A DNA stretch of 64,000 nt. Source: Chthoniobacterales bacterium. GTDB lineage: Bacteria; Verrucomicrobiota; Verrucomicrobiia; Chthoniobacterales; JACTMZ01. The notes below the pieces were generated by a model. That model was given only the letters and a program-made list of their open reading frames with translations. It had not been told where the DNA came from and did not search any database. Position 1 is the first letter of the stretch. The number at the start of each line of letters is the position of its first letter. Of the stretch, positions 1 through 64,000 are shown piece by piece. A program made the position numbers and the translations under genes. Where the stretch lies: NCBI GenBank assembly GCA_014879535.1, contig JACSRX010000019.1, positions 1 to 64,000 of the forward strand. Direction: 5' to 3'.

Positions 1-19
1 CCAACAAAACAGACCTGCT

Positions 20-69
20 GCTCAACGCCTATTGACAACCCTCATAGGCGCTGCAGCGCATGGTTAGGC
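20..69 (-). other. Candidate attC site of cassette 2 (short, or continuing outside the window)
   Basis: Minus strand: GCCTAACCATGCGCTGCAGCGCC...AATAGGCGTTGAGC. GCCTAAC inverse core and GTTGAGC (GTTRRRY) are present; the true right end may be off-window. Confidence 0.5.
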
Positions 70-76
70 GTTGCGG

Positions 77-400
77 TCATGGCAGAGAGAACCTCCGAAC
101 TACGGTGTAAATAAGTCCGACTCCGAACCCGAGAAGGCATGGCAAAGTGAGCCAGAGGATGCTCGCCTCGCGAATGCCTGGCGATATGCGGGTGTAGATA
201 AAGGCGGCAAGCGGAAGACTGAGCAACGCCGCTGAGATGTCGAGAGTGCGTCGTAGCCACGGAGTCGCGCGGCGTGCCGGAATGAAAGTGCAGGCAACTC
301 CGAAAGCAGCGAGATAAAGGCCTGCCATAAAAAGGAACAGAACCAGAACGAAAAGGACGCCTAGGTCGAGTGGAACACTGCTGGCGAGAATCAGACTCAT
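77..400 (-). CDS. Hypothetical membrane protein, integron cassette gene
   Basis: 107-aa ORF with several hydrophobic segments, ending next to the attC-like site and in cassette orientation. Confidence 0.55.
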   Translation of the reverse strand: MSLILASSVPLDLGVLFVLVLFLFMAGLYLAAFGVACTFIPARRATPWLRRTLDISAALLSLPLAAFIYTRISPGIREASILWLTLPCLLGFGVGLIYTVVRRFSLP

Positions 401-470
401 CGATCACAGTGAGGTGTCCGGAATTGGTTTTGATGTATTCAGCCTTCGTTCAAAGGACGCGTGTAGCATC

Positions 471-597
471 GCCGAACGTCAAAGCTCACCTATCCCGATC
501 AGACCTTCAACTCTAAAACCGGTGTAATCGGCAGCACGATGGTCGAAATCGTGAACGCCCGAACTGCTAGGGATTAGGTGCAGCGCCTTGTTAGGCC
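471..597 (-). other. attC recombination site of cassette 1
   Basis: Minus strand starts GCCTAACAAGGCGCTGCACCT and ends AGGTGAGCTTTGACGTTCGGC. The L boxes pair (GCTGCACCT/AGGTGAGC) with one unpaired base, an attC hallmark. The cassette gene stop TAA lies inside GCCTAAC. Confidence 0.85.
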
Positions 598-956
598 TTC
601 GCGCTTGGAAGCAACATCGGAATTCCGAACTGAATACGTGAAGTCGTGGAGCTTGTAGCATCAGAGCGTCCCTGAGAGCCCAAACCAATCGTGCCCACCA
701 TAATACCAATTCCTCCCTTGGTCTCTGTTTCCTCCGCAGCGTAAACAGCAACATCAAACTGAATAAGATGAACTGCAGGATTCATTTGTTGGTCTGTCTG
801 AATATGGCCATACACCGTTGAGTTGTAGCTCGAATCACTCGGGAAGACATTTTCAGGATTGACCTTCGCTTTAGAGGCAGACAGCGCCGCATTGGCTTGG
901 TCGATACCCGTGGCAATCTGAACCAGAGTCTCAGAAATAAAGTCGCTCAATTGCAT
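591..956 (-). CDS. Conserved hypothetical protein (possibly trypco2-like), first integron cassette gene
   Basis: 121-aa ORF; FDVAV...GGIGI...SRIQFGIPMLLP pattern; stop codon lies inside the attC. Confidence 0.7.
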   Translation of the reverse strand: MQLSDFISETLVQIATGIDQANAALSASKAKVNPENVFPSDSSYNSTVYGHIQTDQQMNPAVHLIQFDVAVYAAEETETKGGIGIMVGTIGLGSQGRSDATSSTTSRIQFGIPMLLPSAKA

Positions 957-969
957 GATTCTATTTATG

Positions 970-976
970 GCCTAAC
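970..976 (-). other. Candidate attI/cassette boundary core site GTTAGGC
   Basis: Minus strand reads AGTAACAAGTTAGGCC immediately upstream of the first cassette ORF, between it and the integrase fragment. Confidence 0.6.
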
Positions 977-983
977 TTGTTAC

Positions 984-1015
984 TATGCGACTGGCAAAAA
1001 TTTCCCAGTCGCATA
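984..1015. repeat. Perfect 11-bp inverted repeat (hairpin) between integrase fragment and core site
   Basis: TATGCGACTGG-caaaaatttc-CCAGTCGCATA. Confidence 0.8.
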
Positions 1016-1051
1016 TTGCAGCATGGGTAGCCGGGGTGGTATTTGCGGTCA

Positions 1052-1201
1052 ATGACGATTTCGGATGCCTTGAAGAACTTGGAGGATGCGGCCCGGTTGC
1101 GGCATTTGTCGCTGGCGACGGAGAGGGCTTACGCGAGGTGGCTTCGGTCGTATATTGAAGCCGTGAGGGCTGCAGCCGCTGAGGGATTGAGTCCAAGTTG
1201 A
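1052..1201 (+). pseudogene. Truncated tyrosine recombinase (integron-integrase-like), N-terminal core-binding domain only
   Basis: Translation MTISDALKNLEDAARLRHLSLATERAYARWLRSYIEAVRAAAAEGLSPS*. The LRHxSxxTExAYxxWxRxxI pattern matches the N-terminal SAM-like domain of phage/integron integrases. No catalytic domain follows. Confidence 0.7.
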
Positions 1202-1288
1202 ATGTGGGTTGATAAACCGCACACAAGCCGCTCAAAATGCGGCGCTAAAGCGGATTAAGAAATGTCATAGCCCATTTTCCCGCCGACA

Positions 1289-1342
1289 GTAGGGGCGGCT
1301 GGCCTCAGCCGACCTCGGGCGCGTGAGGCCACACGCCCCTAC
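1289..1342. repeat. REP/MITE-like palindromic element
   Basis: Perfect 9-bp terminal inverted repeats GTAGGGGCG...CGCCCCTAC with further internal partial symmetry, in the gap before sucD. Confidence 0.6.
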
Positions 1343-1383
1343 CAAACAGCTTTGTCGTCGGCCACAGTATTTCCTAAACCGCT

Positions 1384-2256
1384 TTACTTCACCACCGCCA
1401 GCAACGTGTCGGCGATGGTGCTCGGCGTCTCGGCCACGGCGATGCCGGCATCGCGCAGCGCTTCCTTCTTGGCGGAAGCGGTGCCCTTGCCGCCGGAGAT
1501 GATCGCCCCGGCATGGCCCATGCGGCGCCCCGGAGGTGCCGTGGCACCGGCAATGAATCCGGCCACCGGTTTGTCGCAATTCTCCTTGAGCCAGGCGGCA
1601 GCCTCTTCCTCGGCCGACCCGCCGATTTCGCCGATGAGGATGATTCCGTGCGTGTCGGGATCGGCGGCGAACAATTGCACGGCGTCCAGAGTGGTCGTGC
1701 CGATGATCGGGTCTCCCCCGATGCCGATGCAGGTGGATTGACCGTGCCCGCGGCTGGTCAACTGCCACACGGCCTCGTAGGTCAGCGTGCCCGAGCGCGA
1801 CACCACGCCGATGTTCCCCGGTTTGTGGATGTAGCCGGGCATGATGCCGATCTTGCACTGGCCGGGGGTGATGATGCCGGGACAGTTCGGCCCGATGAGG
1901 CGCGAGTTCGAGGCCTTGAGCATTTCCTTCACGCGCATCATGTCCATGACCGGGATGCCCTCGGTGATGCAGACGATCAATTCCACCCCGGCGTCGGCCG
2001 CCTCGAGGATGGCGTCCGCCGCGAATTCCGGCGGGACGAAGATCATGGTGGCATTGCAGCCGGTCTGCTCGCGGGCCTCGTGAACCGTGTCGAAAACGGG
2101 CACCTTGTCTTCGAAGACCTCGCCGCCGCGGGCCGGAGTCACGCCAGCCACGACGTTGGTTCCGTATTCCATGCAACTGCGCGTGTGGAAAGCCCCGGAC
2201 TTCCCGGTGATGCCCTGGACGACAAGGCGTGTGTTTTTATCGACGAGAACGGACAT
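1384..2256 (-). CDS. sucD: Succinyl-CoA synthetase, alpha subunit
   Basis: 290 aa; [39 protein letters not shown] and [14 protein letters not shown] motifs. Confidence 0.96.
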
Positions 2257-2260
2257 AAAA

Positions 2261-3448
2261 TTACTCCTTCGGGGCGAGTTTCACGATTTGCTCGGCGGCA
2301 TCGTCGAGATCGGAAGCGGATGCGATGGGCAGCCCGGATTCCGCAAGCATCTTGCGTCCCAGCTCGACATTGGTGCCTTCGAGACGGACGACCAGCGGGA
2401 TCCCCAGACGGACGGCCTTCACGGCATTCATGACGCCCTGCGCGATGATGTCGCATTTCATGATGCCGCCGAAGATGTTGACCAGGATGGCCTTCACCTT
2501 GGGGTCGGACAGCAGGATCTTGAAGGCCTCGGTGACCTGCTCCTCGGTGGCGCCGCCGCCGACATCGAGGAAGTTGGCCGGCTCGCCGCCGTGGTGCTTG
2601 ATGATGTCCATCGTCGCCATGGCGAGCCCCGCGCCGTTGACCATGCAGCCGATGTTGCCGTCGAGCCCGATGTAGCTGAGGTGGTGCTTGGAGGCCTCGA
2701 CTTCGCGCGGATCCTCCTCGCCCACGTCGCGAAGGGCCATGATGTCGGGGTGCCGGAACAGGGCGTTGTCGTCGAAGGAAAACTTGGCGTCGAGCGCGAG
2801 AACCTGCCCGCCCTTGGTCAGCACGAGCGGGTTGATCTCCACCATCGAGCAGTCGCAGTCGTGGAAGCAGCGGTAGAGCGCGGCGAAGAGTTTGCACGCC
2901 GCGCGCATCTGCTGCGGGGCGAAACCGAGTTCGCGCGCCAGCTTGCGCGTCTGGTAGGGCTGCAGGCCGAACGCCGGATCCACCGCCTCGCGGATGATCT
3001 TTTCCGGGCTCTTGGCCGCGACTTCCTCGATGTCCATGCCGCCCTCGCGGCTGGCCACGATGACCGGCGCCCCGGTGGCGCGGTCGAGCAGGACGGCAAA
3101 ATAAAATTCCTTCTCGATCTCGACGGATTCCGCCACGAGCACATGGTTGACCACGCGGCCGGCGGGGCCGGTCTGGTGGGTGACAAGCGTCTGGCCGAGC
3201 ATCTTCGCCGCGAGGTCGCGGGCCTGCCCGGCTGTCTTGCAGAGATGCACTCCGCCTTGGAAGCCGTTGGTGAACGTCCCCTTGCCCCGGCCACCGGCAT
3301 GGATCTGGGATTTCACCACAAGCTGGTTGGTGCCGAGCTCGCGGGCGACCCGCTCGGCCTCGGCCGGGGTGCGCGCCACACCGCCGCGCGGTGTCTCCGC
3401 GCCGAAACGGTCGAGCAATTCTTTCGCCTGATATTCGTGGATGTTCAT
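2261..3448 (-). CDS. sucC: Succinyl-CoA synthetase, beta subunit
   Basis: 395 aa; [16 protein letters not shown] start, ATP-grasp features, [36 protein letters not shown]. Confidence 0.96.
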
Positions 3449-3504
3449 GGAAAGGGAATGGTCTGCGGAAAGGAAAATTCCCCCCTATCGACAGACTGTG
3501 CGAT

Positions 3505-4554
3505 TCAAGCTTTGGCCTCGGCCTCCAGCGCCGCGATCGTGGCTTCCTCGATCTCCTTGTAGAGAGCCTCGTCAGCCTTGAGCGCCTCCTTGGCCGCATC
3601 GCGCCCTTGGGCAAGCTGGTTGCCCTTGAAGCTCAGCCACGAGCCGCGTTTCTCGAGGACGTTCTTTTCCAACGCGACATCGATGAGCGAGCCGACGGCG
3701 GAAATGCCCTCGTTATACATGATGTCGAACTCGGCCTCGGTGAACGGCGGCGCGACCTTGTTCTTCACGACCTTGACCCGCGTGCGGTTGCCCGTGACGG
3801 TGCCGTCGCCCTGCTTGATCGCACCGATGCGCCGGATGTCGCAGCGCACGCTGGAGTAGAACTTGAGCGCCTTGCCCCCCGGAGTGGTCTCCGGGTTGCC
3901 GAACATCACGCCGATCTTCTCGCGGATCTGGTTCGTGAAGATGCAGCACGTGCGCGCCTTGGAAATGAGCGCCGTCAACTTCCGCATGGCCGCGCTCATC
4001 AGGCGCGCCTGGGTGCCGACGGTGGAATCGCCGATCTCACCCTCCAGCTCCTGCTTGGTCACCAGCGCGGCGACCGAGTCGAGGACGATCACGTCAAGCG
4101 CGTTCGAGCGGACCAATGTCTCGCAGATGCGCAACGCTTCCTCGCCGGAGTTCGGCTGCGAGACCAGCAGATCGTCGAGGTTGACCCCGAGGCGCTGCGC
4201 GTATTTCGGATCGAGCGCGTGCTCGACGTCGATGAAGGCCGCAAGCCCCCCCCGCTTCTGCGCCTGCGCGATGACTGTGAGCGTGAGGGTCGTCTTGCCC
4301 GAGGATTCCGGCCCGAAGATCTCGACGATGCGCCCGCGCGGGAAACCGCCGACGCCGAGGGCGCGGTCGATGAGGATGTTGCCCGTGGGAATGACGTCGA
4401 TGTCCGTGTGCGAATGGTCCCCGAGCCGCATGATGGCCCCGTCGCCGTAGTCCTTCGCGATCTGCTGGAGGGCGAGGTCGAGGTTCTTGCTGCGCTGGGC
4501 GGTGGCCTTGTCTTCGGCGGCTTCGGATTTGGTTTCGGCGTTTTTGGGAGGCAT
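3505..4554 (-). CDS. recA: Recombinase RecA
   Basis: 349 aa; GPESSGKTT Walker [12 protein letters not shown] Walker [22 protein letters not shown]. Confidence 0.98.
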
Positions 4555-4557
4555 GGC

Positions 4558-7215
<2,658 letters not shown>

Positions 7216-7297
7216 TCATCAAGGCTACCCCACCCCCCCCGTCGCTCCAGTCTTTTTTGCTCCGGACGGACGGTTTTTGCGTCATAACTCGCGTCCG

Positions 7298-8869
7298 ATG
7301 GGTCCGTCACGCACCTACAGCATCAAGGGGGTCGCCGCCACGTTGGCCGGCCTGGCGCTTCTTGCTGTGATTTTTGCCGCTTCCGTGACTTGGAACCACG
7401 CCCAAGTGATCGTTCCCCTGCAGGAAGGAGGGAGCCTCGTGGTGCTGGCCGATGGCGACTGCCAATCACGGATGCACAGGGCGGCCATGGTGGCGTCCCA
7501 CCCGGGGACGATCGTCCGCGCGCATGATTTTGAAAACTTTCCCGAGGGCACCGTGCCGCACACCACGGCTCCGATGGATTACCTCATCGCGGGCCTCGCA
7601 ATCGCGACTCCATCGTTCGACCTGGCCGGGGCGTGGATCTCGCCGTTGTTGGGACTGCTGACCGTGATCTTCCTGTGGTTCTGGTCCCGGCGGCTCGATC
7701 TGCGGCCGCGCTGGCCCATGCTGCTGCTCTTCTGCGTCTCGCCGGCACTCACGCATGCCTTCGCCCTCGGGCGACCGGATCATCAATCCCTGCTCGCGGC
7801 GCTCACCACCGTGGCCCTGACGGCGAACATGGCTTTCCTTCGCACGCAATCCGCATCATGGGCATGGACCTCGGGGGCGGCTTGGGGTCTGGCTTTATGG
7901 GTCTCCTGGTTCGAGCCGCTCATCCTCCTTGCCGCCCAAGAGATTGCCTGCGGCCTCGTTCTGCGCCGCGCCGCATGGCCGACCGCACGCCGCCGGGCGC
8001 TGCTGCTTGCGATCGTGTTCGCTCTGATTTCCTGGGCCTTGGAAGGCTTCCGCAGCCCGTGGCCATCCTCCGACGTGCGCGAGCTTTTCCCGCGATGGGC
8101 TTCCCTGCTCGGCGAGCTTCAACCCGCATCGCCGCGCGCACTTTTTGCATGGACCGGATGGCTGCTCGTCCCGGCACCGCTGCTGCTTGTGTGGGAATAT
8201 CTCCGACGGCGCGATCCACTCGCGATGATCTGCCTGGTCCTGCTGGTCGTCGTGACCGCGCTGACCGGATGGCAGGCAAGGTGGAGTCCGTGGTTGGCTT
8301 CCGTCTTCTGCCTGTCACTGCCGTGGATCCTCCGGCCTTTGCAGCGGTCATGGATCATCTGGGCGGTTTTCAGCGCCAGCCTCTGGCCCGTGGCCGGCGA
8401 GTGGGAGGCGCGTCTCTTCCCCGAGGAATCCGAGCAGGCTCGCCGTTCCGGAAACATCGCGGAAGCCGCCATGCTGGAAGAGACCGCAGCATTCCTCCGC
8501 TCGCAACCGCCGGGTGGCGTGCTTGCCCCATGGTGGATTTCCCCCGCGCTGGCACGCCTCGGCAACCACCCGATGGTGGGCGGAACCTCGCACCAGAGCC
8601 TGCCGGGCTCCGCCGACACCGCGCGATTCTTCCTCACCGGGAATTGGGAAACCGCCGCAGCCATCCTTCGCGACAGGAAGGTGGATTACGTCGTGAGCGA
8701 TGCACCCGAACGGATCCTTCCCACCTCCGCCGTGCTGCTCGGAATCGAAGCGCCGGAACATCCCGTGGCGGTTCGCCTGGCGCGCGGGAAGGATCTTCCG
8801 TCCTTCCTTCAGCCCGTGTTCGCCAACGCCTATTTCCGCGTCTATAAAGTGGACCATGAGCGACTTTGA
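7298..8869 (+). CDS. STT3/PglB-like oligosaccharyltransferase-type multi-TM protein
   Basis: Multi-TM protein with ADGDCQSRMHRA near the N-terminus and HDFENFPEGTVPHTTAPMDYLIAGLA, resembling STT3 first-loop/EL motifs; C-terminal soluble part. Confidence 0.6.
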   Translation: MGPSRTYSIKGVAATLAGLALLAVIFAASVTWNHAQVIVPLQEGGSLVVLADGDCQSRMHRAAMVASHPGTIVRAHDFENFPEGTVPHTTAPMDYLIAGLAIATPSFDLAGAWISPLLGLLTVIFLWFWSRRLDLRPRWPMLLLFCVSPALTHAFALGRPDHQSLLAALTTVALTANMAFLRTQSASWAWTSGAAWGLALWVSWFEPLILLAAQEIACGLVLRRAAWPTARRRALLLAIVFALISWALEGFRSPWPSSDVRELFPRWASLLGELQPASPRALFAWTGWLLVPAPLLLVWEYLRRRDPLAMICLVLLVVVTALTGWQARWSPWLASVFCLSLPWILRPLQRSWIIWAVFSASLWPVAGEWEARLFPEESEQARRSGNIAEAAMLEETAAFLRSQPPGGVLAPWWISPALARLGNHPMVGGTSHQSLPGSADTARFFLTGNWETAAAILRDRKVDYVVSDAPERILPTSAVLLGIEAPEHPVAVRLARGKDLPSFLQPVFANAYFRVYKVDHERL

Positions 8870-10256
8870 CTTCGTCGTCCTCGGGGGCGGCAGCGCCGGC
8901 TACGCCGCCGCGCGCACCGCGGCCGCCGAAGGACTGCGCACCGCCGTTCTCGACAGCTCCGAGGAATTGGGAGGGCTCTGCATCCTGCGGGGCTGCATGC
9001 CGAGCAAGACGCTCATCGAATCGGCCAATCGCATGCTGGAAATCAAGGAGGCGGGCGAGTTCGGAATTGCCACCTCCGGCGCAACCTGCGATGGCGCCAA
9101 GATCATCGGACGCAAACGCCGCCTCATCGGCGAGTTCGCCCGCCACCGCGCGGAACAGCTCGAGCACGGGCAATTCGAACTCATCCGCGGTCACGGAAGC
9201 TTCGCCGGACCGGATGACATCAAGATCCGGCTGCGGACCGGCGGGGAACAAAGCATCCGCGCCCGCACCGTTCTTATCTCCACCGGCTCGGTCATCCGCC
9301 ATCCGGACATCCCGGGTCTGACCGGGGCCGCACCGTTGACCAGTGACGTCGTGCTTGACAATCCCCGTCCACCGAAATCCCTCCTCGTTCTGGGCGCCGG
9401 CCCCGTCGCACTGGAAATGGCGCACTATCACGCCGCGCTCGGGTCGGATGTCACCGTCGTCCAGCGCAGCCCTCAGGTCCTCAGCTCGATGGACCGCGAT
9501 GTGGCGGATGCGGTGCAACACGGCATGGAGCGCCACGGCACAAAGTTCGTCCTCGGCTGCAAAATTCTCTCAGCCGGACGCAGTCCGCGGGGCAAATGGG
9601 TCCGTGTCGCCCACGACGACCGAGAGGAAACGCTCGAAGCGGAGGAGATCCTTCTCGCTCTCGGCCGCGATCCCGCCACAGCCGGGCTCGGGTTGGGTGC
9701 GGCCGGGTTCGACACGGCTCCGGGCGCAGCCTTGGCCACAAGCGACACGCAGCAGACCTCCGTCCCCCACATCTTCGGAGCCGGGGATGTGACGGGGGAA
9801 CTGGAAATCGTCCACATCGCCATCGAGCAGGGCGAAATTGCGGCGCGCAATGCGGCGCGTCTCCTGAGGGGCGGCGGCGAACCCCTGGAAACCATCGACT
9901 ACCGTCTGCGCCTGTTCGCAGTATTCACCCAACCGGAAGCGGCCATGGTCGGCCTGACCGAGCGAGAAGCGTCGGCCCTGGGCATGGACGCCGCCTCCGC
10001 CACCCACCCCTTCGACGACCATGGCAAATCCCTCGTGCAGGGCAAGATCGACGGCTTCGTGAAGCTCATTGCCGACCGCGCCACAGGGGAACTCGTCGGA
10101 GGGGCGGTGGTCGGACCCCACGCTTCCGAACTCATCCATGAAGTTGTCGTCGCCATGCGTTACCGGGCCACAGCGGCCGAATTCCTGAAAATCCCCCACT
10201 ACCACCCCACCCTCAGCGAAATCTGGACCTACCCCGCCGAGGAGCTGGCCGGGTGA
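8856..10256 (+). CDS. Pyridine nucleotide-disulfide oxidoreductase (dihydrolipoamide dehydrogenase/mercuric reductase-like)
   Basis: FDFVVLGGGSAGYAAA FAD motif, CILRGCMPSK redox-active CxxxxC, dimerisation domain; overlaps previous gene by 14 nt. Confidence 0.85.
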   Translation: MSDFDFVVLGGGSAGYAAARTAAAEGLRTAVLDSSEELGGLCILRGCMPSKTLIESANRMLEIKEAGEFGIATSGATCDGAKIIGRKRRLIGEFARHRAEQLEHGQFELIRGHGSFAGPDDIKIRLRTGGEQSIRARTVLISTGSVIRHPDIPGLTGAAPLTSDVVLDNPRPPKSLLVLGAGPVALEMAHYHAALGSDVTVVQRSPQVLSSMDRDVADAVQHGMERHGTKFVLGCKILSAGRSPRGKWVRVAHDDREETLEAEEILLALGRDPATAGLGLGAAGFDTAPGAALATSDTQQTSVPHIFGAGDVTGELEIVHIAIEQGEIAARNAARLLRGGGEPLETIDYRLRLFAVFTQPEAAMVGLTEREASALGMDAASATHPFDDHGKSLVQGKIDGFVKLIADRATGELVGGAVVGPHASELIHEVVVAMRYRATAAEFLKIPHYHPTLSEIWTYPAEELAG

Positions 10257-10368
10257 CCGGCCCTCGCGACACCCCGGAATCCGCCGAGGTTTCGTTTTGA
10301 CACCCCCTGCTGAAACCTTAAGTTGGTGCCTCCATCAAACAATGAATCTCAGCAATTTTGTGAATCCC

Positions 10369-10788
10369 ATGAGCGACCCAACCACCGCCGGCACCAACCG
10401 CAACCACCTTTCCAGCGACGTCGAAATCAAAGGCACCCTCAAGTTCCAGAACGACCTCGTTTTCGACGGCAAGATCGAAGGTGAAATCGTCTCGAATGCC
10501 ACCCTCACCGTCGGCAAGAGCGCCCACGTCCAAGGCGAGGTGAAGTCGAAATCCGTCATCATCCTCGGCTCCGTCCAAGGCAACATCGATGCCGCCGAGC
10601 GCGTCGAGCTCAAGGCGACCGCCCAGCTCATCGGCGACCTGCGCGCCGGGCGCATCGTCATCGAGGATGGCGCCACCTTCGTCGGCAAGTCGGAAGTCAG
10701 CCCGAACAAATCCGCGCTCCAACGCGCGGAAAGTTCCCGCCCGGCCGGCCCCAGCACGACGGAGCAGCCGAAAAAAGGCCTGATCTGA
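10369..10788 (+). CDS. Bactofilin (polymer-forming cytoskeletal protein)
   Basis: SDVEIKGTLKFQNDLVFDGKIEGEIVSNATLTVGKSAHVQGEV beta-helix repeat typical of bactofilins; upstream in-frame starts exist. Confidence 0.88.
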   Translation: MSDPTTAGTNRNHLSSDVEIKGTLKFQNDLVFDGKIEGEIVSNATLTVGKSAHVQGEVKSKSVIILGSVQGNIDAAERVELKATAQLIGDLRAGRIVIEDGATFVGKSEVSPNKSALQRAESSRPAGPSTTEQPKKGLI

Positions 10789-10801
10789 AGCGGTGCCCGC
10801 C

Positions 10802-11725
10802 ATGCCGGCGCGCATTGCTAAGAAATCGGTCACGTGCCCCGCATGCGGGTCTTCCCAGCAGGAAGCCGCGGGGGTCATCAGCACGTTCTGCCGTTCGTGC
10901 GGCCAGCACTTCGAGGCCCGCGAGCAGTCCGCGGCCCAGACAAGGCCGCAGCCCGCGCCGGCCCCGTCCCGAGCGGGCGCCCTCGCGGTGCAAATCGGCA
11001 GGGTCAAGGCGCGGCTCAAAGTCGTTTTCGAACCGTGGATCCTCCGCTACCAGCCGCAGATCGAAAGCGTCCGCGCGCTGGTCCGGCGCTGGCGACCGCC
11101 TCAATTCCGCCGCGTCCGTTGCCACGAATGCGCGCGCATCCACGAGGCGCCTTACACCGCCGCCTCCACCGCGTGCCCGAACTGCAACGCGCACATCGAC
11201 CTCGCCGACTACCTCGTGGACAAGCGCGTGAGCCGTGTCATCCGCACACGCGGCACGCTCGTCATCAGGAAATTCGGCTACCTCAACAACCAGCTCACGA
11301 TCTGCGGTGACGCCGACATCGGCGGGGGCGCGGCCGGCAAGCTGTTCTGCGACGGCGAGACAAAGATCCGCACGGCCGGTCGCCTCAACTGCGAAATCGG
11401 GTCACGACGCGTGCGTGTGGAGAAGGGCGCCGACGTCGTCGTCGCACACCCGATCCGCGTCCATGACATGGTTGTCCGCGGGAAACTGACCGCACGCGTC
11501 TATTGCAACGGCACCCTGCGCATCCTCAAGCGCGGGTTCCTCAAGGGTGAAGTCCACGCCCGCTCGATCACGGTGGACAAGGGGGGCCTCCTGCAGGCCG
11601 AGCTGAACATCGGGCACTTCGACGAGACCGACCCCGACATCCTCGGAACCCTGCAGGAACGCACCTGCTACATGGCCATCGAGGACGCTGTTCCCGACGC
11701 GAAACAGGCGGCACTTCCAATCTGA
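10802..11725 (+). CDS. Bactofilin-like protein with two N-terminal zinc-ribbon motifs
   Basis: CPACGSS..CRSCG and CHEC...CPNC pairs followed by beta-helical bactofilin-like repeats. Confidence 0.7.
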   Translation: MPARIAKKSVTCPACGSSQQEAAGVISTFCRSCGQHFEAREQSAAQTRPQPAPAPSRAGALAVQIGRVKARLKVVFEPWILRYQPQIESVRALVRRWRPPQFRRVRCHECARIHEAPYTAASTACPNCNAHIDLADYLVDKRVSRVIRTRGTLVIRKFGYLNNQLTICGDADIGGGAAGKLFCDGETKIRTAGRLNCEIGSRRVRVEKGADVVVAHPIRVHDMVVRGKLTARVYCNGTLRILKRGFLKGEVHARSITVDKGGLLQAELNIGHFDETDPDILGTLQERTCYMAIEDAVPDAKQAALPI

Positions 11726-11789
11726 GCACCTCGCGGGGTGACCCGTTTCCTCCTTCTCAACCGCCGGGAGGCGCGGCACACTGCGCCGA

Positions 11790-13352
11790 ATGGCTGAAGA
11801 CGCCCCGATTTTGCCGGAGACACATCCCCCGCAGGGCCATCCCCTGTCCCCCGCGGTGATTCTCGCGGTCCTGGGCGCATCCGCGGCCGTGGCGGGATTC
11901 GCCATCAGCACCCAGAGCTATTGGATCGACGAGGCGCTTTCCCTCATCGTCGCCATGGCTCCCAATCCTTCCGAGGCTTGGCGTTATGCGCAGGCGGTCA
12001 GCGGCTCCACCCTGCAGATGCCGCTTTACCAGATCTATCTTTTCCTCTGGCACAAGGTCTTCGGCGGAAACGAATGGGCCATGAGGGCCTCGAACATTCC
12101 TTGGTTCTTCCTCGGCCAACTCGCCTTCCTCGTGCTCCTGCGCCAGCGCCCGAGGCTTGCGCTCACCACCTGCCTGCTTGCAGCCGTCAGCCCGATCCTC
12201 TGGATCTACCTCGACGAAACGCGGCCCTACATCATGCAATACGCCGCCGGTTGCTGGCTCGCTGCTGCCGTCGTCCGCCTCTCGTGTCCCGCGGACACCG
12301 CAGGCGTTCGCCTGCCGACCGTCGTCCTCGGAGCCTCACTCGTCATCCTCTTCGGATCCAGCCTGCTCGGCCTCGTGTGGAGCGCCGGGTTTCTCGCCGC
12401 GCTTCTGTGGCTGGGACGCCCGGAACTGCAAACTTCGCGGCCCGGCGCCCCCGCGCGCCCGTTCCTTTCCGCCGGAATATTCCTCGCACTCATCGCAACG
12501 CTTGCCGCCTATTACGTTTGGACATGGGATGCCGCCGGTCGCGGCTACCATCGTTCCGGCGCCTCCGTGCTGAGTCTCCCGTTTCTGGCCTATGAGTTTC
12601 TCGGCTTCTCGGGTTTCGGTCCCGGAAAACTCCAGATGCGCATGGAGCCCGTCCGCTCGGTGCTGAGAAGCCTGCCCACACTCCTGCCGTTGGCCGCGAC
12701 CATCGGAATGCTCGGCATTTTCGCCATGCTCCAATTCGCGCGCCGGGCCCCCGACCGCCGCACCATTGTCGCATGGACGATCGCCTTGGGGGCCCCTGCG
12801 GCGGTCGTTTTCGTGTCCCTCTTCCTGTTCGACCACAGGCCCCTTCCCCGCCATTTCATCCCCGCCCTGCCCGCCACCATCCTCGGCTTGGCGGCGCTCA
12901 TCGACGTGGCCTTCAGGCAGAAGTTCGTCCTCTGGCGCGCGGTCGCCGTGCTGCTCCCGCTTCTCTGGCTCGGGTCATCCCTCAACTTCCGTTGGCAACC
13001 CGTCCACGCGAAGGACAACTACCGCGAGGCCTCCGCGATCGCCGCCGCCGCGCTGCGCGACAACAAGGAAGTATGGTGGGCCGCCGACCCGGCGGCCGCC
13101 TTCATCTATTTCACGCCGGTCGCGCTCGAGGAGGCTCCGGGACGCGCGTGGGCCATGCAGGCACCATCGTGGGACGACATCCGGTTCAAGTTCCCGCCGC
13201 GCGTCATCATCATCAGCAAACCGGACATCCATGATCCCCAGGGAGCCGTCGCCCGTTACGCCGCGGAGAACCAGTTCTCACCCTCGATCAAGCTCCAAGC
13301 CTTCACCATCTTCACTCGGCACGGCGAACCTCTCCCGTCCCCCAGGCCCTGA
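11790..13352 (+). CDS. GT39-like membrane glycosyltransferase
   Basis: Multi-TM; SYWIDEALSLIVA and DETRPYIMQYA loop motifs. Confidence 0.75.
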   Translation: MAEDAPILPETHPPQGHPLSPAVILAVLGASAAVAGFAISTQSYWIDEALSLIVAMAPNPSEAWRYAQAVSGSTLQMPLYQIYLFLWHKVFGGNEWAMRASNIPWFFLGQLAFLVLLRQRPRLALTTCLLAAVSPILWIYLDETRPYIMQYAAGCWLAAAVVRLSCPADTAGVRLPTVVLGASLVILFGSSLLGLVWSAGFLAALLWLGRPELQTSRPGAPARPFLSAGIFLALIATLAAYYVWTWDAAGRGYHRSGASVLSLPFLAYEFLGFSGFGPGKLQMRMEPVRSVLRSLPTLLPLAATIGMLGIFAMLQFARRAPDRRTIVAWTIALGAPAAVVFVSLFLFDHRPLPRHFIPALPATILGLAALIDVAFRQKFVLWRAVAVLLPLLWLGSSLNFRWQPVHAKDNYREASAIAAAALRDNKEVWWAADPAAAFIYFTPVALEEAPGRAWAMQAPSWDDIRFKFPPRVIIISKPDIHDPQGAVARYAAENQFSPSIKLQAFTIFTRHGEPLPSPRP

Positions 13353-13372
13353 GCACCCACGGACACGACGTC

Positions 13373-14137
13373 ATGCCCACGGCTTCCAGCCCCGAGCCCC
13401 TGCGACTGCTGACCATCGTGATTCCCGCGCGCGACGAGGAGGGATGCATCGCCTCGACCGTGGAACACCTCCACCTCGAACTCGAACTGCGCGGCGTGCC
13501 GCATGAGATCATCGTGGTGGATGACGGATCGACGGACCGCACATGGGCCATCCTCGAGGAGATCCAAGCCAAGCTCCCTCCACTCAGATCCGTCAAGAAC
13601 CCGGGACCGCACGGCTTCGGGCGCGCCATCGTGAGAGGTCTCGATGCCATGACAGGCGACGCCGCCGTCATCTTCATGGCCGACGAGTCGGACGACTGCC
13701 GCGACGTCGTGCGCTATTGGGAGAAGCTCAACGAAGGGTTCGACTGCGTGTTCGGCAGCCGGTTCATGAAGGGCGGTGGCACCATCGACTATCCTCCGAT
13801 CAAGCTCTTCCTCAACCGCATCGCCAACGCCTTCGTGCGCCTCCTTTTCCGACACGGTCTCAACGACACGACAAATGCCTTCAAGGCCTACCGCAAGACC
13901 GTGATCGACGGGGTGCGTCCGATTTTGTCACCCCATTTCAACATCACCGTCGAACTCCCGCTCAAGGCCATCATCCGCGGTTACAGCTTCAGCGTGATCC
14001 CCATCACCTGGCGCAACCGCCGCCACGGCACCGCCAAGCTCAAGATCAAGGAAATGGGCAGCCGCTACCTCTTCATCGTCCTCTACGTGTGGCTCGAGAA
14101 ATATTTCTCCCGCGGCGACTATCGAAAGTCTGCATAG
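13373..14137 (+). CDS. Family 2 glycosyltransferase (dolichol-phosphate mannose synthase-like)
   Basis: TIVIPARDEEGCI, IIVVDDGSTDRT, FGSRFMKGG motifs. Confidence 0.88.
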   Translation: MPTASSPEPLRLLTIVIPARDEEGCIASTVEHLHLELELRGVPHEIIVVDDGSTDRTWAILEEIQAKLPPLRSVKNPGPHGFGRAIVRGLDAMTGDAAVIFMADESDDCRDVVRYWEKLNEGFDCVFGSRFMKGGGTIDYPPIKLFLNRIANAFVRLLFRHGLNDTTNAFKAYRKTVIDGVRPILSPHFNITVELPLKAIIRGYSFSVIPITWRNRRHGTAKLKIKEMGSRYLFIVLYVWLEKYFSRGDYRKSA

Positions 14138-14185
14138 AGCAGCCACATGCGATCCGTCCGACACCGGCGCCTTTCCTACTCAACC

Positions 14186-14857
14186 ATGACACCCCCTCAC
14201 GACGAATCTGATCTCAGCAGAATCTATACCCAACGGTTCACGCCCAATCAGGAGTATCGCCGAGAGGTTTGGCGAACACTGACATCGGAGTTCTTCCAGC
14301 GCTTGCTCCCGCTGTCCGCAACGGTTCTGGACCTTGGCTGCGGCTACGGAGAGTTCATCAACCATATCCATGCAGCAAGGAAGCTTGCCATGGACCTCAA
14401 CCCGGATGCTCTCCGCCACCTTGCAAACAATGTGGAGTTCGTGCACCAAGATTGCGCGCAACCATGGCCGATTTCTGCGGGGAGTTTGGATGCCGTCTTC
14501 ACAAGCAACTTCTTCGAGCATCTCCCGGACAAAGCCGCACTTGGACGGACACTCGATCACATACGCGTTGCATTGAAGCCCGGAGGGCGTCTCATCGCGA
14601 TGGGGCCGAATATCAAGCATGTGCCCGGATCTTATTGGGATTTCTGGGACCACTACATCCCGCTCACAGAGCAATCGCTGGCCGAAGCATTGTGCAACCG
14701 TGGCTTTGAAATCGAATGTGCGCGGGACCGCTTCATGCCCTATACCATGACGAATCAATGGCGCGCCCCAATCTCCTTAATCCGCATCTACCTGCAGCTT
14801 CCAGCGGTCTGGAAATTTTTTGGAAGACAATTTCTTGTGATCGGTTCCAAACCCTGA
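14186..14857 (+). CDS. Class I SAM-dependent methyltransferase
   Basis: VLDLGCGYGEFINHI motif I; EHLPDKAALGRTLDHIRVALKPGGRLIAMGP. Confidence 0.88.
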   Translation: MTPPHDESDLSRIYTQRFTPNQEYRREVWRTLTSEFFQRLLPLSATVLDLGCGYGEFINHIHAARKLAMDLNPDALRHLANNVEFVHQDCAQPWPISAGSLDAVFTSNFFEHLPDKAALGRTLDHIRVALKPGGRLIAMGPNIKHVPGSYWDFWDHYIPLTEQSLAEALCNRGFEIECARDRFMPYTMTNQWRAPISLIRIYLQLPAVWKFFGRQFLVIGSKP

Positions 14858-14858
14858 A

Positions 14859-16034
14859 ATGCGCAAAATCGCTGCAACGGCGCCTCATCCCCTCCTGTTT
14901 GCTGGATCTTTGTTGGCGGCATGGGTTCTGTCCTCCTTCCTCGCCGCCTCGGCCTGCGCCGACAGCTTCGTGCTCGCCACCTTCAACAACGGCGAGCAGA
15001 AGCTCCGCATCCTCCACTCGACGAATGCCGCGGAATTCCTCGGCCACGCCCAGGGCACGGTTTACACGCCGCCGCCCGGCAACAACCTGCGCGACCCATC
15101 CATCACCCATCACCGCGGACGGTATTACCTCTGCCACACGGCGGGGAATTTCGGGGCCGTGGACTTTTTTTCGATCCTTGTCTCGGACAATCTCTGGGAC
15201 TGGTCGCACCTCACCGACGTCAGCATGGCGGCCGTCGGCGATGTCCTCTGGACATGGGCGCCCGAATGGTTCCTCGACGATGACGGTTCCCTGCATGTCT
15301 TCGTCAGCGCTTCGACCACCCCGCAGATCAGCATCAAGCACAAGATCTACGAGCTTCATCCCCTCGACCCGGACGTCCTGACGGAATGGTCGGTGCCTGC
15401 CGAGGTCACGGGCCCCGAGGCTTTCCCCCCGTGGACCGAGGATGAAACCTATGTGGGCGCCTACGACCCCTATGTCGTGAAGCGCGACGGCACCTATTGG
15501 ATGTTTTTCTACAACACGCGCTCATGGCACATCGAGCTGGCCCGGTCCACCAACGGGCTCACGGGGCCCTACGAGCCGTCACGCACCAACAACTGGCAGG
15601 GAATCGGCGCCTTCAAGGAAGGCCCCACCGTGATGTATCTCGGAGGCGGCCGATGGCGCATGATTTACGCGGACGTGATCTACTCCTTCCTCAGCTACAT
15701 CGACTCGACAAACAACTGGGCGACATGGAGCGCGCCCCAACCGGTCACGCTTCCCGGCGCACCCACAAATTTCACCGTCAACCACGGCACCCTCATCGTC
15801 CCGCCGGGCGGACTCGATCTGGACGCCCGCATCGCCACCGCCGGGGCCGGCCATGTTCAAATCGCCTTCCAAGCCACCGAGGGGGACCACTACCGTCTCT
15901 CCACCAGCACCAATCTCTCCGCGTGGACAACAGCAGAAATCATCCCGCCCGCAGCCAGCAACCCGGTGATCCGGACGCTGCCGACATCCGGAAGCGAGCG
16001 CCAATTCTGGCGCCTCGAGCGCCTGCTTCCCTGA
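14859..16034 (+). CDS. Secreted GH43-like five-bladed propeller protein
   Basis: Signal peptide; NLRDPSITHHRGRYYLCHT, APEWFLDDDGSLHVFVS, AYDPYVVKRDGTYWMFFYNT. Confidence 0.7.
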   Translation: MRKIAATAPHPLLFAGSLLAAWVLSSFLAASACADSFVLATFNNGEQKLRILHSTNAAEFLGHAQGTVYTPPPGNNLRDPSITHHRGRYYLCHTAGNFGAVDFFSILVSDNLWDWSHLTDVSMAAVGDVLWTWAPEWFLDDDGSLHVFVSASTTPQISIKHKIYELHPLDPDVLTEWSVPAEVTGPEAFPPWTEDETYVGAYDPYVVKRDGTYWMFFYNTRSWHIELARSTNGLTGPYEPSRTNNWQGIGAFKEGPTVMYLGGGRWRMIYADVIYSFLSYIDSTNNWATWSAPQPVTLPGAPTNFTVNHGTLIVPPGGLDLDARIATAGAGHVQIAFQATEGDHYRLSTSTNLSAWTTAEIIPPAASNPVIRTLPTSGSERQFWRLERLLP

Positions 16035-16086
16035 ACGATTGGGTGGACGCCCCGCGCACCTCGATTGGCAGACGCGAGGCATTCCC

Positions 16087-17496
16087 ATGAATTTTTCCGA
16101 GCTTCGATTCTGGATCTACCTCACCGTCGCCCTCGCGGTCGTCGCTCTCATCCGTCCCCTCGTCCTGCACGCATCAGGACACCGCAATGAGGCCGCGTCC
16201 ATCTACGACAGGACGGCCATCCTCGGCATCGGTCTTTTTCTGCTCGGATGCGTGAGCCCGACCACGCTCGGCATTTTTCTCTTTGTCTGCGCGATCACCT
16301 ATCTCGGGCTTGCGCTCTTCCTGCGAAGGGCCGGTGCTCATCGTTACCTGTTTCTCGTCATCCTCGTCCCGCTCCAACTCCTTCCGCTGCTCTATTACAA
16401 ATACGGGGATTTTTTCGCCAACGGGATCCTGCGCCAGGACATCCCGGGACTCTCGGGACTCATCATCCCCGTGGGACTTTCGTTCTACACCTTCCAGGTC
16501 GTCGGCTTCGTCATCGACACCGTGATCCACAAGCATCCGCTGCCAACATTTCTGGATTTCATGAACTTCGCGGGCTTCTTCCCGCAGATCGTCGCGGGTC
16601 CGATCGAGCGCCGGGAAAGCCTCCTCCCGCAAATGCAGGCATTCCGGTTCCGGTGGGACGCGGCAGCCATCGACAGCGGGGCGCCTTGGATCGTCCTCGG
16701 GCTCTTCTTCAAAGTCTGCCTCGCCGACAATCTGGCGGTGCATTTCGATCCGCGTTCCGCGGACAATCCCTTCTCCATCTGGCTCAACAACCTGATTTTC
16801 GGTTTCCGCATTTACTACGATTTCGCCGGTTACAGCTTCGTCGCCCTCGGGATTGCGCGCTGCTTCGGCATCAATTTGACGCTCAACTTTGCCAGCCCCT
16901 ACGTCTCCACGAACTCCCAGGAATTCTGGCGCCGCTGGCACATCACGCTCAGCACGTGGTTCCGCGACTATGTCTATCTGCCTCTCGGTGGCAGCCGGAC
17001 GAAGCTTTGGGGACTCACGATCCTGCTTGTCTTCATCGTCTCCGGCATCTGGCACGGGGCCGGTTGGAATTTCATCATGTGGGGTGCGCTCTGGGGCCTG
17101 ATGCTGCTCGGTTTCCACGCTTTCAAAAGGCTGCGGCTCCCTGCGATGGCGGGATGGGCGCTCACGATGCTCGGTGCATTTTTTGCATGGCTCTGCTTCT
17201 ACGAGACACGAACACCGGTCCTGCTCACCAAGATCGCAACGCTGCTGACTCCCGCAAGTTACACGGCGGAGAATCTCCACGCAGCCGCGCGAATGCTCGA
17301 GCCGGGCAATGCCTTCGTCCTCGGCGTCTTCCTCCTCCTTGCGTGCCTCACTTTGGCTGTCGAATGGTGGTCTCTGCGCCGGTTCGATGAGCCCTATGCG
17401 ATCTTCATGCGACCGGCGGTTCTCTGCATTCTCGTCGTCCTGACCGTGCTTCTTGCGCCCTCCGAGAAGAACGATTTCATCTATTTCGCCTTCTGA
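16087..17496 (+). CDS. MBOAT family O-acyltransferase (AlgI-like)
   Basis: FWRRWHITLSTWFRDYVYLPLGG and SGIWHGAGWNFIMWGALWG signatures. Confidence 0.92.
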   Translation: MNFSELRFWIYLTVALAVVALIRPLVLHASGHRNEAASIYDRTAILGIGLFLLGCVSPTTLGIFLFVCAITYLGLALFLRRAGAHRYLFLVILVPLQLLPLLYYKYGDFFANGILRQDIPGLSGLIIPVGLSFYTFQVVGFVIDTVIHKHPLPTFLDFMNFAGFFPQIVAGPIERRESLLPQMQAFRFRWDAAAIDSGAPWIVLGLFFKVCLADNLAVHFDPRSADNPFSIWLNNLIFGFRIYYDFAGYSFVALGIARCFGINLTLNFASPYVSTNSQEFWRRWHITLSTWFRDYVYLPLGGSRTKLWGLTILLVFIVSGIWHGAGWNFIMWGALWGLMLLGFHAFKRLRLPAMAGWALTMLGAFFAWLCFYETRTPVLLTKIATLLTPASYTAENLHAAARMLEPGNAFVLGVFLLLACLTLAVEWWSLRRFDEPYAIFMRPAVLCILVVLTVLLAPSEKNDFIYFAF

Positions 17497-17498
17497 AC

Positions 17499-18470
17499 AT
17501 GCCGTCCCCACGAATTCCCCGCATGGCCTTGGCACTTCTGGCTGTCGCCATGGCCTCGGTCATTGCCGGGGCGACCTACGGCATTTGGTGGAATCCGGAC
17601 CTCGGATTCTGGAAGGAAATGGCCCGCCGCAAATTCGCCTGGGTCGAGAAATTGCACGGGAAACATGACCGTGCGATCGGGGTGGTCGGAGGCTCGACCA
17701 CGCTCTTCGCCATCGATGCGGGGATGCTGGAGGAGAAATACGGACTCCCCGTGGCAAACTTGGGGATGGCGGCAAGCCTCGGTCCCGATGTTTGCGCGGG
17801 ATTCGGGTTCTCGGCACTTCGACGCGGGGATTTTCTCATCGTCAGCCTCGAGCCCGCCATGCTCACGGACCAGACCGCCCCGACGGCAAGCGGAACGCAG
17901 CTCGCGATCGCCCTCGGCAGGCCTGAACTGCTGACGTGGGGAAATGGTCCGGGGCTCTTCCTGCGCCTGGTCAATCCTGCCACCATACTCCCGGGCGGCT
18001 ATCATGTGGTCACTCTCCTCGGAAAACTCGCCCTCGGACAACGCCTCTCACGCTACAAACTCGAGGACAGCCGGCCCGGGGGATTCTTGATCACCAACGA
18101 AAGGCAGCCGTTCGCCGAGGCCCTCAAATCCGGGGGAACCGGCCCGCTGCAACTTTCGGCGGATGGAAGGACCCTGCTCGAGCGCATGCGCACCGAGGCG
18201 GACGCCCGGGGAATCCAGATTGCCTATGTGTTGCCTTGGGCCTTCTGCCCGGAGCCCGCCGCCGCGGCGCGTAGGGCGGCTTACCGGCCTCTGCTCCACC
18301 AGATCGGACAGATCATGCCCGTTCTTGACGAGCCACAACTCGGCGTCCACACGGTCCTCGCCGATTTCTCCGATTCGGCTCAGCACCTCACGGAAGAGGC
18401 GGCCCGGCACCGATCCGAAGTGTTCGCCGAGACTTTGCGGATGCATCTCGATGCCAACCCGGCGCATTGA
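17499..18470 (+). CDS. Predicted SGNH-like/AlgX-DltD-like partner of the MBOAT protein
   Basis: N-terminal TM; IGVVGGSTTLFAIDAGMLEEKYGLPVANLGM; directly downstream of the MBOAT gene. Confidence 0.6.
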   Translation: MPSPRIPRMALALLAVAMASVIAGATYGIWWNPDLGFWKEMARRKFAWVEKLHGKHDRAIGVVGGSTTLFAIDAGMLEEKYGLPVANLGMAASLGPDVCAGFGFSALRRGDFLIVSLEPAMLTDQTAPTASGTQLAIALGRPELLTWGNGPGLFLRLVNPATILPGGYHVVTLLGKLALGQRLSRYKLEDSRPGGFLITNERQPFAEALKSGGTGPLQLSADGRTLLERMRTEADARGIQIAYVLPWAFCPEPAAAARRAAYRPLLHQIGQIMPVLDEPQLGVHTVLADFSDSAQHLTEEAARHRSEVFAETLRMHLDANPAH

Positions 18471-18507
18471 CCTGTTCTGCGGGGTGAATGATAGATAGGA
18501 CGAACCG

Positions 18508-20061
18508 ATGGAACCTTCCGAGCCGCAACGCCGATACGTCGCCCCCGCGGTTCTGGCGACGGCTTCGTTGCTCGGCATCTTCGCCTTCCACCTGTTCTAC
18601 GCGTGGCAGGGATTTCCGATCTTCCGCGACCAGCATTTGGGGGCAGCCTTGATTTATGCGCGCGACGGGATCGACCTGCTGCGCCCTGTCATCGTCGGAT
18701 TCAATGCAAACAACGCACCGACGCCGCAGGAATTTCCGCTCTGGCAGGCCGCAGCCTCATTGCCGCTGCGGTGGTTCGGCGGATGGTTCGGCTGGGCGAA
18801 CATCGTCTCCATCCTGCTTTTCTGCACCGCGCTTTACCCGGCCTACCGCCTCGGCGCCGAACTCGGCGGCCGCGCCGCAGGGTGGTGGACGGTTGCACTC
18901 CTCCTGATCCAGCCCTTGGTTTGGACGCAGGGAGGTCAGGCTGGAACCGACAGCACATGCATCGCCGCGGCCATCTGGTTCTTCTACTGCGGCCACCGCG
19001 CACTCCGGACTCCCCGCAAGGTCATGTGGACTCTGGCCACGGCGGTGACCGGCGCCTTGGCCGCGACACTCAAGCTGCCGTTCATGATGGCTGCCGGTCT
19101 GGCCCTCGGCATCCTCCTGCTTCTCAACCACCGCAAAAATCCGTCCGCATGGGTGTCCCTCGGAATCGCGGGCGCCTTCGCCGCCGGCGTGTTCGCTGTT
19201 TGGACGCACCATACCGATGCCTGCATCGCGCAGGCGGAATTTCCCTACGTCGATCTTCGCTTGTCCCACAACCCGGAGATGGTCTGGTGGTATTTCGGGG
19301 ACTGGAACTACCGCCTCAACCCGGCCAACTGGATCAAGGGAGGATGGCGCGCCCTGAACGGACTCTTCGGCAGCTTTGCCTTGGTGGCGCTCCCGGCGGC
19401 CGCGTTGGGACTGCGTCGCGCTCCCTCAACCGCCGTGGCGCTGCTTGCGGGAGCCTTCGCCGTGACATGCATTTTCTCCCATCTGGTCCTGCACCATCAC
19501 CAATATTTCCTCATGTATTCGCTGCCCGTGGCGCTGCTCATCACCCCGGTCGTTTCCGGGGGATGGGCAAGGCTGGAAAGCGTTTGGCGGTGGCCGAAAT
19601 TCCTCCTCGTCGCAGCCCTGCTCGTCGTCGGTCTTCTCGGCGTCCTCCAAGGGATCATCGGTCTGGAAACCATCCATCAGGACCCCTACCCCGACACGAT
19701 CACCCGCCGCATCAAGGAGCACACGTCACCGCAGGACAAGCTGCTGATTGTCGGAGGCGGATGGGGTGGAGATTACCTTTTCCTGAGCGACCGCGAAGGG
19801 CTCTCCATATGGAGCGCCGGATTCCTCGACGAGAATGACAACCTCCGACGCCTGCGCGACCTCGGCTACACCAAACTCGTCCTGATCGGCGAGTCCCCCC
19901 TCGCCGCAGCACTGCAAATGACCAATCCGGGAGGCGCCGATTACCAGCGGCGAACCTATGAGCCTGCGCTCAGTCCGGCCAGCCGGGAATGGACGACAGT
20001 GCATCAGGATGCCGATCTGATCATCAAACAACTGCCCGTTGGCGGCAGTCCGAACCCATGA
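18508..20061 (+). CDS. GT39-like membrane glycosyltransferase
   Basis: Multi-TM hydrophobic ORF with GT-C topology and a C-terminal soluble region. Confidence 0.65.
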   Translation: MEPSEPQRRYVAPAVLATASLLGIFAFHLFYAWQGFPIFRDQHLGAALIYARDGIDLLRPVIVGFNANNAPTPQEFPLWQAAASLPLRWFGGWFGWANIVSILLFCTALYPAYRLGAELGGRAAGWWTVALLLIQPLVWTQGGQAGTDSTCIAAAIWFFYCGHRALRTPRKVMWTLATAVTGALAATLKLPFMMAAGLALGILLLLNHRKNPSAWVSLGIAGAFAAGVFAVWTHHTDACIAQAEFPYVDLRLSHNPEMVWWYFGDWNYRLNPANWIKGGWRALNGLFGSFALVALPAAALGLRRAPSTAVALLAGAFAVTCIFSHLVLHHHQYFLMYSLPVALLITPVVSGGWARLESVWRWPKFLLVAALLVVGLLGVLQGIIGLETIHQDPYPDTITRRIKEHTSPQDKLLIVGGGWGGDYLFLSDREGLSIWSAGFLDENDNLRRLRDLGYTKLVLIGESPLAAALQMTNPGGADYQRRTYEPALSPASREWTTVHQDADLIIKQLPVGGSPNP

Positions 20062-20813
20062 GCCCTCTGAAAAAATGGACCAAATCCCTTGTTCTCGCGA
20101 ACCCGCGTTTCGCCGAGCGCTTCTACGGGATGCTCACCATCCTGCGGGCGAAACGCGCCGCGCGGGATGGCGCATCGTTCGGCCAGAGCGGCGAGGACGC
20201 ATGGCTCGTCCGGCAGCTTGCAGACAGCAACATCCCCTGGGCCGCGTCCGGATTCTACATCGACATCGGGGCGAACCACCCCGTCGTGCTCAGCTCCACA
20301 TACCTGCTCTACCGCCATGGCTGGAGGGGCCTCACGGTCGAGCCGATCCCCTCGTTGTGTGCTCTTCACCGCCGGATGCGTCCGCGGGACATCTGCCTCA
20401 ACGCGGGCGTCGGCGCCCGCGCGGAGGAACGCGCATTCTGGGAAACGGCCCCGGATGTCTTCTCTTCGTTCTCCCGGGAGGCTCCGCTCGAGGCCGAGGC
20501 CAATGGATGGTGCCGCGTTCTCCGCGAATCCCGTGTGCGTGTCGTCACCCCGGACGACATCCTGCATCACGTTCCGGAAGGCATCGCGGTCAACCACCTC
20601 TCGATCGACACCGAGGGACTGGATGTCGAGATTCTTGCAAACTGGCCATGGGAGCGCTCCCGGCCGGATCTGATTTCGTGCGAAGCTTCGGCAACCCGTG
20701 ACCACCGATCCGAAGCCAACCGCCTGCTGACGGCTGCGGGCTACCAACCGGTCAAGGAATTCGCCGTCACCGCATTTTGGAAATCCGCGACTCTCGGCGG
20801 GGATTTCGGCTGA
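20058..20813 (+). CDS. FkbM family methyltransferase
   Basis: GQSGEDAWLVRQL, GFYIDIGANHPVVLSSTYLLYRHGWRGLTVEPIP, NHLSIDTEGLDVEIL. Confidence 0.88.
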   Translation: MSPLKKWTKSLVLANPRFAERFYGMLTILRAKRAARDGASFGQSGEDAWLVRQLADSNIPWAASGFYIDIGANHPVVLSSTYLLYRHGWRGLTVEPIPSLCALHRRMRPRDICLNAGVGARAEERAFWETAPDVFSSFSREAPLEAEANGWCRVLRESRVRVVTPDDILHHVPEGIAVNHLSIDTEGLDVEILANWPWERSRPDLISCEASATRDHRSEANRLLTAAGYQPVKEFAVTAFWKSATLGGDFG

Positions 20814-20815
20814 CC

Positions 20816-21835
20816 TCAAGCTGCCCTCGTTGCTCCGGTGATCGCCCTGTAGATGTCGCGGATTTGCCCCCCCACCTCGAGCCACGTGGGCGGACGCACG
20901 GGAAGGGGAAGACGGGGGGCCGCCTCGTAAAACTCCCGCAAAGCGCGGGCCATGCCTCCGGCATCGGTGGCACCGCAGTAGGTCGCATCGGCTCCGAATG
21001 TGTCTCGTGCCCACGGCAGATCCGAAAGAAGCAGCGGACACCCCGCCGCCACCGCCTCGAGGGCCGACGCGCTCAGGCTCTCCATCGTGCTGAGCAGCAC
21101 GAATCCCCGGGCCTTCCGATAAGCCTCCGCGAGATCGGCGCGCGCGGGGAGAAACCCGACGTAGGTCAGCCGCCCCGGATTCTCCGCAACCAGCTTCCGG
21201 AACTCCATGAAGTAGGGATCATCCTCCGAATAGGGCTTCCCGGTGAAAACCATGGAAACACCGGCCGTCAATGCGGCCCGGGCCGTTTCCAGATTCCGCT
21301 TGCGGGGATGAATCGTGGCCGTGCTGATGAGGTAGTCCCCGCATGCCTCCGGGCGGTCCGCAAAGAACAACTCGTCAATGCCGACCGTGACGACATGGAG
21401 GCGGGCGGGATCGGCGCGGAACAGCTGGCGCATCAATTTCGCCTCGTAAGGCGTGACGGCGAGAACCGCATCAGCCTCGCGGTAGGACGACCAGCGCGGC
21501 ATGTCGCGGAACACCGGGGGCATCAGTGTCTCGAAACACCGGTTGAGCGCCGCTTGGAGCCGCAACAGCGATGCCGGACGGGACCCCTGTCCCGTGAGCA
21601 GGTCGCTCATCACGTATTTCATCCCCTTGCCCTGTGCGAAGCGGATGTGCGATGGCGCTGCACGGCCGAAAAAATGGATGATGTCACCCCGCTGATCCTC
21701 GTCGAACCACCGCAGGTATTCGACCTCGACACCATGATGCTCAAGCGCGGCCTTGGTTCTCTCGATCTGTATCTGCAGCCCCCCGTGGGCGAGCAGGAAC
21801 GGCAGGTTGTGGTCGATCAATACCTTCACTGTCAT
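20816..21835 (-). CDS. Family 4 glycosyltransferase
   Basis: MTVKVLIDHNLPFLLAHGGLQIQIE start; C-terminal ESLSASALEAVAAGCPLLLSD. Confidence 0.82.
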   Translation of the reverse strand: MTVKVLIDHNLPFLLAHGGLQIQIERTKAALEHHGVEVEYLRWFDEDQRGDIIHFFGRAAPSHIRFAQGKGMKYVMSDLLTGQGSRPASLLRLQAALNRCFETLMPPVFRDMPRWSSYREADAVLAVTPYEAKLMRQLFRADPARLHVVTVGIDELFFADRPEACGDYLISTATIHPRKRNLETARAALTAGVSMVFTGKPYSEDDPYFMEFRKLVAENPGRLTYVGFLPARADLAEAYRKARGFVLLSTMESLSASALEAVAAGCPLLLSDLPWARDTFGADATYCGATDAGGMARALREFYEAAPRLPLPVRPPTWLEVGGQIRDIYRAITGATRAA

Positions 21836-21919
21836 GCACGAGTAGCAGGCGCGCGCGCCATGCGTCCATTCCCTTTGTGCTTTAACGGCGCGGGGGCTTC
21901 TTGAACTATCACCCGGCAC

Positions 21920-22861
21920 ATGGAACCGGTCGCTTCGCCGCTCAGCAATCGCGCCCCGCAGCACGTGCGCGACCTGCCGGCGGCTTTCATCCGCTCAGCC
22001 CTGCACGAATACTATGCGGAAGCTCCGCCCGCCGGTGTCTGTGACACCGACTACTCCCTCTGGGAATGCCCGGAAACCGGGCTGCAGTTCGCCGCGCCAC
22101 CCCTCCAGGGCAATGCCGCTTTCTACCGATGGGTCGGGAAGTTTGCATCCTACTACCCAGGACTCCGTTGGGATTACACGAAGGTCCGGGAAGTCGTCGC
22201 AGGGCTGGCATCCTGGCAGGGACCCCTTCTCGATGTCGGCGCGGGGCGGGGCGATTTCCTGGCCTATTTCGACCTGCTCGCACCCGGGTGCAAACTCGGC
22301 CTCGACCTCAACGCGGATGCCGTCCGCGACTGTGCCGAACGGGGATTCGGGGCATTTTGCGGAACGGTGGACGAGGCAATTTCCTCGGGCTTCGTAAAGC
22401 CGGGCGGATGTGGAATCGTGACCGCCTTCCATGTCCTCGAGCATGTCGAGGATCCTGTCGGTTTCGCCGCGTCGCTGGTGTCGCTCGCCGCCCCAACCGG
22501 GCGCGTCTTCCTCAGCACGCCGAACTCCCCGATGTCGTTCGAGGGTCAGTGGTTCGACATCCTCAATCACCCGCCGCACCATCTCACAAGATGGAATCCC
22601 CGCGCCTACGCCAAACTCGCCTCGATCCTCGGCTGCCGCATCCGCATGTTCCATCCGCCGTCTTCCCTCCTGCGCGATACGTTCAAGTTGTTCCAGCTTC
22701 TCCGGCACGGAACCGAGACCGTGTCGCGCTCCGGGAAGATCAAGGATGCGTTGGTCCATCCCGCCGCTTTCGCGCGATGTTTCGCCGCCCAACTCCGGCA
22801 CCGGCGACAGCATCCTCCACCGCATTCCGACGTGATTCTGGTGGAACTGACCAAGCAATAG
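21920..22861 (+). CDS. Class I SAM-dependent methyltransferase
   Basis: LLDVGAGRGDFLAYF, VTAFHVLEHVEDPVGFAASL. Confidence 0.88.
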   Translation: MEPVASPLSNRAPQHVRDLPAAFIRSALHEYYAEAPPAGVCDTDYSLWECPETGLQFAAPPLQGNAAFYRWVGKFASYYPGLRWDYTKVREVVAGLASWQGPLLDVGAGRGDFLAYFDLLAPGCKLGLDLNADAVRDCAERGFGAFCGTVDEAISSGFVKPGGCGIVTAFHVLEHVEDPVGFAASLVSLAAPTGRVFLSTPNSPMSFEGQWFDILNHPPHHLTRWNPRAYAKLASILGCRIRMFHPPSSLLRDTFKLFQLLRHGTETVSRSGKIKDALVHPAAFARCFAAQLRHRRQHPPPHSDVILVELTKQ

Positions 22862-22868
22862 CCACGCC

Positions 22869-24014
22869 ATGAGGATTGCTCTGCTCACCACCGACGCGCG
22901 GGAGCCCAAGAAGGAATACGACAAGCCCGCACCCTACTTCGGCACCGCGCCCGAGGCATTGCTCGAGGGGTTCAAGGCTCTCGGCCCGGAAGTTGAGATT
23001 CATGTGATCTCGTGCCTGCAGAAGCACCCCGTCTCCTCACCGGGGAAACTGGCGGACAACATCCATTTCCACGCGCTCCATGTGCCGAAATTTGGATGGC
23101 TTCGCACGGGATACCAGGGATGCATCCGGGCCGCGCGACGCAGGCTGCGCGAGATCAATCCGGATATCGTCCACGGCCAGGGCACCGAGAGGGACTGCGC
23201 CATCAGCGCCGTCCTTTCCGGATTTCCCAACGTGCTGACCATCCACGGGAACATGCGGATGATCGCCGCACTCAACAACGCCCGTCCGTTCAGTTTCTAC
23301 TGGTGGGCCGCAAAGCTCGAACGGTTCGCCCTCGCGCGCACGGCGGGCGTGGTGGCGATCAGCACATACACCCGGGACAATGTGGCGGCGCTCACCCCGC
23401 AGACATGGCTGGTTCCCAATGCCGTGCACCCGTCCTTCTTCGACATCCAGCCTTTGCCGTCCGCCCCCCCGAGGGTTCTCTGCGTGGCCAACGTGGATGC
23501 CCGCAAGAACCAGTTGCAGTTGATCGGGGCCCTTGATGCGCTGCAGCCATCCACCGGACTCCGGCTTGTCTTTGCAGGGAGCGGACATGCCGACAATCCT
23601 TACTTCGTGCGCTTCCTCGAGGAGGTGCGGAAGCGTCCATGGTGCTCCCATGCCGGCGGCTTGGGACGCGCCGAACTGCGCGAAGCCTTGGCGCATGCTT
23701 CCGCTGCCGTTCTGCCCTCGCTGGAAGACAACTGTCCCATGGTCGTGCTCGAAGCCGCCGCGGCCGGGGTGCCGGTGGCCGCATCCATGGTTGGTGGAAT
23801 CCCCGACCTCATACGGCATGGGGAAACCGGGTTGCTTTTCGACCCCGGCAACGCCGGCGAAATCCGGGATGCCATCGCGTCCCTCTTGAGTTCCCCGGAC
23901 ACCTCCCGGCGTCTCGCCACGAGGGCCCGAGCGGAAGCTCATGCACGCTTTGCGCCGACCGTCGTTGCACGTCGGCATCTGGAAATCTACCATGAGGTCC
24001 TGGCCCGCACCTGA
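22869..24014 (+). CDS. Family 4 glycosyltransferase
   Basis: HGNMRMIAAL, LPSLEDNCPMVVLEAAAAGVPVAASMVGGIPDLI. Confidence 0.9.
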   Translation: MRIALLTTDAREPKKEYDKPAPYFGTAPEALLEGFKALGPEVEIHVISCLQKHPVSSPGKLADNIHFHALHVPKFGWLRTGYQGCIRAARRRLREINPDIVHGQGTERDCAISAVLSGFPNVLTIHGNMRMIAALNNARPFSFYWWAAKLERFALARTAGVVAISTYTRDNVAALTPQTWLVPNAVHPSFFDIQPLPSAPPRVLCVANVDARKNQLQLIGALDALQPSTGLRLVFAGSGHADNPYFVRFLEEVRKRPWCSHAGGLGRAELREALAHASAAVLPSLEDNCPMVVLEAAAAGVPVAASMVGGIPDLIRHGETGLLFDPGNAGEIRDAIASLLSSPDTSRRLATRARAEAHARFAPTVVARRHLEIYHEVLART

Positions 24015-24029
24015 CGATTTCCCTCGCCC

Positions 24030-24743
24030 ATGACAGCCGCTGCGCCCATCCGTCATCTTCCGTATGCCATCGATGAATCGAAGGACCGGAACCATTTCTT
24101 CGAGAACCACTGGAAACGCGTCGCGCTCGAATTGCTGCAGCGCCATGCGGGGGACATCCGCGGCTGGTCGCTTCTCGACTATGGCTGCGGCCGCGGCGAG
24201 ACGATGGAATACGCGGCGAACCTCGGCATGGTCCCCTCCGGGCTCGACACCGATTCCGAATGCGTGCGACTGGCCGCCCGGTTCGGACAGGCCGACCTCC
24301 TCGACCCGTCGGACCCGCAGGGTTCCGTCGGCAAGGACACCTTCGACGTGGTCGCCTGTTTCCACGTGCTCGAACATGTGGACAATCCGAAGGAGACCCT
24401 CCGCGCTCTCGCCCGCGGAGCCCGGCGCTACGTGCTCACCGCCGTTCCCAACCTCCAGAAAATCCCGAATCTGCGGAAGCCGCGCGCCACCCCCGCGCCA
24501 ACCAACGAGGGGCACCTGCAATCCTGGGACCATGCGCATTTCCGGAACTTGGCGGAAATGCACTGCGGCCTGCGTCTCGTCTCGTGGGGATTCGACGCGA
24601 CCCAGGTTCCGGTGCTGAGCGAGTTGGTCAACCGGACCCTCGGGCCTCGCGCCGCCATCAAGCTGGAGACCGGGGTTTTCCGGCGCATGTTCCCCTACTG
24701 GGGCATCTCGGTCATCGCCCTTCTGGAACCCGTGCACCATTGA
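24030..24743 (+). CDS. Class I SAM-dependent methyltransferase
   Basis: LLDYGCGRGETMEYA, VVACFHVLEHVDNPKETLRAL. Confidence 0.88.
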   Translation: MTAAAPIRHLPYAIDESKDRNHFFENHWKRVALELLQRHAGDIRGWSLLDYGCGRGETMEYAANLGMVPSGLDTDSECVRLAARFGQADLLDPSDPQGSVGKDTFDVVACFHVLEHVDNPKETLRALARGARRYVLTAVPNLQKIPNLRKPRATPAPTNEGHLQSWDHAHFRNLAEMHCGLRLVSWGFDATQVPVLSELVNRTLGPRAAIKLETGVFRRMFPYWGISVIALLEPVHH

Positions 24744-26260
24744 GCCGCTTCGGCAGTTTTGTCCGCGGAGTCTCCGCATCATGGTTGGCCACGCTGGTCA
24801 CGGTGGTCTATTCGCTGCTGAGCGTCCCGATCGCCCTGCGATTCCTGTCGGTGGATGAGTTCGGACTGCTGATGCTCCTGCTCCAGGTTGCCGCCTATCT
24901 CAATCTTGTGGACCTCGGCATGGCGGCTGCCACGGCTCGCATTCTCATCGACCACAAGGACAACCCGCGCGGGGGCGGTTACGCCTCCTTCATCCTTGCC
25001 GGAGGAGCGGTATGCCTCCTCCAGGGCATGATCATTCTCGTGGCGGGCTGGTTCGGCTCCCCCTACGTGATCCGGGCATTCGCCATCGCTCCGGATCACG
25101 CGGAGATTGCCGTTTTCCTCCTGCGCTGGCTTGCAGCGACATTCGCCATCGGCGCAACCCTGCGGATCTTCGGTTCGATCCTCTACGCCAACAAACGCGT
25201 CGATCTGGTCGTGTTGTTCATGAGCTTGGTCCCGCTGCTTGGTCTCGTCCTGATGTGGACGGTTCTTTCCGCCGGCATGGGCATGAGGGGCATGGCTTGG
25301 GCCTTCATCATTCCAGCCGTCATCGCCGGCTCGGGAACCGCCGCCGCGGTCATCACGCTGAGGCTGCTTCCCGGAAGAACAGACTGGCGCCGTCCCTCAT
25401 GGGAGCAGTTCAAGGAAATGTTTGTCCTCGGCAAGGACATGTTTCTCATCAATGCGGGGAGTCAGATTCTCGACGCGTCCCAACTCATGATCGTGACGCG
25501 GACGATGGGGTTGGGTGCTGCGGCCATCTGGTCGGTGAGCACGAAACTTTTCACCTTGGTTTACCAGCTTGTCACCAAGGTCGAGGGGACAGCGATCGTG
25601 TTCTTCTCGGAGATGATGGTCCGGGGTGAACGCCCCCTGCTCGCCTTGCGTTTCCGGCAGGTTTACCAGCTCACCGCCGGTCTTTCCGTCGCGGCGGTGG
25701 CTGTTGTCGCCGGCGTCAATCCGTTCTTTGTCGCCGTCTGGGCCGAACCGGGTCTCGCCTGGGCGCCGGCGCTGGGGCTGTTGCTCGGTGTTGTCACCTA
25801 CCTCAACTGCGTGACCCGATGCCACGTGGATCTCATCATGCACTCCAAGCAGATCAGGGGGCTGCGGTATGTGTTCTTTTTCGAGGCCATCGGTTTCGTG
25901 ATGCTCGCCGTCTTCGCAAGCTCCCTCGTCGGTTTCACCGGCGTGCTCGCCGCGGCCATCGTCTGTGCGGTCTGCTTCCGCGGCATCTACACGGTCCATC
26001 GCACAGCCGCATATTTCCATGTGCCCGTCTCCACGGTCTCATGGGTTTGGCTGCGACGTTCGATCCTTACCTTTGCCGGCCTTCTGCCCTTCGTGATGTC
26101 CGCATCGAACGTGGCGGAATTGGTCCCGCATCCATGGACAAAACTTGCAGTGGCCACGCTCTGGACCGGCATCCCGGCAGCCGTGGCCTTTCTCACCGTG
26201 GCTTTGCCGGGTGATGTGCGCCGCGAGATGCGGGGCCGGTTCCTGCAAATCCTGCGTTGA
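24740..26260 (+). CDS. Wzx-like oligosaccharide flippase
   Basis: Multi-TM; SVPIALRFLSVDEFGLLMLLLQVAAYLNLVDLGMAAA pattern; probable TTG start overlapping the previous stop. Confidence 0.75.
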   Translation: MSRFGSFVRGVSASWLATLVTVVYSLLSVPIALRFLSVDEFGLLMLLLQVAAYLNLVDLGMAAATARILIDHKDNPRGGGYASFILAGGAVCLLQGMIILVAGWFGSPYVIRAFAIAPDHAEIAVFLLRWLAATFAIGATLRIFGSILYANKRVDLVVLFMSLVPLLGLVLMWTVLSAGMGMRGMAWAFIIPAVIAGSGTAAAVITLRLLPGRTDWRRPSWEQFKEMFVLGKDMFLINAGSQILDASQLMIVTRTMGLGAAAIWSVSTKLFTLVYQLVTKVEGTAIVFFSEMMVRGERPLLALRFRQVYQLTAGLSVAAVAVVAGVNPFFVAVWAEPGLAWAPALGLLLGVVTYLNCVTRCHVDLIMHSKQIRGLRYVFFFEAIGFVMLAVFASSLVGFTGVLAAAIVCAVCFRGIYTVHRTAAYFHVPVSTVSWVWLRRSILTFAGLLPFVMSASNVAELVPHPWTKLAVATLWTGIPAAVAFLTVALPGDVRREMRGRFLQILR

Positions 26261-27860
26261 TGCCGCTTCTGGCCATCTGCGGAACCGGCGGCACGGAAGA
26301 CGCAACCTGCGGTGATGAAACGGTTTTGATGCTGCGCGCATCAACCCGGTCGAGGTAGTTGTTCGCCATGTTCAGCAAGCCGGCCCAGTAGAGCGCTTGC
26401 GCCAACGCGCCATCAAACCCGCCGAACACGAAGATGTAATTGAACGGCTCATAGATCATGGGGATGCCTATGAACAGGGCGAAGGGAAAGAGGGGGGTTC
26501 CGCTGGCACGCCGGCACAGCCGCCACGCCGCGAGGGCCACATAGAACATGAGCGGAAGGAAGAGCGCGAACCCCACGGCCCCGACATACCGTATTGCGGA
26601 CACCGGCCCGTTGTGGAAGGACCCGGTGAGCATGAAGTTCTCCCGATCGGATCCCCCGATGAACATTCCGCCTTGCTGCCCGGACAGCAGGGCGCTGGCG
26701 ATGATGTTCATGTCCTCGATGCTGATGCCGAAGCCCTGGCCCCAGATTTTGTCCTTGATGATGCGCGAGTCATTCCACGCCCAAACCACCATCTGGTAGC
26801 GCCAGTCCGAGGAGCCCTGGGCATCCACCTTGGCTTCCTCGCTCCAGTCGCCGGGAAGCCATGAAAGCGTCCTCTGCACCGTCTTGGGAAGTTCCAACAC
26901 GGTTCCCTGAACCGAGATGAGGAGGATGATGCCCAAAGCCACGGCACCCATGCCGATCCAGATGTCCCTGAGACGATTGCGCAACACTGCGGAAAGAAAC
27001 AGGGTGGCCATGACAAAAAGAAACGCACTGCGGAAACCTGAAAGAAAAATCGCGACAAAGCATGCCGCCATCAGGCTGAAGAGCATCGGATGAAGAGGCG
27101 AAATCAACTTCACGGGACTGTGTCTGGCACAGAGGGCAAGCATCCCGATGACACCCACCTCCTTCATCGCCGTGAAGCGCGTCTCGCCCAACTGGGCCTC
27201 CTCACTGACGACGGAAGCAAGAGGCCCCTGTCCTGCCACTCCGGAATACAGGTAGCTGATCGGCTGGGCGACCGTCGGCGCAAGCCGCGCCAGCATCTCC
27301 AGTCCGGCGAGGATGATTGATGGAACAAGATAAAACCAGGGGAAGATGCGCGCGATGAAAGGAGTCAGCGTCGCACGGCTGAGAATGACGAAGGCGCCGA
27401 ACGCCATGAGGATGTCGAAATAGGGCCGTCCCCCGACCATCTGGGACTGGAACGCCCATGCCCCGACGGGATTCCGGAAATACACGGTGACCAGATAGCC
27501 GAGGTTGATGAAAATCAGATAGTCGAGCGTGCCGAGTTTCCGCTTCCATGGCACGACGCGCAGGGCAAAAAACAGCGTGAAGGCAAAGGCGGCCATCAGC
27601 ATGCACATATCCCGGACCGTGAAGGGGATCGGCAGAAAGGGCAGTCTTCCCCCCACATACCATCCGAGAGGGATGAGCACCCAGATGTGTGTCTTCAAAT
27701 TGATCAGGACCAACGCAACAGGGATCAATGCCAGCATTACCGCGATGAACCGGATATCCGAACTGCCGACGGCACTGCCCAAGACAGCCGCCAGCAGCAG
27801 CCCCCCGAGCAGAACGGCCCAAAGCGTGAGTTGGTTGATGGTGATGTTGGGCGTGCCCAT
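26193..27860 (-). CDS. Wzy/O-antigen-ligase-like membrane protein
   Basis: About 10+ TM segments, large periplasmic loop, VGFALFLPLMFYVALAAW; location inside the polysaccharide locus. Confidence 0.6.
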   Translation of the reverse strand: MGTPNITINQLTLWAVLLGGLLLAAVLGSAVGSSDIRFIAVMLALIPVALVLINLKTHIWVLIPLGWYVGGRLPFLPIPFTVRDMCMLMAAFAFTLFFALRVVPWKRKLGTLDYLIFINLGYLVTVYFRNPVGAWAFQSQMVGGRPYFDILMAFGAFVILSRATLTPFIARIFPWFYLVPSIILAGLEMLARLAPTVAQPISYLYSGVAGQGPLASVVSEEAQLGETRFTAMKEVGVIGMLALCARHSPVKLISPLHPMLFSLMAACFVAIFLSGFRSAFLFVMATLFLSAVLRNRLRDIWIGMGAVALGIILLISVQGTVLELPKTVQRTLSWLPGDWSEEAKVDAQGSSDWRYQMVVWAWNDSRIIKDKIWGQGFGISIEDMNIIASALLSGQQGGMFIGGSDRENFMLTGSFHNGPVSAIRYVGAVGFALFLPLMFYVALAAWRLCRRASGTPLFPFALFIGIPMIYEPFNYIFVFGGFDGALAQALYWAGLLNMANNYLDRVDARSIKTVSSPQVASSVPPVPQMARSGINAGFAGTGPASRGAHHPAKPR

Positions 27861-27969
27861 GCCTGCTGAACGCGTGACAGGCTACCAATAGGCGCACGCC
27901 GGTTCCTAGTCCAGCACGCCCCCTCTTCCTTGCTCCGCCGCATGCCATCCCCTAACCTCGACCCTCACC

Positions 27970-29217
27970 GTGCGCGTTCTCCTCTCCGCCATCGCATGCC
28001 AGCCTGACAGGGGGTCGGAAGCCAAGGTCGGCTGGGATGCGGCCGTCGCAATCTCCGAACGGCACGAGTGCCATGTGATCACCCATGTGGCCGCAAGGGG
28101 CCCCATCGAGGCGAAGCAATCACAGGGAGTGGCGACTGATGTGAAGTTCCACTACTTCGGCGAAGACTTCACATGGCACCCGAGCCGGTTCGTCGCGCGA
28201 ATCCAAAGCTGGATCATTTTCAGCAAATGGCAGGCCCGGCTCCTGCCGTTTGCGGAGGAATTGCACCGGCGTCACCGCTTCGATCTGGCCCATCATTTGA
28301 CATATGTCACGTGGCGCGTGCCTTCACCGCTCTGGAAGCTGCCTGTGCCGCTGCTGTGGGGACCGATTGGCGGAACGGCGATGATACCCCGCTCCTTCCT
28401 CGGCATCCTGAGTCCCTCCGCCGCCCTGTTCGAGGCCGCGCGCTATGCCTCCAATGCGGTGGCCACCCGTTCCAAGGCATTCCGCGACTGCGCGCAGAAG
28501 ACCACGCTCGTCGTGGCGGCGAACGAGGAGACCGAAGCTTTCTTCCGCCGCTTCCGGCCATCCCGCCCGATCGCCCGGTTGTGGCCGGTGTTCTTCACGC
28601 CGGAGCAGGTGGCCGCCCTGCGCGGTCCGTCACGGCCTCGGACGGCGGAACCTGGGCCCCTGAAGTTGTTCGCCGGCGGCAATCTCGAAGGGCGGAAGGG
28701 CGTCGCCCTCGCCCTGGAAACGATCGCCCTGCTCAAAAAACGCGGCATCGACGTCACCTACACCTTCGCCGGCTGGGGCCCGGAGCTCGCACCCATGCAG
28801 AACCTCGCCAGGCGTCTCGGCATCGACAGGCAGGTGGAATTCCACCGGGGATTCGAGCGCGGCCCCTACATCGACAAACTCAAGGACTCGGATGTCTATT
28901 TCCTCCCGAGCTTCCGGGAAACCTCGCCGATCACCCTGCTTGAGGCGGCTCTGGCCGGTTGCTATCCGGTGGTCGCGGACAGCAGCGGCGCCGGGGAAAT
29001 CGTCCGCCGGATCGGCGGATCCGCCGTGCCAGCCAAGGACCGCGCGCAGCTTGTGGCGGATCTTGCCGGCAAACTCGAGTGGTGTCATCGAAACCGCGCA
29101 GAGATCCAGTCGGCCGGGGAACAGGCCTCACTCAATGTCGCCGGGGAGTTCGGGCAGGCCCATTATCTGCAGACGATCGAGCACCTCTATTCCGGGGTTA
29201 CAGGACGGGGCACTTGA
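27970..29217 (+). CDS. Family 4 glycosyltransferase
   Basis: LFAGGNLEGRKGVALALE, FLPSFRETSPITLLEAALAGCYPVVADSSGAGEIV. Confidence 0.9.
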   Translation: MRVLLSAIACQPDRGSEAKVGWDAAVAISERHECHVITHVAARGPIEAKQSQGVATDVKFHYFGEDFTWHPSRFVARIQSWIIFSKWQARLLPFAEELHRRHRFDLAHHLTYVTWRVPSPLWKLPVPLLWGPIGGTAMIPRSFLGILSPSAALFEAARYASNAVATRSKAFRDCAQKTTLVVAANEETEAFFRRFRPSRPIARLWPVFFTPEQVAALRGPSRPRTAEPGPLKLFAGGNLEGRKGVALALETIALLKKRGIDVTYTFAGWGPELAPMQNLARRLGIDRQVEFHRGFERGPYIDKLKDSDVYFLPSFRETSPITLLEAALAGCYPVVADSSGAGEIVRRIGGSAVPAKDRAQLVADLAGKLEWCHRNRAEIQSAGEQASLNVAGEFGQAHYLQTIEHLYSGVTGRGT

Positions 29218-30164
29218 TGTCCTCCCACGGGCCGCCCCACAGAATGGAAAAGCAAGTCATCGTGCGGATCTGCTCCGGTCTGGGCAACCAGATGTTCCAG
29301 ATGGCCTGCGGCATGGCCACGGCGGCGAAACTCGGCGCCACCTTGGCATGCGACACAACGTGGTATCCCTTGGTGTCCGGATTCCACCGGCCGGTCAGGC
29401 AGTTCCGTCTTGGCCACCTGCTGCTGCCGACCGGTGAGGCGTTCCGCGGGGTGCGACGATTGGCTGTGGGCCTGATGTCCGCCCTCTATGACCGCACGGG
29501 CCGCGGGGGGGGGCTTCTTCAGCAGGCAGGAAACATGGTCCTGATCCAGGAACGGCAGGCCATGAGGAGCCAACGGCTCGATTGCCCGGACGATGCACGA
29601 CGGATTTACCTCAACGGATATTGGCAGACCGCCGATCATTTCCTCGCCATCCGTGAGCCTCTCCTCCCGCTGCTGGCTCCGCGGAATGGGATTTCCGGGG
29701 AGGCACGGCATTGGGTGGACCGGATTCAATCGCGCCAGACCTGCTTCGTCCATGTCCGGCGCGGCGACTACGCCGAATTGGTCGGCGACTCCGGACTGCT
29801 TCCGGTGGAATACTACCGCCGCGCAGCAGCGACGGTGACGGATCGTCTCGGGGAAGATGTGCAGTGGATCGTCTTCGCCGAAGACCACGCTTGGGCCCGG
29901 CAGAACATGGGGTTTCTTCCCGGCTGGCAACTGGTGGACTATGCGTCCGACCAGCGCGACATCGAGGATCTTCAACTCATGGCAGCGTGCGACGCGGGCA
30001 TCATCGCAAACAGTTCCTACTCGTGGTGGGGCGCCGCAATGGGCGACCGGGCAGGACGACTCATCATTGCGCCGGACAGGTATTGGAACCGCGGGGGGGC
30101 GGACACCACGGCATGGCGCCTGCCAAGCTGGCAGGCAGTTACGGCTTGGCCTGATCCGGCGTGA
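29217..30164 (+). CDS. Alpha-1,2-fucosyltransferase (GT11)
   Basis: VRICSGLGNQMFQMACGMATAAKLGA, CFVHVRRGDYAE, IIANSSYSWWGAAMG. Confidence 0.92.
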   Translation: MSSHGPPHRMEKQVIVRICSGLGNQMFQMACGMATAAKLGATLACDTTWYPLVSGFHRPVRQFRLGHLLLPTGEAFRGVRRLAVGLMSALYDRTGRGGGLLQQAGNMVLIQERQAMRSQRLDCPDDARRIYLNGYWQTADHFLAIREPLLPLLAPRNGISGEARHWVDRIQSRQTCFVHVRRGDYAELVGDSGLLPVEYYRRAAATVTDRLGEDVQWIVFAEDHAWARQNMGFLPGWQLVDYASDQRDIEDLQLMAACDAGIIANSSYSWWGAAMGDRAGRLIIAPDRYWNRGGADTTAWRLPSWQAVTAWPDPA

Positions 30165-30825
30165 TTTTCGCGGACTTCGGACGCCACAGCTCCCACAAAA
30201 AGGGATACCGCCACGCCAATTCGTGGGTCTCGCGGAGCTTGTGCTCTATCGCGCTGTATCGAGCCGCGGCATCGGGAGCCCCGGAATGGAACTGGATGAG
30301 CAGCGATCCGACGCGATCCCGGAGGTCGCTCCAAAGCAAGCCCTCAAGAAGCTCATATTCCGCTCCCTCGATGTTCATTTTCATCAATGCCACCCGGTGC
30401 CCGTGCTTCCTGAGAAATTCACACACATCCACCAGGCGAACTTCCACGATCCGTCCCTCGCGCGGGGTCACAATGGAACTTCCCTCGGCGTCTGACGAAA
30501 GAGCCACGCATCCATTGCCCCGGCCGAGGGCGAACTCGTGGAGATGCACTTCCGGACAACCCGGAAACCGGGATTCCAGTTCCTTGAAAGCCTCCGGATG
30601 CGGCTCGAACACATGGTATTCGCACGGGTGCTTCTCCCGCATGGCCGCGGTCCAATCTCCAAGGTAACCGCCCACGTCGTAAATCACCGATCCTGGTGCG
30701 ACGGGATGATCATGGAGAAGCCTGTCACACCGGAAGAGCCGCCACCGCATCAGGGAACGGGCGTTCGCATCGCCACCGAGAGCCAGACAGATCAGCGAGA
30801 ACTTCTGCCGCAGTGTCATAGGCAT
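30139..30825 (-). CDS. FkbM family methyltransferase
   Basis: GSVIYDVGGYLGDWTAAM, VFEPHPEAFKELE, ALMKMNIEGAEYELLEGLL. Confidence 0.85.
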   Translation of the reverse strand: MPMTLRQKFSLICLALGGDANARSLMRWRLFRCDRLLHDHPVAPGSVIYDVGGYLGDWTAAMREKHPCEYHVFEPHPEAFKELESRFPGCPEVHLHEFALGRGNGCVALSSDAEGSSIVTPREGRIVEVRLVDVCEFLRKHGHRVALMKMNIEGAEYELLEGLLWSDLRDRVGSLLIQFHSGAPDAAARYSAIEHKLRETHELAWRYPFLWELWRPKSAKITPDQAKP

Positions 30826-30830
30826 CGGGG

Positions 30831-31538
30831 TTAGACAAGCTGGGAGACGAGCAGCTTGCTGCCGTCGATCTCCAGCACGGAACCCACCGCGTTCACATTC
30901 CTGTCCCGGCCCCTCACGGAGAGGACCATTTCAATGGTGCCATGGGGCGTTCCCTCGAAATAGCCGAGATATGTCTCGATCGATTTTCCCCGGTGGTCGG
31001 GATGGGAGAAAAGGGAGAAGAACGTCGAGTCCTTCGCCTCCTGCAGACTGCACCCGAGCAATTCGCAGCATGCGCGGTTGGCAAACGTGATGTTCCCATC
31101 GCGGTCGGAAACGACGATCGGCGTGCGCAGGCTGTCGAAAAGTGACATGAGACTCCGGATCTGCTTTTCGGACCTCTCCCGGTAGCGGCTCACCCCGAAC
31201 GCCATGATCACGACCACGACGTAGGCGGCGGACCTCAGGATGACCACCGGCAACTGCTCGGGAACCCCGGCGTTCGGGATCAGGAGCAGGGTGCCGAGCA
31301 CGGGCACGAAAAACACCGCCGCCCAGAAGATGATCTGGCGAGGAGGCAGCATGAGCGACAGCAACGCCAGACCGATGGTCAGTGCTGACGGACTGACGCG
31401 GTAACCGGACGTCAGACCCTCGAAGACGAAAACGACGAGCAAGACGACCACAGGAAAGAGACGCGTCCAATGCGCGCGCCCCCGCAGGCCCTGACCGGAC
31501 GGTGCAGGGATAATGGTGGAATCCGTCGGCCTGTTCAT
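30831..31538 (-). CDS. Membrane-anchored PAS-domain protein without an evident output domain
   Basis: Hydrophobic N-terminal half, then FDSLRTPIVVSDRDGNITFANRACCELLGCSLQEAKD PAS signature; ends shortly after the PAS domain. Confidence 0.75.
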   Translation of the reverse strand: MNRPTDSTIIPAPSGQGLRGRAHWTRLFPVVVLLVVFVFEGLTSGYRVSPSALTIGLALLSLMLPPRQIIFWAAVFFVPVLGTLLLIPNAGVPEQLPVVILRSAAYVVVVIMAFGVSRYRERSEKQIRSLMSLFDSLRTPIVVSDRDGNITFANRACCELLGCSLQEAKDSTFFSLFSHPDHRGKSIETYLGYFEGTPHGTIEMVLSVRGRDRNVNAVGSVLEIDGSKLLVSQLV

Positions 31539-32725
31539 GGAGGAAGAATGGCATCGTAAACGCGGTTGATGCGCCCGATCCAGAGATCCTTCGAGTAGTG
31601 CGTCGCCAGCTTGAGCCGGCCCATCTCCGCCATGGCGGTGCGCACCGTGGCATCGGACAACATCCGCGTGATGGCGCGGGCCAGCTCCGCGGCATCTCCA
31701 AGGGGAACCTTCAGGCCATCCACGCCCTGTTCCACAATGTCGGACAAACCCCCTGCATCCGACACCACCGCGGGGCGTCCGCGCTCCCAAGCCTCGAAAA
31801 CGACCGTGGGCAGAGGGTCCTGCCAGATCGAAGGCACGACGGAAAATGCCGCCCGGCGCCAGAGCTCCTCCTGCCGATCCCTGGAAACGAACCCGAGGAA
31901 CTCGACCCGCGGGATTCCCTCGGCGGCAACCTTCGCCCGCAAAGCATCGCCCTCCGGTCCGTCGCCCGCCAGCAGCAGGCGCGCCTGCCCCGTCTCCGCC
32001 GCTTTCCAGGCATCCAGCAGCACCGAAGCCCCCTTTTCCTTGGACAATCGGCCGAGAAAAAGGACATCGCGCCCCGGCTCGGCGATGCGGAGTTCCTCCG
32101 CGGGCTCGAAGAAATGGGGAACAATATGGATGCGGTCGGCGGGAATCCCCATGCGCACATGGAGATCCTTCTGGGCCCGGCTGAGGGCAACCCATGCCGA
32201 GACCTTCCGGAACACCCCGAGTGCCCGCAGGCGCATGAGCACCAGACCCATCCATCCGCTGGCCGCCCGGCTGTCACGCCAGCATCCGGTCACGGCGGCC
32301 TTCGTGAAATTTCCGCGGATGCAGGACGTGCATGTCTCCCCGTGGTTGAGGAAATAGCCGTTCGTGCAGGACATGCGGTAATTGTGGAGATACTGCACAA
32401 CGGGAATTCCACGGCGGAAGGCGGCCGCGTAAACCGAGGGCGACATGGCAGGGAACACGTTGTGGATCTGCCACAGGTCAAAGCGCCCGACGGCCTGGTA
32501 GCGTGCGAGCCGTCGCGTGATCACCGGGTTGTGCATGCTCATCGCCGCAGCTGCCGCCATGTCCTCGATGCCGCGTTTCCCCAGAAGATCCTCGCTCGAT
32601 GTGGTGAAATACTCCACATCGGCCACCTGCTGCAGGGTGTCTCCGATCCGGAAGACGCTTCCCTGCTCACCGCCGTATTCGAGATAGCGGTTGAAAATCT
32701 GCAGGACTTTCCGGCGCGGCTTCAC
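31535..32725 (-). CDS. Family 4 glycosyltransferase
   Basis: FNRYLEYGGEQGSVFRIGDTL, VLFLGRLSKEKGASVLLDAWK; GTG start overlapping upstream stop (GTGA). Confidence 0.9.
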   Translation of the reverse strand: MKPRRKVLQIFNRYLEYGGEQGSVFRIGDTLQQVADVEYFTTSSEDLLGKRGIEDMAAAAAMSMHNPVITRRLARYQAVGRFDLWQIHNVFPAMSPSVYAAAFRRGIPVVQYLHNYRMSCTNGYFLNHGETCTSCIRGNFTKAAVTGCWRDSRAASGWMGLVLMRLRALGVFRKVSAWVALSRAQKDLHVRMGIPADRIHIVPHFFEPAEELRIAEPGRDVLFLGRLSKEKGASVLLDAWKAAETGQARLLLAGDGPEGDALRAKVAAEGIPRVEFLGFVSRDRQEELWRRAAFSVVPSIWQDPLPTVVFEAWERGRPAVVSDAGGLSDIVEQGVDGLKVPLGDAAELARAITRMLSDATVRTAMAEMGRLKLATHYSKDLWIGRINRVYDAILPP

Positions 32726-33519
32726 GGGACCGGGGGGACTCCGAATTTTCCGGCGAACCAGGACCGTTTGGCCTCCGGCACCCGCGCTCCGGGTTGCAGC
32801 CACGGAAACATCTCATGCGGCAGATCCGGCTTGCGCACGACCGCGGCCAGATTGTTGCTGGTCACGGGGCCGAACATGTCGAGCAACCGCAGCAAGGGGG
32901 CGGCCAGCATGACGAGCATCAAGGGCAGCCTGTTGCGCCTCGCGCGCAATTGCCGCCACGGAATGCGCGTGCGGTAATAAAAATTGAAAGTGTGCGGTCC
33001 GAATGGCGCGGCGCAGTTGATGGTCTGCCGGATCTCCTGGGCCGTGAAACGATACACCCAGTTCGGAACCGAAGTGTTGCGCCAACCGGCGCACCGCAGC
33101 CCGTTGTCCGCCACGGCGGCGAACTCGTAGGTCTGCCCGATGCCCAAGCGGCGCCCCGTGCGCGTCACAAAATTGTCCGCCGGTTCGAACAGGATGATGC
33201 ATTTTGAGGCCACCCTGTGCATCTCCAGCAACCCCCGGTGCGGCGACGCGCAATGGTGCAGCCCCGAGTGGACGATCACCGCATCGAATGATCCGTCCGC
33301 ATGCGCCAAGTTCTCCACGTCCACGGCGACATCGCCGCTGATGTTCGACATTTCGAAGTTCGTCAGCCCCGCCCGGCGAAGCGAGGCATCGTCCTTGGGT
33401 CCGCCGCATACGACCAGCACGCGGTCATCGGGACGCAGCGCACCGTCGCGAAGCGCCGACTGCAGCACGGAGACGTAGAAGGCGTCGCTCCCGGCTTGGG
33501 ACTGTTCAGACCGGGGCAT
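32722..33519 (-). CDS. Class I SAM-dependent methyltransferase
   Basis: VLVVCGGPKDDASLRRAG, FDAVIVHSGLHHCASPHRGLLEMHRVAS. Confidence 0.8.
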   Translation of the reverse strand: MPRSEQSQAGSDAFYVSVLQSALRDGALRPDDRVLVVCGGPKDDASLRRAGLTNFEMSNISGDVAVDVENLAHADGSFDAVIVHSGLHHCASPHRGLLEMHRVASKCIILFEPADNFVTRTGRRLGIGQTYEFAAVADNGLRCAGWRNTSVPNWVYRFTAQEIRQTINCAAPFGPHTFNFYYRTRIPWRQLRARRNRLPLMLVMLAAPLLRLLDMFGPVTSNNLAAVVRKPDLPHEMFPWLQPGARVPEAKRSWFAGKFGVPPVP

Positions 33520-34390
33520 GGGGTTTCGCGGTCGAGGGCCATGTCCATCCCAGACGGGGCGCCTCGAAGTGCCGCCGTTGCAGCGGATCGGACAGCGTGA
33601 AGAGGCTGTAGATCATCCTGCGCCGAACATAGGCGCCGGAGGCCAGTTTGCGAGCCCCGTGGAGGCATCGGGCGGCCAACCGGCCAGACGGCGATTGCAT
33701 CCTGCGCGTCCGTTCGAATTCATGGTCCGCCGTGGAACTGGCACCGAGGTTGTCGCCCAGGAAGGTGAAGGCCGCAAGGGGCCGCCGCAGGCAATGCATG
33801 CGCCTCTTCCCTTCCAGCAAGCGGCGGATCCACAGGAGGTCGCCGACCACTTTCCATTCGGGATCGAACAAGATGCCGTCCTCGACAATGGACCGGCGGA
33901 AAAACGTGCTGCAGGAAAGCGTGTTCAATGTGGCCCCGGAAAGATGGCGCAATGTCGGCACATAAGGACGCCAATAGCACATGGCATTCCCCTCGCGATC
34001 AACCACAAGGGCATCTCCGAAGACAACCTCGCATGCAACCTCCCTGCGGAAATGCCCCGCCACGCCCTCCAAGGCACCCGGAAGCAACTGCTCGTCGCAG
34101 TTCAGGTAGGAGCAGACGCCGCCGGTCGCGACATGCAGCCCTTTGTTGATTGCATCATACATCCCCTTGTCCGGCCCGACCTCGAAGCGCAGGCGGTAGC
34201 CCGGACAGTCGGGAAAGCGATGGCGCATTGCCCGGACAAACTCCTCCATGCCGGAGGAGCCTCCGTCGCACACGATGTGCTCGACGCCGCCCTCCACCGT
34301 TTGGTCGGCCACCGAGGCGATGCAGAGCTCCAGCCAGGACAATTGGCCGAAGCTCGGCGTAACCACACTGAATGCAGGGAATCCGGACAT
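33506..34390 (-). CDS. Family 2 glycosyltransferase
   Basis: FSVVTPSFGQLSWLELCIASV, HIVCDGGSSG, GPDKGMYDAINKGL. Confidence 0.9.
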   Translation of the reverse strand: MSGFPAFSVVTPSFGQLSWLELCIASVADQTVEGGVEHIVCDGGSSGMEEFVRAMRHRFPDCPGYRLRFEVGPDKGMYDAINKGLHVATGGVCSYLNCDEQLLPGALEGVAGHFRREVACEVVFGDALVVDREGNAMCYWRPYVPTLRHLSGATLNTLSCSTFFRRSIVEDGILFDPEWKVVGDLLWIRRLLEGKRRMHCLRRPLAAFTFLGDNLGASSTADHEFERTRRMQSPSGRLAARCLHGARKLASGAYVRRRMIYSLFTLSDPLQRRHFEAPRLGWTWPSTAKPHAPV

Positions 34391-34503
34391 TCGGTGATCT
34401 CAGGATCGCACAGCGGAATCGGCAACGCCGACAACCAACTCTTTCATCGGGAAATTCTGCCCCGGGCGACCACCGAGGTCGAGCGCGCGGCGGCAGTCCG
34501 GGA

Positions 34504-35274
34504 CTAACGGGCCGGGAGCGCCCCCGGGAAGACCGGTTCGAGGGCGGAGGTGCGCACCCAACCATCCACACCGATCGGCAGACGAACCAGCGACCAATCC
34601 TCGCGGGCGGCAATGACGCGAACCGGCGTGCCGGGGGGAAGGTCGGCCAGCTTCTGTGCATTGTCCGCGGGTGTGCTCCGGGCGTCCGCGGCATCCCCGA
34701 TGACCATCGCGGTCTGGGCGAGGGCGATGCGTGAATCTCCGGCCCAGGAAATCGCCGCCGCCGTCGCGCCGGCAATCGCCACCAGCGCGCCGAGGACAGC
34801 CACCCCCGGGCGGCGGCGGGCCGAAAACACCGCGAAAACAACCAGGCCGAGACCGATCCAGAACAAGATGCTGCCAAGCAGGGCCAGAAGATCGAAGGAA
34901 ATGTATTGGCCCACAATCTCGGCCGCTCCGAGCCCCGGTGCCGGGACGCCCAACTTGTCAAAGGTATGTTCGAGGCTGCTGCGCGCCGCCGTGTTGCCGG
35001 GATCGAGGGCGAGCGCCCGGCGGTAGCTTATGGCGGCCGGGACATGGCGCCCCATGCGGAACTCGGCGTGCCCGAGGTTCAAATACACGGAAGGGTCGCG
35101 CGACCCGGCCTTGACCAGTTGCTCGTAGCCGTCGCGCGCCGCCTCATACGAGCCGTCGGCATACTCGCGGTTGGCCCGATCAAAGATCTCCTCTTCCGTC
35201 AGGTCCGGCTCCTGCGCAGACACGCCCGCGCAAACCAGACCCGCAACAATCGCAATGATGAATGCTCTAACCAT
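34504..35274 (-). CDS. batE: BatE-like TPR/SH3 protein
   Basis: Signal peptide, TPR (YEQLVKAGSRDPSVYLNLGHAEFRMGRHVPAAISYRRAL), TM pair, SH3-like C-terminus; Bat operon context. Confidence 0.75.
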   Translation of the reverse strand: MVRAFIIAIVAGLVCAGVSAQEPDLTEEEIFDRANREYADGSYEAARDGYEQLVKAGSRDPSVYLNLGHAEFRMGRHVPAAISYRRALALDPGNTAARSSLEHTFDKLGVPAPGLGAAEIVGQYISFDLLALLGSILFWIGLGLVVFAVFSARRRPGVAVLGALVAIAGATAAAISWAGDSRIALAQTAMVIGDAADARSTPADNAQKLADLPPGTPVRVIAAREDWSLVRLPIGVDGWVRTSALEPVFPGALPAR

Positions 35275-37165
35275 GATTCGAGGCGAATTTTTCCAGCAAT
35301 GCAGATACCCTGTGCTTCTCATCCCGGTCCAGCGGCCCGGCGCCCCCACCGCCGTATTTCAATTCATCGCGCCGAGCGAGAACCGATTGCAACTCGAGCC
35401 TCTCGACGGGGTCGGTGACCCTTCGCTCCAGCGCCTCGACGGGATCGACGAGGGCCGCCGGACGATCATCAAGCAGGGCGAGGCGCGCCTGCACGAATTG
35501 CGCCGCGGCATGGTAGAAGTCGGCGCGGTCTGCCGCCTGCTGCCATGCGGCCCGTGTTTGTCTCAGCACCGACTCCAACTCCGCGGTGCGCGCACTTTTC
35601 CGGGCCCGCCGCCGTTGCCAGATCAGGAGCGGGACGAAAACCAGCAACACAAGAAGCATGGCCGCCTGAAGGAACAGGAACCAACCTGCGCCAAGCCACG
35701 GCGCGAAGTCCCCCTTCGCCCCCGCCAGCACGGATGCGGAAAGCGCAATATCGTCCGCACGCCCGGTCGGCGCCGCCGGTGTTCCTGATGGCCGTCCCTG
35801 CTGGGATGACGGACCGGTTGACACATTCTGCGCCGAAGCGGCTGCTCCCGAACCGGCTGCCGTCACCGCCACGGGGTCGGCGGTCAGTGTGAAATATTCC
35901 TTCTTCAACGGATCGAAGTAGGAGAACTCGGCCCCCGGTGTCGCCGAACGCTCGGTCTTCGCCACCATGCTGAAATCGAACGTCTTCGTTCCCCCGTAGC
36001 CGATGGCGTCCGCCGCCGCGAATTTTTCCTTCGGCGCGTAGGTCCGCCAGTCGTCCTCATCAATCAACACGGGAGGACTGATCGCATCGAAGTTGCCGCG
36101 CCCCTCGAGGGAGAGCTGGAGGGTGACAGGCTCCCCCGCCTTGGCGGATTTCGGACTGGCGGAAGCCTGCATGGTGAACTGCCCGATCGCCCCCGCGAAG
36201 TTTTCGGGACGTCCCTCTCTGGGGAGGGGATTGACCTGCAGCGAACGCGAAGTCGTTCTGGCCTCGACATTCTCGACACGCCCCATTCCCGGCATCGGGA
36301 AGTTCTGGAAAAACTGGTCGAAGAACGGGTCGATTCCCGCAGGCGCCCCCGGCGCGATCATCCGCCCCTCCATCGTGGCCACCGGAATCTCGATCTCGCC
36401 GGTCTTCACCGGGGTGATCGCGCTGCGGAACGTGACGACATTGTAGGGCACATCGTCGATGTATTGCTCGGTCTGCTCGGGCTCGGTGAGGGAGGCCGCC
36501 GTGAAGCCGTCGCCCCCGAATGTCGGGCGCTGCAGGTTGTCAAACTGGATATCCGCACGAAAATGGAAACGCAGTTCGACCGGCACAACCTCGCCGACGT
36601 AGGCCGATTTCGCGCCCATCACAAGTTCCCCGAAATACGGCGCGGGCTCGCCATTGCCGGTTCTCGGCGGTGCGGAACGTCCGGGCGCCTGCTGCCGCTG
36701 CGGTGCGCGCGAAGGCGGAATGACCTGCTGCGGGATCACCTGCCGGGGCACACCCGCGGGAGGCGGCATGTAGCCGCCTGCGCCGCTCACCTGCAGTTCT
36801 GCGGGCTGCGTGCGCACCTGCCTTCCCCCGGCCTGCACGGCGAATCCGGGGATGGTGAAATTTCCCGGGCGGTTGGGGATGACCGTGTAAGCATAGATCA
36901 TCGCCGACGCCGTCTGGAGGTTGACGATCTCGACGCGGCGCGAAGTTCCGCTCAACCGGATATCCAGGCCGTCCACCATGATCGACCGCGGCATGTCCTT
37001 CGGCGTGTCGGTGTTGATGAATTGGTATTGCAACTGCACGGGCATGCCGACCTGCGCCGTGGGCGAACTCAGGCTGGTCACCACCTCGGCCCGAACCGCA
37101 CCCGCGGCGAGCACACCCCAGGCGGCAATGATTGAAAACACCCGCAGGGGGAAATTCATCCTCAT
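35267..37165 (-). CDS. batD: BatD-like protein (oxygen tolerance family)
   Basis: Signal peptide; VVTSLSSPTAQVGMPVQLQYQFINTD; GEIEIPVATMEG; C-terminal TM. Confidence 0.85.
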   Translation of the reverse strand: MRMNFPLRVFSIIAAWGVLAAGAVRAEVVTSLSSPTAQVGMPVQLQYQFINTDTPKDMPRSIMVDGLDIRLSGTSRRVEIVNLQTASAMIYAYTVIPNRPGNFTIPGFAVQAGGRQVRTQPAELQVSGAGGYMPPPAGVPRQVIPQQVIPPSRAPQRQQAPGRSAPPRTGNGEPAPYFGELVMGAKSAYVGEVVPVELRFHFRADIQFDNLQRPTFGGDGFTAASLTEPEQTEQYIDDVPYNVVTFRSAITPVKTGEIEIPVATMEGRMIAPGAPAGIDPFFDQFFQNFPMPGMGRVENVEARTTSRSLQVNPLPREGRPENFAGAIGQFTMQASASPKSAKAGEPVTLQLSLEGRGNFDAISPPVLIDEDDWRTYAPKEKFAAADAIGYGGTKTFDFSMVAKTERSATPGAEFSYFDPLKKEYFTLTADPVAVTAAGSGAAASAQNVSTGPSSQQGRPSGTPAAPTGRADDIALSASVLAGAKGDFAPWLGAGWFLFLQAAMLLVLLVFVPLLIWQRRRARKSARTAELESVLRQTRAAWQQAADRADFYHAAAQFVQARLALLDDRPAALVDPVEALERRVTDPVERLELQSVLARRDELKYGGGGAGPLDRDEKHRVSALLEKFASNHG

Positions 37166-37172
37166 GGCTGTC

Positions 37173-39422
37173 TTACCAGTCTCTCGAGACATCTTGCAAA
37201 TTTCTCCGTTCAAGCAGATTCACCTGTTCCTCCTCACTCTGCAAGGCGCGCAACAAAGCGCGCGCCTGCGAAGAACTCATCCGGCCATCCTGCTCCTCTT
37301 CGGCTTCGCCTGCGGCGACCGCTTCATCTCCCGGGCCTTCGCCTTGATTGTCCGGCTGTGCTCCGCGGAGTTCGCCTTCCTTCTTTTCCCCGGACTGCTC
37401 CGGAACCGGTTCCGGCTCGTCCCCGGATTGGCCGGATTGCGGGTTGGCATTCGAAGGACGCCCGTCTTGGCGGGGTTCGGGTTTCCGCTCGTTCTCACCC
37501 TGTTGTTCCTCCCCCTTGCCTTCTTCGGACTCATTTCCTTTCTGTTCTTCCGGGCCCTCCTGAGGCTGTTGATCCTTTCCGCCGGATGGCCCTTCCTTTT
37601 GCTGCTCCTTCGGTTGTCCGCCTTCTCCTTCTTTCTGCTGGTCCTGCGGCTGTTGCTGACCCTGACCATCCTGCTTTTGGTCTTTCTGCTCTTGCGATTG
37701 GTCCCCCTTCTGCCCGTCCTGTTTGCCACCCTCGGATTGCTGCTGCTGATCCTTGGACTGCCCGTTCTGCTGATCCTGCTTCTCATCCTGACCACCACCG
37801 GACGGCTGTTGCTCCTGCTTGTCGCCGCCCTTGTCTTTGTCCTGATCCCCCTTTTGCTGGTCCTTCTGTTTGTCCTGCTGCCCGCCTCCGGATTGCTGCT
37901 GCTGGTTTTGGTCCTGCTTCTGATCCTGCTTCTGCTGGTCTTGTTGCTGATCTTGCTTTTTTTCCTCTTCCTGCTGCTTTTCCAGTTCCTTGAGCAGCTT
38001 CTCCACATGCTCCTTGTTTTCCTTGGCATCGGTGTAGCCGGGGCGTGTCTTCATCGCCGCCTCATACTTGGCGATGGCGTCCTTCCAATCGGTGATCTTT
38101 TTGGCTTTGTCCTGCTGACCTTCCCCCTGACGGAACAGCGTGTTTCCGAGATTGAACTCGGCGGCTGAACGCAACGCGGGATCCTCCGCGAGCATCGCGC
38201 GGGAAAAATACTCCGAGGCCTTGTTGTAATCCTTGAGACGGTAGGCGGCCGTGCCGGCGTTGAGTTGGAGGCCCGGCGCATTCGGTTCCATCTTGAGCCG
38301 CTGCTCGAATGCCGCGCGCGCTGCCTCGTAGTTCCCCTGCTCGTAAGCGGACACGCCATCCGCAGACGCCCATGCCGGGGGAATGGAGAAGAGCCACAGG
38401 GCCAATGCACCCGCCGCGACCACCGGACGCCGCCGTCGCTCCCCCACCAGCGCCTGCAGGAAAAGAAGGCCGATCGCAACCCCGAGCGGCCACTGGTAGC
38501 GTTCGATCGGACGCCGCGAACTGTTCGTTGTGATGTCCGATTCGGACAATTTGCCGATGCCGTCCACCGAAAGCCTCCGCGCCGCATTCTCGTCCAATGG
38601 CGCGTAAAATCCTCCCGCGGCCTCGGCGATCTCCGCCATGCGCGTTTCGTCGAGTCGCGACTGCACGACTTTCCCGGAGGCGTCGCGCACGAACTCGCCG
38701 CCACCGATCGGGATCTCCGACCCCTCGGCGGATCCCACACCAACCGTGAATATCCGGATGCCGGCCTCGCCGGCACTTCTTGCCGCGGCGATGCCGTCCG
38801 CATCGAGTTCCTCGCCGTCGGAAATGATGATCAGCGCCCGCGAGAAGCCCTCCGCCTTCCCGAAAGCCTCCTCCGCCATCCGGATGGCCGCCGCGATGTT
38901 GGTGCCTCCCTTGGGGATCACCGTGGTGTCCAACTCGTCGAGCGCGGCCAGCACCGCGCCATGATCAAGCGTAAGCGGCGCCTGCAGGAATGCCGAACCC
39001 GCGAAGGCGACCAACCCCACGCGGTCGGAACCCAGTTCGCCGATCAAATCCTCGGCAAGCAGTTTCGCGCGTTGCAGCCGGGACGGAGCCACGTCGGGCG
39101 CCAGCATGGAACGAGAAACATCCATCGCGATGATCACATCGCGGCCGCGGTGCGGAACTTCCAGCGTGTCGTAGCCAAGGCGCGGGCCGGCCAGCGTGAC
39201 AACCAGCAATCCGAGCGCCAGCAGCACGCAGGCCCCGCGGAACAGGCGGCGTCCCGGGCTGGTGCTGCCCGCGAGCAGGACGCGCAGTTTCGGCGCGACG
39301 ATCCGGCCGATCAGGGCGCGTCGCCGCCGCTCCGCCCACCAGAAGAGCGCAACCACCAAGGGCAGCAGCCACAAGGCGTTCAACAGCGCAGGGCGCGCGA
39401 AACTCAGGGCAGACGTCTCCAT
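37173..39422 (-). CDS. BatB-BatC fusion: VWA domain, TPR repeats and Q/K/D/G-rich low-complexity tail
   Basis: DVIIAMDVSRSMLAPDVAPSRLQRAK MIDAS, TPR repeats, then a long QKDQQ-rich segment. Confidence 0.85.
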   Translation of the reverse strand: METSALSFARPALLNALWLLPLVVALFWWAERRRRALIGRIVAPKLRVLLAGSTSPGRRLFRGACVLLALGLLVVTLAGPRLGYDTLEVPHRGRDVIIAMDVSRSMLAPDVAPSRLQRAKLLAEDLIGELGSDRVGLVAFAGSAFLQAPLTLDHGAVLAALDELDTTVIPKGGTNIAAAIRMAEEAFGKAEGFSRALIIISDGEELDADGIAAARSAGEAGIRIFTVGVGSAEGSEIPIGGGEFVRDASGKVVQSRLDETRMAEIAEAAGGFYAPLDENAARRLSVDGIGKLSESDITTNSSRRPIERYQWPLGVAIGLLFLQALVGERRRRPVVAAGALALWLFSIPPAWASADGVSAYEQGNYEAARAAFEQRLKMEPNAPGLQLNAGTAAYRLKDYNKASEYFSRAMLAEDPALRSAAEFNLGNTLFRQGEGQQDKAKKITDWKDAIAKYEAAMKTRPGYTDAKENKEHVEKLLKELEKQQEEEKKQDQQQDQQKQDQKQDQNQQQQSGGGQQDKQKDQQKGDQDKDKGGDKQEQQPSGGGQDEKQDQQNGQSKDQQQQSEGGKQDGQKGDQSQEQKDQKQDGQGQQQPQDQQKEGEGGQPKEQQKEGPSGGKDQQPQEGPEEQKGNESEEGKGEEQQGENERKPEPRQDGRPSNANPQSGQSGDEPEPVPEQSGEKKEGELRGAQPDNQGEGPGDEAVAAGEAEEEQDGRMSSSQARALLRALQSEEEQVNLLERRNLQDVSRDW

Positions 39423-40399
39423 ATCGTTTGACCAAGCAGGGTTTCAACGGCGAGCAGGACGGTCCCTGCCATCACGAACCACGGGAAAAGATCTCGGTAT
39501 TGTTCGACCTTCTGGACCTCGACCTGTGATTTTTCCAACTCGTCGATCTCCGAGAAAATCGACTGCAGGGACTGCGTGTCCGTGGCGCGGAAATAGGACC
39601 CGCCGGTCATGGCTGCGATCTGCTTCAGGATGTCCTCGTCGAACTCGACCGGAATCTGCCGGTAAACCGTGCGGCCGAATTGATCGACAAAGGGGAAAGG
39701 CGCGTTTCCGCGCGTTCCCGATCCGATGGTGTAGACCTTGATTCCCAGCGCCTTCGCCGCCTCGGCCGCCGTGATCGGAGTCACGCGCCCCGCGTTGTTG
39801 TCACCATCGGTCAAGAGAACAACCAGCTTGGACTTCGCCTCCTTGTCCTTGAGGCGGTTCGACGCGGCGGCGAGGGCGGAGCCGATCGCCGTGCCGTCCT
39901 CAACCAGCCCGATGCGCGTGCGGTCGAGGTTGCTGATGAGCCAGTCGTGGTCGAGTGTGAGCGGGCTCACAAGGTAGGGACGCCCCGCGAATGCCACGAT
40001 GCCGATGCGGTCGTTCGGCCGTTCCTGGATGAACTGCTCGGTCACGCGCTTGACCGCCTCGAGACGGTTCGCCCGCTGGCCCCCGATGGTGAAATCCTCC
40101 GCAAGCATCGAGCGGGACACATCGATGACGAGCATGATGTCCACACCGCTCGCCTGCGTGCGTGTGATGGTTTTTCCAAGCTGCGGCCGCGCCAGCGCCA
40201 CGATCAGGAGGATCAACGCGAGATACAGCAGGCCGGTCAGGAAGTCCCCCGCGCGCGATCGGCGGCGCCCGCCGATCTTCGCAACGGTGCGCGTGGTGGA
40301 AAATTTGACGCCGGGAGTGCCGCCGAATCTCCCCTTCAGCCAGGAGAGCGCAGGAATGAGCAGCAGCAGCCAGAGAAAATTCGGCTGCAGGAATGACAT
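39404..40399 (-). CDS. batA: BatA-like VWA domain membrane protein
   Basis: DIMLVIDVSRSMLAEDF MIDAS, VVLLTDGDNNAGRVTPITAAEAAKALGIKVYTIG. Confidence 0.9.
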   Translation of the reverse strand: MSFLQPNFLWLLLLIPALSWLKGRFGGTPGVKFSTTRTVAKIGGRRRSRAGDFLTGLLYLALILLIVALARPQLGKTITRTQASGVDIMLVIDVSRSMLAEDFTIGGQRANRLEAVKRVTEQFIQERPNDRIGIVAFAGRPYLVSPLTLDHDWLISNLDRTRIGLVEDGTAIGSALAAASNRLKDKEAKSKLVVLLTDGDNNAGRVTPITAAEAAKALGIKVYTIGSGTRGNAPFPFVDQFGRTVYRQIPVEFDEDILKQIAAMTGGSYFRATDTQSLQSIFSEIDELEKSQVEVQKVEQYRDLFPWFVMAGTVLLAVETLLGQTIWRRLP

Positions 40400-40409
40400 G
40401 GCGGAGAAA

Positions 40410-40931
40410 TCAGGCAGCAACGGCATCGGCCTCCCTCCCCCTCACAAGATTCTCCGCAAGATCCGTCAGCTCGGCATTGTCGTCACTGGTGGCTTCCGCG
40501 CGGGCGAACTTGATCGCGTCAGCCTTGTCGAGAAAACGCGTGAGCCGCCCGAACCGGTCGTCGTTGAACACCCCGCTCACGCGCGCGGTCTGCAGGAACT
40601 CATACGATGTCTGGGTCGTGGCCGGGAGCCTGTGCTCGCGCCCGAGGAACGTCCGCAGCACGTCGCAGACCATGATGCTGAAATCGTAGGGCGGCGTGGA
40701 CTGCGCCGCGGCCCGCGCGCGGGCCAGCTCGGACAACGCCTGCTCGCGCGCCGTGGGCGGGCGGCGGTTTGCGCGGCGGCGCCACGCCACGAAGGCCCAG
40801 ATGCCCGCACCGAGGAGAAGGACGGAAATCGCCGCTGCCGCAATCATCACGGGCAACGGATAGGGCAGATACCAGACCGGCCCCGCGATTTCGTGGGGCA
40901 GCAGATCGGCATTGGGATCAACGGGCGGCAT
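40410..40931 (-). CDS. DUF4381-like membrane protein of the Bat operon
   Basis: Single TM; LRTFLGREHRLPATTQTSYEFL; position between batA and the DUF58 gene. Confidence 0.65.
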   Translation of the reverse strand: MPPVDPNADLLPHEIAGPVWYLPYPLPVMIAAAAISVLLLGAGIWAFVAWRRRANRRPPTAREQALSELARARAAAQSTPPYDFSIMVCDVLRTFLGREHRLPATTQTSYEFLQTARVSGVFNDDRFGRLTRFLDKADAIKFARAEATSDDNAELTDLAENLVRGREADAVAA

Positions 40932-40935
40932 GGAA

Positions 40936-41823
40936 TCAGGCGCTGAGCTGGCGCTGCTCGCGCCGGTCGAAGAAGGCGCGCAGCACGTGCAGGTAATCCT
41001 CGTTGGTGTGAAGCGGGATCATGTCGATGCCCAGCTTGCGGAATTCCTGGTCGATGGCCTTCTTCCGCCGCTCTTCGAGGGCGAGGTAGGCCCCGCGCAG
41101 CGCCCGGCTCGACGTGTTGACGTCGATCTGCTCGCCGGTTTCCGGATCCTCCAGCGTCACGATGCCCACATCGGGAAGATCCTCCTCGCCCGGATCGACC
41201 ACCGGAATCGCGATGAGGTCGTGCCGGCGGCTGGTCACGGCCAGAGGACGAGAGTAACCCTCGTCGAGGAAGTCGGAGATGAGGAAGACCACCGCGCGGC
41301 GCGTGACCACCTTGTTCAGGTATTCCAGCGCGGCGGTGAGGTTGGTTCCGCGTCGCTTCGGCTGGAAATAGAGCATCTCGCGGATCAGGCGCAGGGTGTG
41401 CAGGCGCCCCTTCTTCGGATGGATGAAAAGTTCCACCTCGTCGGTGAAAAGCAGGAGGCCCACCTTGTCATTGTTCTGGATGGCGCTGAAGGCGAGGATC
41501 GAGGCCACCTCGGCGGCCAGTTCCCGCTTGCTCGAGCTGACGCTTCCGAAATCGCCCGAGGCACTGACATCCACGACGAGCATCACGGTCAATTCGCGCT
41601 CCTCGGTGAATTTCTTCACGAACGGCGCGTTCATGCGCGCGGTCACGTTCCAGTCGATCGACCGGATCTCGTCGCCGGGGTTGTATTCGCGCACCTCCTC
41701 GAAGTTCATCCCGCGCCCCTTGAACACGCTGTGGTAGGAGCCGGCGAACATCGAGTCCACCAGCCTCCGCGTGCGCAATTCCAAGCGCCGGATCTTTTTG
41801 AGGATTTCCCGGGTTTCCTGCAT
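40936..41823 (-). CDS. DUF58 domain-containing protein
   Basis: YHSVFKGRGMNFEEVREYNPGDEIRSIDWNVTARM signature. Confidence 0.93.
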   Translation of the reverse strand: MQETREILKKIRRLELRTRRLVDSMFAGSYHSVFKGRGMNFEEVREYNPGDEIRSIDWNVTARMNAPFVKKFTEERELTVMLVVDVSASGDFGSVSSSKRELAAEVASILAFSAIQNNDKVGLLLFTDEVELFIHPKKGRLHTLRLIREMLYFQPKRRGTNLTAALEYLNKVVTRRAVVFLISDFLDEGYSRPLAVTSRRHDLIAIPVVDPGEEDLPDVGIVTLEDPETGEQIDVNTSSRALRGAYLALEERRKKAIDQEFRKLGIDMIPLHTNEDYLHVLRAFFDRREQRQLSA

Positions 41824-41908
41824 GGCGGGGAAGTGGTCAGTGTTCAGTTTTCAGTCCTGGGTTGAGCGTCCTGCGCCGTGGTCGCGCGACTGAATACTGA
41901 AGGCTTGC

Positions 41909-42898
<990 letters not shown>

Positions 42899-42974
42899 AG
42901 AAATTGAATCTCCGGCGCTGCAATGATGCATCCGCCACGTTACAGAGACACTCCGAACGGAAATATGTTCGATT

Positions 42975-43325
42975 TCAGTGGGTGGGAATCACGTAATAAT
43001 CATCCCCGACCTTGACCTCGTCATAGACCGTGCGGTCCACCCAGACATTGAACACGCGCGTCGCGTCGGGGGTCTCCACCTGCAGCATGTATTCCCCGGC
43101 AACTTCGGTGCTCCGGAGTCCGCCTGCCCCCACCGTGATCTCCTGCGCCGGGGCCGGGGTGAACTCCTTGGCGATGATCTTCCCGGTGAAGGCCCCGGTG
43201 CTTTTCATCGTGCGGTTCAGCGAAACCGTGGCCAGCACGATGGCCCCCAGGACGACGAGGGCCACGATGATGCCGGTCCAGAGGATGCGTCCCCGGTGCG
43301 GATCTCGGTAAATCTTGGGTTCCAT
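42975..43325 (-). CDS. Small single-TM hypothetical protein
   Basis: 116 aa; N-terminal TM (ILWTGIIVALVVLGAIVLATV) and C-terminal soluble domain. Confidence 0.6.
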   Translation of the reverse strand: MEPKIYRDPHRGRILWTGIIVALVVLGAIVLATVSLNRTMKSTGAFTGKIIAKEFTPAPAQEITVGAGGLRSTEVAGEYMLQVETPDATRVFNVWVDRTVYDEVKVGDDYYVIPTH

Positions 43326-43339
43326 GGGCCGACCCGACA

Positions 43340-44545
43340 CTACTCCCCGGGATCGCCGTCCGCACGCCGAAAGAGACGATCCGCGGCGGCATCGGCCGCG
43401 CGCAACGCTTCCTCGACGGACGGCTTGAGCACGCAGAAGTGGCCCATCTTCCGCCGCGGAAGCGCTTCGCTTTTTCCGTAGAGATGGAGTTTCACGTCCG
43501 GATCGGAAAGCAGCGCCGCCCAATCCGGTTCGCCCCCGACCCAGGCATCGCCCAGCACGTTGACCATCACGACAGGCGAAAGAAGGCGCGGCGAGCCGAG
43601 GGCCAACCCGCACACGGCCCGCAACTGCTGCTCGAACTGGCTGGTCGCGCAGGCGTCAAAGGTGAAATGCCCCGAGTTGTGGGGGCGCGGCGCCAGCTCG
43701 TTGACAAGCAGCGAACCGTCGCGACGGACGAAAAATTCCACCGCCAGCAATCCCACGACATCGAGAGCACGCGCCAGATCCACAGCCAGCCTCTGCGCCT
43801 CGCGGGCGATGCCCGGATCCACCCGTGCAGGAACGACGGACCTTTCGAGGATGTGGTCCCGGTGGAGGTTTTCGCTCACGGGAAACGTCTCCACCTTTCC
43901 GGACAGATCGCGCGCGCAGACCACCGAGATTTCACAGCGGAAGTCCACCCACTCTTCGATCACGGCCGCCGGAGCGTCGAGCCGTTCCCATGCCTCGGCG
44001 GCCTCGGCGGCGCTGCGCAGCTTGGCTTGCCCCTTGCCATCGTAACCGAAATCCGCCGACTTCAACACGGCGGGAAATCCCATCATCGCCGCGGATGCGG
44101 CGGCTTCGGCGGCCGACTTGACCAATGAATGACGCGCGCACGGGAACCCTTTCCGGGTGAGAAATTCCTTCTCCCGGGCACGGTTCTGGCAGATGCGCAG
44201 CACCTCGGGCCGCGGGTGGACCGGACGGAGATTTTCCACCAGTTCCAACGAAGCCGACGGGATGTTTTCAAACTCGAAGGTGACCACATCCACATCCTGC
44301 GCGAATTCCGCCAGCCGATCGAGGTCTTCATAGGGGGCACTCACCTCCACATCGCTGATCTGCCCGGCGGGACTGTCCGAAGACGGGGCGAACGTGTGCA
44401 CACGGTAACCGAGCCGCCGCGCCGCAATGCCAAACATGCGCCCCAACTGGCCGCCGCCCAGCAGTCCCACGCTCCCACCGGGCAGCACCGGACGAAATCC
44501 TTCCGCCCCCGCGTGACCGCGGTTAACTTGCTGTGCTGCCGTCAT
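43340..44545 (-). CDS. purK: 5-(carboxyamino)imidazole ribonucleotide synthase
   Basis: VGLLGGGQLGRMFGIAARRLGYRV, ATP-grasp, NELAPRPHNSGHFTFDAC. Confidence 0.95.
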   Translation of the reverse strand: MTAAQQVNRGHAGAEGFRPVLPGGSVGLLGGGQLGRMFGIAARRLGYRVHTFAPSSDSPAGQISDVEVSAPYEDLDRLAEFAQDVDVVTFEFENIPSASLELVENLRPVHPRPEVLRICQNRAREKEFLTRKGFPCARHSLVKSAAEAAASAAMMGFPAVLKSADFGYDGKGQAKLRSAAEAAEAWERLDAPAAVIEEWVDFRCEISVVCARDLSGKVETFPVSENLHRDHILERSVVPARVDPGIAREAQRLAVDLARALDVVGLLAVEFFVRRDGSLLVNELAPRPHNSGHFTFDACATSQFEQQLRAVCGLALGSPRLLSPVVMVNVLGDAWVGGEPDWAALLSDPDVKLHLYGKSEALPRRKMGHFCVLKPSVEEALRAADAAADRLFRRADGDPGE

Positions 44546-46454
44546 GGATTATCTGGTTTATCTGCTGGTGCTCGGTCTGCTTGCCGTGCTCGGGCGCCTG
44601 CCCCTCGATGTCGTCTTCCGTCTGGGATCATTCCTCGGCCTGCTCGCATGGGCCATATTGCCAAAATACCGGCGGCTGGCACGCCACAATATCGGAATCG
44701 CCTTCGGCCACACCATGTCGGCCCAGGAAATCCGGCGAACCGTCCGGCGGCACTTCCAAGTCCTCGGCGCCAACATTCTCAGTTCCCCGCGTCTGGCCCG
44801 GATGCCCGAGGCGGATGTCCAGGCCCGTGTGGAGATGGTCGGGTTCGGGAACCTGCGCGGCGCCCTGGACCGCGGGAAAGGCGTGGTCATGGCCATCAAC
44901 CACATCGGGAACTGGGAACTCTACGCCCAGCTGATCGGCCGCGTGAAGGATGTGCAGGTCGGCACGATCTTCCAGTCGCAGCGGAACAAATATCTCAACA
45001 GGCTCATCGACCGCGACCGGCGGCGGCTCGGACTTCACACATTCGACCGCCGCAAGGGCTACCTTGACGCGGTCAATCTCGTCGAGCGCGGCGGCATTCT
45101 TGCCGTGCTGATCGATCAGCACGCCGGCGACGGCGGCCTGTGGACCTCGCTTTTCCGGCGCCTCGCCTCCACGTCACCACTCGCCGGCATCCTTTCCCAG
45201 CGCACGGGTGCCCCGCTCATCTCGGTGGCGATTCACACCACCGGCACCGCCCGCTGGCGATGCGAGATCGAACCGCCCACCGAGCCGGCGAACCGCACCG
45301 CCGAGGAACTCACCCTCCAACTCAATAGAATCCTTGAAAAACAGATCACCGGGTCGCCCGCCGACTGGTTCTGGGTTCACAACCGCTGGAAAACGCCGGC
45401 CGCGTTCCTGCTCGGAAAAACGCGGCGGGGCTTCCACTTCGCACCCGACGAACCTGCATCCTCCCTTCAGCACTTCCGCCTGCTCATCCGGTCGAGCAAC
45501 TGGCTCGGGGACGCCGTGATGAACATCCCCGCCGTGCGCGCCTGCAAACAGGGACGCCCCGACCTTCACTTGACGGTGCTGACACCCGCCAAGCTGGCGG
45601 CACTCTGGCGCCGGGTCCCGGAAGTGGACGAGGTCGTGGAAATCCTGGCGGGTGAATCACCTTCGCGGCTCGGGCGGCGCGTGCGGCAGACATGGGATGC
45701 CGCGATCCTTTTCCCCAACTCGCTGCGGTCGGCGCTGGAGGCCCGGGCCCTCGGCATACCGCGCATCGTGGGATTTCCCGGCCACCATCGGCGCCGGTTG
45801 TTGGAACGCGTGCCGAAATTCACCCCGGATTCCTGCGGACACCACGCAAACCGCTACCTGCGCCTCGTCCGGTTCTTCGGGGCGCCCGGCGACAGGGAGC
45901 CCGCGACGTTCTCGGGCGGAATGGCTGTGCATACCCCGGAACGACAGCCGCGCATCGCCGTGTGCCCCGGTGCGGAATACGGCCCGGCAAAGCGATGGCC
46001 CGCGGAGCGCTTTGCAGCGGCCATGCGCATCTTCCATGAGGGGACTCCCGCCGAATGGATTCTTTTCGGCATGGCAGCCGACCAGCCGGTGGGCGAGGAG
46101 ATTGCCAAACTCTGTCCTTTCACCGTGGAAAACCGCCTCGGGAAGACATCGATGGATCAACTCATCGACGAGCTGGGCGCCTGCGACATCCTGCTGACCA
46201 ACGACACCGGCACGATGCATCTGGCGGCGTTTCTCGGCGTCCCCACGGTTGCCATCTTCGGCTCCACCGAGCCCTCCCTCACCTCCCCGTTGGGCGACTT
46301 CCACGAGGTGCTCCGCCACAAGGTCGATTGCAGCCCGTGCTTCCGGCGCACATGCCCGATCGATTTCCGGTGCATGACACGCATCGACCCCGCCGAGGCG
46401 GCCGCGGCGCTGCACCGGGCGTGGTCACGGACCGGCTCCCCGGCTACGGCTTGA
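44544..46454 (+). CDS. Bifunctional fusion: LpxL/HtrB-like acyltransferase plus WaaF-like heptosyltransferase
   Basis: N-terminal NHIGNWE (HX4E); C-terminal RSSNWLGDAVMNIPAV, CPGAEYGPAKRWP, LLTNDTGTMHLAAFLGVPTVAIFGSTEP; single uninterrupted ORF. Confidence 0.88.
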   Translation: MDYLVYLLVLGLLAVLGRLPLDVVFRLGSFLGLLAWAILPKYRRLARHNIGIAFGHTMSAQEIRRTVRRHFQVLGANILSSPRLARMPEADVQARVEMVGFGNLRGALDRGKGVVMAINHIGNWELYAQLIGRVKDVQVGTIFQSQRNKYLNRLIDRDRRRLGLHTFDRRKGYLDAVNLVERGGILAVLIDQHAGDGGLWTSLFRRLASTSPLAGILSQRTGAPLISVAIHTTGTARWRCEIEPPTEPANRTAEELTLQLNRILEKQITGSPADWFWVHNRWKTPAAFLLGKTRRGFHFAPDEPASSLQHFRLLIRSSNWLGDAVMNIPAVRACKQGRPDLHLTVLTPAKLAALWRRVPEVDEVVEILAGESPSRLGRRVRQTWDAAILFPNSLRSALEARALGIPRIVGFPGHHRRRLLERVPKFTPDSCGHHANRYLRLVRFFGAPGDREPATFSGGMAVHTPERQPRIAVCPGAEYGPAKRWPAERFAAAMRIFHEGTPAEWILFGMAADQPVGEEIAKLCPFTVENRLGKTSMDQLIDELGACDILLTNDTGTMHLAAFLGVPTVAIFGSTEPSLTSPLGDFHEVLRHKVDCSPCFRRTCPIDFRCMTRIDPAEAAAALHRAWSRTGSPATA

Positions 46455-47880
46455 GGATCGCGTAGGTTTTCTTGCCGGCGCGCTCGACCAGCAGCACAGC
46501 CGCCGAGGCATCATCGATGTTCGCCAGAGCCGTCAGGAACGATTCCGTGTCCCGCACCGTGTTCGGTCCCACCGCGGTGATCACATCCCTCGGCTCCAGC
46601 CCCGCCAAAGCCGCAGGACTCCCCGTTTCGACATGTGTCACGACAACCCCGGCGGACACTCCCATCCGGGAGGCCGGTTCCTCCGGCAAATCCTGCACCT
46701 GCAATCCCAGCGTCCCGGATGCTTCCCCGGTGTCCCCGCTGTTGCCCGGTGGCGGCCGGAACGGGGGCACCCTCCCCGTTCCGGAGGCGATGACGGGCGC
46801 CTGCGGCAACTCTTCCGTGGTCACGGCGATGGTCCGGTAGGCACCGTCACGCACCCCGCGCCTCCAGATCTTCAACTGCACAGCCTGCCCGACCTCCTTT
46901 CGCAAAATCGATTGCTGCAGTTCGCGCGCCGTGGAGACCTGCTCCCCGTCCACCGCCACGATCACATCCGCGGGTTGCAACCCGCTGCGTGCGGCCGGGG
47001 CGTCGGGCTCGATCGTGCGCACGAGCACGCCCTGCTCCAACCCCATCATCTGCTGCAATGGCGGGTTTTCGCCGAGGGTCTCGATGCGGATGCCCAGCCA
47101 GGGACGGACCACGCGCCCGGAGGCGATGAGCTCGTCGCTGACCGCACGCGCGATCTTGGAGGGGATGGCGAAGCCGAGACCGCGGCTGAGTCCGTTGATC
47201 AACGTGTTCACGCCGACAACCCGGCCGTCCAGGTCGCAGAGCGGACCGCCGCTGTTGCCCGGATTGATCGCCGCGTCGGTCTGGATGTAATCTTCATAGA
47301 CCGTGCTCGTGAGGTTGCTGCGCCCCTTGGCGCTGACCACTCCGACCGTCAGCGTGTAATCCAGCTCGAACGGCGCTCCGATGCCGCCCACGAATTCCCC
47401 CACGCGCACGGCATCGCTGTCCCCCCACTCCACCGCCGGCAATCTCCCGGCCTCGGCCTTGAGCACGGCCAGATCCGTCTTGTCGTCCACCCCGACCACC
47501 CGGAGTGGCAGCCGCGTGCCGTCCTTCAACCGTGCAACCACGCCGCGCTGGGGGTCCGCGCCCTCGATGACATGGGCATTCGTGAGGATGTGGCCATCCT
47601 CGCGGATGATGATCCCCGATCCCTCGCTTTCCTCCACGCGCGGGCGGCGGTTGGGCGTTTGCTGGTCGCGGAAAAGAAATTCCCAAGCCAAGGCGTCGGC
47701 CCCGTTTTCCCCGTCCTTCGCCACCTCCAACACAACCACGCTCGGGGCCACCTTGTCGTAAACCCCCGCAAAGGCTCCGCCAAGCGCCCGCGCGGCCGAT
47801 ACCTGCGGGTCGGCCTGGGCTGCGGCCCCGCATGCCATCAGGGCAAGCAGGAGACCGGGATGCAGCAGGCGGAGCTTCAT
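46444..47880 (-). CDS. HtrA/Do-like periplasmic serine protease with two PDZ domains
   Basis: Signal peptide; ILTNAHVIEG, KTDLAVLK, INPGNSGGPLCDLDG; two PDZ-like segments. Confidence 0.92.
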   Translation of the reverse strand: MKLRLLHPGLLLALMACGAAAQADPQVSAARALGGAFAGVYDKVAPSVVVLEVAKDGENGADALAWEFLFRDQQTPNRRPRVEESEGSGIIIREDGHILTNAHVIEGADPQRGVVARLKDGTRLPLRVVGVDDKTDLAVLKAEAGRLPAVEWGDSDAVRVGEFVGGIGAPFELDYTLTVGVVSAKGRSNLTSTVYEDYIQTDAAINPGNSGGPLCDLDGRVVGVNTLINGLSRGLGFAIPSKIARAVSDELIASGRVVRPWLGIRIETLGENPPLQQMMGLEQGVLVRTIEPDAPAARSGLQPADVIVAVDGEQVSTARELQQSILRKEVGQAVQLKIWRRGVRDGAYRTIAVTTEELPQAPVIASGTGRVPPFRPPPGNSGDTGEASGTLGLQVQDLPEEPASRMGVSAGVVVTHVETGSPAALAGLEPRDVITAVGPNTVRDTESFLTALANIDDASAAVLLVERAGKKTYAILKP

Positions 47881-47978
47881 GGGTGGAATCCTACCACAAG
47901 CGGACGCAGCGGCAAACGGGTCCCCGGGATGCCGCAAGGAATTCCTTCGCGTTTCACTTGAACTTCCCGCCGCACAGG

Positions 47979-50072
47979 ATGATTGTGGCAGACTTTCTCA
48001 TGGATCTGTCGGATCCCAAATTCTACATCAACCGCGAGCTGAGCTGGCTCGAGTTCAACCAGAGGGTGCTGGATCAGGCCAAGGACAACACCGTCCCGCT
48101 GCTCGAGCGCCTGAAGTTTCTCTCGATCGTCTCGTCGAATCTCGACGAGTTCTTCGAGGTGCGGGTGGCCGGCCTCAAGCAGGTGCTGCAATCCGGCGCG
48201 CAGGTGCCCGGGCCGGACAAGATGTCGGCATCCCAGCAGCTCGCCGCGGTTTCAAAACGGGTGCGGCAACTCGTGAACGAGCAATACGCGTGCTGGCGCA
48301 CCGAGATCCAGCCGCAGCTCGCCGCCAAGGGCGTGCGGTTCCTCCGCTATGCGGAGCTCGACCCGGAGGAGCGGAGGCATTTCGACGACTACTTCGAGCA
48401 GCAGGTTTTCCCCGTGCTCACCCCGCTGGCCATCGATCCCGCCCATCCCTTCCCGCAGCTTCTCAACAAGAGCCTCAACCTCATCGTCGAACTCGAGGGC
48501 GACGATCTCACGACCGACCTCGCCGTGGTGCAGATCCCGCGCATCCTCCCGCGGATCCTTCCCTCCCCGAAGAAGCGTGACGACGGCGAGGATTTCTTCT
48601 TTCTCGGCAGCCTCATCCAGGAGCACGTCGGCCGCCTCTTCCACGGGGTCAAGGTCCGCGGCGCCTACATGTTCCGCATCACGCGCAACAGCAACCTCTA
48701 CGTGGACGAGGAGGAAGCCCGCAACCTGCTGCGCGCCATCGAGGACGAGCTGCGCAAGCTCAACCGCGGCAACGCCGTCCGCCTCGAGGTGCAGGATTGC
48801 CCCGAGGAGCTGACGACCCGCCTGTGCGACATCTTCAACCTCGAAAAGGACGATGTTTACCGCGTCGAATGGCCGTTGAATCTCGTGCGGCTCATGCCCG
48901 TGGCCACGGAACTCGACCGCCCGGATCTCAAGTTCAAGCGCTTCACCCCCGTCACGGTCGTCGGCCTCGGGCAGGAACACGACATCTTCTTCCACATCCG
49001 CAAGGGCGACATCCTCCTCCACCATCCCTACGACAGCTTCCAGACCGTCCTCGATTTCATCGGTCAGGCCGCCGAGGACCCGCACGTTCTCGCGATCAAG
49101 CAGACGCTCTACCGGACCAGCTCCGACTCGCCGCTCATCCCGCTCCTCATCCAAGCCTCGCGGCAGGGCAAGCAGGTGGTCGTCGTCATCGAGCTGAAGG
49201 CCCGCTTCGACGAGGCCGCCAACATCAAATGGGCGCGCCAGCTCCGCGAGGCCGGGGTCGATGTGGTTTACGGCGTCTCCGGCCTGAAGACCCACGCCAA
49301 GATGGCCATGGTCGTGCGTCAGGAATACGACGGCATCCGCCGCTACGTCCACCTCGGCACCGGCAACTACCACCCGTCCACCGCCAAGCTCTACACCGAC
49401 CTCAGCTATTTCACCGCGCGCCCCGACATCACCGAGGACGTGGCCAATCTCTTCAACACCGTGACCGGCGTCTCGCAACTCCCGCCCCCGCGCAAACTCC
49501 TCGTTGCACCGTGGCACCTGCACCGCAGGATCCTCGAACTCATCGACCGCGAGATCGCCAATGCGCGGGCCGGCAAACCCGCGGCCATCTTCGCCAAGCT
49601 GAACTCCCTGGTGCAGGAGGAGATCATCGAGGCCCTCTACCGCGCCTCGCGCGCCGGCGTGAAGATCCGACTGCTCGTCCGCGGCATCTGCGCCCTCCGC
49701 CCGGGGCTTCCGGACGTGAGCGAAAACATCGAGGTGCGCAGCATCGTCGGCCGCTTCCTCGAACACAGCAGGATCTACCGCTTCGAGAACGCCGGCGAGC
49801 CGGAATACTACCTCGGCAGCGCCGACTGGATGGAGCGCAACTTCTTCCACCGCGTCGAGGCCGTCTTCCCCATCGAGGGTTCCGGGGCACGCGAGCACGT
49901 GCAGGAAATCATCGACTGCTTCCTGCGCGACAACGTCAAGGCGAAGGTCCTGCAGCCCGACGGGACTTCCCTCCCCGCTCCGGCGGACGCCCCCCCGTGG
50001 GACGCCCAGGAGGAATTCCTTGCAGAGGCCGCCCGGCGCCGGCGCCGCCATGCCGAAGCGGCTGAGGGCTGA
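47979..50072 (+). CDS. ppk1: Polyphosphate kinase 1
   Basis: INRELSWLEFNQRVLDQA, LFLSIVSSNLDEFFEVRVAG-type motif, YVHLGTGNYHPSTAKLYTD. Confidence 0.97.
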   Translation: MIVADFLMDLSDPKFYINRELSWLEFNQRVLDQAKDNTVPLLERLKFLSIVSSNLDEFFEVRVAGLKQVLQSGAQVPGPDKMSASQQLAAVSKRVRQLVNEQYACWRTEIQPQLAAKGVRFLRYAELDPEERRHFDDYFEQQVFPVLTPLAIDPAHPFPQLLNKSLNLIVELEGDDLTTDLAVVQIPRILPRILPSPKKRDDGEDFFFLGSLIQEHVGRLFHGVKVRGAYMFRITRNSNLYVDEEEARNLLRAIEDELRKLNRGNAVRLEVQDCPEELTTRLCDIFNLEKDDVYRVEWPLNLVRLMPVATELDRPDLKFKRFTPVTVVGLGQEHDIFFHIRKGDILLHHPYDSFQTVLDFIGQAAEDPHVLAIKQTLYRTSSDSPLIPLLIQASRQGKQVVVVIELKARFDEAANIKWARQLREAGVDVVYGVSGLKTHAKMAMVVRQEYDGIRRYVHLGTGNYHPSTAKLYTDLSYFTARPDITEDVANLFNTVTGVSQLPPPRKLLVAPWHLHRRILELIDREIANARAGKPAAIFAKLNSLVQEEIIEALYRASRAGVKIRLLVRGICALRPGLPDVSENIEVRSIVGRFLEHSRIYRFENAGEPEYYLGSADWMERNFFHRVEAVFPIEGSGAREHVQEIIDCFLRDNVKAKVLQPDGTSLPAPADAPPWDAQEEFLAEAARRRRRHAEAAEG

Positions 50073-50108
50073 TTTTGACAAAACCCCGGTCCAGTCCGAG
50101 ATTCCGGC

Positions 50109-50630
50109 ATGCTCGTCCGCCTGTTCGCCCTGCTTGCACTGGCTGCGGCAACTTCCGCCGCGGAGCCGGATTCCGTGAACGTCTGCCTCGTTGACGCCGA
50201 AGGACACACCCTCCCCCCGCGACCTATGGAGAAAGTGATCAAAACCGACGCCGAATGGCGCGCCCAGCTCGGGGATGAGGTTTACGCCGTCGCGCGCGGC
50301 AAGGGCACCGAGAGGCCGTTCTGCGGCATCTTCCACGACCACAAGCAGGCGGGCATCTACGAATGCGTCTGCTGCAACCTCCCGCTCTTCCGCTCCGACG
50401 CGAAGTTCGATTCCGGCACCGGTTGGCCGAGTTTCTTCGTCCCGGTCGCACCCGAAAATGTCGTCACCACCAAGGATTTCAGCCACGGCATGGTCCGCGA
50501 GGAAATCCTCTGCGCCCGCTGCGACGCCCACCTCGGGCATGTCTTCCACGACGGACCGCCCCCGACCGGGCTGCGCTACTGCGTCAATTCCGTGTCGCTC
50601 AAGTTCGTCCCGCAGAAGGACGGCGAATGA
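50109..50630 (+). CDS. msrB: Peptide-methionine (R)-S-oxide reductase, exported
   Basis: Signal peptide; [51 protein letters not shown]. Confidence 0.94.
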
Positions 50631-51211
50631 AAACCGCGCTGCTGGCCGCACTCGCCATGGTCGCCATCGTGCGCGCCGAAGATTCACCCATGAACACCCA
50701 AACAGCCACCCTCGGCGGAGGATGCTTCTGGTGCGTGGAGGCCGTTTACGAACGCCTCCCCGGCGTCCTCTCCGTCACCTCCGGCTACGCCGGCGGGCAC
50801 ACCCCCAACCCGACCTACGAACAGGTCTGCAGCGGCGACACCGGTCACGCCGAAGTCGTGCGGATCGAGTTCGACCCCGCCACGGTTTCCTACGGGAAGC
50901 TCATCGACCTGTTCTGGGACGCGCACGATCCGACGACCCTCAACCGACAGGGCGCCGACACCGGCACGCAATACCGCTCCATCATCCTGACGGAAAACGA
51001 CGAGCAGGCCCGCATCGCGCGCGAATCGAAGGACCGCGCGCAGTCCAAGTTCAAATCCCCCATCGTCACCGAAATCGTCCCCTTGGACAAATTTCACCCC
51101 GCCGAGCAGAAGCATCAGAACTTCTACCGCCAGAACCCGTCCCACCCCTACAACCAGGCCGTCATCGCCCCGAAACTCCGGAAGCTGGAGCTGAAAGAGC
51201 CCGGTCAATAG
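50627..51211 (+). CDS. msrA: Peptide-methionine (S)-S-oxide reductase, exported
   Basis: Signal peptide; [44 protein letters not shown]; start overlaps msrB stop. Confidence 0.95.
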
Positions 51212-51382
51212 GACGACCTCCGAGAGGTAGGGACGGTCCGACAGCCGACGGGTCCGGCCGTCCGGGAACATGATCAATTCCAAAGGGCATCACACCTGCG
51301 CCGGGCGGGACTTCCGCAAGTTCGATGTCTTCGCCTCCCTTCGCCATTGAACCGCCCCACGCGGACCGCCACACTGGCGCGC

Positions 51383-54319
51383 ATGACGCCCGACCAGTTC
51401 GCCGCCAAGTGGTCGAAGGTGTCCCTTTCCGAGCGCTCATCCTACCAGCAGCATTTCCTCGATCTCTGCGAGTTGGTTGACCACCCGAAACCCGCCGAGG
51501 CCGACCCGACCGGCGACTGGTTCTGCTTTGAACGTGGCGCGGAGAAACATGGCGGCGGCGACGGTTGGGCCGACGTGTGGAAACGCGGCCACTTCGCCTT
51601 CGAATACAAGGGTCGCCACGCCAACCTCGCCAAGGCCTACGACCAGCTCCTTCGCTACCGCGCCTCGCTGGAAAACCCGCCGCTGCTCGTCGTCTGCGAC
51701 ACGGATGTCGTCGAAATCCACACGAACTTCACCGGCACGGCCGAAGTCGTGCACCGGTTCGCCACCGCCGACATCGGCGAACCCCGCAACCTCGGCCTTC
51801 TCCGCGCCCTCTTCCACGCGCCGGACAAACTCCACCCCGTCCGCACCGCGGAAGCCATCACCGCCGAGGCGGCGTCCTCCCTTGCCGCGCTTGCCGGACG
51901 CCTCCGCGCGCGCCATCAGGATCCCGAGGCGGCGGCGCGCTTTCTCGACCGCATCGTCTTCTGCCTGTTCGCCGAGGATGTCGGACTGCTCCCCGGCGGA
52001 CTTTTCTCGGAGTTGCTCGCCAACACGAAGGACCATCCCGAGAGGTTCGCCCGCTACACCGCCGAGCTCTTCGCTGCCATGGCGACCGGCGGCGAATTCC
52101 AATACAAGACCATCGACCACTTCAACGGCGGACTCTTCGCCGACCCTGTCGTCCTTGACCTCTCGGCCGATGAAATCGCCGCCATCCACGCCGCCTCGCA
52201 GCTCGACTGGGGCGCGGTGGACCCCTCCATCTTCGGCACGCTGTTCCAGCGCGGACTCGACCCTTCCACCCGCGCCGCCCTCGGCGCGGAATACACCAGC
52301 CGCCGCGACATCGAGGACCTCATCGAGCCCGTCCTCCTCGCCCCGCTCCGCCGCGAGTGGAACGAAGTCCGCACCACGCTCGACAACCTCGTCCGCACCG
52401 GCCAGAAGCGCCCCAAGCCCGGCGCCAAGCAGCCCGCCGGCCCCGCCTTGAAGAAGGCCCTCGGCGAAGCCGCCCGCCTGAAGGACGCCTTCCTCCAGCG
52501 CCTCTCGCGCATCCATGTTCTCGACCCCGCCTGCGGCTCCGGCAACTTCCTCTACGTCGCCCTCCAGAAGCTCAAGGACCTCGAAAAGGAAGTCATCCTC
52601 CATGGCGGCAAGGACGGCCTCAGCACCGACTTCTTCCCCGTCATCGGTCCGTGGCAGTTCCACGGACTCGAGATCAACCCCTACGCCTTCGAGTTGGCGC
52701 AGCTCACCCTCTGGATCGGCTACCTCCAATGGCACCGCGGCAACGGCTACCCGCTCACCGACAAGCCCATCCTCAAGACGCTCGACAACTTCCGCCTCAT
52801 GGACGCGCTGCTCGACCTGTCCGACCCCGACGAGCCCAAGGAAGCCGTGTGGCCCGCCGTCCGCTCCGATCAGGAACTCATCATCGTCGGCAACCCGCCG
52901 TTCCTCGGGGACAAAATCATGCGCCGCGAACTCGGCGATGCCTATGTGGACTCCCTCCGTTCCGTCTTCGCCGGCCGCATCCCCGGCCAGTCCGACCTTT
53001 GCTGCTATTGGTTCGAGAAGGCCCGCGCCCTCATCGCCGACGGCAAAGTCTCCCGCGCCGGACTCCTCGCCACCCAAGGCATCCGCGGCGGCGCCAACCG
53101 CGAAGTCCTCAAACGCATCAAGGACTCCGGCGACATCTTCTTCGCCGTCAGCGACCGCGATTGGATTCTCGACGGGGCCAATGTCCACATCTCCATGGTC
53201 GGCTTCTGTGGGAAGGAGAAACGGCCCGAAGGAACGGTTTTGGATGGCTGCGAGGTCGGGGAGGTTAATGCCAATCTTACAACCGGTTCGAACAGTGGGC
53301 GTCTTCAGCTACAGACGCAAAATGCGGGCGTCGGCTGGATTGGTGTTTCTATGCACGGGCCGTTTGACTTCAACGAACAGGCAGCAGTGGTCCTGCTAAA
53401 CACGGGTGGCAACCCCACGGGAAAATTGAACTCCGATGTAGTCCGCCCAATCTTGAACGCACTTGAGATTACGCGGCGGGCTGAGTCGCGCTGGGTGGTT
53501 GCTTTCACTCCAGAAACCTCACAGACAGAAGCTGCACTTTACGAAGCGCCCTTTGAGTTTGTTGCAAAGACGGTGCGTCCCGTTCGCGAGCAGAATCGCC
53601 GGGCAACGTATCGAGACCGCTGGTGGCTTCATGGGGAAGGACGCCCCGCGATGCTTGAACAGCTACGACCGCTGCCCCGTTTTATCGCGACACCTCGCGT
53701 CAGTAAACACAGGGTATTCGTATGGGTTGGACCGCATGTGATTCCTTCAGACGCCACTACCGTCTTCGCCCGCAGCGACGATTTTTTCTTCGGCGTGCTG
53801 CATTCCCGCATCCACGAAGTCTGGTCTTTGGCGCAGGGGACGCAGTTGCGCGAGAAGGAATCCGGCTTCCGCTACACTCCGACCACCTGTTTCGAGACCT
53901 TCCCGTTCCCGTGGGACCACCGGTTGCCGCTTGAGAAGTTGACCGACGAGCAACGCGCCTACCATGCCGCCATTTCCGAAGCGGCCCTCAACTTGGACGA
54001 ACTCCGCGCCCGCTGGCTCAACCCGCCCGAATGGACCCGCGAAGAAATCCTCGAATTCCCCGCCACCGAAGGCGGCCCATGGACCCGCTTCATCCAACCC
54101 GGCACGACCAACGCCCGCTACCCCCGCCTCATCCCCCGCGATGCCGAATGCGCCAAGCAATTGTCCACCCGCACCCTCACCAAACTCTACAACACCCGCC
54201 CCACCTGGCTCACCGACGCCCACACCCAACTGGACCAAGCCGTCGCCGCGGCGTATGGCTGTTCGCCAAGCCGCGAAAGCGCGGCTATCCTCGCTCATCT
54301 ATTATCAATGTCAGATTAA
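51383..54319 (+). CDS. MmeI-like (Type IIL) restriction-methyltransferase
   Basis: N-terminal FAFEYKGRHANLAKAYDQLLRY nuclease-like ExK, VLDPACGSGNFLYVAL motif I, VGNPPFLGDKIM motif IV, C-terminal TRD and helical region. Confidence 0.85.
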   Translation: MTPDQFAAKWSKVSLSERSSYQQHFLDLCELVDHPKPAEADPTGDWFCFERGAEKHGGGDGWADVWKRGHFAFEYKGRHANLAKAYDQLLRYRASLENPPLLVVCDTDVVEIHTNFTGTAEVVHRFATADIGEPRNLGLLRALFHAPDKLHPVRTAEAITAEAASSLAALAGRLRARHQDPEAAARFLDRIVFCLFAEDVGLLPGGLFSELLANTKDHPERFARYTAELFAAMATGGEFQYKTIDHFNGGLFADPVVLDLSADEIAAIHAASQLDWGAVDPSIFGTLFQRGLDPSTRAALGAEYTSRRDIEDLIEPVLLAPLRREWNEVRTTLDNLVRTGQKRPKPGAKQPAGPALKKALGEAARLKDAFLQRLSRIHVLDPACGSGNFLYVALQKLKDLEKEVILHGGKDGLSTDFFPVIGPWQFHGLEINPYAFELAQLTLWIGYLQWHRGNGYPLTDKPILKTLDNFRLMDALLDLSDPDEPKEAVWPAVRSDQELIIVGNPPFLGDKIMRRELGDAYVDSLRSVFAGRIPGQSDLCCYWFEKARALIADGKVSRAGLLATQGIRGGANREVLKRIKDSGDIFFAVSDRDWILDGANVHISMVGFCGKEKRPEGTVLDGCEVGEVNANLTTGSNSGRLQLQTQNAGVGWIGVSMHGPFDFNEQAAVVLLNTGGNPTGKLNSDVVRPILNALEITRRAESRWVVAFTPETSQTEAALYEAPFEFVAKTVRPVREQNRRATYRDRWWLHGEGRPAMLEQLRPLPRFIATPRVSKHRVFVWVGPHVIPSDATTVFARSDDFFFGVLHSRIHEVWSLAQGTQLREKESGFRYTPTTCFETFPFPWDHRLPLEKLTDEQRAYHAAISEAALNLDELRARWLNPPEWTREEILEFPATEGGPWTRFIQPGTTNARYPRLIPRDAECAKQLSTRTLTKLYNTRPTWLTDAHTQLDQAVAAAYGCSPSRESAAILAHLLSMSD

Positions 54320-54346
54320 ATCGGAGCATCCACAGATTTACTGACG

Positions 54347-55552
54347 ATGGAAACTTCTCCAAACGGCATCACGGCTTCTCCTCAGCACCTTGCGGAGCTT
54401 CGACGGCAATGCTTGCACCACAATGTGTTCCCGATCTTCCTTCCAAATACATTTTATGGCGAGGCGCCTGCCCCTGTGTTCAAGGTTCTCTCGAAACTGG
54501 TGGCAGGTATTGCAGACCAGTTAGAATGCCTTGACGATCGGGAGTTGCAGGGAGAGGTCGACAGGCTTCCATCACAGCTTCAAATGCTACTCGGTGAAAT
54601 GCCTGCCAGACCGTGGAGAAGAGACCAACACGAAAGGATTGCCCTGTATCAGATCGTCTGGATGGCAAGTGAAAGCTACTCTGATTTCCCTGACGCTCTC
54701 GTTCCGTTCAGCTTATCGTCCGAGGTTGGCCAAGCCTTTCCTGAACTCGCAGATCACATCGACGAGGAGGGCTTGCTTCGACTTGGACCCAATTTCGTCT
54801 TGCACGATGGAGGCATCAACTACAAACAGCACGTTCTGCATTTTCACCAATGTCTGCGCCGCAATTTTTCTTCGAATCCTAACTTCAACTTTACTGCAAG
54901 GTTTTGTGCGTATTATCGAGAGTATGGCACAACTGCAGCATTCAGAATAGCCATCGATCCACGGAGGTTTATGCATCAGTCGCAGTATCAACAAATGATG
55001 GAGTTTGACGCGTGGCATGGGCCTATGTTCGATCCGTCGCGTTTGGACGACCTTGATTGCTGCGGTTTAACCCTGGTCGAAAGAGAACGCCCATCTCTTT
55101 TTGATTTCTCAAACAAGCTTGATCGCACTGAATTCTACTGGGCTGCAGACCGAAGCACTCGCATAAAGAGTTTTGAGATTGAGGAGTTGCCCGCGGAGGA
55201 TACCACCTACGGACCGTTTCGCATTTCGCGTTATGTCCACTCAGAGAGAGACACAAACCAGCGGTGTATTCGGCATTTGGATGGAGCTGTAAAGGTTTAC
55301 GAATCGCTTGGTGCGTATCGCGCCAGATATGCATCCCAACTGCCTAAAGAACCGCGAGCTTATCAAAAGCACAAACTCTTTCGCATAGATGGACAGATTC
55401 CAATAGATGCTTGGATTGACTTGATTGCCATGTTCTACAACGGAAACGAAATGGTGCTTCGATATTTTGACAGTAATCGTTATGAAGCTTCATTTCGCGA
55501 TCAGATTCAGCAAGTCCAAGAACTGCTTCTTGAGCGCAAGAGGCGCAGCTAA
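54347..55552 (+). CDS. Uncharacterised protein in accessory island
   Basis: 401-aa ORF of lower GC than flanks, no recognised family; same strand directly downstream of the MmeI-like gene. Confidence 0.65.
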   Translation: METSPNGITASPQHLAELRRQCLHHNVFPIFLPNTFYGEAPAPVFKVLSKLVAGIADQLECLDDRELQGEVDRLPSQLQMLLGEMPARPWRRDQHERIALYQIVWMASESYSDFPDALVPFSLSSEVGQAFPELADHIDEEGLLRLGPNFVLHDGGINYKQHVLHFHQCLRRNFSSNPNFNFTARFCAYYREYGTTAAFRIAIDPRRFMHQSQYQQMMEFDAWHGPMFDPSRLDDLDCCGLTLVERERPSLFDFSNKLDRTEFYWAADRSTRIKSFEIEELPAEDTTYGPFRISRYVHSERDTNQRCIRHLDGAVKVYESLGAYRARYASQLPKEPRAYQKHKLFRIDGQIPIDAWIDLIAMFYNGNEMVLRYFDSNRYEASFRDQIQQVQELLLERKRRS

Positions 55553-55653
55553 CAACTCTGTTGGGATTTTTGCTTTATCCGCACGGAAACATTTTGTAGC
55601 CCCGCACCGTCAGTTTAGCGAGAACAACACTCTAACGCACCGCCAGCATCAGT

Positions 55654-56475
55654 ATGAACACCGCAATCGAATGGTGCAACAGCAACCAAGGTATCCTCAT
55701 GGTTCTGCTAACCTTCCTGTATGTCTTTGCCACGTTCATTCTTGTATATATGGCACATCGAGGGAATATCCTCACAGAGAAGAGTATCAGGGATCTTGCC
55801 AAGCTTGAGCAAGAGCGGCTACGGCCGCTAGTTGAGGTCCGGGTTGAGTTGGACTCTCCAGTGCTTGTTGTGCACGTGACCAACCAAGGCCAGACGCCAG
55901 CCTATGGCATTCGGATACAAACTCAACCGGTTATCCGATCACTTTGGGGTGGTAAGGGCTGCTATCCCGAGGCCAAGACAGAACGGGATATCGGCTTTAT
56001 TGTCCACGGGCTTGCGTCATTGGGTGCGGGATGCACTGTGTCCGCGGTCCTCGGGACGTTCCCAAGAGTCGAGGAGGTCTGCCCGGACTTGCGTTTTTCC
56101 GGCACTGTTGCCTTCCGAAGTGCGACAGGAACCGAGCATTGCTCGCCTGTGGATATCGACCTTCGCTACTTGAAAGCCACGCGTAGGATTAGCCGTAAAT
56201 CCATACACGACGTGGCCAATCAGCTTGAGCAGATTAGCAGGGAATTGGGGCATCTGGGGAGCGGGTTTCGTAAGCCCCATGTGATCATACAAAGTATTGC
56301 AGACAAAAGAGCGGAGGACGAGGCTGCCATGAGCGAAGCTCTTGAGCGGCTCGAGCAGACAGCAATAGATCAAGAAACCCAGAAAGACGGAGGAGTCAGC
56401 CCGCCTGATCTTGGCACTTCCGGCGTTTCGGACTCGGAGCATCCTCGGAAACCAGAGTCAGGCGCTGATTCCTGA
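55654..56475 (+). CDS. Uncharacterised single-TM protein
   Basis: N-terminal TM (ILMVLLTFLYVFATFILVYMAH), beta-rich segment (VEVRVELDSPVLVVHVTNQGQTPAYGIRI), charged C-terminus. Confidence 0.6.
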   Translation: MNTAIEWCNSNQGILMVLLTFLYVFATFILVYMAHRGNILTEKSIRDLAKLEQERLRPLVEVRVELDSPVLVVHVTNQGQTPAYGIRIQTQPVIRSLWGGKGCYPEAKTERDIGFIVHGLASLGAGCTVSAVLGTFPRVEEVCPDLRFSGTVAFRSATGTEHCSPVDIDLRYLKATRRISRKSIHDVANQLEQISRELGHLGSGFRKPHVIIQSIADKRAEDEAAMSEALERLEQTAIDQETQKDGGVSPPDLGTSGVSDSEHPRKPESGADS

Positions 56476-56502
56476 CCTCGGACTGGCAGTAGGACGCTCG
56501 AG

Positions 56503-57312
56503 ATGACTTTTCGCATCCAACAAATTGTTGACTACGGCACAGCCCATCCAGCCGTTGCTCGTCTCACTGTGCAGATGGCCGAGTTGATGAGGTTTTATTC
56601 TGTTGCTAGCTCAGTCCAAGATAGCGTTTATCGCACGATTTGCTCGGAGGTTCTTCCGAGACTCATGACCTGCTATCGGACGCATGAGCGAATTTCTTCA
56701 GATGTCGAGAAGGTGAAGGAGCAAATCAGATCACGGGGTTTAGATGCACAAGCGAACGGTAGAGCCTACACCATTCCGAGTGTATGCAATCTAAAGGCAG
56801 ACTCAGAATCCTACTTGTATCACGCTAAATCAGCGCTGAGAGACTTTACGATCGTCTTCAACACTTTGTTCAACACCACCTTTAGCAGGCAAGCAAGATA
56901 CGGAGAGATCGTGAGCTGGGCGAAGGGCAAGTTCGGAGACGATAGCCCGCTCGCGTTAATGCTTGATAATGACTTCCGCGGTTGGATAAGTCCTCTTGTG
57001 CGCATGCGCAATGCTGTGGAACATCCTGGCGGTCATTCTGGAACTCTTCACATTCACGACTTTAGGGCGGTGGAGTCTGATGGTGTCATTATCCTCTCGG
57101 AGCCAACGTGGCACTTGAATGAAGATACACCAGCTCCGCTAGCCAGTGGAATGCAAGTCTTCAACTCAAATATGCTTACATTCTTTGAAGAATCGCTGCT
57201 TCTCTGTTTAGAGACGTTCCCGAAACCGCCATTTATTCGATTAATCGAGATTCCTGAGCATGAGCGCCGCCCTGAATGCCCTTGTCGCTTCGAGATGGGT
57301 TTACAACCCTAA
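56503..57312 (+). CDS. Putative HEPN-like protein
   Basis: All-alpha-looking ORF with RMRNAVEH (RNxxxH, RX4H) motif typical of HEPN active sites; 27 nt after the TM-protein gene. Confidence 0.55.
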   Translation: MTFRIQQIVDYGTAHPAVARLTVQMAELMRFYSVASSVQDSVYRTICSEVLPRLMTCYRTHERISSDVEKVKEQIRSRGLDAQANGRAYTIPSVCNLKADSESYLYHAKSALRDFTIVFNTLFNTTFSRQARYGEIVSWAKGKFGDDSPLALMLDNDFRGWISPLVRMRNAVEHPGGHSGTLHIHDFRAVESDGVIILSEPTWHLNEDTPAPLASGMQVFNSNMLTFFEESLLLCLETFPKPPFIRLIEIPEHERRPECPCRFEMGLQP

Positions 57313-57368
57313 GGAGTATCCTACGCCATGCTGACGCTTTCCAGCCGATCAGAAGCCTCTGGGGGGCC

Positions 57369-57409
57369 AAAGGGGTCGGTCATGGTTTATTGCACTCGGG
57401 GTGCGAGGC
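57369..57409 (+). repeat. 41-bp direct repeat, copy 1
   Basis: AAAGGGGTCGGTCATGGTTTATTGCACTCGGGGTGCGAGGC; 4 mismatches to copy 2. Confidence 0.75.
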
Positions 57410-57485
57410 AGGGTGTGGAAGGGGGGTGCTCACCGTCCCTGCCTTTTCGTTTGACCATCCGCCGGGCGGGAACCACGGTTCCGGC

Positions 57486-57683
57486 ATGGGGCAGAACTCC
57501 ATTCCGCCGATCATAAACCTGATCATTCCGGGATCATGGCAACTCACGAACGGCCATATACGCCGGGGGTTTGCATGGATGGTCGCCATCATTTTGACCG
57601 CCCCCTTTGTCCTCCCCTGCATCGTCCTGTGGTTCGTCTGCTTGTCCGAGGCTTTCTCACTTGAGCGCAGAAGCCGTATTTGA
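57486..57683 (+). CDS. Small membrane protein
   Basis: MGQNSIPPIINLIIPGSWQLTNGHIRRGFAWMVAIILTAPFVLPCIVLWFVCLSEAF, resembling short IPG..QL..G membrane proteins. Confidence 0.5.
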   Translation: MGQNSIPPIINLIIPGSWQLTNGHIRRGFAWMVAIILTAPFVLPCIVLWFVCLSEAFSLERRSRI

Positions 57684-57778
57684 TCGCGGCGCGGACGTAG
57701 AAAAGAAGGAGGTTTCGGCCTTGAATTCACGAGCGCCACAAGAAAGCGCCGCTCCGCGTAGCTACGGCCCAAGTATCA

Positions 57779-57811
57779 CCCCGCCTCGGTCCTGCACCTT
57801 GGCGGGGTTTT
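57779..57811 (+). terminator. Putative Rho-independent terminator
   Basis: CCCCGCC-loop-GGCGGGG-TTTT, downstream of the small membrane ORF. Confidence 0.65.
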
Positions 57812-57824
57812 GCTGCATCCTGGC

Positions 57825-57977
57825 TCAGCCTCTCGACTGGATGGCGTGCCAGTCCACCGGGGACATACCCATGGCGTAGGCAATGGCATAGAGCCCCGCT
57901 ATCCCCACCGCGAAGATCAACGGAGCCAAGAGGATCACCACCGGCAAAGCGAAAAGCCCCAGAAGAATTCCTTTCAC
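57825..57977 (-). CDS. 50-aa small membrane ORF (below the ORF-track length cut)
   Basis: GTG start; VKGILLGLFALPVVILLAPLIFAVGIAGLYAIAYAMGMSPVDWHAIQSRG*. Confidence 0.4.
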   Translation of the reverse strand: MKGILLGLFALPVVILLAPLIFAVGIAGLYAIAYAMGMSPVDWHAIQSRG

Positions 57978-58073
57978 ACCGTCAGCTTACCGGGGCCTGC
58001 CCATCGGTCAAATTCCGAAACCGGTGGCTGTATCTTGCCGGAATCGCCACTCCCCGGAGTCGGACCGTATTTT

Positions 58074-58114
58074 AAAGGGGGCGGTCATGGTTTATAGCTC
58101 TCGGGATGCGAGGC
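58074..58114 (+). repeat. 41-bp direct repeat, copy 2
   Basis: AAAGGGGGCGGTCATGGTTTATAGCTCTCGGGATGCGAGGC; 4 mismatches to copy 1. Confidence 0.75.
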
Positions 58115-58182
58115 GAAAGAGAGCGGTCGTTCGGGTGGGCGCATGTATTGAACCCAACGGCAAAGACGCGTAGGATTCCAAC

Positions 58183-58359
58183 ATGTCCACTGTGACCGAG
58201 ATCGAGGAGGCTGCCGCCAAGCTCCCGCCTGCGGATTTGGCGCGGCTTTTGGAGGATTTGCGAGACCTGCAGATTGCACGCACCGCCTTGGCTGAGGTCG
58301 TCTCGGGAGAGGAGACGACCGTTTCACTGGACAGACTGGAGTCGGAACTGAACGCGTGA
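58183..58359 (+). CDS. RelB-like antitoxin (below the ORF-track length cut)
   Basis: MSTVTEIEEAAAKLPPADLARLLEDLRDLQIARTALAEVVSGEETTVSLDRLESELNA*; overlaps the toxin start by 4 nt. Confidence 0.75.
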   Translation: MSTVTEIEEAAAKLPPADLARLLEDLRDLQIARTALAEVVSGEETTVSLDRLESELNA

Positions 58360-58616
58360 CTTACCGCGTCGAAGTCGTTCGCAAGGCGGCCAAGTTCTTG
58401 GCGTCCCTCCGCGACACGGCTCTCCGGCGACGCTTGCTTGAGGTGCTACGCGAACTCGAGACCTCACCACGGCCGCCCGGTTGCGTGAAACTCACAGGCA
58501 GCTCCGATGTGTTCCGAATCCGGGTGGGTGACCATCGGATCGTTTACCAAGTTCAAGACAAGGTGCTCTTGGTGCTGGTCATCGACATAGGTCATCGCCG
58601 GGAGATTTACCGCTGA
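58356..58616 (+). CDS. RelE/ParE family toxin
   Basis: MTYRVEVVRKAAKFLASLRDTALRRRLLEVLRELETSPRPPGCVKLTGSSDVFRIRVGDHRIVYQVQDKVLLVLVIDIGHRREIYR; GTG start. Confidence 0.92.
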   Translation: MTYRVEVVRKAAKFLASLRDTALRRRLLEVLRELETSPRPPGCVKLTGSSDVFRIRVGDHRIVYQVQDKVLLVLVIDIGHRREIYR

Positions 58617-58704
58617 TCCAGCGAAGAGGCATCCTGCACAGACTCCCGTAAAACAGGCTGAACCCGTCCCCAGAAATGTTGGTTTTCAGGCCCATGAAGT
58701 AGCA

Positions 58705-58732
58705 GGGGCCGCAGGATTGCTCCCGCGGCCCC
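58705..58732. repeat. Perfect 8-bp inverted repeat downstream of the toxin gene
   Basis: GGGGCCGC-aggattgctccc-GCGGCCCC; no clear T-tract. Confidence 0.5.
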
Positions 58733-59143
58733 GCGCCCCTCGCCCGAAGGCTCGGGGGGGATATCCCTTGCCAATAGGGAGCATGAACAACGATTCAAGC
58801 CATTTTCCAGCCAATGGGGTCAGTCAACAAATCTCAATACAGTCCCAAGATTTTGCCATCCACAGACCAGAACGGCCACATGATTGCTGTTCTTATCCTC
58901 CGACCACCACCGCGCAGCAACTAGGACAACACATGATCGTTCCGCCCACTCCAACGCGACCGGAACAGCAGTGTTCCCCGGACGGCCCGGAGATCGGTCC
59001 CCAAATTTCGGAGGAGACGCGGGCGCGTTCGCTTGTGGTGATTTTGACTTTCATGCCCGGAGCCGACACATTGCCCGCATGTTCGGCGTGATTTCCACGG
59101 GCGACACGGGCACGACGTGGACGTGCTGAACCACAGCGACCCC

Positions 59144-60256
59144 ATGACTCACGGCTCCTTGCGATTCCTCATTCTCCTCACCGCGGGACTTTGTTCCTGC
59201 GGGAGGCCCGACGCGCAGAAGTCCGCAGCCGCGCCGCCGGCCCCCGTGGAGGTCGCCGTCGCGGAGAAACGCACGATGCCGGTGCAGATGAAATCCATCG
59301 GCGCCGTCGAACCGATCGCCAGCGTGCAGATCAAATCGAAGGTGCAGGGCGAGATCCTGAAGGTTCACTTTGCCGACGGGGCCTCGGTCAAGGCGGGCGA
59401 CCTGCTTTTCAGCATCGACCCGCGGGCATTCGAAGCCGCCCTCAAACGTGCACAGGCCAACCTTGCCATGTCCCAGGCCACGGCGGACAACGCCTCCGAG
59501 CAGGCCGAGCGGTATGCCACGCTGATCAAGCGCGGCGCCGCCTCCAAGGAGCAGACCGCCCAGTTCCTCGCCACGGCCATTTCGCAGAAATCCGAATTGG
59601 CCGCCCGCCAGGCCGATGTGGACGAAGCGCAGCTGTCGCTCGACTGGACGCAGGTGCGCGCGCCGATTTCCGGGCGCGCAGGCGCCGCCCTGCTCAAGGC
59701 GGGGAACATCGTGCAGGCCAACGGGGAGAGCCTTGCGATCATCAACCAGATGCAGCCGATCTATGTGGCCTTCGCGCTGCCGGAGAATTCGCTGGACGAA
59801 CTCCGCCAATGGCTGGACCACGGCCCTCCCGTCGTCACCGCCTACGCTCCCGACACCGGGCGGCTCCTCGACACCGGCGAGCTCAGCTTCATCGACAATG
59901 CCGTGGACCGCGGTTCCGGCATGATCGCCTTCAAGGCCACGTTTCCCAACGCGGAGGAAAAGCTCTGGCCCGGGCTGTTCGTGGACGTGACGGTGAAGCT
60001 CACGGAAGAGCCCGATGTGACCGTCATTCCTGCCGTCGCCATCATGGAGGGCCAGCAGGGCTCCCAAGTCTTCGTCGTCGAGGGGGACACGGCCATCCTC
60101 CGCAAAATCGAGGTCGAGCGCACCGTGGACGGGTTGGCCATCATCGCGGGCGGCCTCCAACCCGGGGAAACGGTCATCACCACGGGGCAGCTGCGGGTCA
60201 GCGCGGACGGAAAAGTCATCGTCAAGAACAGCGAGGCGTCACCACCCGCGCCATGA
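59144..60256 (+). CDS. RND efflux periplasmic adaptor (MFP) subunit
   Basis: Signal/lipo-type N-terminus; VEPIASVQIKSKVQGEILKVHFADGASVKAGDLLFSIDPR; VRAPISGRAGAALLKAGNIV. Confidence 0.93.
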   Translation: MTHGSLRFLILLTAGLCSCGRPDAQKSAAAPPAPVEVAVAEKRTMPVQMKSIGAVEPIASVQIKSKVQGEILKVHFADGASVKAGDLLFSIDPRAFEAALKRAQANLAMSQATADNASEQAERYATLIKRGAASKEQTAQFLATAISQKSELAARQADVDEAQLSLDWTQVRAPISGRAGAALLKAGNIVQANGESLAIINQMQPIYVAFALPENSLDELRQWLDHGPPVVTAYAPDTGRLLDTGELSFIDNAVDRGSGMIAFKATFPNAEEKLWPGLFVDVTVKLTEEPDVTVIPAVAIMEGQQGSQVFVVEGDTAILRKIEVERTVDGLAIIAGGLQPGETVITTGQLRVSADGKVIVKNSEASPPAP

Positions 60257-63200
60257 GCCTGACCGATCCCTTCGTCCGGCGCCCCATCATGACGACCCTC
60301 GTCATGGTGAGCATCCTCGGCTGCGGGTTGTTCGCCTACATCCACCTGCCGGTCAGCGATCTTCCGGACGTCGATTTCCCCACGATCAACGTCTCCGCGA
60401 GCCTCCCCGGCGCCAGTTCCGAGACGATGGCCTCCTCCGTCGCCCTGCCGCTGGAAAAGAAATTCTCCACCATCGCCGGGATCGAGTCGATGACGTCCAC
60501 CAGCTCGCTCGGCTCCTCCAGCATCACGATCCAGTTCAATCTTTCGCGCGACATCGACGCCGCCGCGCAGGACGTGCAGGCCGCCATTTCCCAAGCCCAG
60601 CGCGATCTGCCGGTGGACATGCCCTCGCCGCCCTCCTTCCGCAAGGTCAATCCCGCCGAGCAGCCGATCCTTCTTCTTGCCGCCCACTCGGACACGCTGG
60701 CCTACAGCCAGGTGAACGAATACGCCGACACGCTCATCGCGCAGAGGCTCTCCACCGTGCTCGGCGTGGCGCAGGTCGATCTCTTCGGATCCCAGAAATA
60801 CGCCGTCCGGGTGAAGATCGATCCTCGCGAACTCGCAGCCCGCGGCATCGGCATCGACGAGGTGGAGTCCGCCATCCGCGAGGCCAACTCGAATGCCGCC
60901 ACCGGCGAGCTGGATACCGGCGCCAAGTCCCGGACCATCAAGGCAACCGGCCAGCTTGAGGACGCTGCCGCCTTCCGCGAACTCATCGTCAGCTACCGCA
61001 ATGGCTTCCCGGTCCGCCTGCGGGAGATTGCCACCGTCATCGATGGCGTCGAGGACGAGAAGAATCTCGGCTGGTATAACCTCACTCGCGGCGTGGTCCT
61101 GGCCATCCAGCGCCAACCGGGGGCGAACACGGTGGACGTGATCGACCGCATTCTGGAACTGCTCCCGGCCTATCAGGCCCAGCTCCCGGGCGGAATCAAG
61201 CTCGACATCCTCTACGACCGGTCCGCCTCGATCCGGGAATCCCTGCACGACGTCAAATTCACCCTGGGCCTTGCCATCGCCCTCGTCATCCTCGTCATCT
61301 TCATCTTCCTCCGCAACGTCCGCGCGACGCTCATTCCCAGCGCCGCAATCCCCCTGTCCATCATCGGCACGTTCGGCGTCATGTATCTTCTGGGATTCAG
61401 CGTGAACAATTTCTCGCTCATGGCCCTGATCCTCGCCGTGGGGTTCGTGGTCGATGACGCCATCGTCGTCCTGGAGAACATCATCCGCCACATCGAGAAG
61501 GGGGAAACGCCCATGCAGGCCGCGATCAAGGGCGGCCGCGAGATCGGCTTCACCATCCTGTCGATGACCCTGTCGCTCGCCGCGGTGTTCATCCCGGTCC
61601 TGTTCATGGGCGGGATCCTCGGACGCCTGCTCAACGAATTTGCCGTGACCATCGCCGTGGCCATTCTCATCTCGGGATTCATCTCATTGTCCCTCACCCC
61701 GATGCTCAGCAGCCGCTTCCTCAGGCAGGCCCACAGCGCGAGCAACAACATTGTCTTCCGGTGGTCGGAAGCCATCTTCGCGGGTTTCCTGTCAGCGTAT
61801 GAAAGGACGCTCCGTGTCGCCATCAGGCACCATGTTCTCGTTTCCCTTGCCGCGGTGGCCATGGCCGCCGCCACCGCGTGGCTCTTCATCATCGTGCCCA
61901 AGGGGTTTCTTCCCAACGAGGACGCCAACCGCATCATTGTCAGCACCGAGGCTGAGCAGGGCGTCGCCTTCGAGAAACTCGTCGAACTCCAGCAGCAGGC
62001 TGCGGAAATCGTCTCCCGCAACCCCAATGTCGAGGGATTCGTCTCGCGCATCGGCGGGGGGCAGGGTGCGCGCCTGGGCAACACCGGACGCCTGATCATA
62101 ACGCTCAAGCCTCGCAGTGAGCGCTCCCCGATCGACGAAGTCGTCCGCGAACTGCGGCGTGATCTCAGCGGCATCCCGGGCCTCAAGGTCTTCCCGCAGA
62201 ATCCCCCCACCATCCGCATCGGCGGCATGCTCACCAAGAGCCTCTACCAGTTCACCCTGTTCGGTCCGAACCTCGACCAGCTCTACGAGGCCGCGGGAAC
62301 GATGGAGGAGGCGATGCGCGGCGTTCCCGGGCTGATCGATGTCACCTCGGATCTCCAGGTCACCAATCCCGAGGTTCTGGTCGATATCAACCGCGACAAG
62401 GCCTCCGCCCTCGGCGTGAGCGCCGCCCAGATCGAACGGGCGCTCGGAGCCGCCTACTCGACGCGCCAGATCTCCACCATCTACACCCCGAACAACCAAT
62501 ACCGCATCATCATCGAGGCCAGCGACAACTTCAAACGCGAGGCCGCCGACCTTTCCCGCCTCTACGTCCGCTCCTCGACCACCGGCCGCCTCATCGCGCT
62601 CGACGCCATCGCGAAGTTCAAGACCCAGACCGGCCCCCTCACCGTCCAGCACCTCGGTCAACTTCCCGCCGTCACCCTCTCCTTCGATCTCGCCCCCGGC
62701 TATTCGTTGAGCGATGTCGTGCCGGTCATCCAGCGCCTCGCCGACTCCCAGGTGGGCGAAGGCATCAGCTCCCAATTCCAAGGCACTGCCCAGGCCTTCC
62801 AAGCCTCCCTCAACAACCTCGGCCTCCTTCTCATCATGGCCATCCTCGTCATCTACATCATCCTCGGCATCCTCTACGAGAGCTTCACCCACCCGCTCAC
62901 CATCCTGTCCGGTCTGCCTTCGGCCGGATTCGGCGCCCTGCTGACCCTTCTCCTCTTCGGGAAAGAACTCAACGTTTACGGCTTCGTCGGACTCCTCATG
63001 CTCATCGGCATCGTGAAGAAGAACGCCATCATGATGATCGACTTCGCTCTCGACGCCCAACGCCGGCACAATGTGCCGCCATCCCGCGCGATTTTCGATG
63101 CATGCCTCATCCGGTTCCGGCCGATCATGATGACCACCATGGCGGCGATGATGGGCACGCTTCCCATCGCCTTGGGTTTCGGCGCCGGTGGCGACGTGCG

Positions 63201-63369
63201 GCAACCCCTCGGACTCGCCGTGGTCGGCGGCCTCATCATCTCGCAGATCGTCACCCTCTACATCACGCCCATCATCTACCTCTACTTCGAGCGGATCGAG
63301 GGACTCTTCCGCAAGGACCGCGTGCTTCCCAAACCCGCCCACGGCGCGTCCCTTCCGGCCGCCGGCTGA
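60253..63369 (+). CDS. RND efflux permease (AcrB/MdtB-like)
   Basis: FVRRPIMTTLVMVSILGCGLFAYIHLPVSDLPDVDFPTINVSASLPGASSETM; VGFVVDDAIVVLENIIRHIEKG; LIGIVKKNAIMMIDFAL. Confidence 0.96.
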   Translation: MSLTDPFVRRPIMTTLVMVSILGCGLFAYIHLPVSDLPDVDFPTINVSASLPGASSETMASSVALPLEKKFSTIAGIESMTSTSSLGSSSITIQFNLSRDIDAAAQDVQAAISQAQRDLPVDMPSPPSFRKVNPAEQPILLLAAHSDTLAYSQVNEYADTLIAQRLSTVLGVAQVDLFGSQKYAVRVKIDPRELAARGIGIDEVESAIREANSNAATGELDTGAKSRTIKATGQLEDAAAFRELIVSYRNGFPVRLREIATVIDGVEDEKNLGWYNLTRGVVLAIQRQPGANTVDVIDRILELLPAYQAQLPGGIKLDILYDRSASIRESLHDVKFTLGLAIALVILVIFIFLRNVRATLIPSAAIPLSIIGTFGVMYLLGFSVNNFSLMALILAVGFVVDDAIVVLENIIRHIEKGETPMQAAIKGGREIGFTILSMTLSLAAVFIPVLFMGGILGRLLNEFAVTIAVAILISGFISLSLTPMLSSRFLRQAHSASNNIVFRWSEAIFAGFLSAYERTLRVAIRHHVLVSLAAVAMAAATAWLFIIVPKGFLPNEDANRIIVSTEAEQGVAFEKLVELQQQAAEIVSRNPNVEGFVSRIGGGQGARLGNTGRLIITLKPRSERSPIDEVVRELRRDLSGIPGLKVFPQNPPTIRIGGMLTKSLYQFTLFGPNLDQLYEAAGTMEEAMRGVPGLIDVTSDLQVTNPEVLVDINRDKASALGVSAAQIERALGAAYSTRQISTIYTPNNQYRIIIEASDNFKREAADLSRLYVRSSTTGRLIALDAIAKFKTQTGPLTVQHLGQLPAVTLSFDLAPGYSLSDVVPVIQRLADSQVGEGISSQFQGTAQAFQASLNNLGLLLIMAILVIYIILGILYESFTHPLTILSGLPSAGFGALLTLLLFGKELNVYGFVGLLMLIGIVKKNAIMMIDFALDAQRRHNVPPSRAIFDACLIRFRPIMMTTMAAMMGTLPIALGFGAGGDVRQPLGLAVVGGLIISQIVTLYITPIIYLYFERIEGLFRKDRVLPKPAHGASLPAAG

Positions 63370-63399
63370 GAGCCCGCGACGCCAACCCGCCCCTGTCCA

Positions 63400-64000
63400 T
63401 CATGGCACCGGTGCCCCGGCCGATTGCCAGGCCTTGATGGCCTCGACGGGGTGGAGAAGCATGATGATATTGAGCGTGAGGTTGTCGCGGATCCAGAGAG
63501 CGCAGCCGATTTCCATGACGAGGACGGCCGTGACGGTCGCCCAGACCGGGAGGCGCCATGCGAGGAGGAACCCGAGGGACATCATGAGCAGGTCGCTCGC
63601 GGAATTCAGGATGCTGTCGCCGCTGTAGCCGAGGGCCATCGTGGCTTCGCGGTAGCGATTGATGATGAGGGGGGAGTTTTCCAGAAGTTCCCAGCCCGCC
63701 TCGATGATCACGGCGATGAGGTAGCGGGCGGAAAGGGGAAGCCGGCGGGCGAAGAGCCAGAGGAGGCCGTAGAAGGCCATGCCGTGGATGATGTGGGAAA
63801 AGGCGTAGGCGTCGGCAACGCGCTGGGAACATTCGGGACCCCAGATGTTCGAAGTCCACCAGCCGAATGCGCCGTCAGGGCCGAGCGGGGAGCGCCCCAT
63901 GGTCCACTCGATGAGGGCGAGCAGGGGAAAAATGGCGAAGGCGAGGACGAGCCAGAGGCGCCCGTGGTCTGCCGGTGCGGAAGGTTGCGGGTTGATGGCT
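63400..64000 (-). CDS. DUF2585-like membrane protein, 5' end outside the window
   Basis: WTSNIWGPECSQRVADAYAFSHIIHGMAFYGLLW. Frame stays open to the window edge (AINPQPSAPADHGRLWLVLAFAIFPLLALIEWTMGRSPLGP), so the ORF-track start at 63900 is internal. Confidence 0.75.
   Translation of the reverse strand, partial: AINPQPSAPADHGRLWLVLAFAIFPLLALIEWTMGRSPLGPDGAFGWWTSNIWGPECSQRVADAYAFSHIIHGMAFYGLLWLFARRLPLSARYLIAVIIEAGWELLENSPLIINRYREATMALGYSGDSILNSASDLLMMSLGFLLAWRLPVWATVTAVLVMEIGCALWIRDNLTLNIIMLLHPVEAIKAWQSAGAPVP

Follow-up and report, generated by a model that had tools for sequence, protein, structure and literature searches.

The left end of contig C93, where two minus-strand ORFs and a short gene fragment running divergently from them lie next to sucD, raises the question of whether an integron once resided here and, if so, what has become of it. 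The window referred to below is the whole stretch of DNA analysed, i.e. the first 64 kb of this contig (92,870 bp), which belongs to a draft genome of 3.17 Mb in 97 contigs; the contig begins at base 1 of the window and there is no sequence left of it. Among named sequences, the sucD product is matched best, at 96% protein identity, by that of a Chthoniobacterales MAG, which would place the host in this order of the Verrucomicrobiota. The features listed in Table 1 are best read as the attI-proximal end of a chromosomal integron in which a deletion or rearrangement has destroyed the element's own integrase gene, a reading to which a probability of about 0.9 is assigned. With the same high confidence, codons 1-49 of intI, the attI site, one full cassette together with its attC, and the beginning of a second cassette are regarded as what the loss of intI has left at the locus. 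The element is a remnant rather than a complete integron, since the retained codons encode neither the domain specific to IntI nor the tyrosine-recombinase catalytic residues.

Table 1. Integron-related features and host flank at the left end of the window (position 1 is the first base of contig C93).
Feature	Position	Strand	Remarks
Start of cassette 2 attC, truncated at contig end	1..69	-	R'' GCCTAAC 63-69; weak R2 match 20-69
Gene cassette 2, cut by contig end	1..476	-	
Cassette 2 ORF	77..400	-	107 aa from ATG, hydrophobic
attC of cassette 1	471..596	-	126 nt; R'' GCCTAAC, L'' GCTGCACCTA, L' TAGGTGAGC, R' GTTCGGC
Gene cassette 1	477..975	-	499 bp between attI and attC crossover points; bounds read from R boxes
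Cassette 1 ORF	591..956	-	121 aa; TAA stop inside attC R'' box GCCTAAC
attI core CAGTCGCATAGTAACAAGTTAGGC	970..993	-	R box GTTAGGC 970-976
intI N-terminal 49 aa, truncated	1052..1201	+	ATG 1052, stop codon 1199-1201
Interspersed repeat between intI remnant and sucD, into last sucD bases	1239..1386		
sucD, host flank	1384..2256	-	

The site that closes cassette 1 is a genuine attC. Its minus strand, read from 596 to 471, is GCCTAAC-AAGGC-GCT(G)CACCTA ... TAGGTGAGC-TTTGAC-GTTCGGC. The initial annotation had described a textbook attC here, with paired L boxes and one extrahelical base, and had named a covariance search and folding of the minus strand as ways to verify it; both agree with the description. 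The L boxes GCT(G)CACCTA and TAGGTGAGC pair and leave a single extrahelical G, on direct reading as well as in the minimum-energy DNA fold. The covariance model R2, built with loops included from 20 attC sites lying outside the window (contigs C38 and C83 of the same genome and the sister genomes G007 and G009; the window itself was left out), in which the L-box pairs covary strongly, matches the site at 40.8 bits (E=3.1e-7), the next match in the 64 kb reaching 12.3 bits. An arm/pairing log-odds score trained on 14 outside attC sites gives 56.8 for the site, just 6.3 for its plus strand and a maximum of 14.6 for the background (∼165 kb of strand). When true attC sites were left out in turn, most of them scored 42-71, and two that were out of register gave 8 and -12. 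In view of this score and of the held-out covariance match, the site is not a product of chance. Taken by itself, the folding energy gives a weak signal (z about -1.5), and the arms-only covariance model R1 yields a 39-nt partial alignment (558-596, 13.3 bits), probably owing to its short maximum hit length. A search against Rfam gave no attC match at the locus, only a chance match. True attC sites and background could not be told apart by an initial, simple scan of arm alignments, which was replaced.

Integron crossover falls between G and TT of the R box. The claim that both minus-strand ORFs terminate at GCCTAAC, and that the first of them has its stop codon within the attC, holds for cassette 1 but not for cassette 2, the TGA of which (77-79) precedes the box by 7 bp; a longer, GTG-initiated frame of cassette 2 (42-407) reads through the box. 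The product of the cassette 1 ORF is 32.5% identical to a hypothetical plasmid protein and was given no confident family by the profile search (Trypco2 matched weakly, E=0.2); that of cassette 2 has no family match, and family and homologue searches revealed no informative relatives of the cassette proteins. In total, a single attC is complete at the locus, and of another just the beginning is present before the contig stops; the 41 bp at 49-89 are 88% identical to an arm of the attC at C83:99181-99304. The GC content of the cassettes (0.50-0.56) differs from that of the flank (0.61-0.67).

The attI-like end that had been pointed out upstream of cassette 1 (AACAAGTTAGGCC, 969-981, minus strand) proved to be part of a recognisable attI. 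There is a single occurrence of the pattern CAGTCGCATAGTAACAAGTTAGGC in the window. Two genomes that belong to other families of the same order (G058 and G043) have an alignable sequence upstream of their homologous intI genes, and the pattern shares CAGTCGC..AACAA.GTTAGGC with the class 1 attI1, whose letters were confirmed in at least 5,000 plasmid records. The site adjoins the start of intI, and the cassettes run divergently from that gene. Between attI and the intI start lies a perfect 10-bp inverted repeat, ATGCGACTGG-N10-CCAGTCGCAT (985-1014); in G058 and G043, good conservation is confined to its attI half.

The 49-aa fragment itself, suspected to be the N-terminus of a divergent integrase, matches TIGR02249 (E=3e-4) and PF13495 (E=7e-4); its TIGR02249 score of 20.2 bits is below the cut-off of 265, as expected for 49 of ∼320 aa. 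Its best matches are integron integrases, the nearest homologues in the order being of the same lineage. Among the 213 genomes of the order scanned, the closest relatives are the N-termini in G058 and G043 (59-62% identity), and in G058 the remaining integrase domains are present in another frame. The next relative, in G039 (49% identity to the fragment), is a full integron integrase with a TIGR02249 score of 269.4, above the cut-off. Homology of the fragment fades after about residue 46, and a search of the other ten genomes of the genus did not find the fragment. Since only 182 bp separate its stop codon (1201) from that of sucD (1384), too short a distance for the missing ∼270 aa, intI is truncated. 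Taken with the covariance match of attC and the homology of attI, this limit and the IntI N-terminus support the initial annotation in regarding the locus as the proximal end of a chromosomal array with a truncated integrase.

The same features bear on a quite different origin, namely a CALIN that arose when the integrases resident on contigs C38 and C70 inserted cassettes off target, with the 49-aa fragment being the relic of an unrelated tyrosine recombinase. That CALINs can originate from such insertions is accepted (PMC8618304), many attC sites of this genome have no neighbouring intI, and the model trained on other arrays, the resident ones included, recognises the attC of the window. However, the locus has attI and the beginning of intI in precisely the divergent arrangement of an integron, and both have homologues at the junction of intI and attI in G058 and G043, which makes such an origin very improbable.

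The reading as a decayed integron has also to be considered in relation to the other integrons of the genome. Two longer integron integrases are encoded elsewhere, on C38 (417 bits) and C70 (399 bits; this contig ends near the N-terminus), and 11 contigs yield a total of 20 matches to the attC model. The arrays at C38, at the end of C83 and at the start of C5 have one attI sequence in common, of the GTTGACCAATATACGTTGGGC type, which would be in line with the remnant being a duplicated and decayed copy of this main integron. The attI of the window, however, differs from that type. Identity of the fragment to the C38 IntI is only 37.5% (over 32 residues), as opposed to 62% to the IntI of other families. 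Furthermore, the C38 IntI carries an N-terminal extension of ∼130 aa, whereas the fragment, like the IntI of G058, starts at an ATG of its own near attI, so that a duplicated copy is extremely unlikely. The integron in the window belongs instead to a second lineage, now inactivated, and the genome, with its several integrons, contains two integrase lineages with different attI sites and a common type of attC.

The position of the remnant beside sucD calls for more caution. The two had been reported as neighbours, and so they are in the assembly, but the junction runs through an interspersed repeat that is partially matched at about 20 other places in the genome and in copies of which contigs C15, C38 and C39 end. 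In the sister species, another gene usually follows sucD; the copy of this usual neighbour in the genome studied lies on contig C86, without sucD. In view of the repeat with its contig ends and of the neighbour on C86, a rearrangement at the sucD junction is likely and a mis-assembly through the repeat possible. That the integron piece is real but was wrongly joined to sucD in a chimeric assembly is nevertheless considered quite unlikely: the copy of the repeat in the window differs by 5-15% from most of the others, the flank after sucD varies among the sister species anyway, and the attC type fits this genome. The truncation of intI, being ∼37 bp outside the repeat, is independent of the junction. 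A search of C86 for the far end of the array revealed no cassettes there, and its region 8000-10686 gave no attC. The repeat is palindrome-like, of the GTAGGGGCGG...CGCCCCTAC type, and one of its copies abuts the intI stop codon on C70.

In integrons, IntI recombines folded single-stranded attC bottom strands into attI, and a promoter near attI reads the cassettes. The integron of the window would formerly have been an ordinary one, its IntI inserting cassettes that lack promoters downstream of one located in the intI/attI region; a promoter scan detected no sigma-70-like promoter on the cassette strand. With its own integrase lost, the array would have become frozen in cis. Since other integrons of the genome have apparently complete integrases, its cassettes may not necessarily be immobile, and, because the attC type is shared, the IntI of C38 or C70 may possibly still move them in trans. 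The locus thereby offers a natural example for asking how the loss of an integrase freezes an array and whether a second integrase takes over.

Broken integrases recur in the order: that of G058 is frameshifted, that of G157 has an internal deletion, and G043 and G143 keep only the IntI N-terminus, accompanied in G043 by attI and a weak attC. One might suppose that, once a costly recombinase had been lost, selection maintained the 5' end of intI and attI in the role of a fixed cassette promoter, the attC sites staying open to the two longer IntI proteins in trans. This seems unlikely, and two or three cases such as G043 and G143 do not show selection.

The decayed integron is real but ordinary in kind, a well-known type of genomic relic, and belongs with the pseudo-integrons already described (Nemergut et al. 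2008, PMC2426708). In these, too, attI and attC-bearing cassettes are retained while the integrase is inactivated, and genomes with more than one intI, of different lineages, are described there as well; the present remnant differs in that only the first 49 codons are left. About one third of the intI genes in that survey, the text of which does not contain the word Verrucomicrobia, are pseudogenes. A clear case of integron decay is hereby added for Chthoniobacterales. In arrays of the CALIN type (PMC8618304), too, the cassettes carry attC but no working integrase lies next to them, and such arrays have been proposed to arise, among other ways, by loss of intI. A CALIN has by definition at least two attC sites with no intI nearby; at the locus fewer than two complete ones are seen, the second being cut by the contig end, and both attI and the 5' remnant of intI are kept. 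As these are recognisable, origin by loss of intI is visible here.

Class 1 integrons (intI1-attI1) resemble the remnant in the divergent arrangement of intI and cassettes, in the attI core and in the extrahelical base of attC, but the remnant is chromosomal, its integrase is truncated and its cassette products have no assigned family. The integron of G058 (L071), from another family of the same order, has a homologous attI and IntI N-terminus (62%) and a cassette-like gene directly after attI. In contrast to that of the window, its intI is almost whole, with one frameshift near a run of A that may be a sequencing error, and the R2 model found no attC in the G058 stretch examined (L071).

Several features of the other arrays deserve mention in their own right. 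A nearly identical attI (GTTGACCAATATACGTTSGGC) starts three arrays on different contigs (L097:1-60, L017:1950-2020 and L019:7790-7850), which reflects either several integron copies or a mixture of strains in the bin. The N-terminal extension of the C38 IntI includes a second SAM-like match; an extension of ∼130 aa is present on the integron integrases at L017:2020-3391 and L018:11559-12780, and long IntI proteins are also encoded in the sister genomes G007 and G009 and in G011. The extension resembles, in length, that of a group of IntI proteins ∼120 aa longer in the survey of Nemergut et al. (PMC2426708). Finally, a cassette array contains a gene of an IS110-family transposase (PF01548, PF02371; L019:5320-6660, corresponding to about 100319-101659 of G000:C83), which lies directly after an attC arm (L019:5320-5370) and calls to mind the IS110/IS1111 elements known to have attC sites as their targets.
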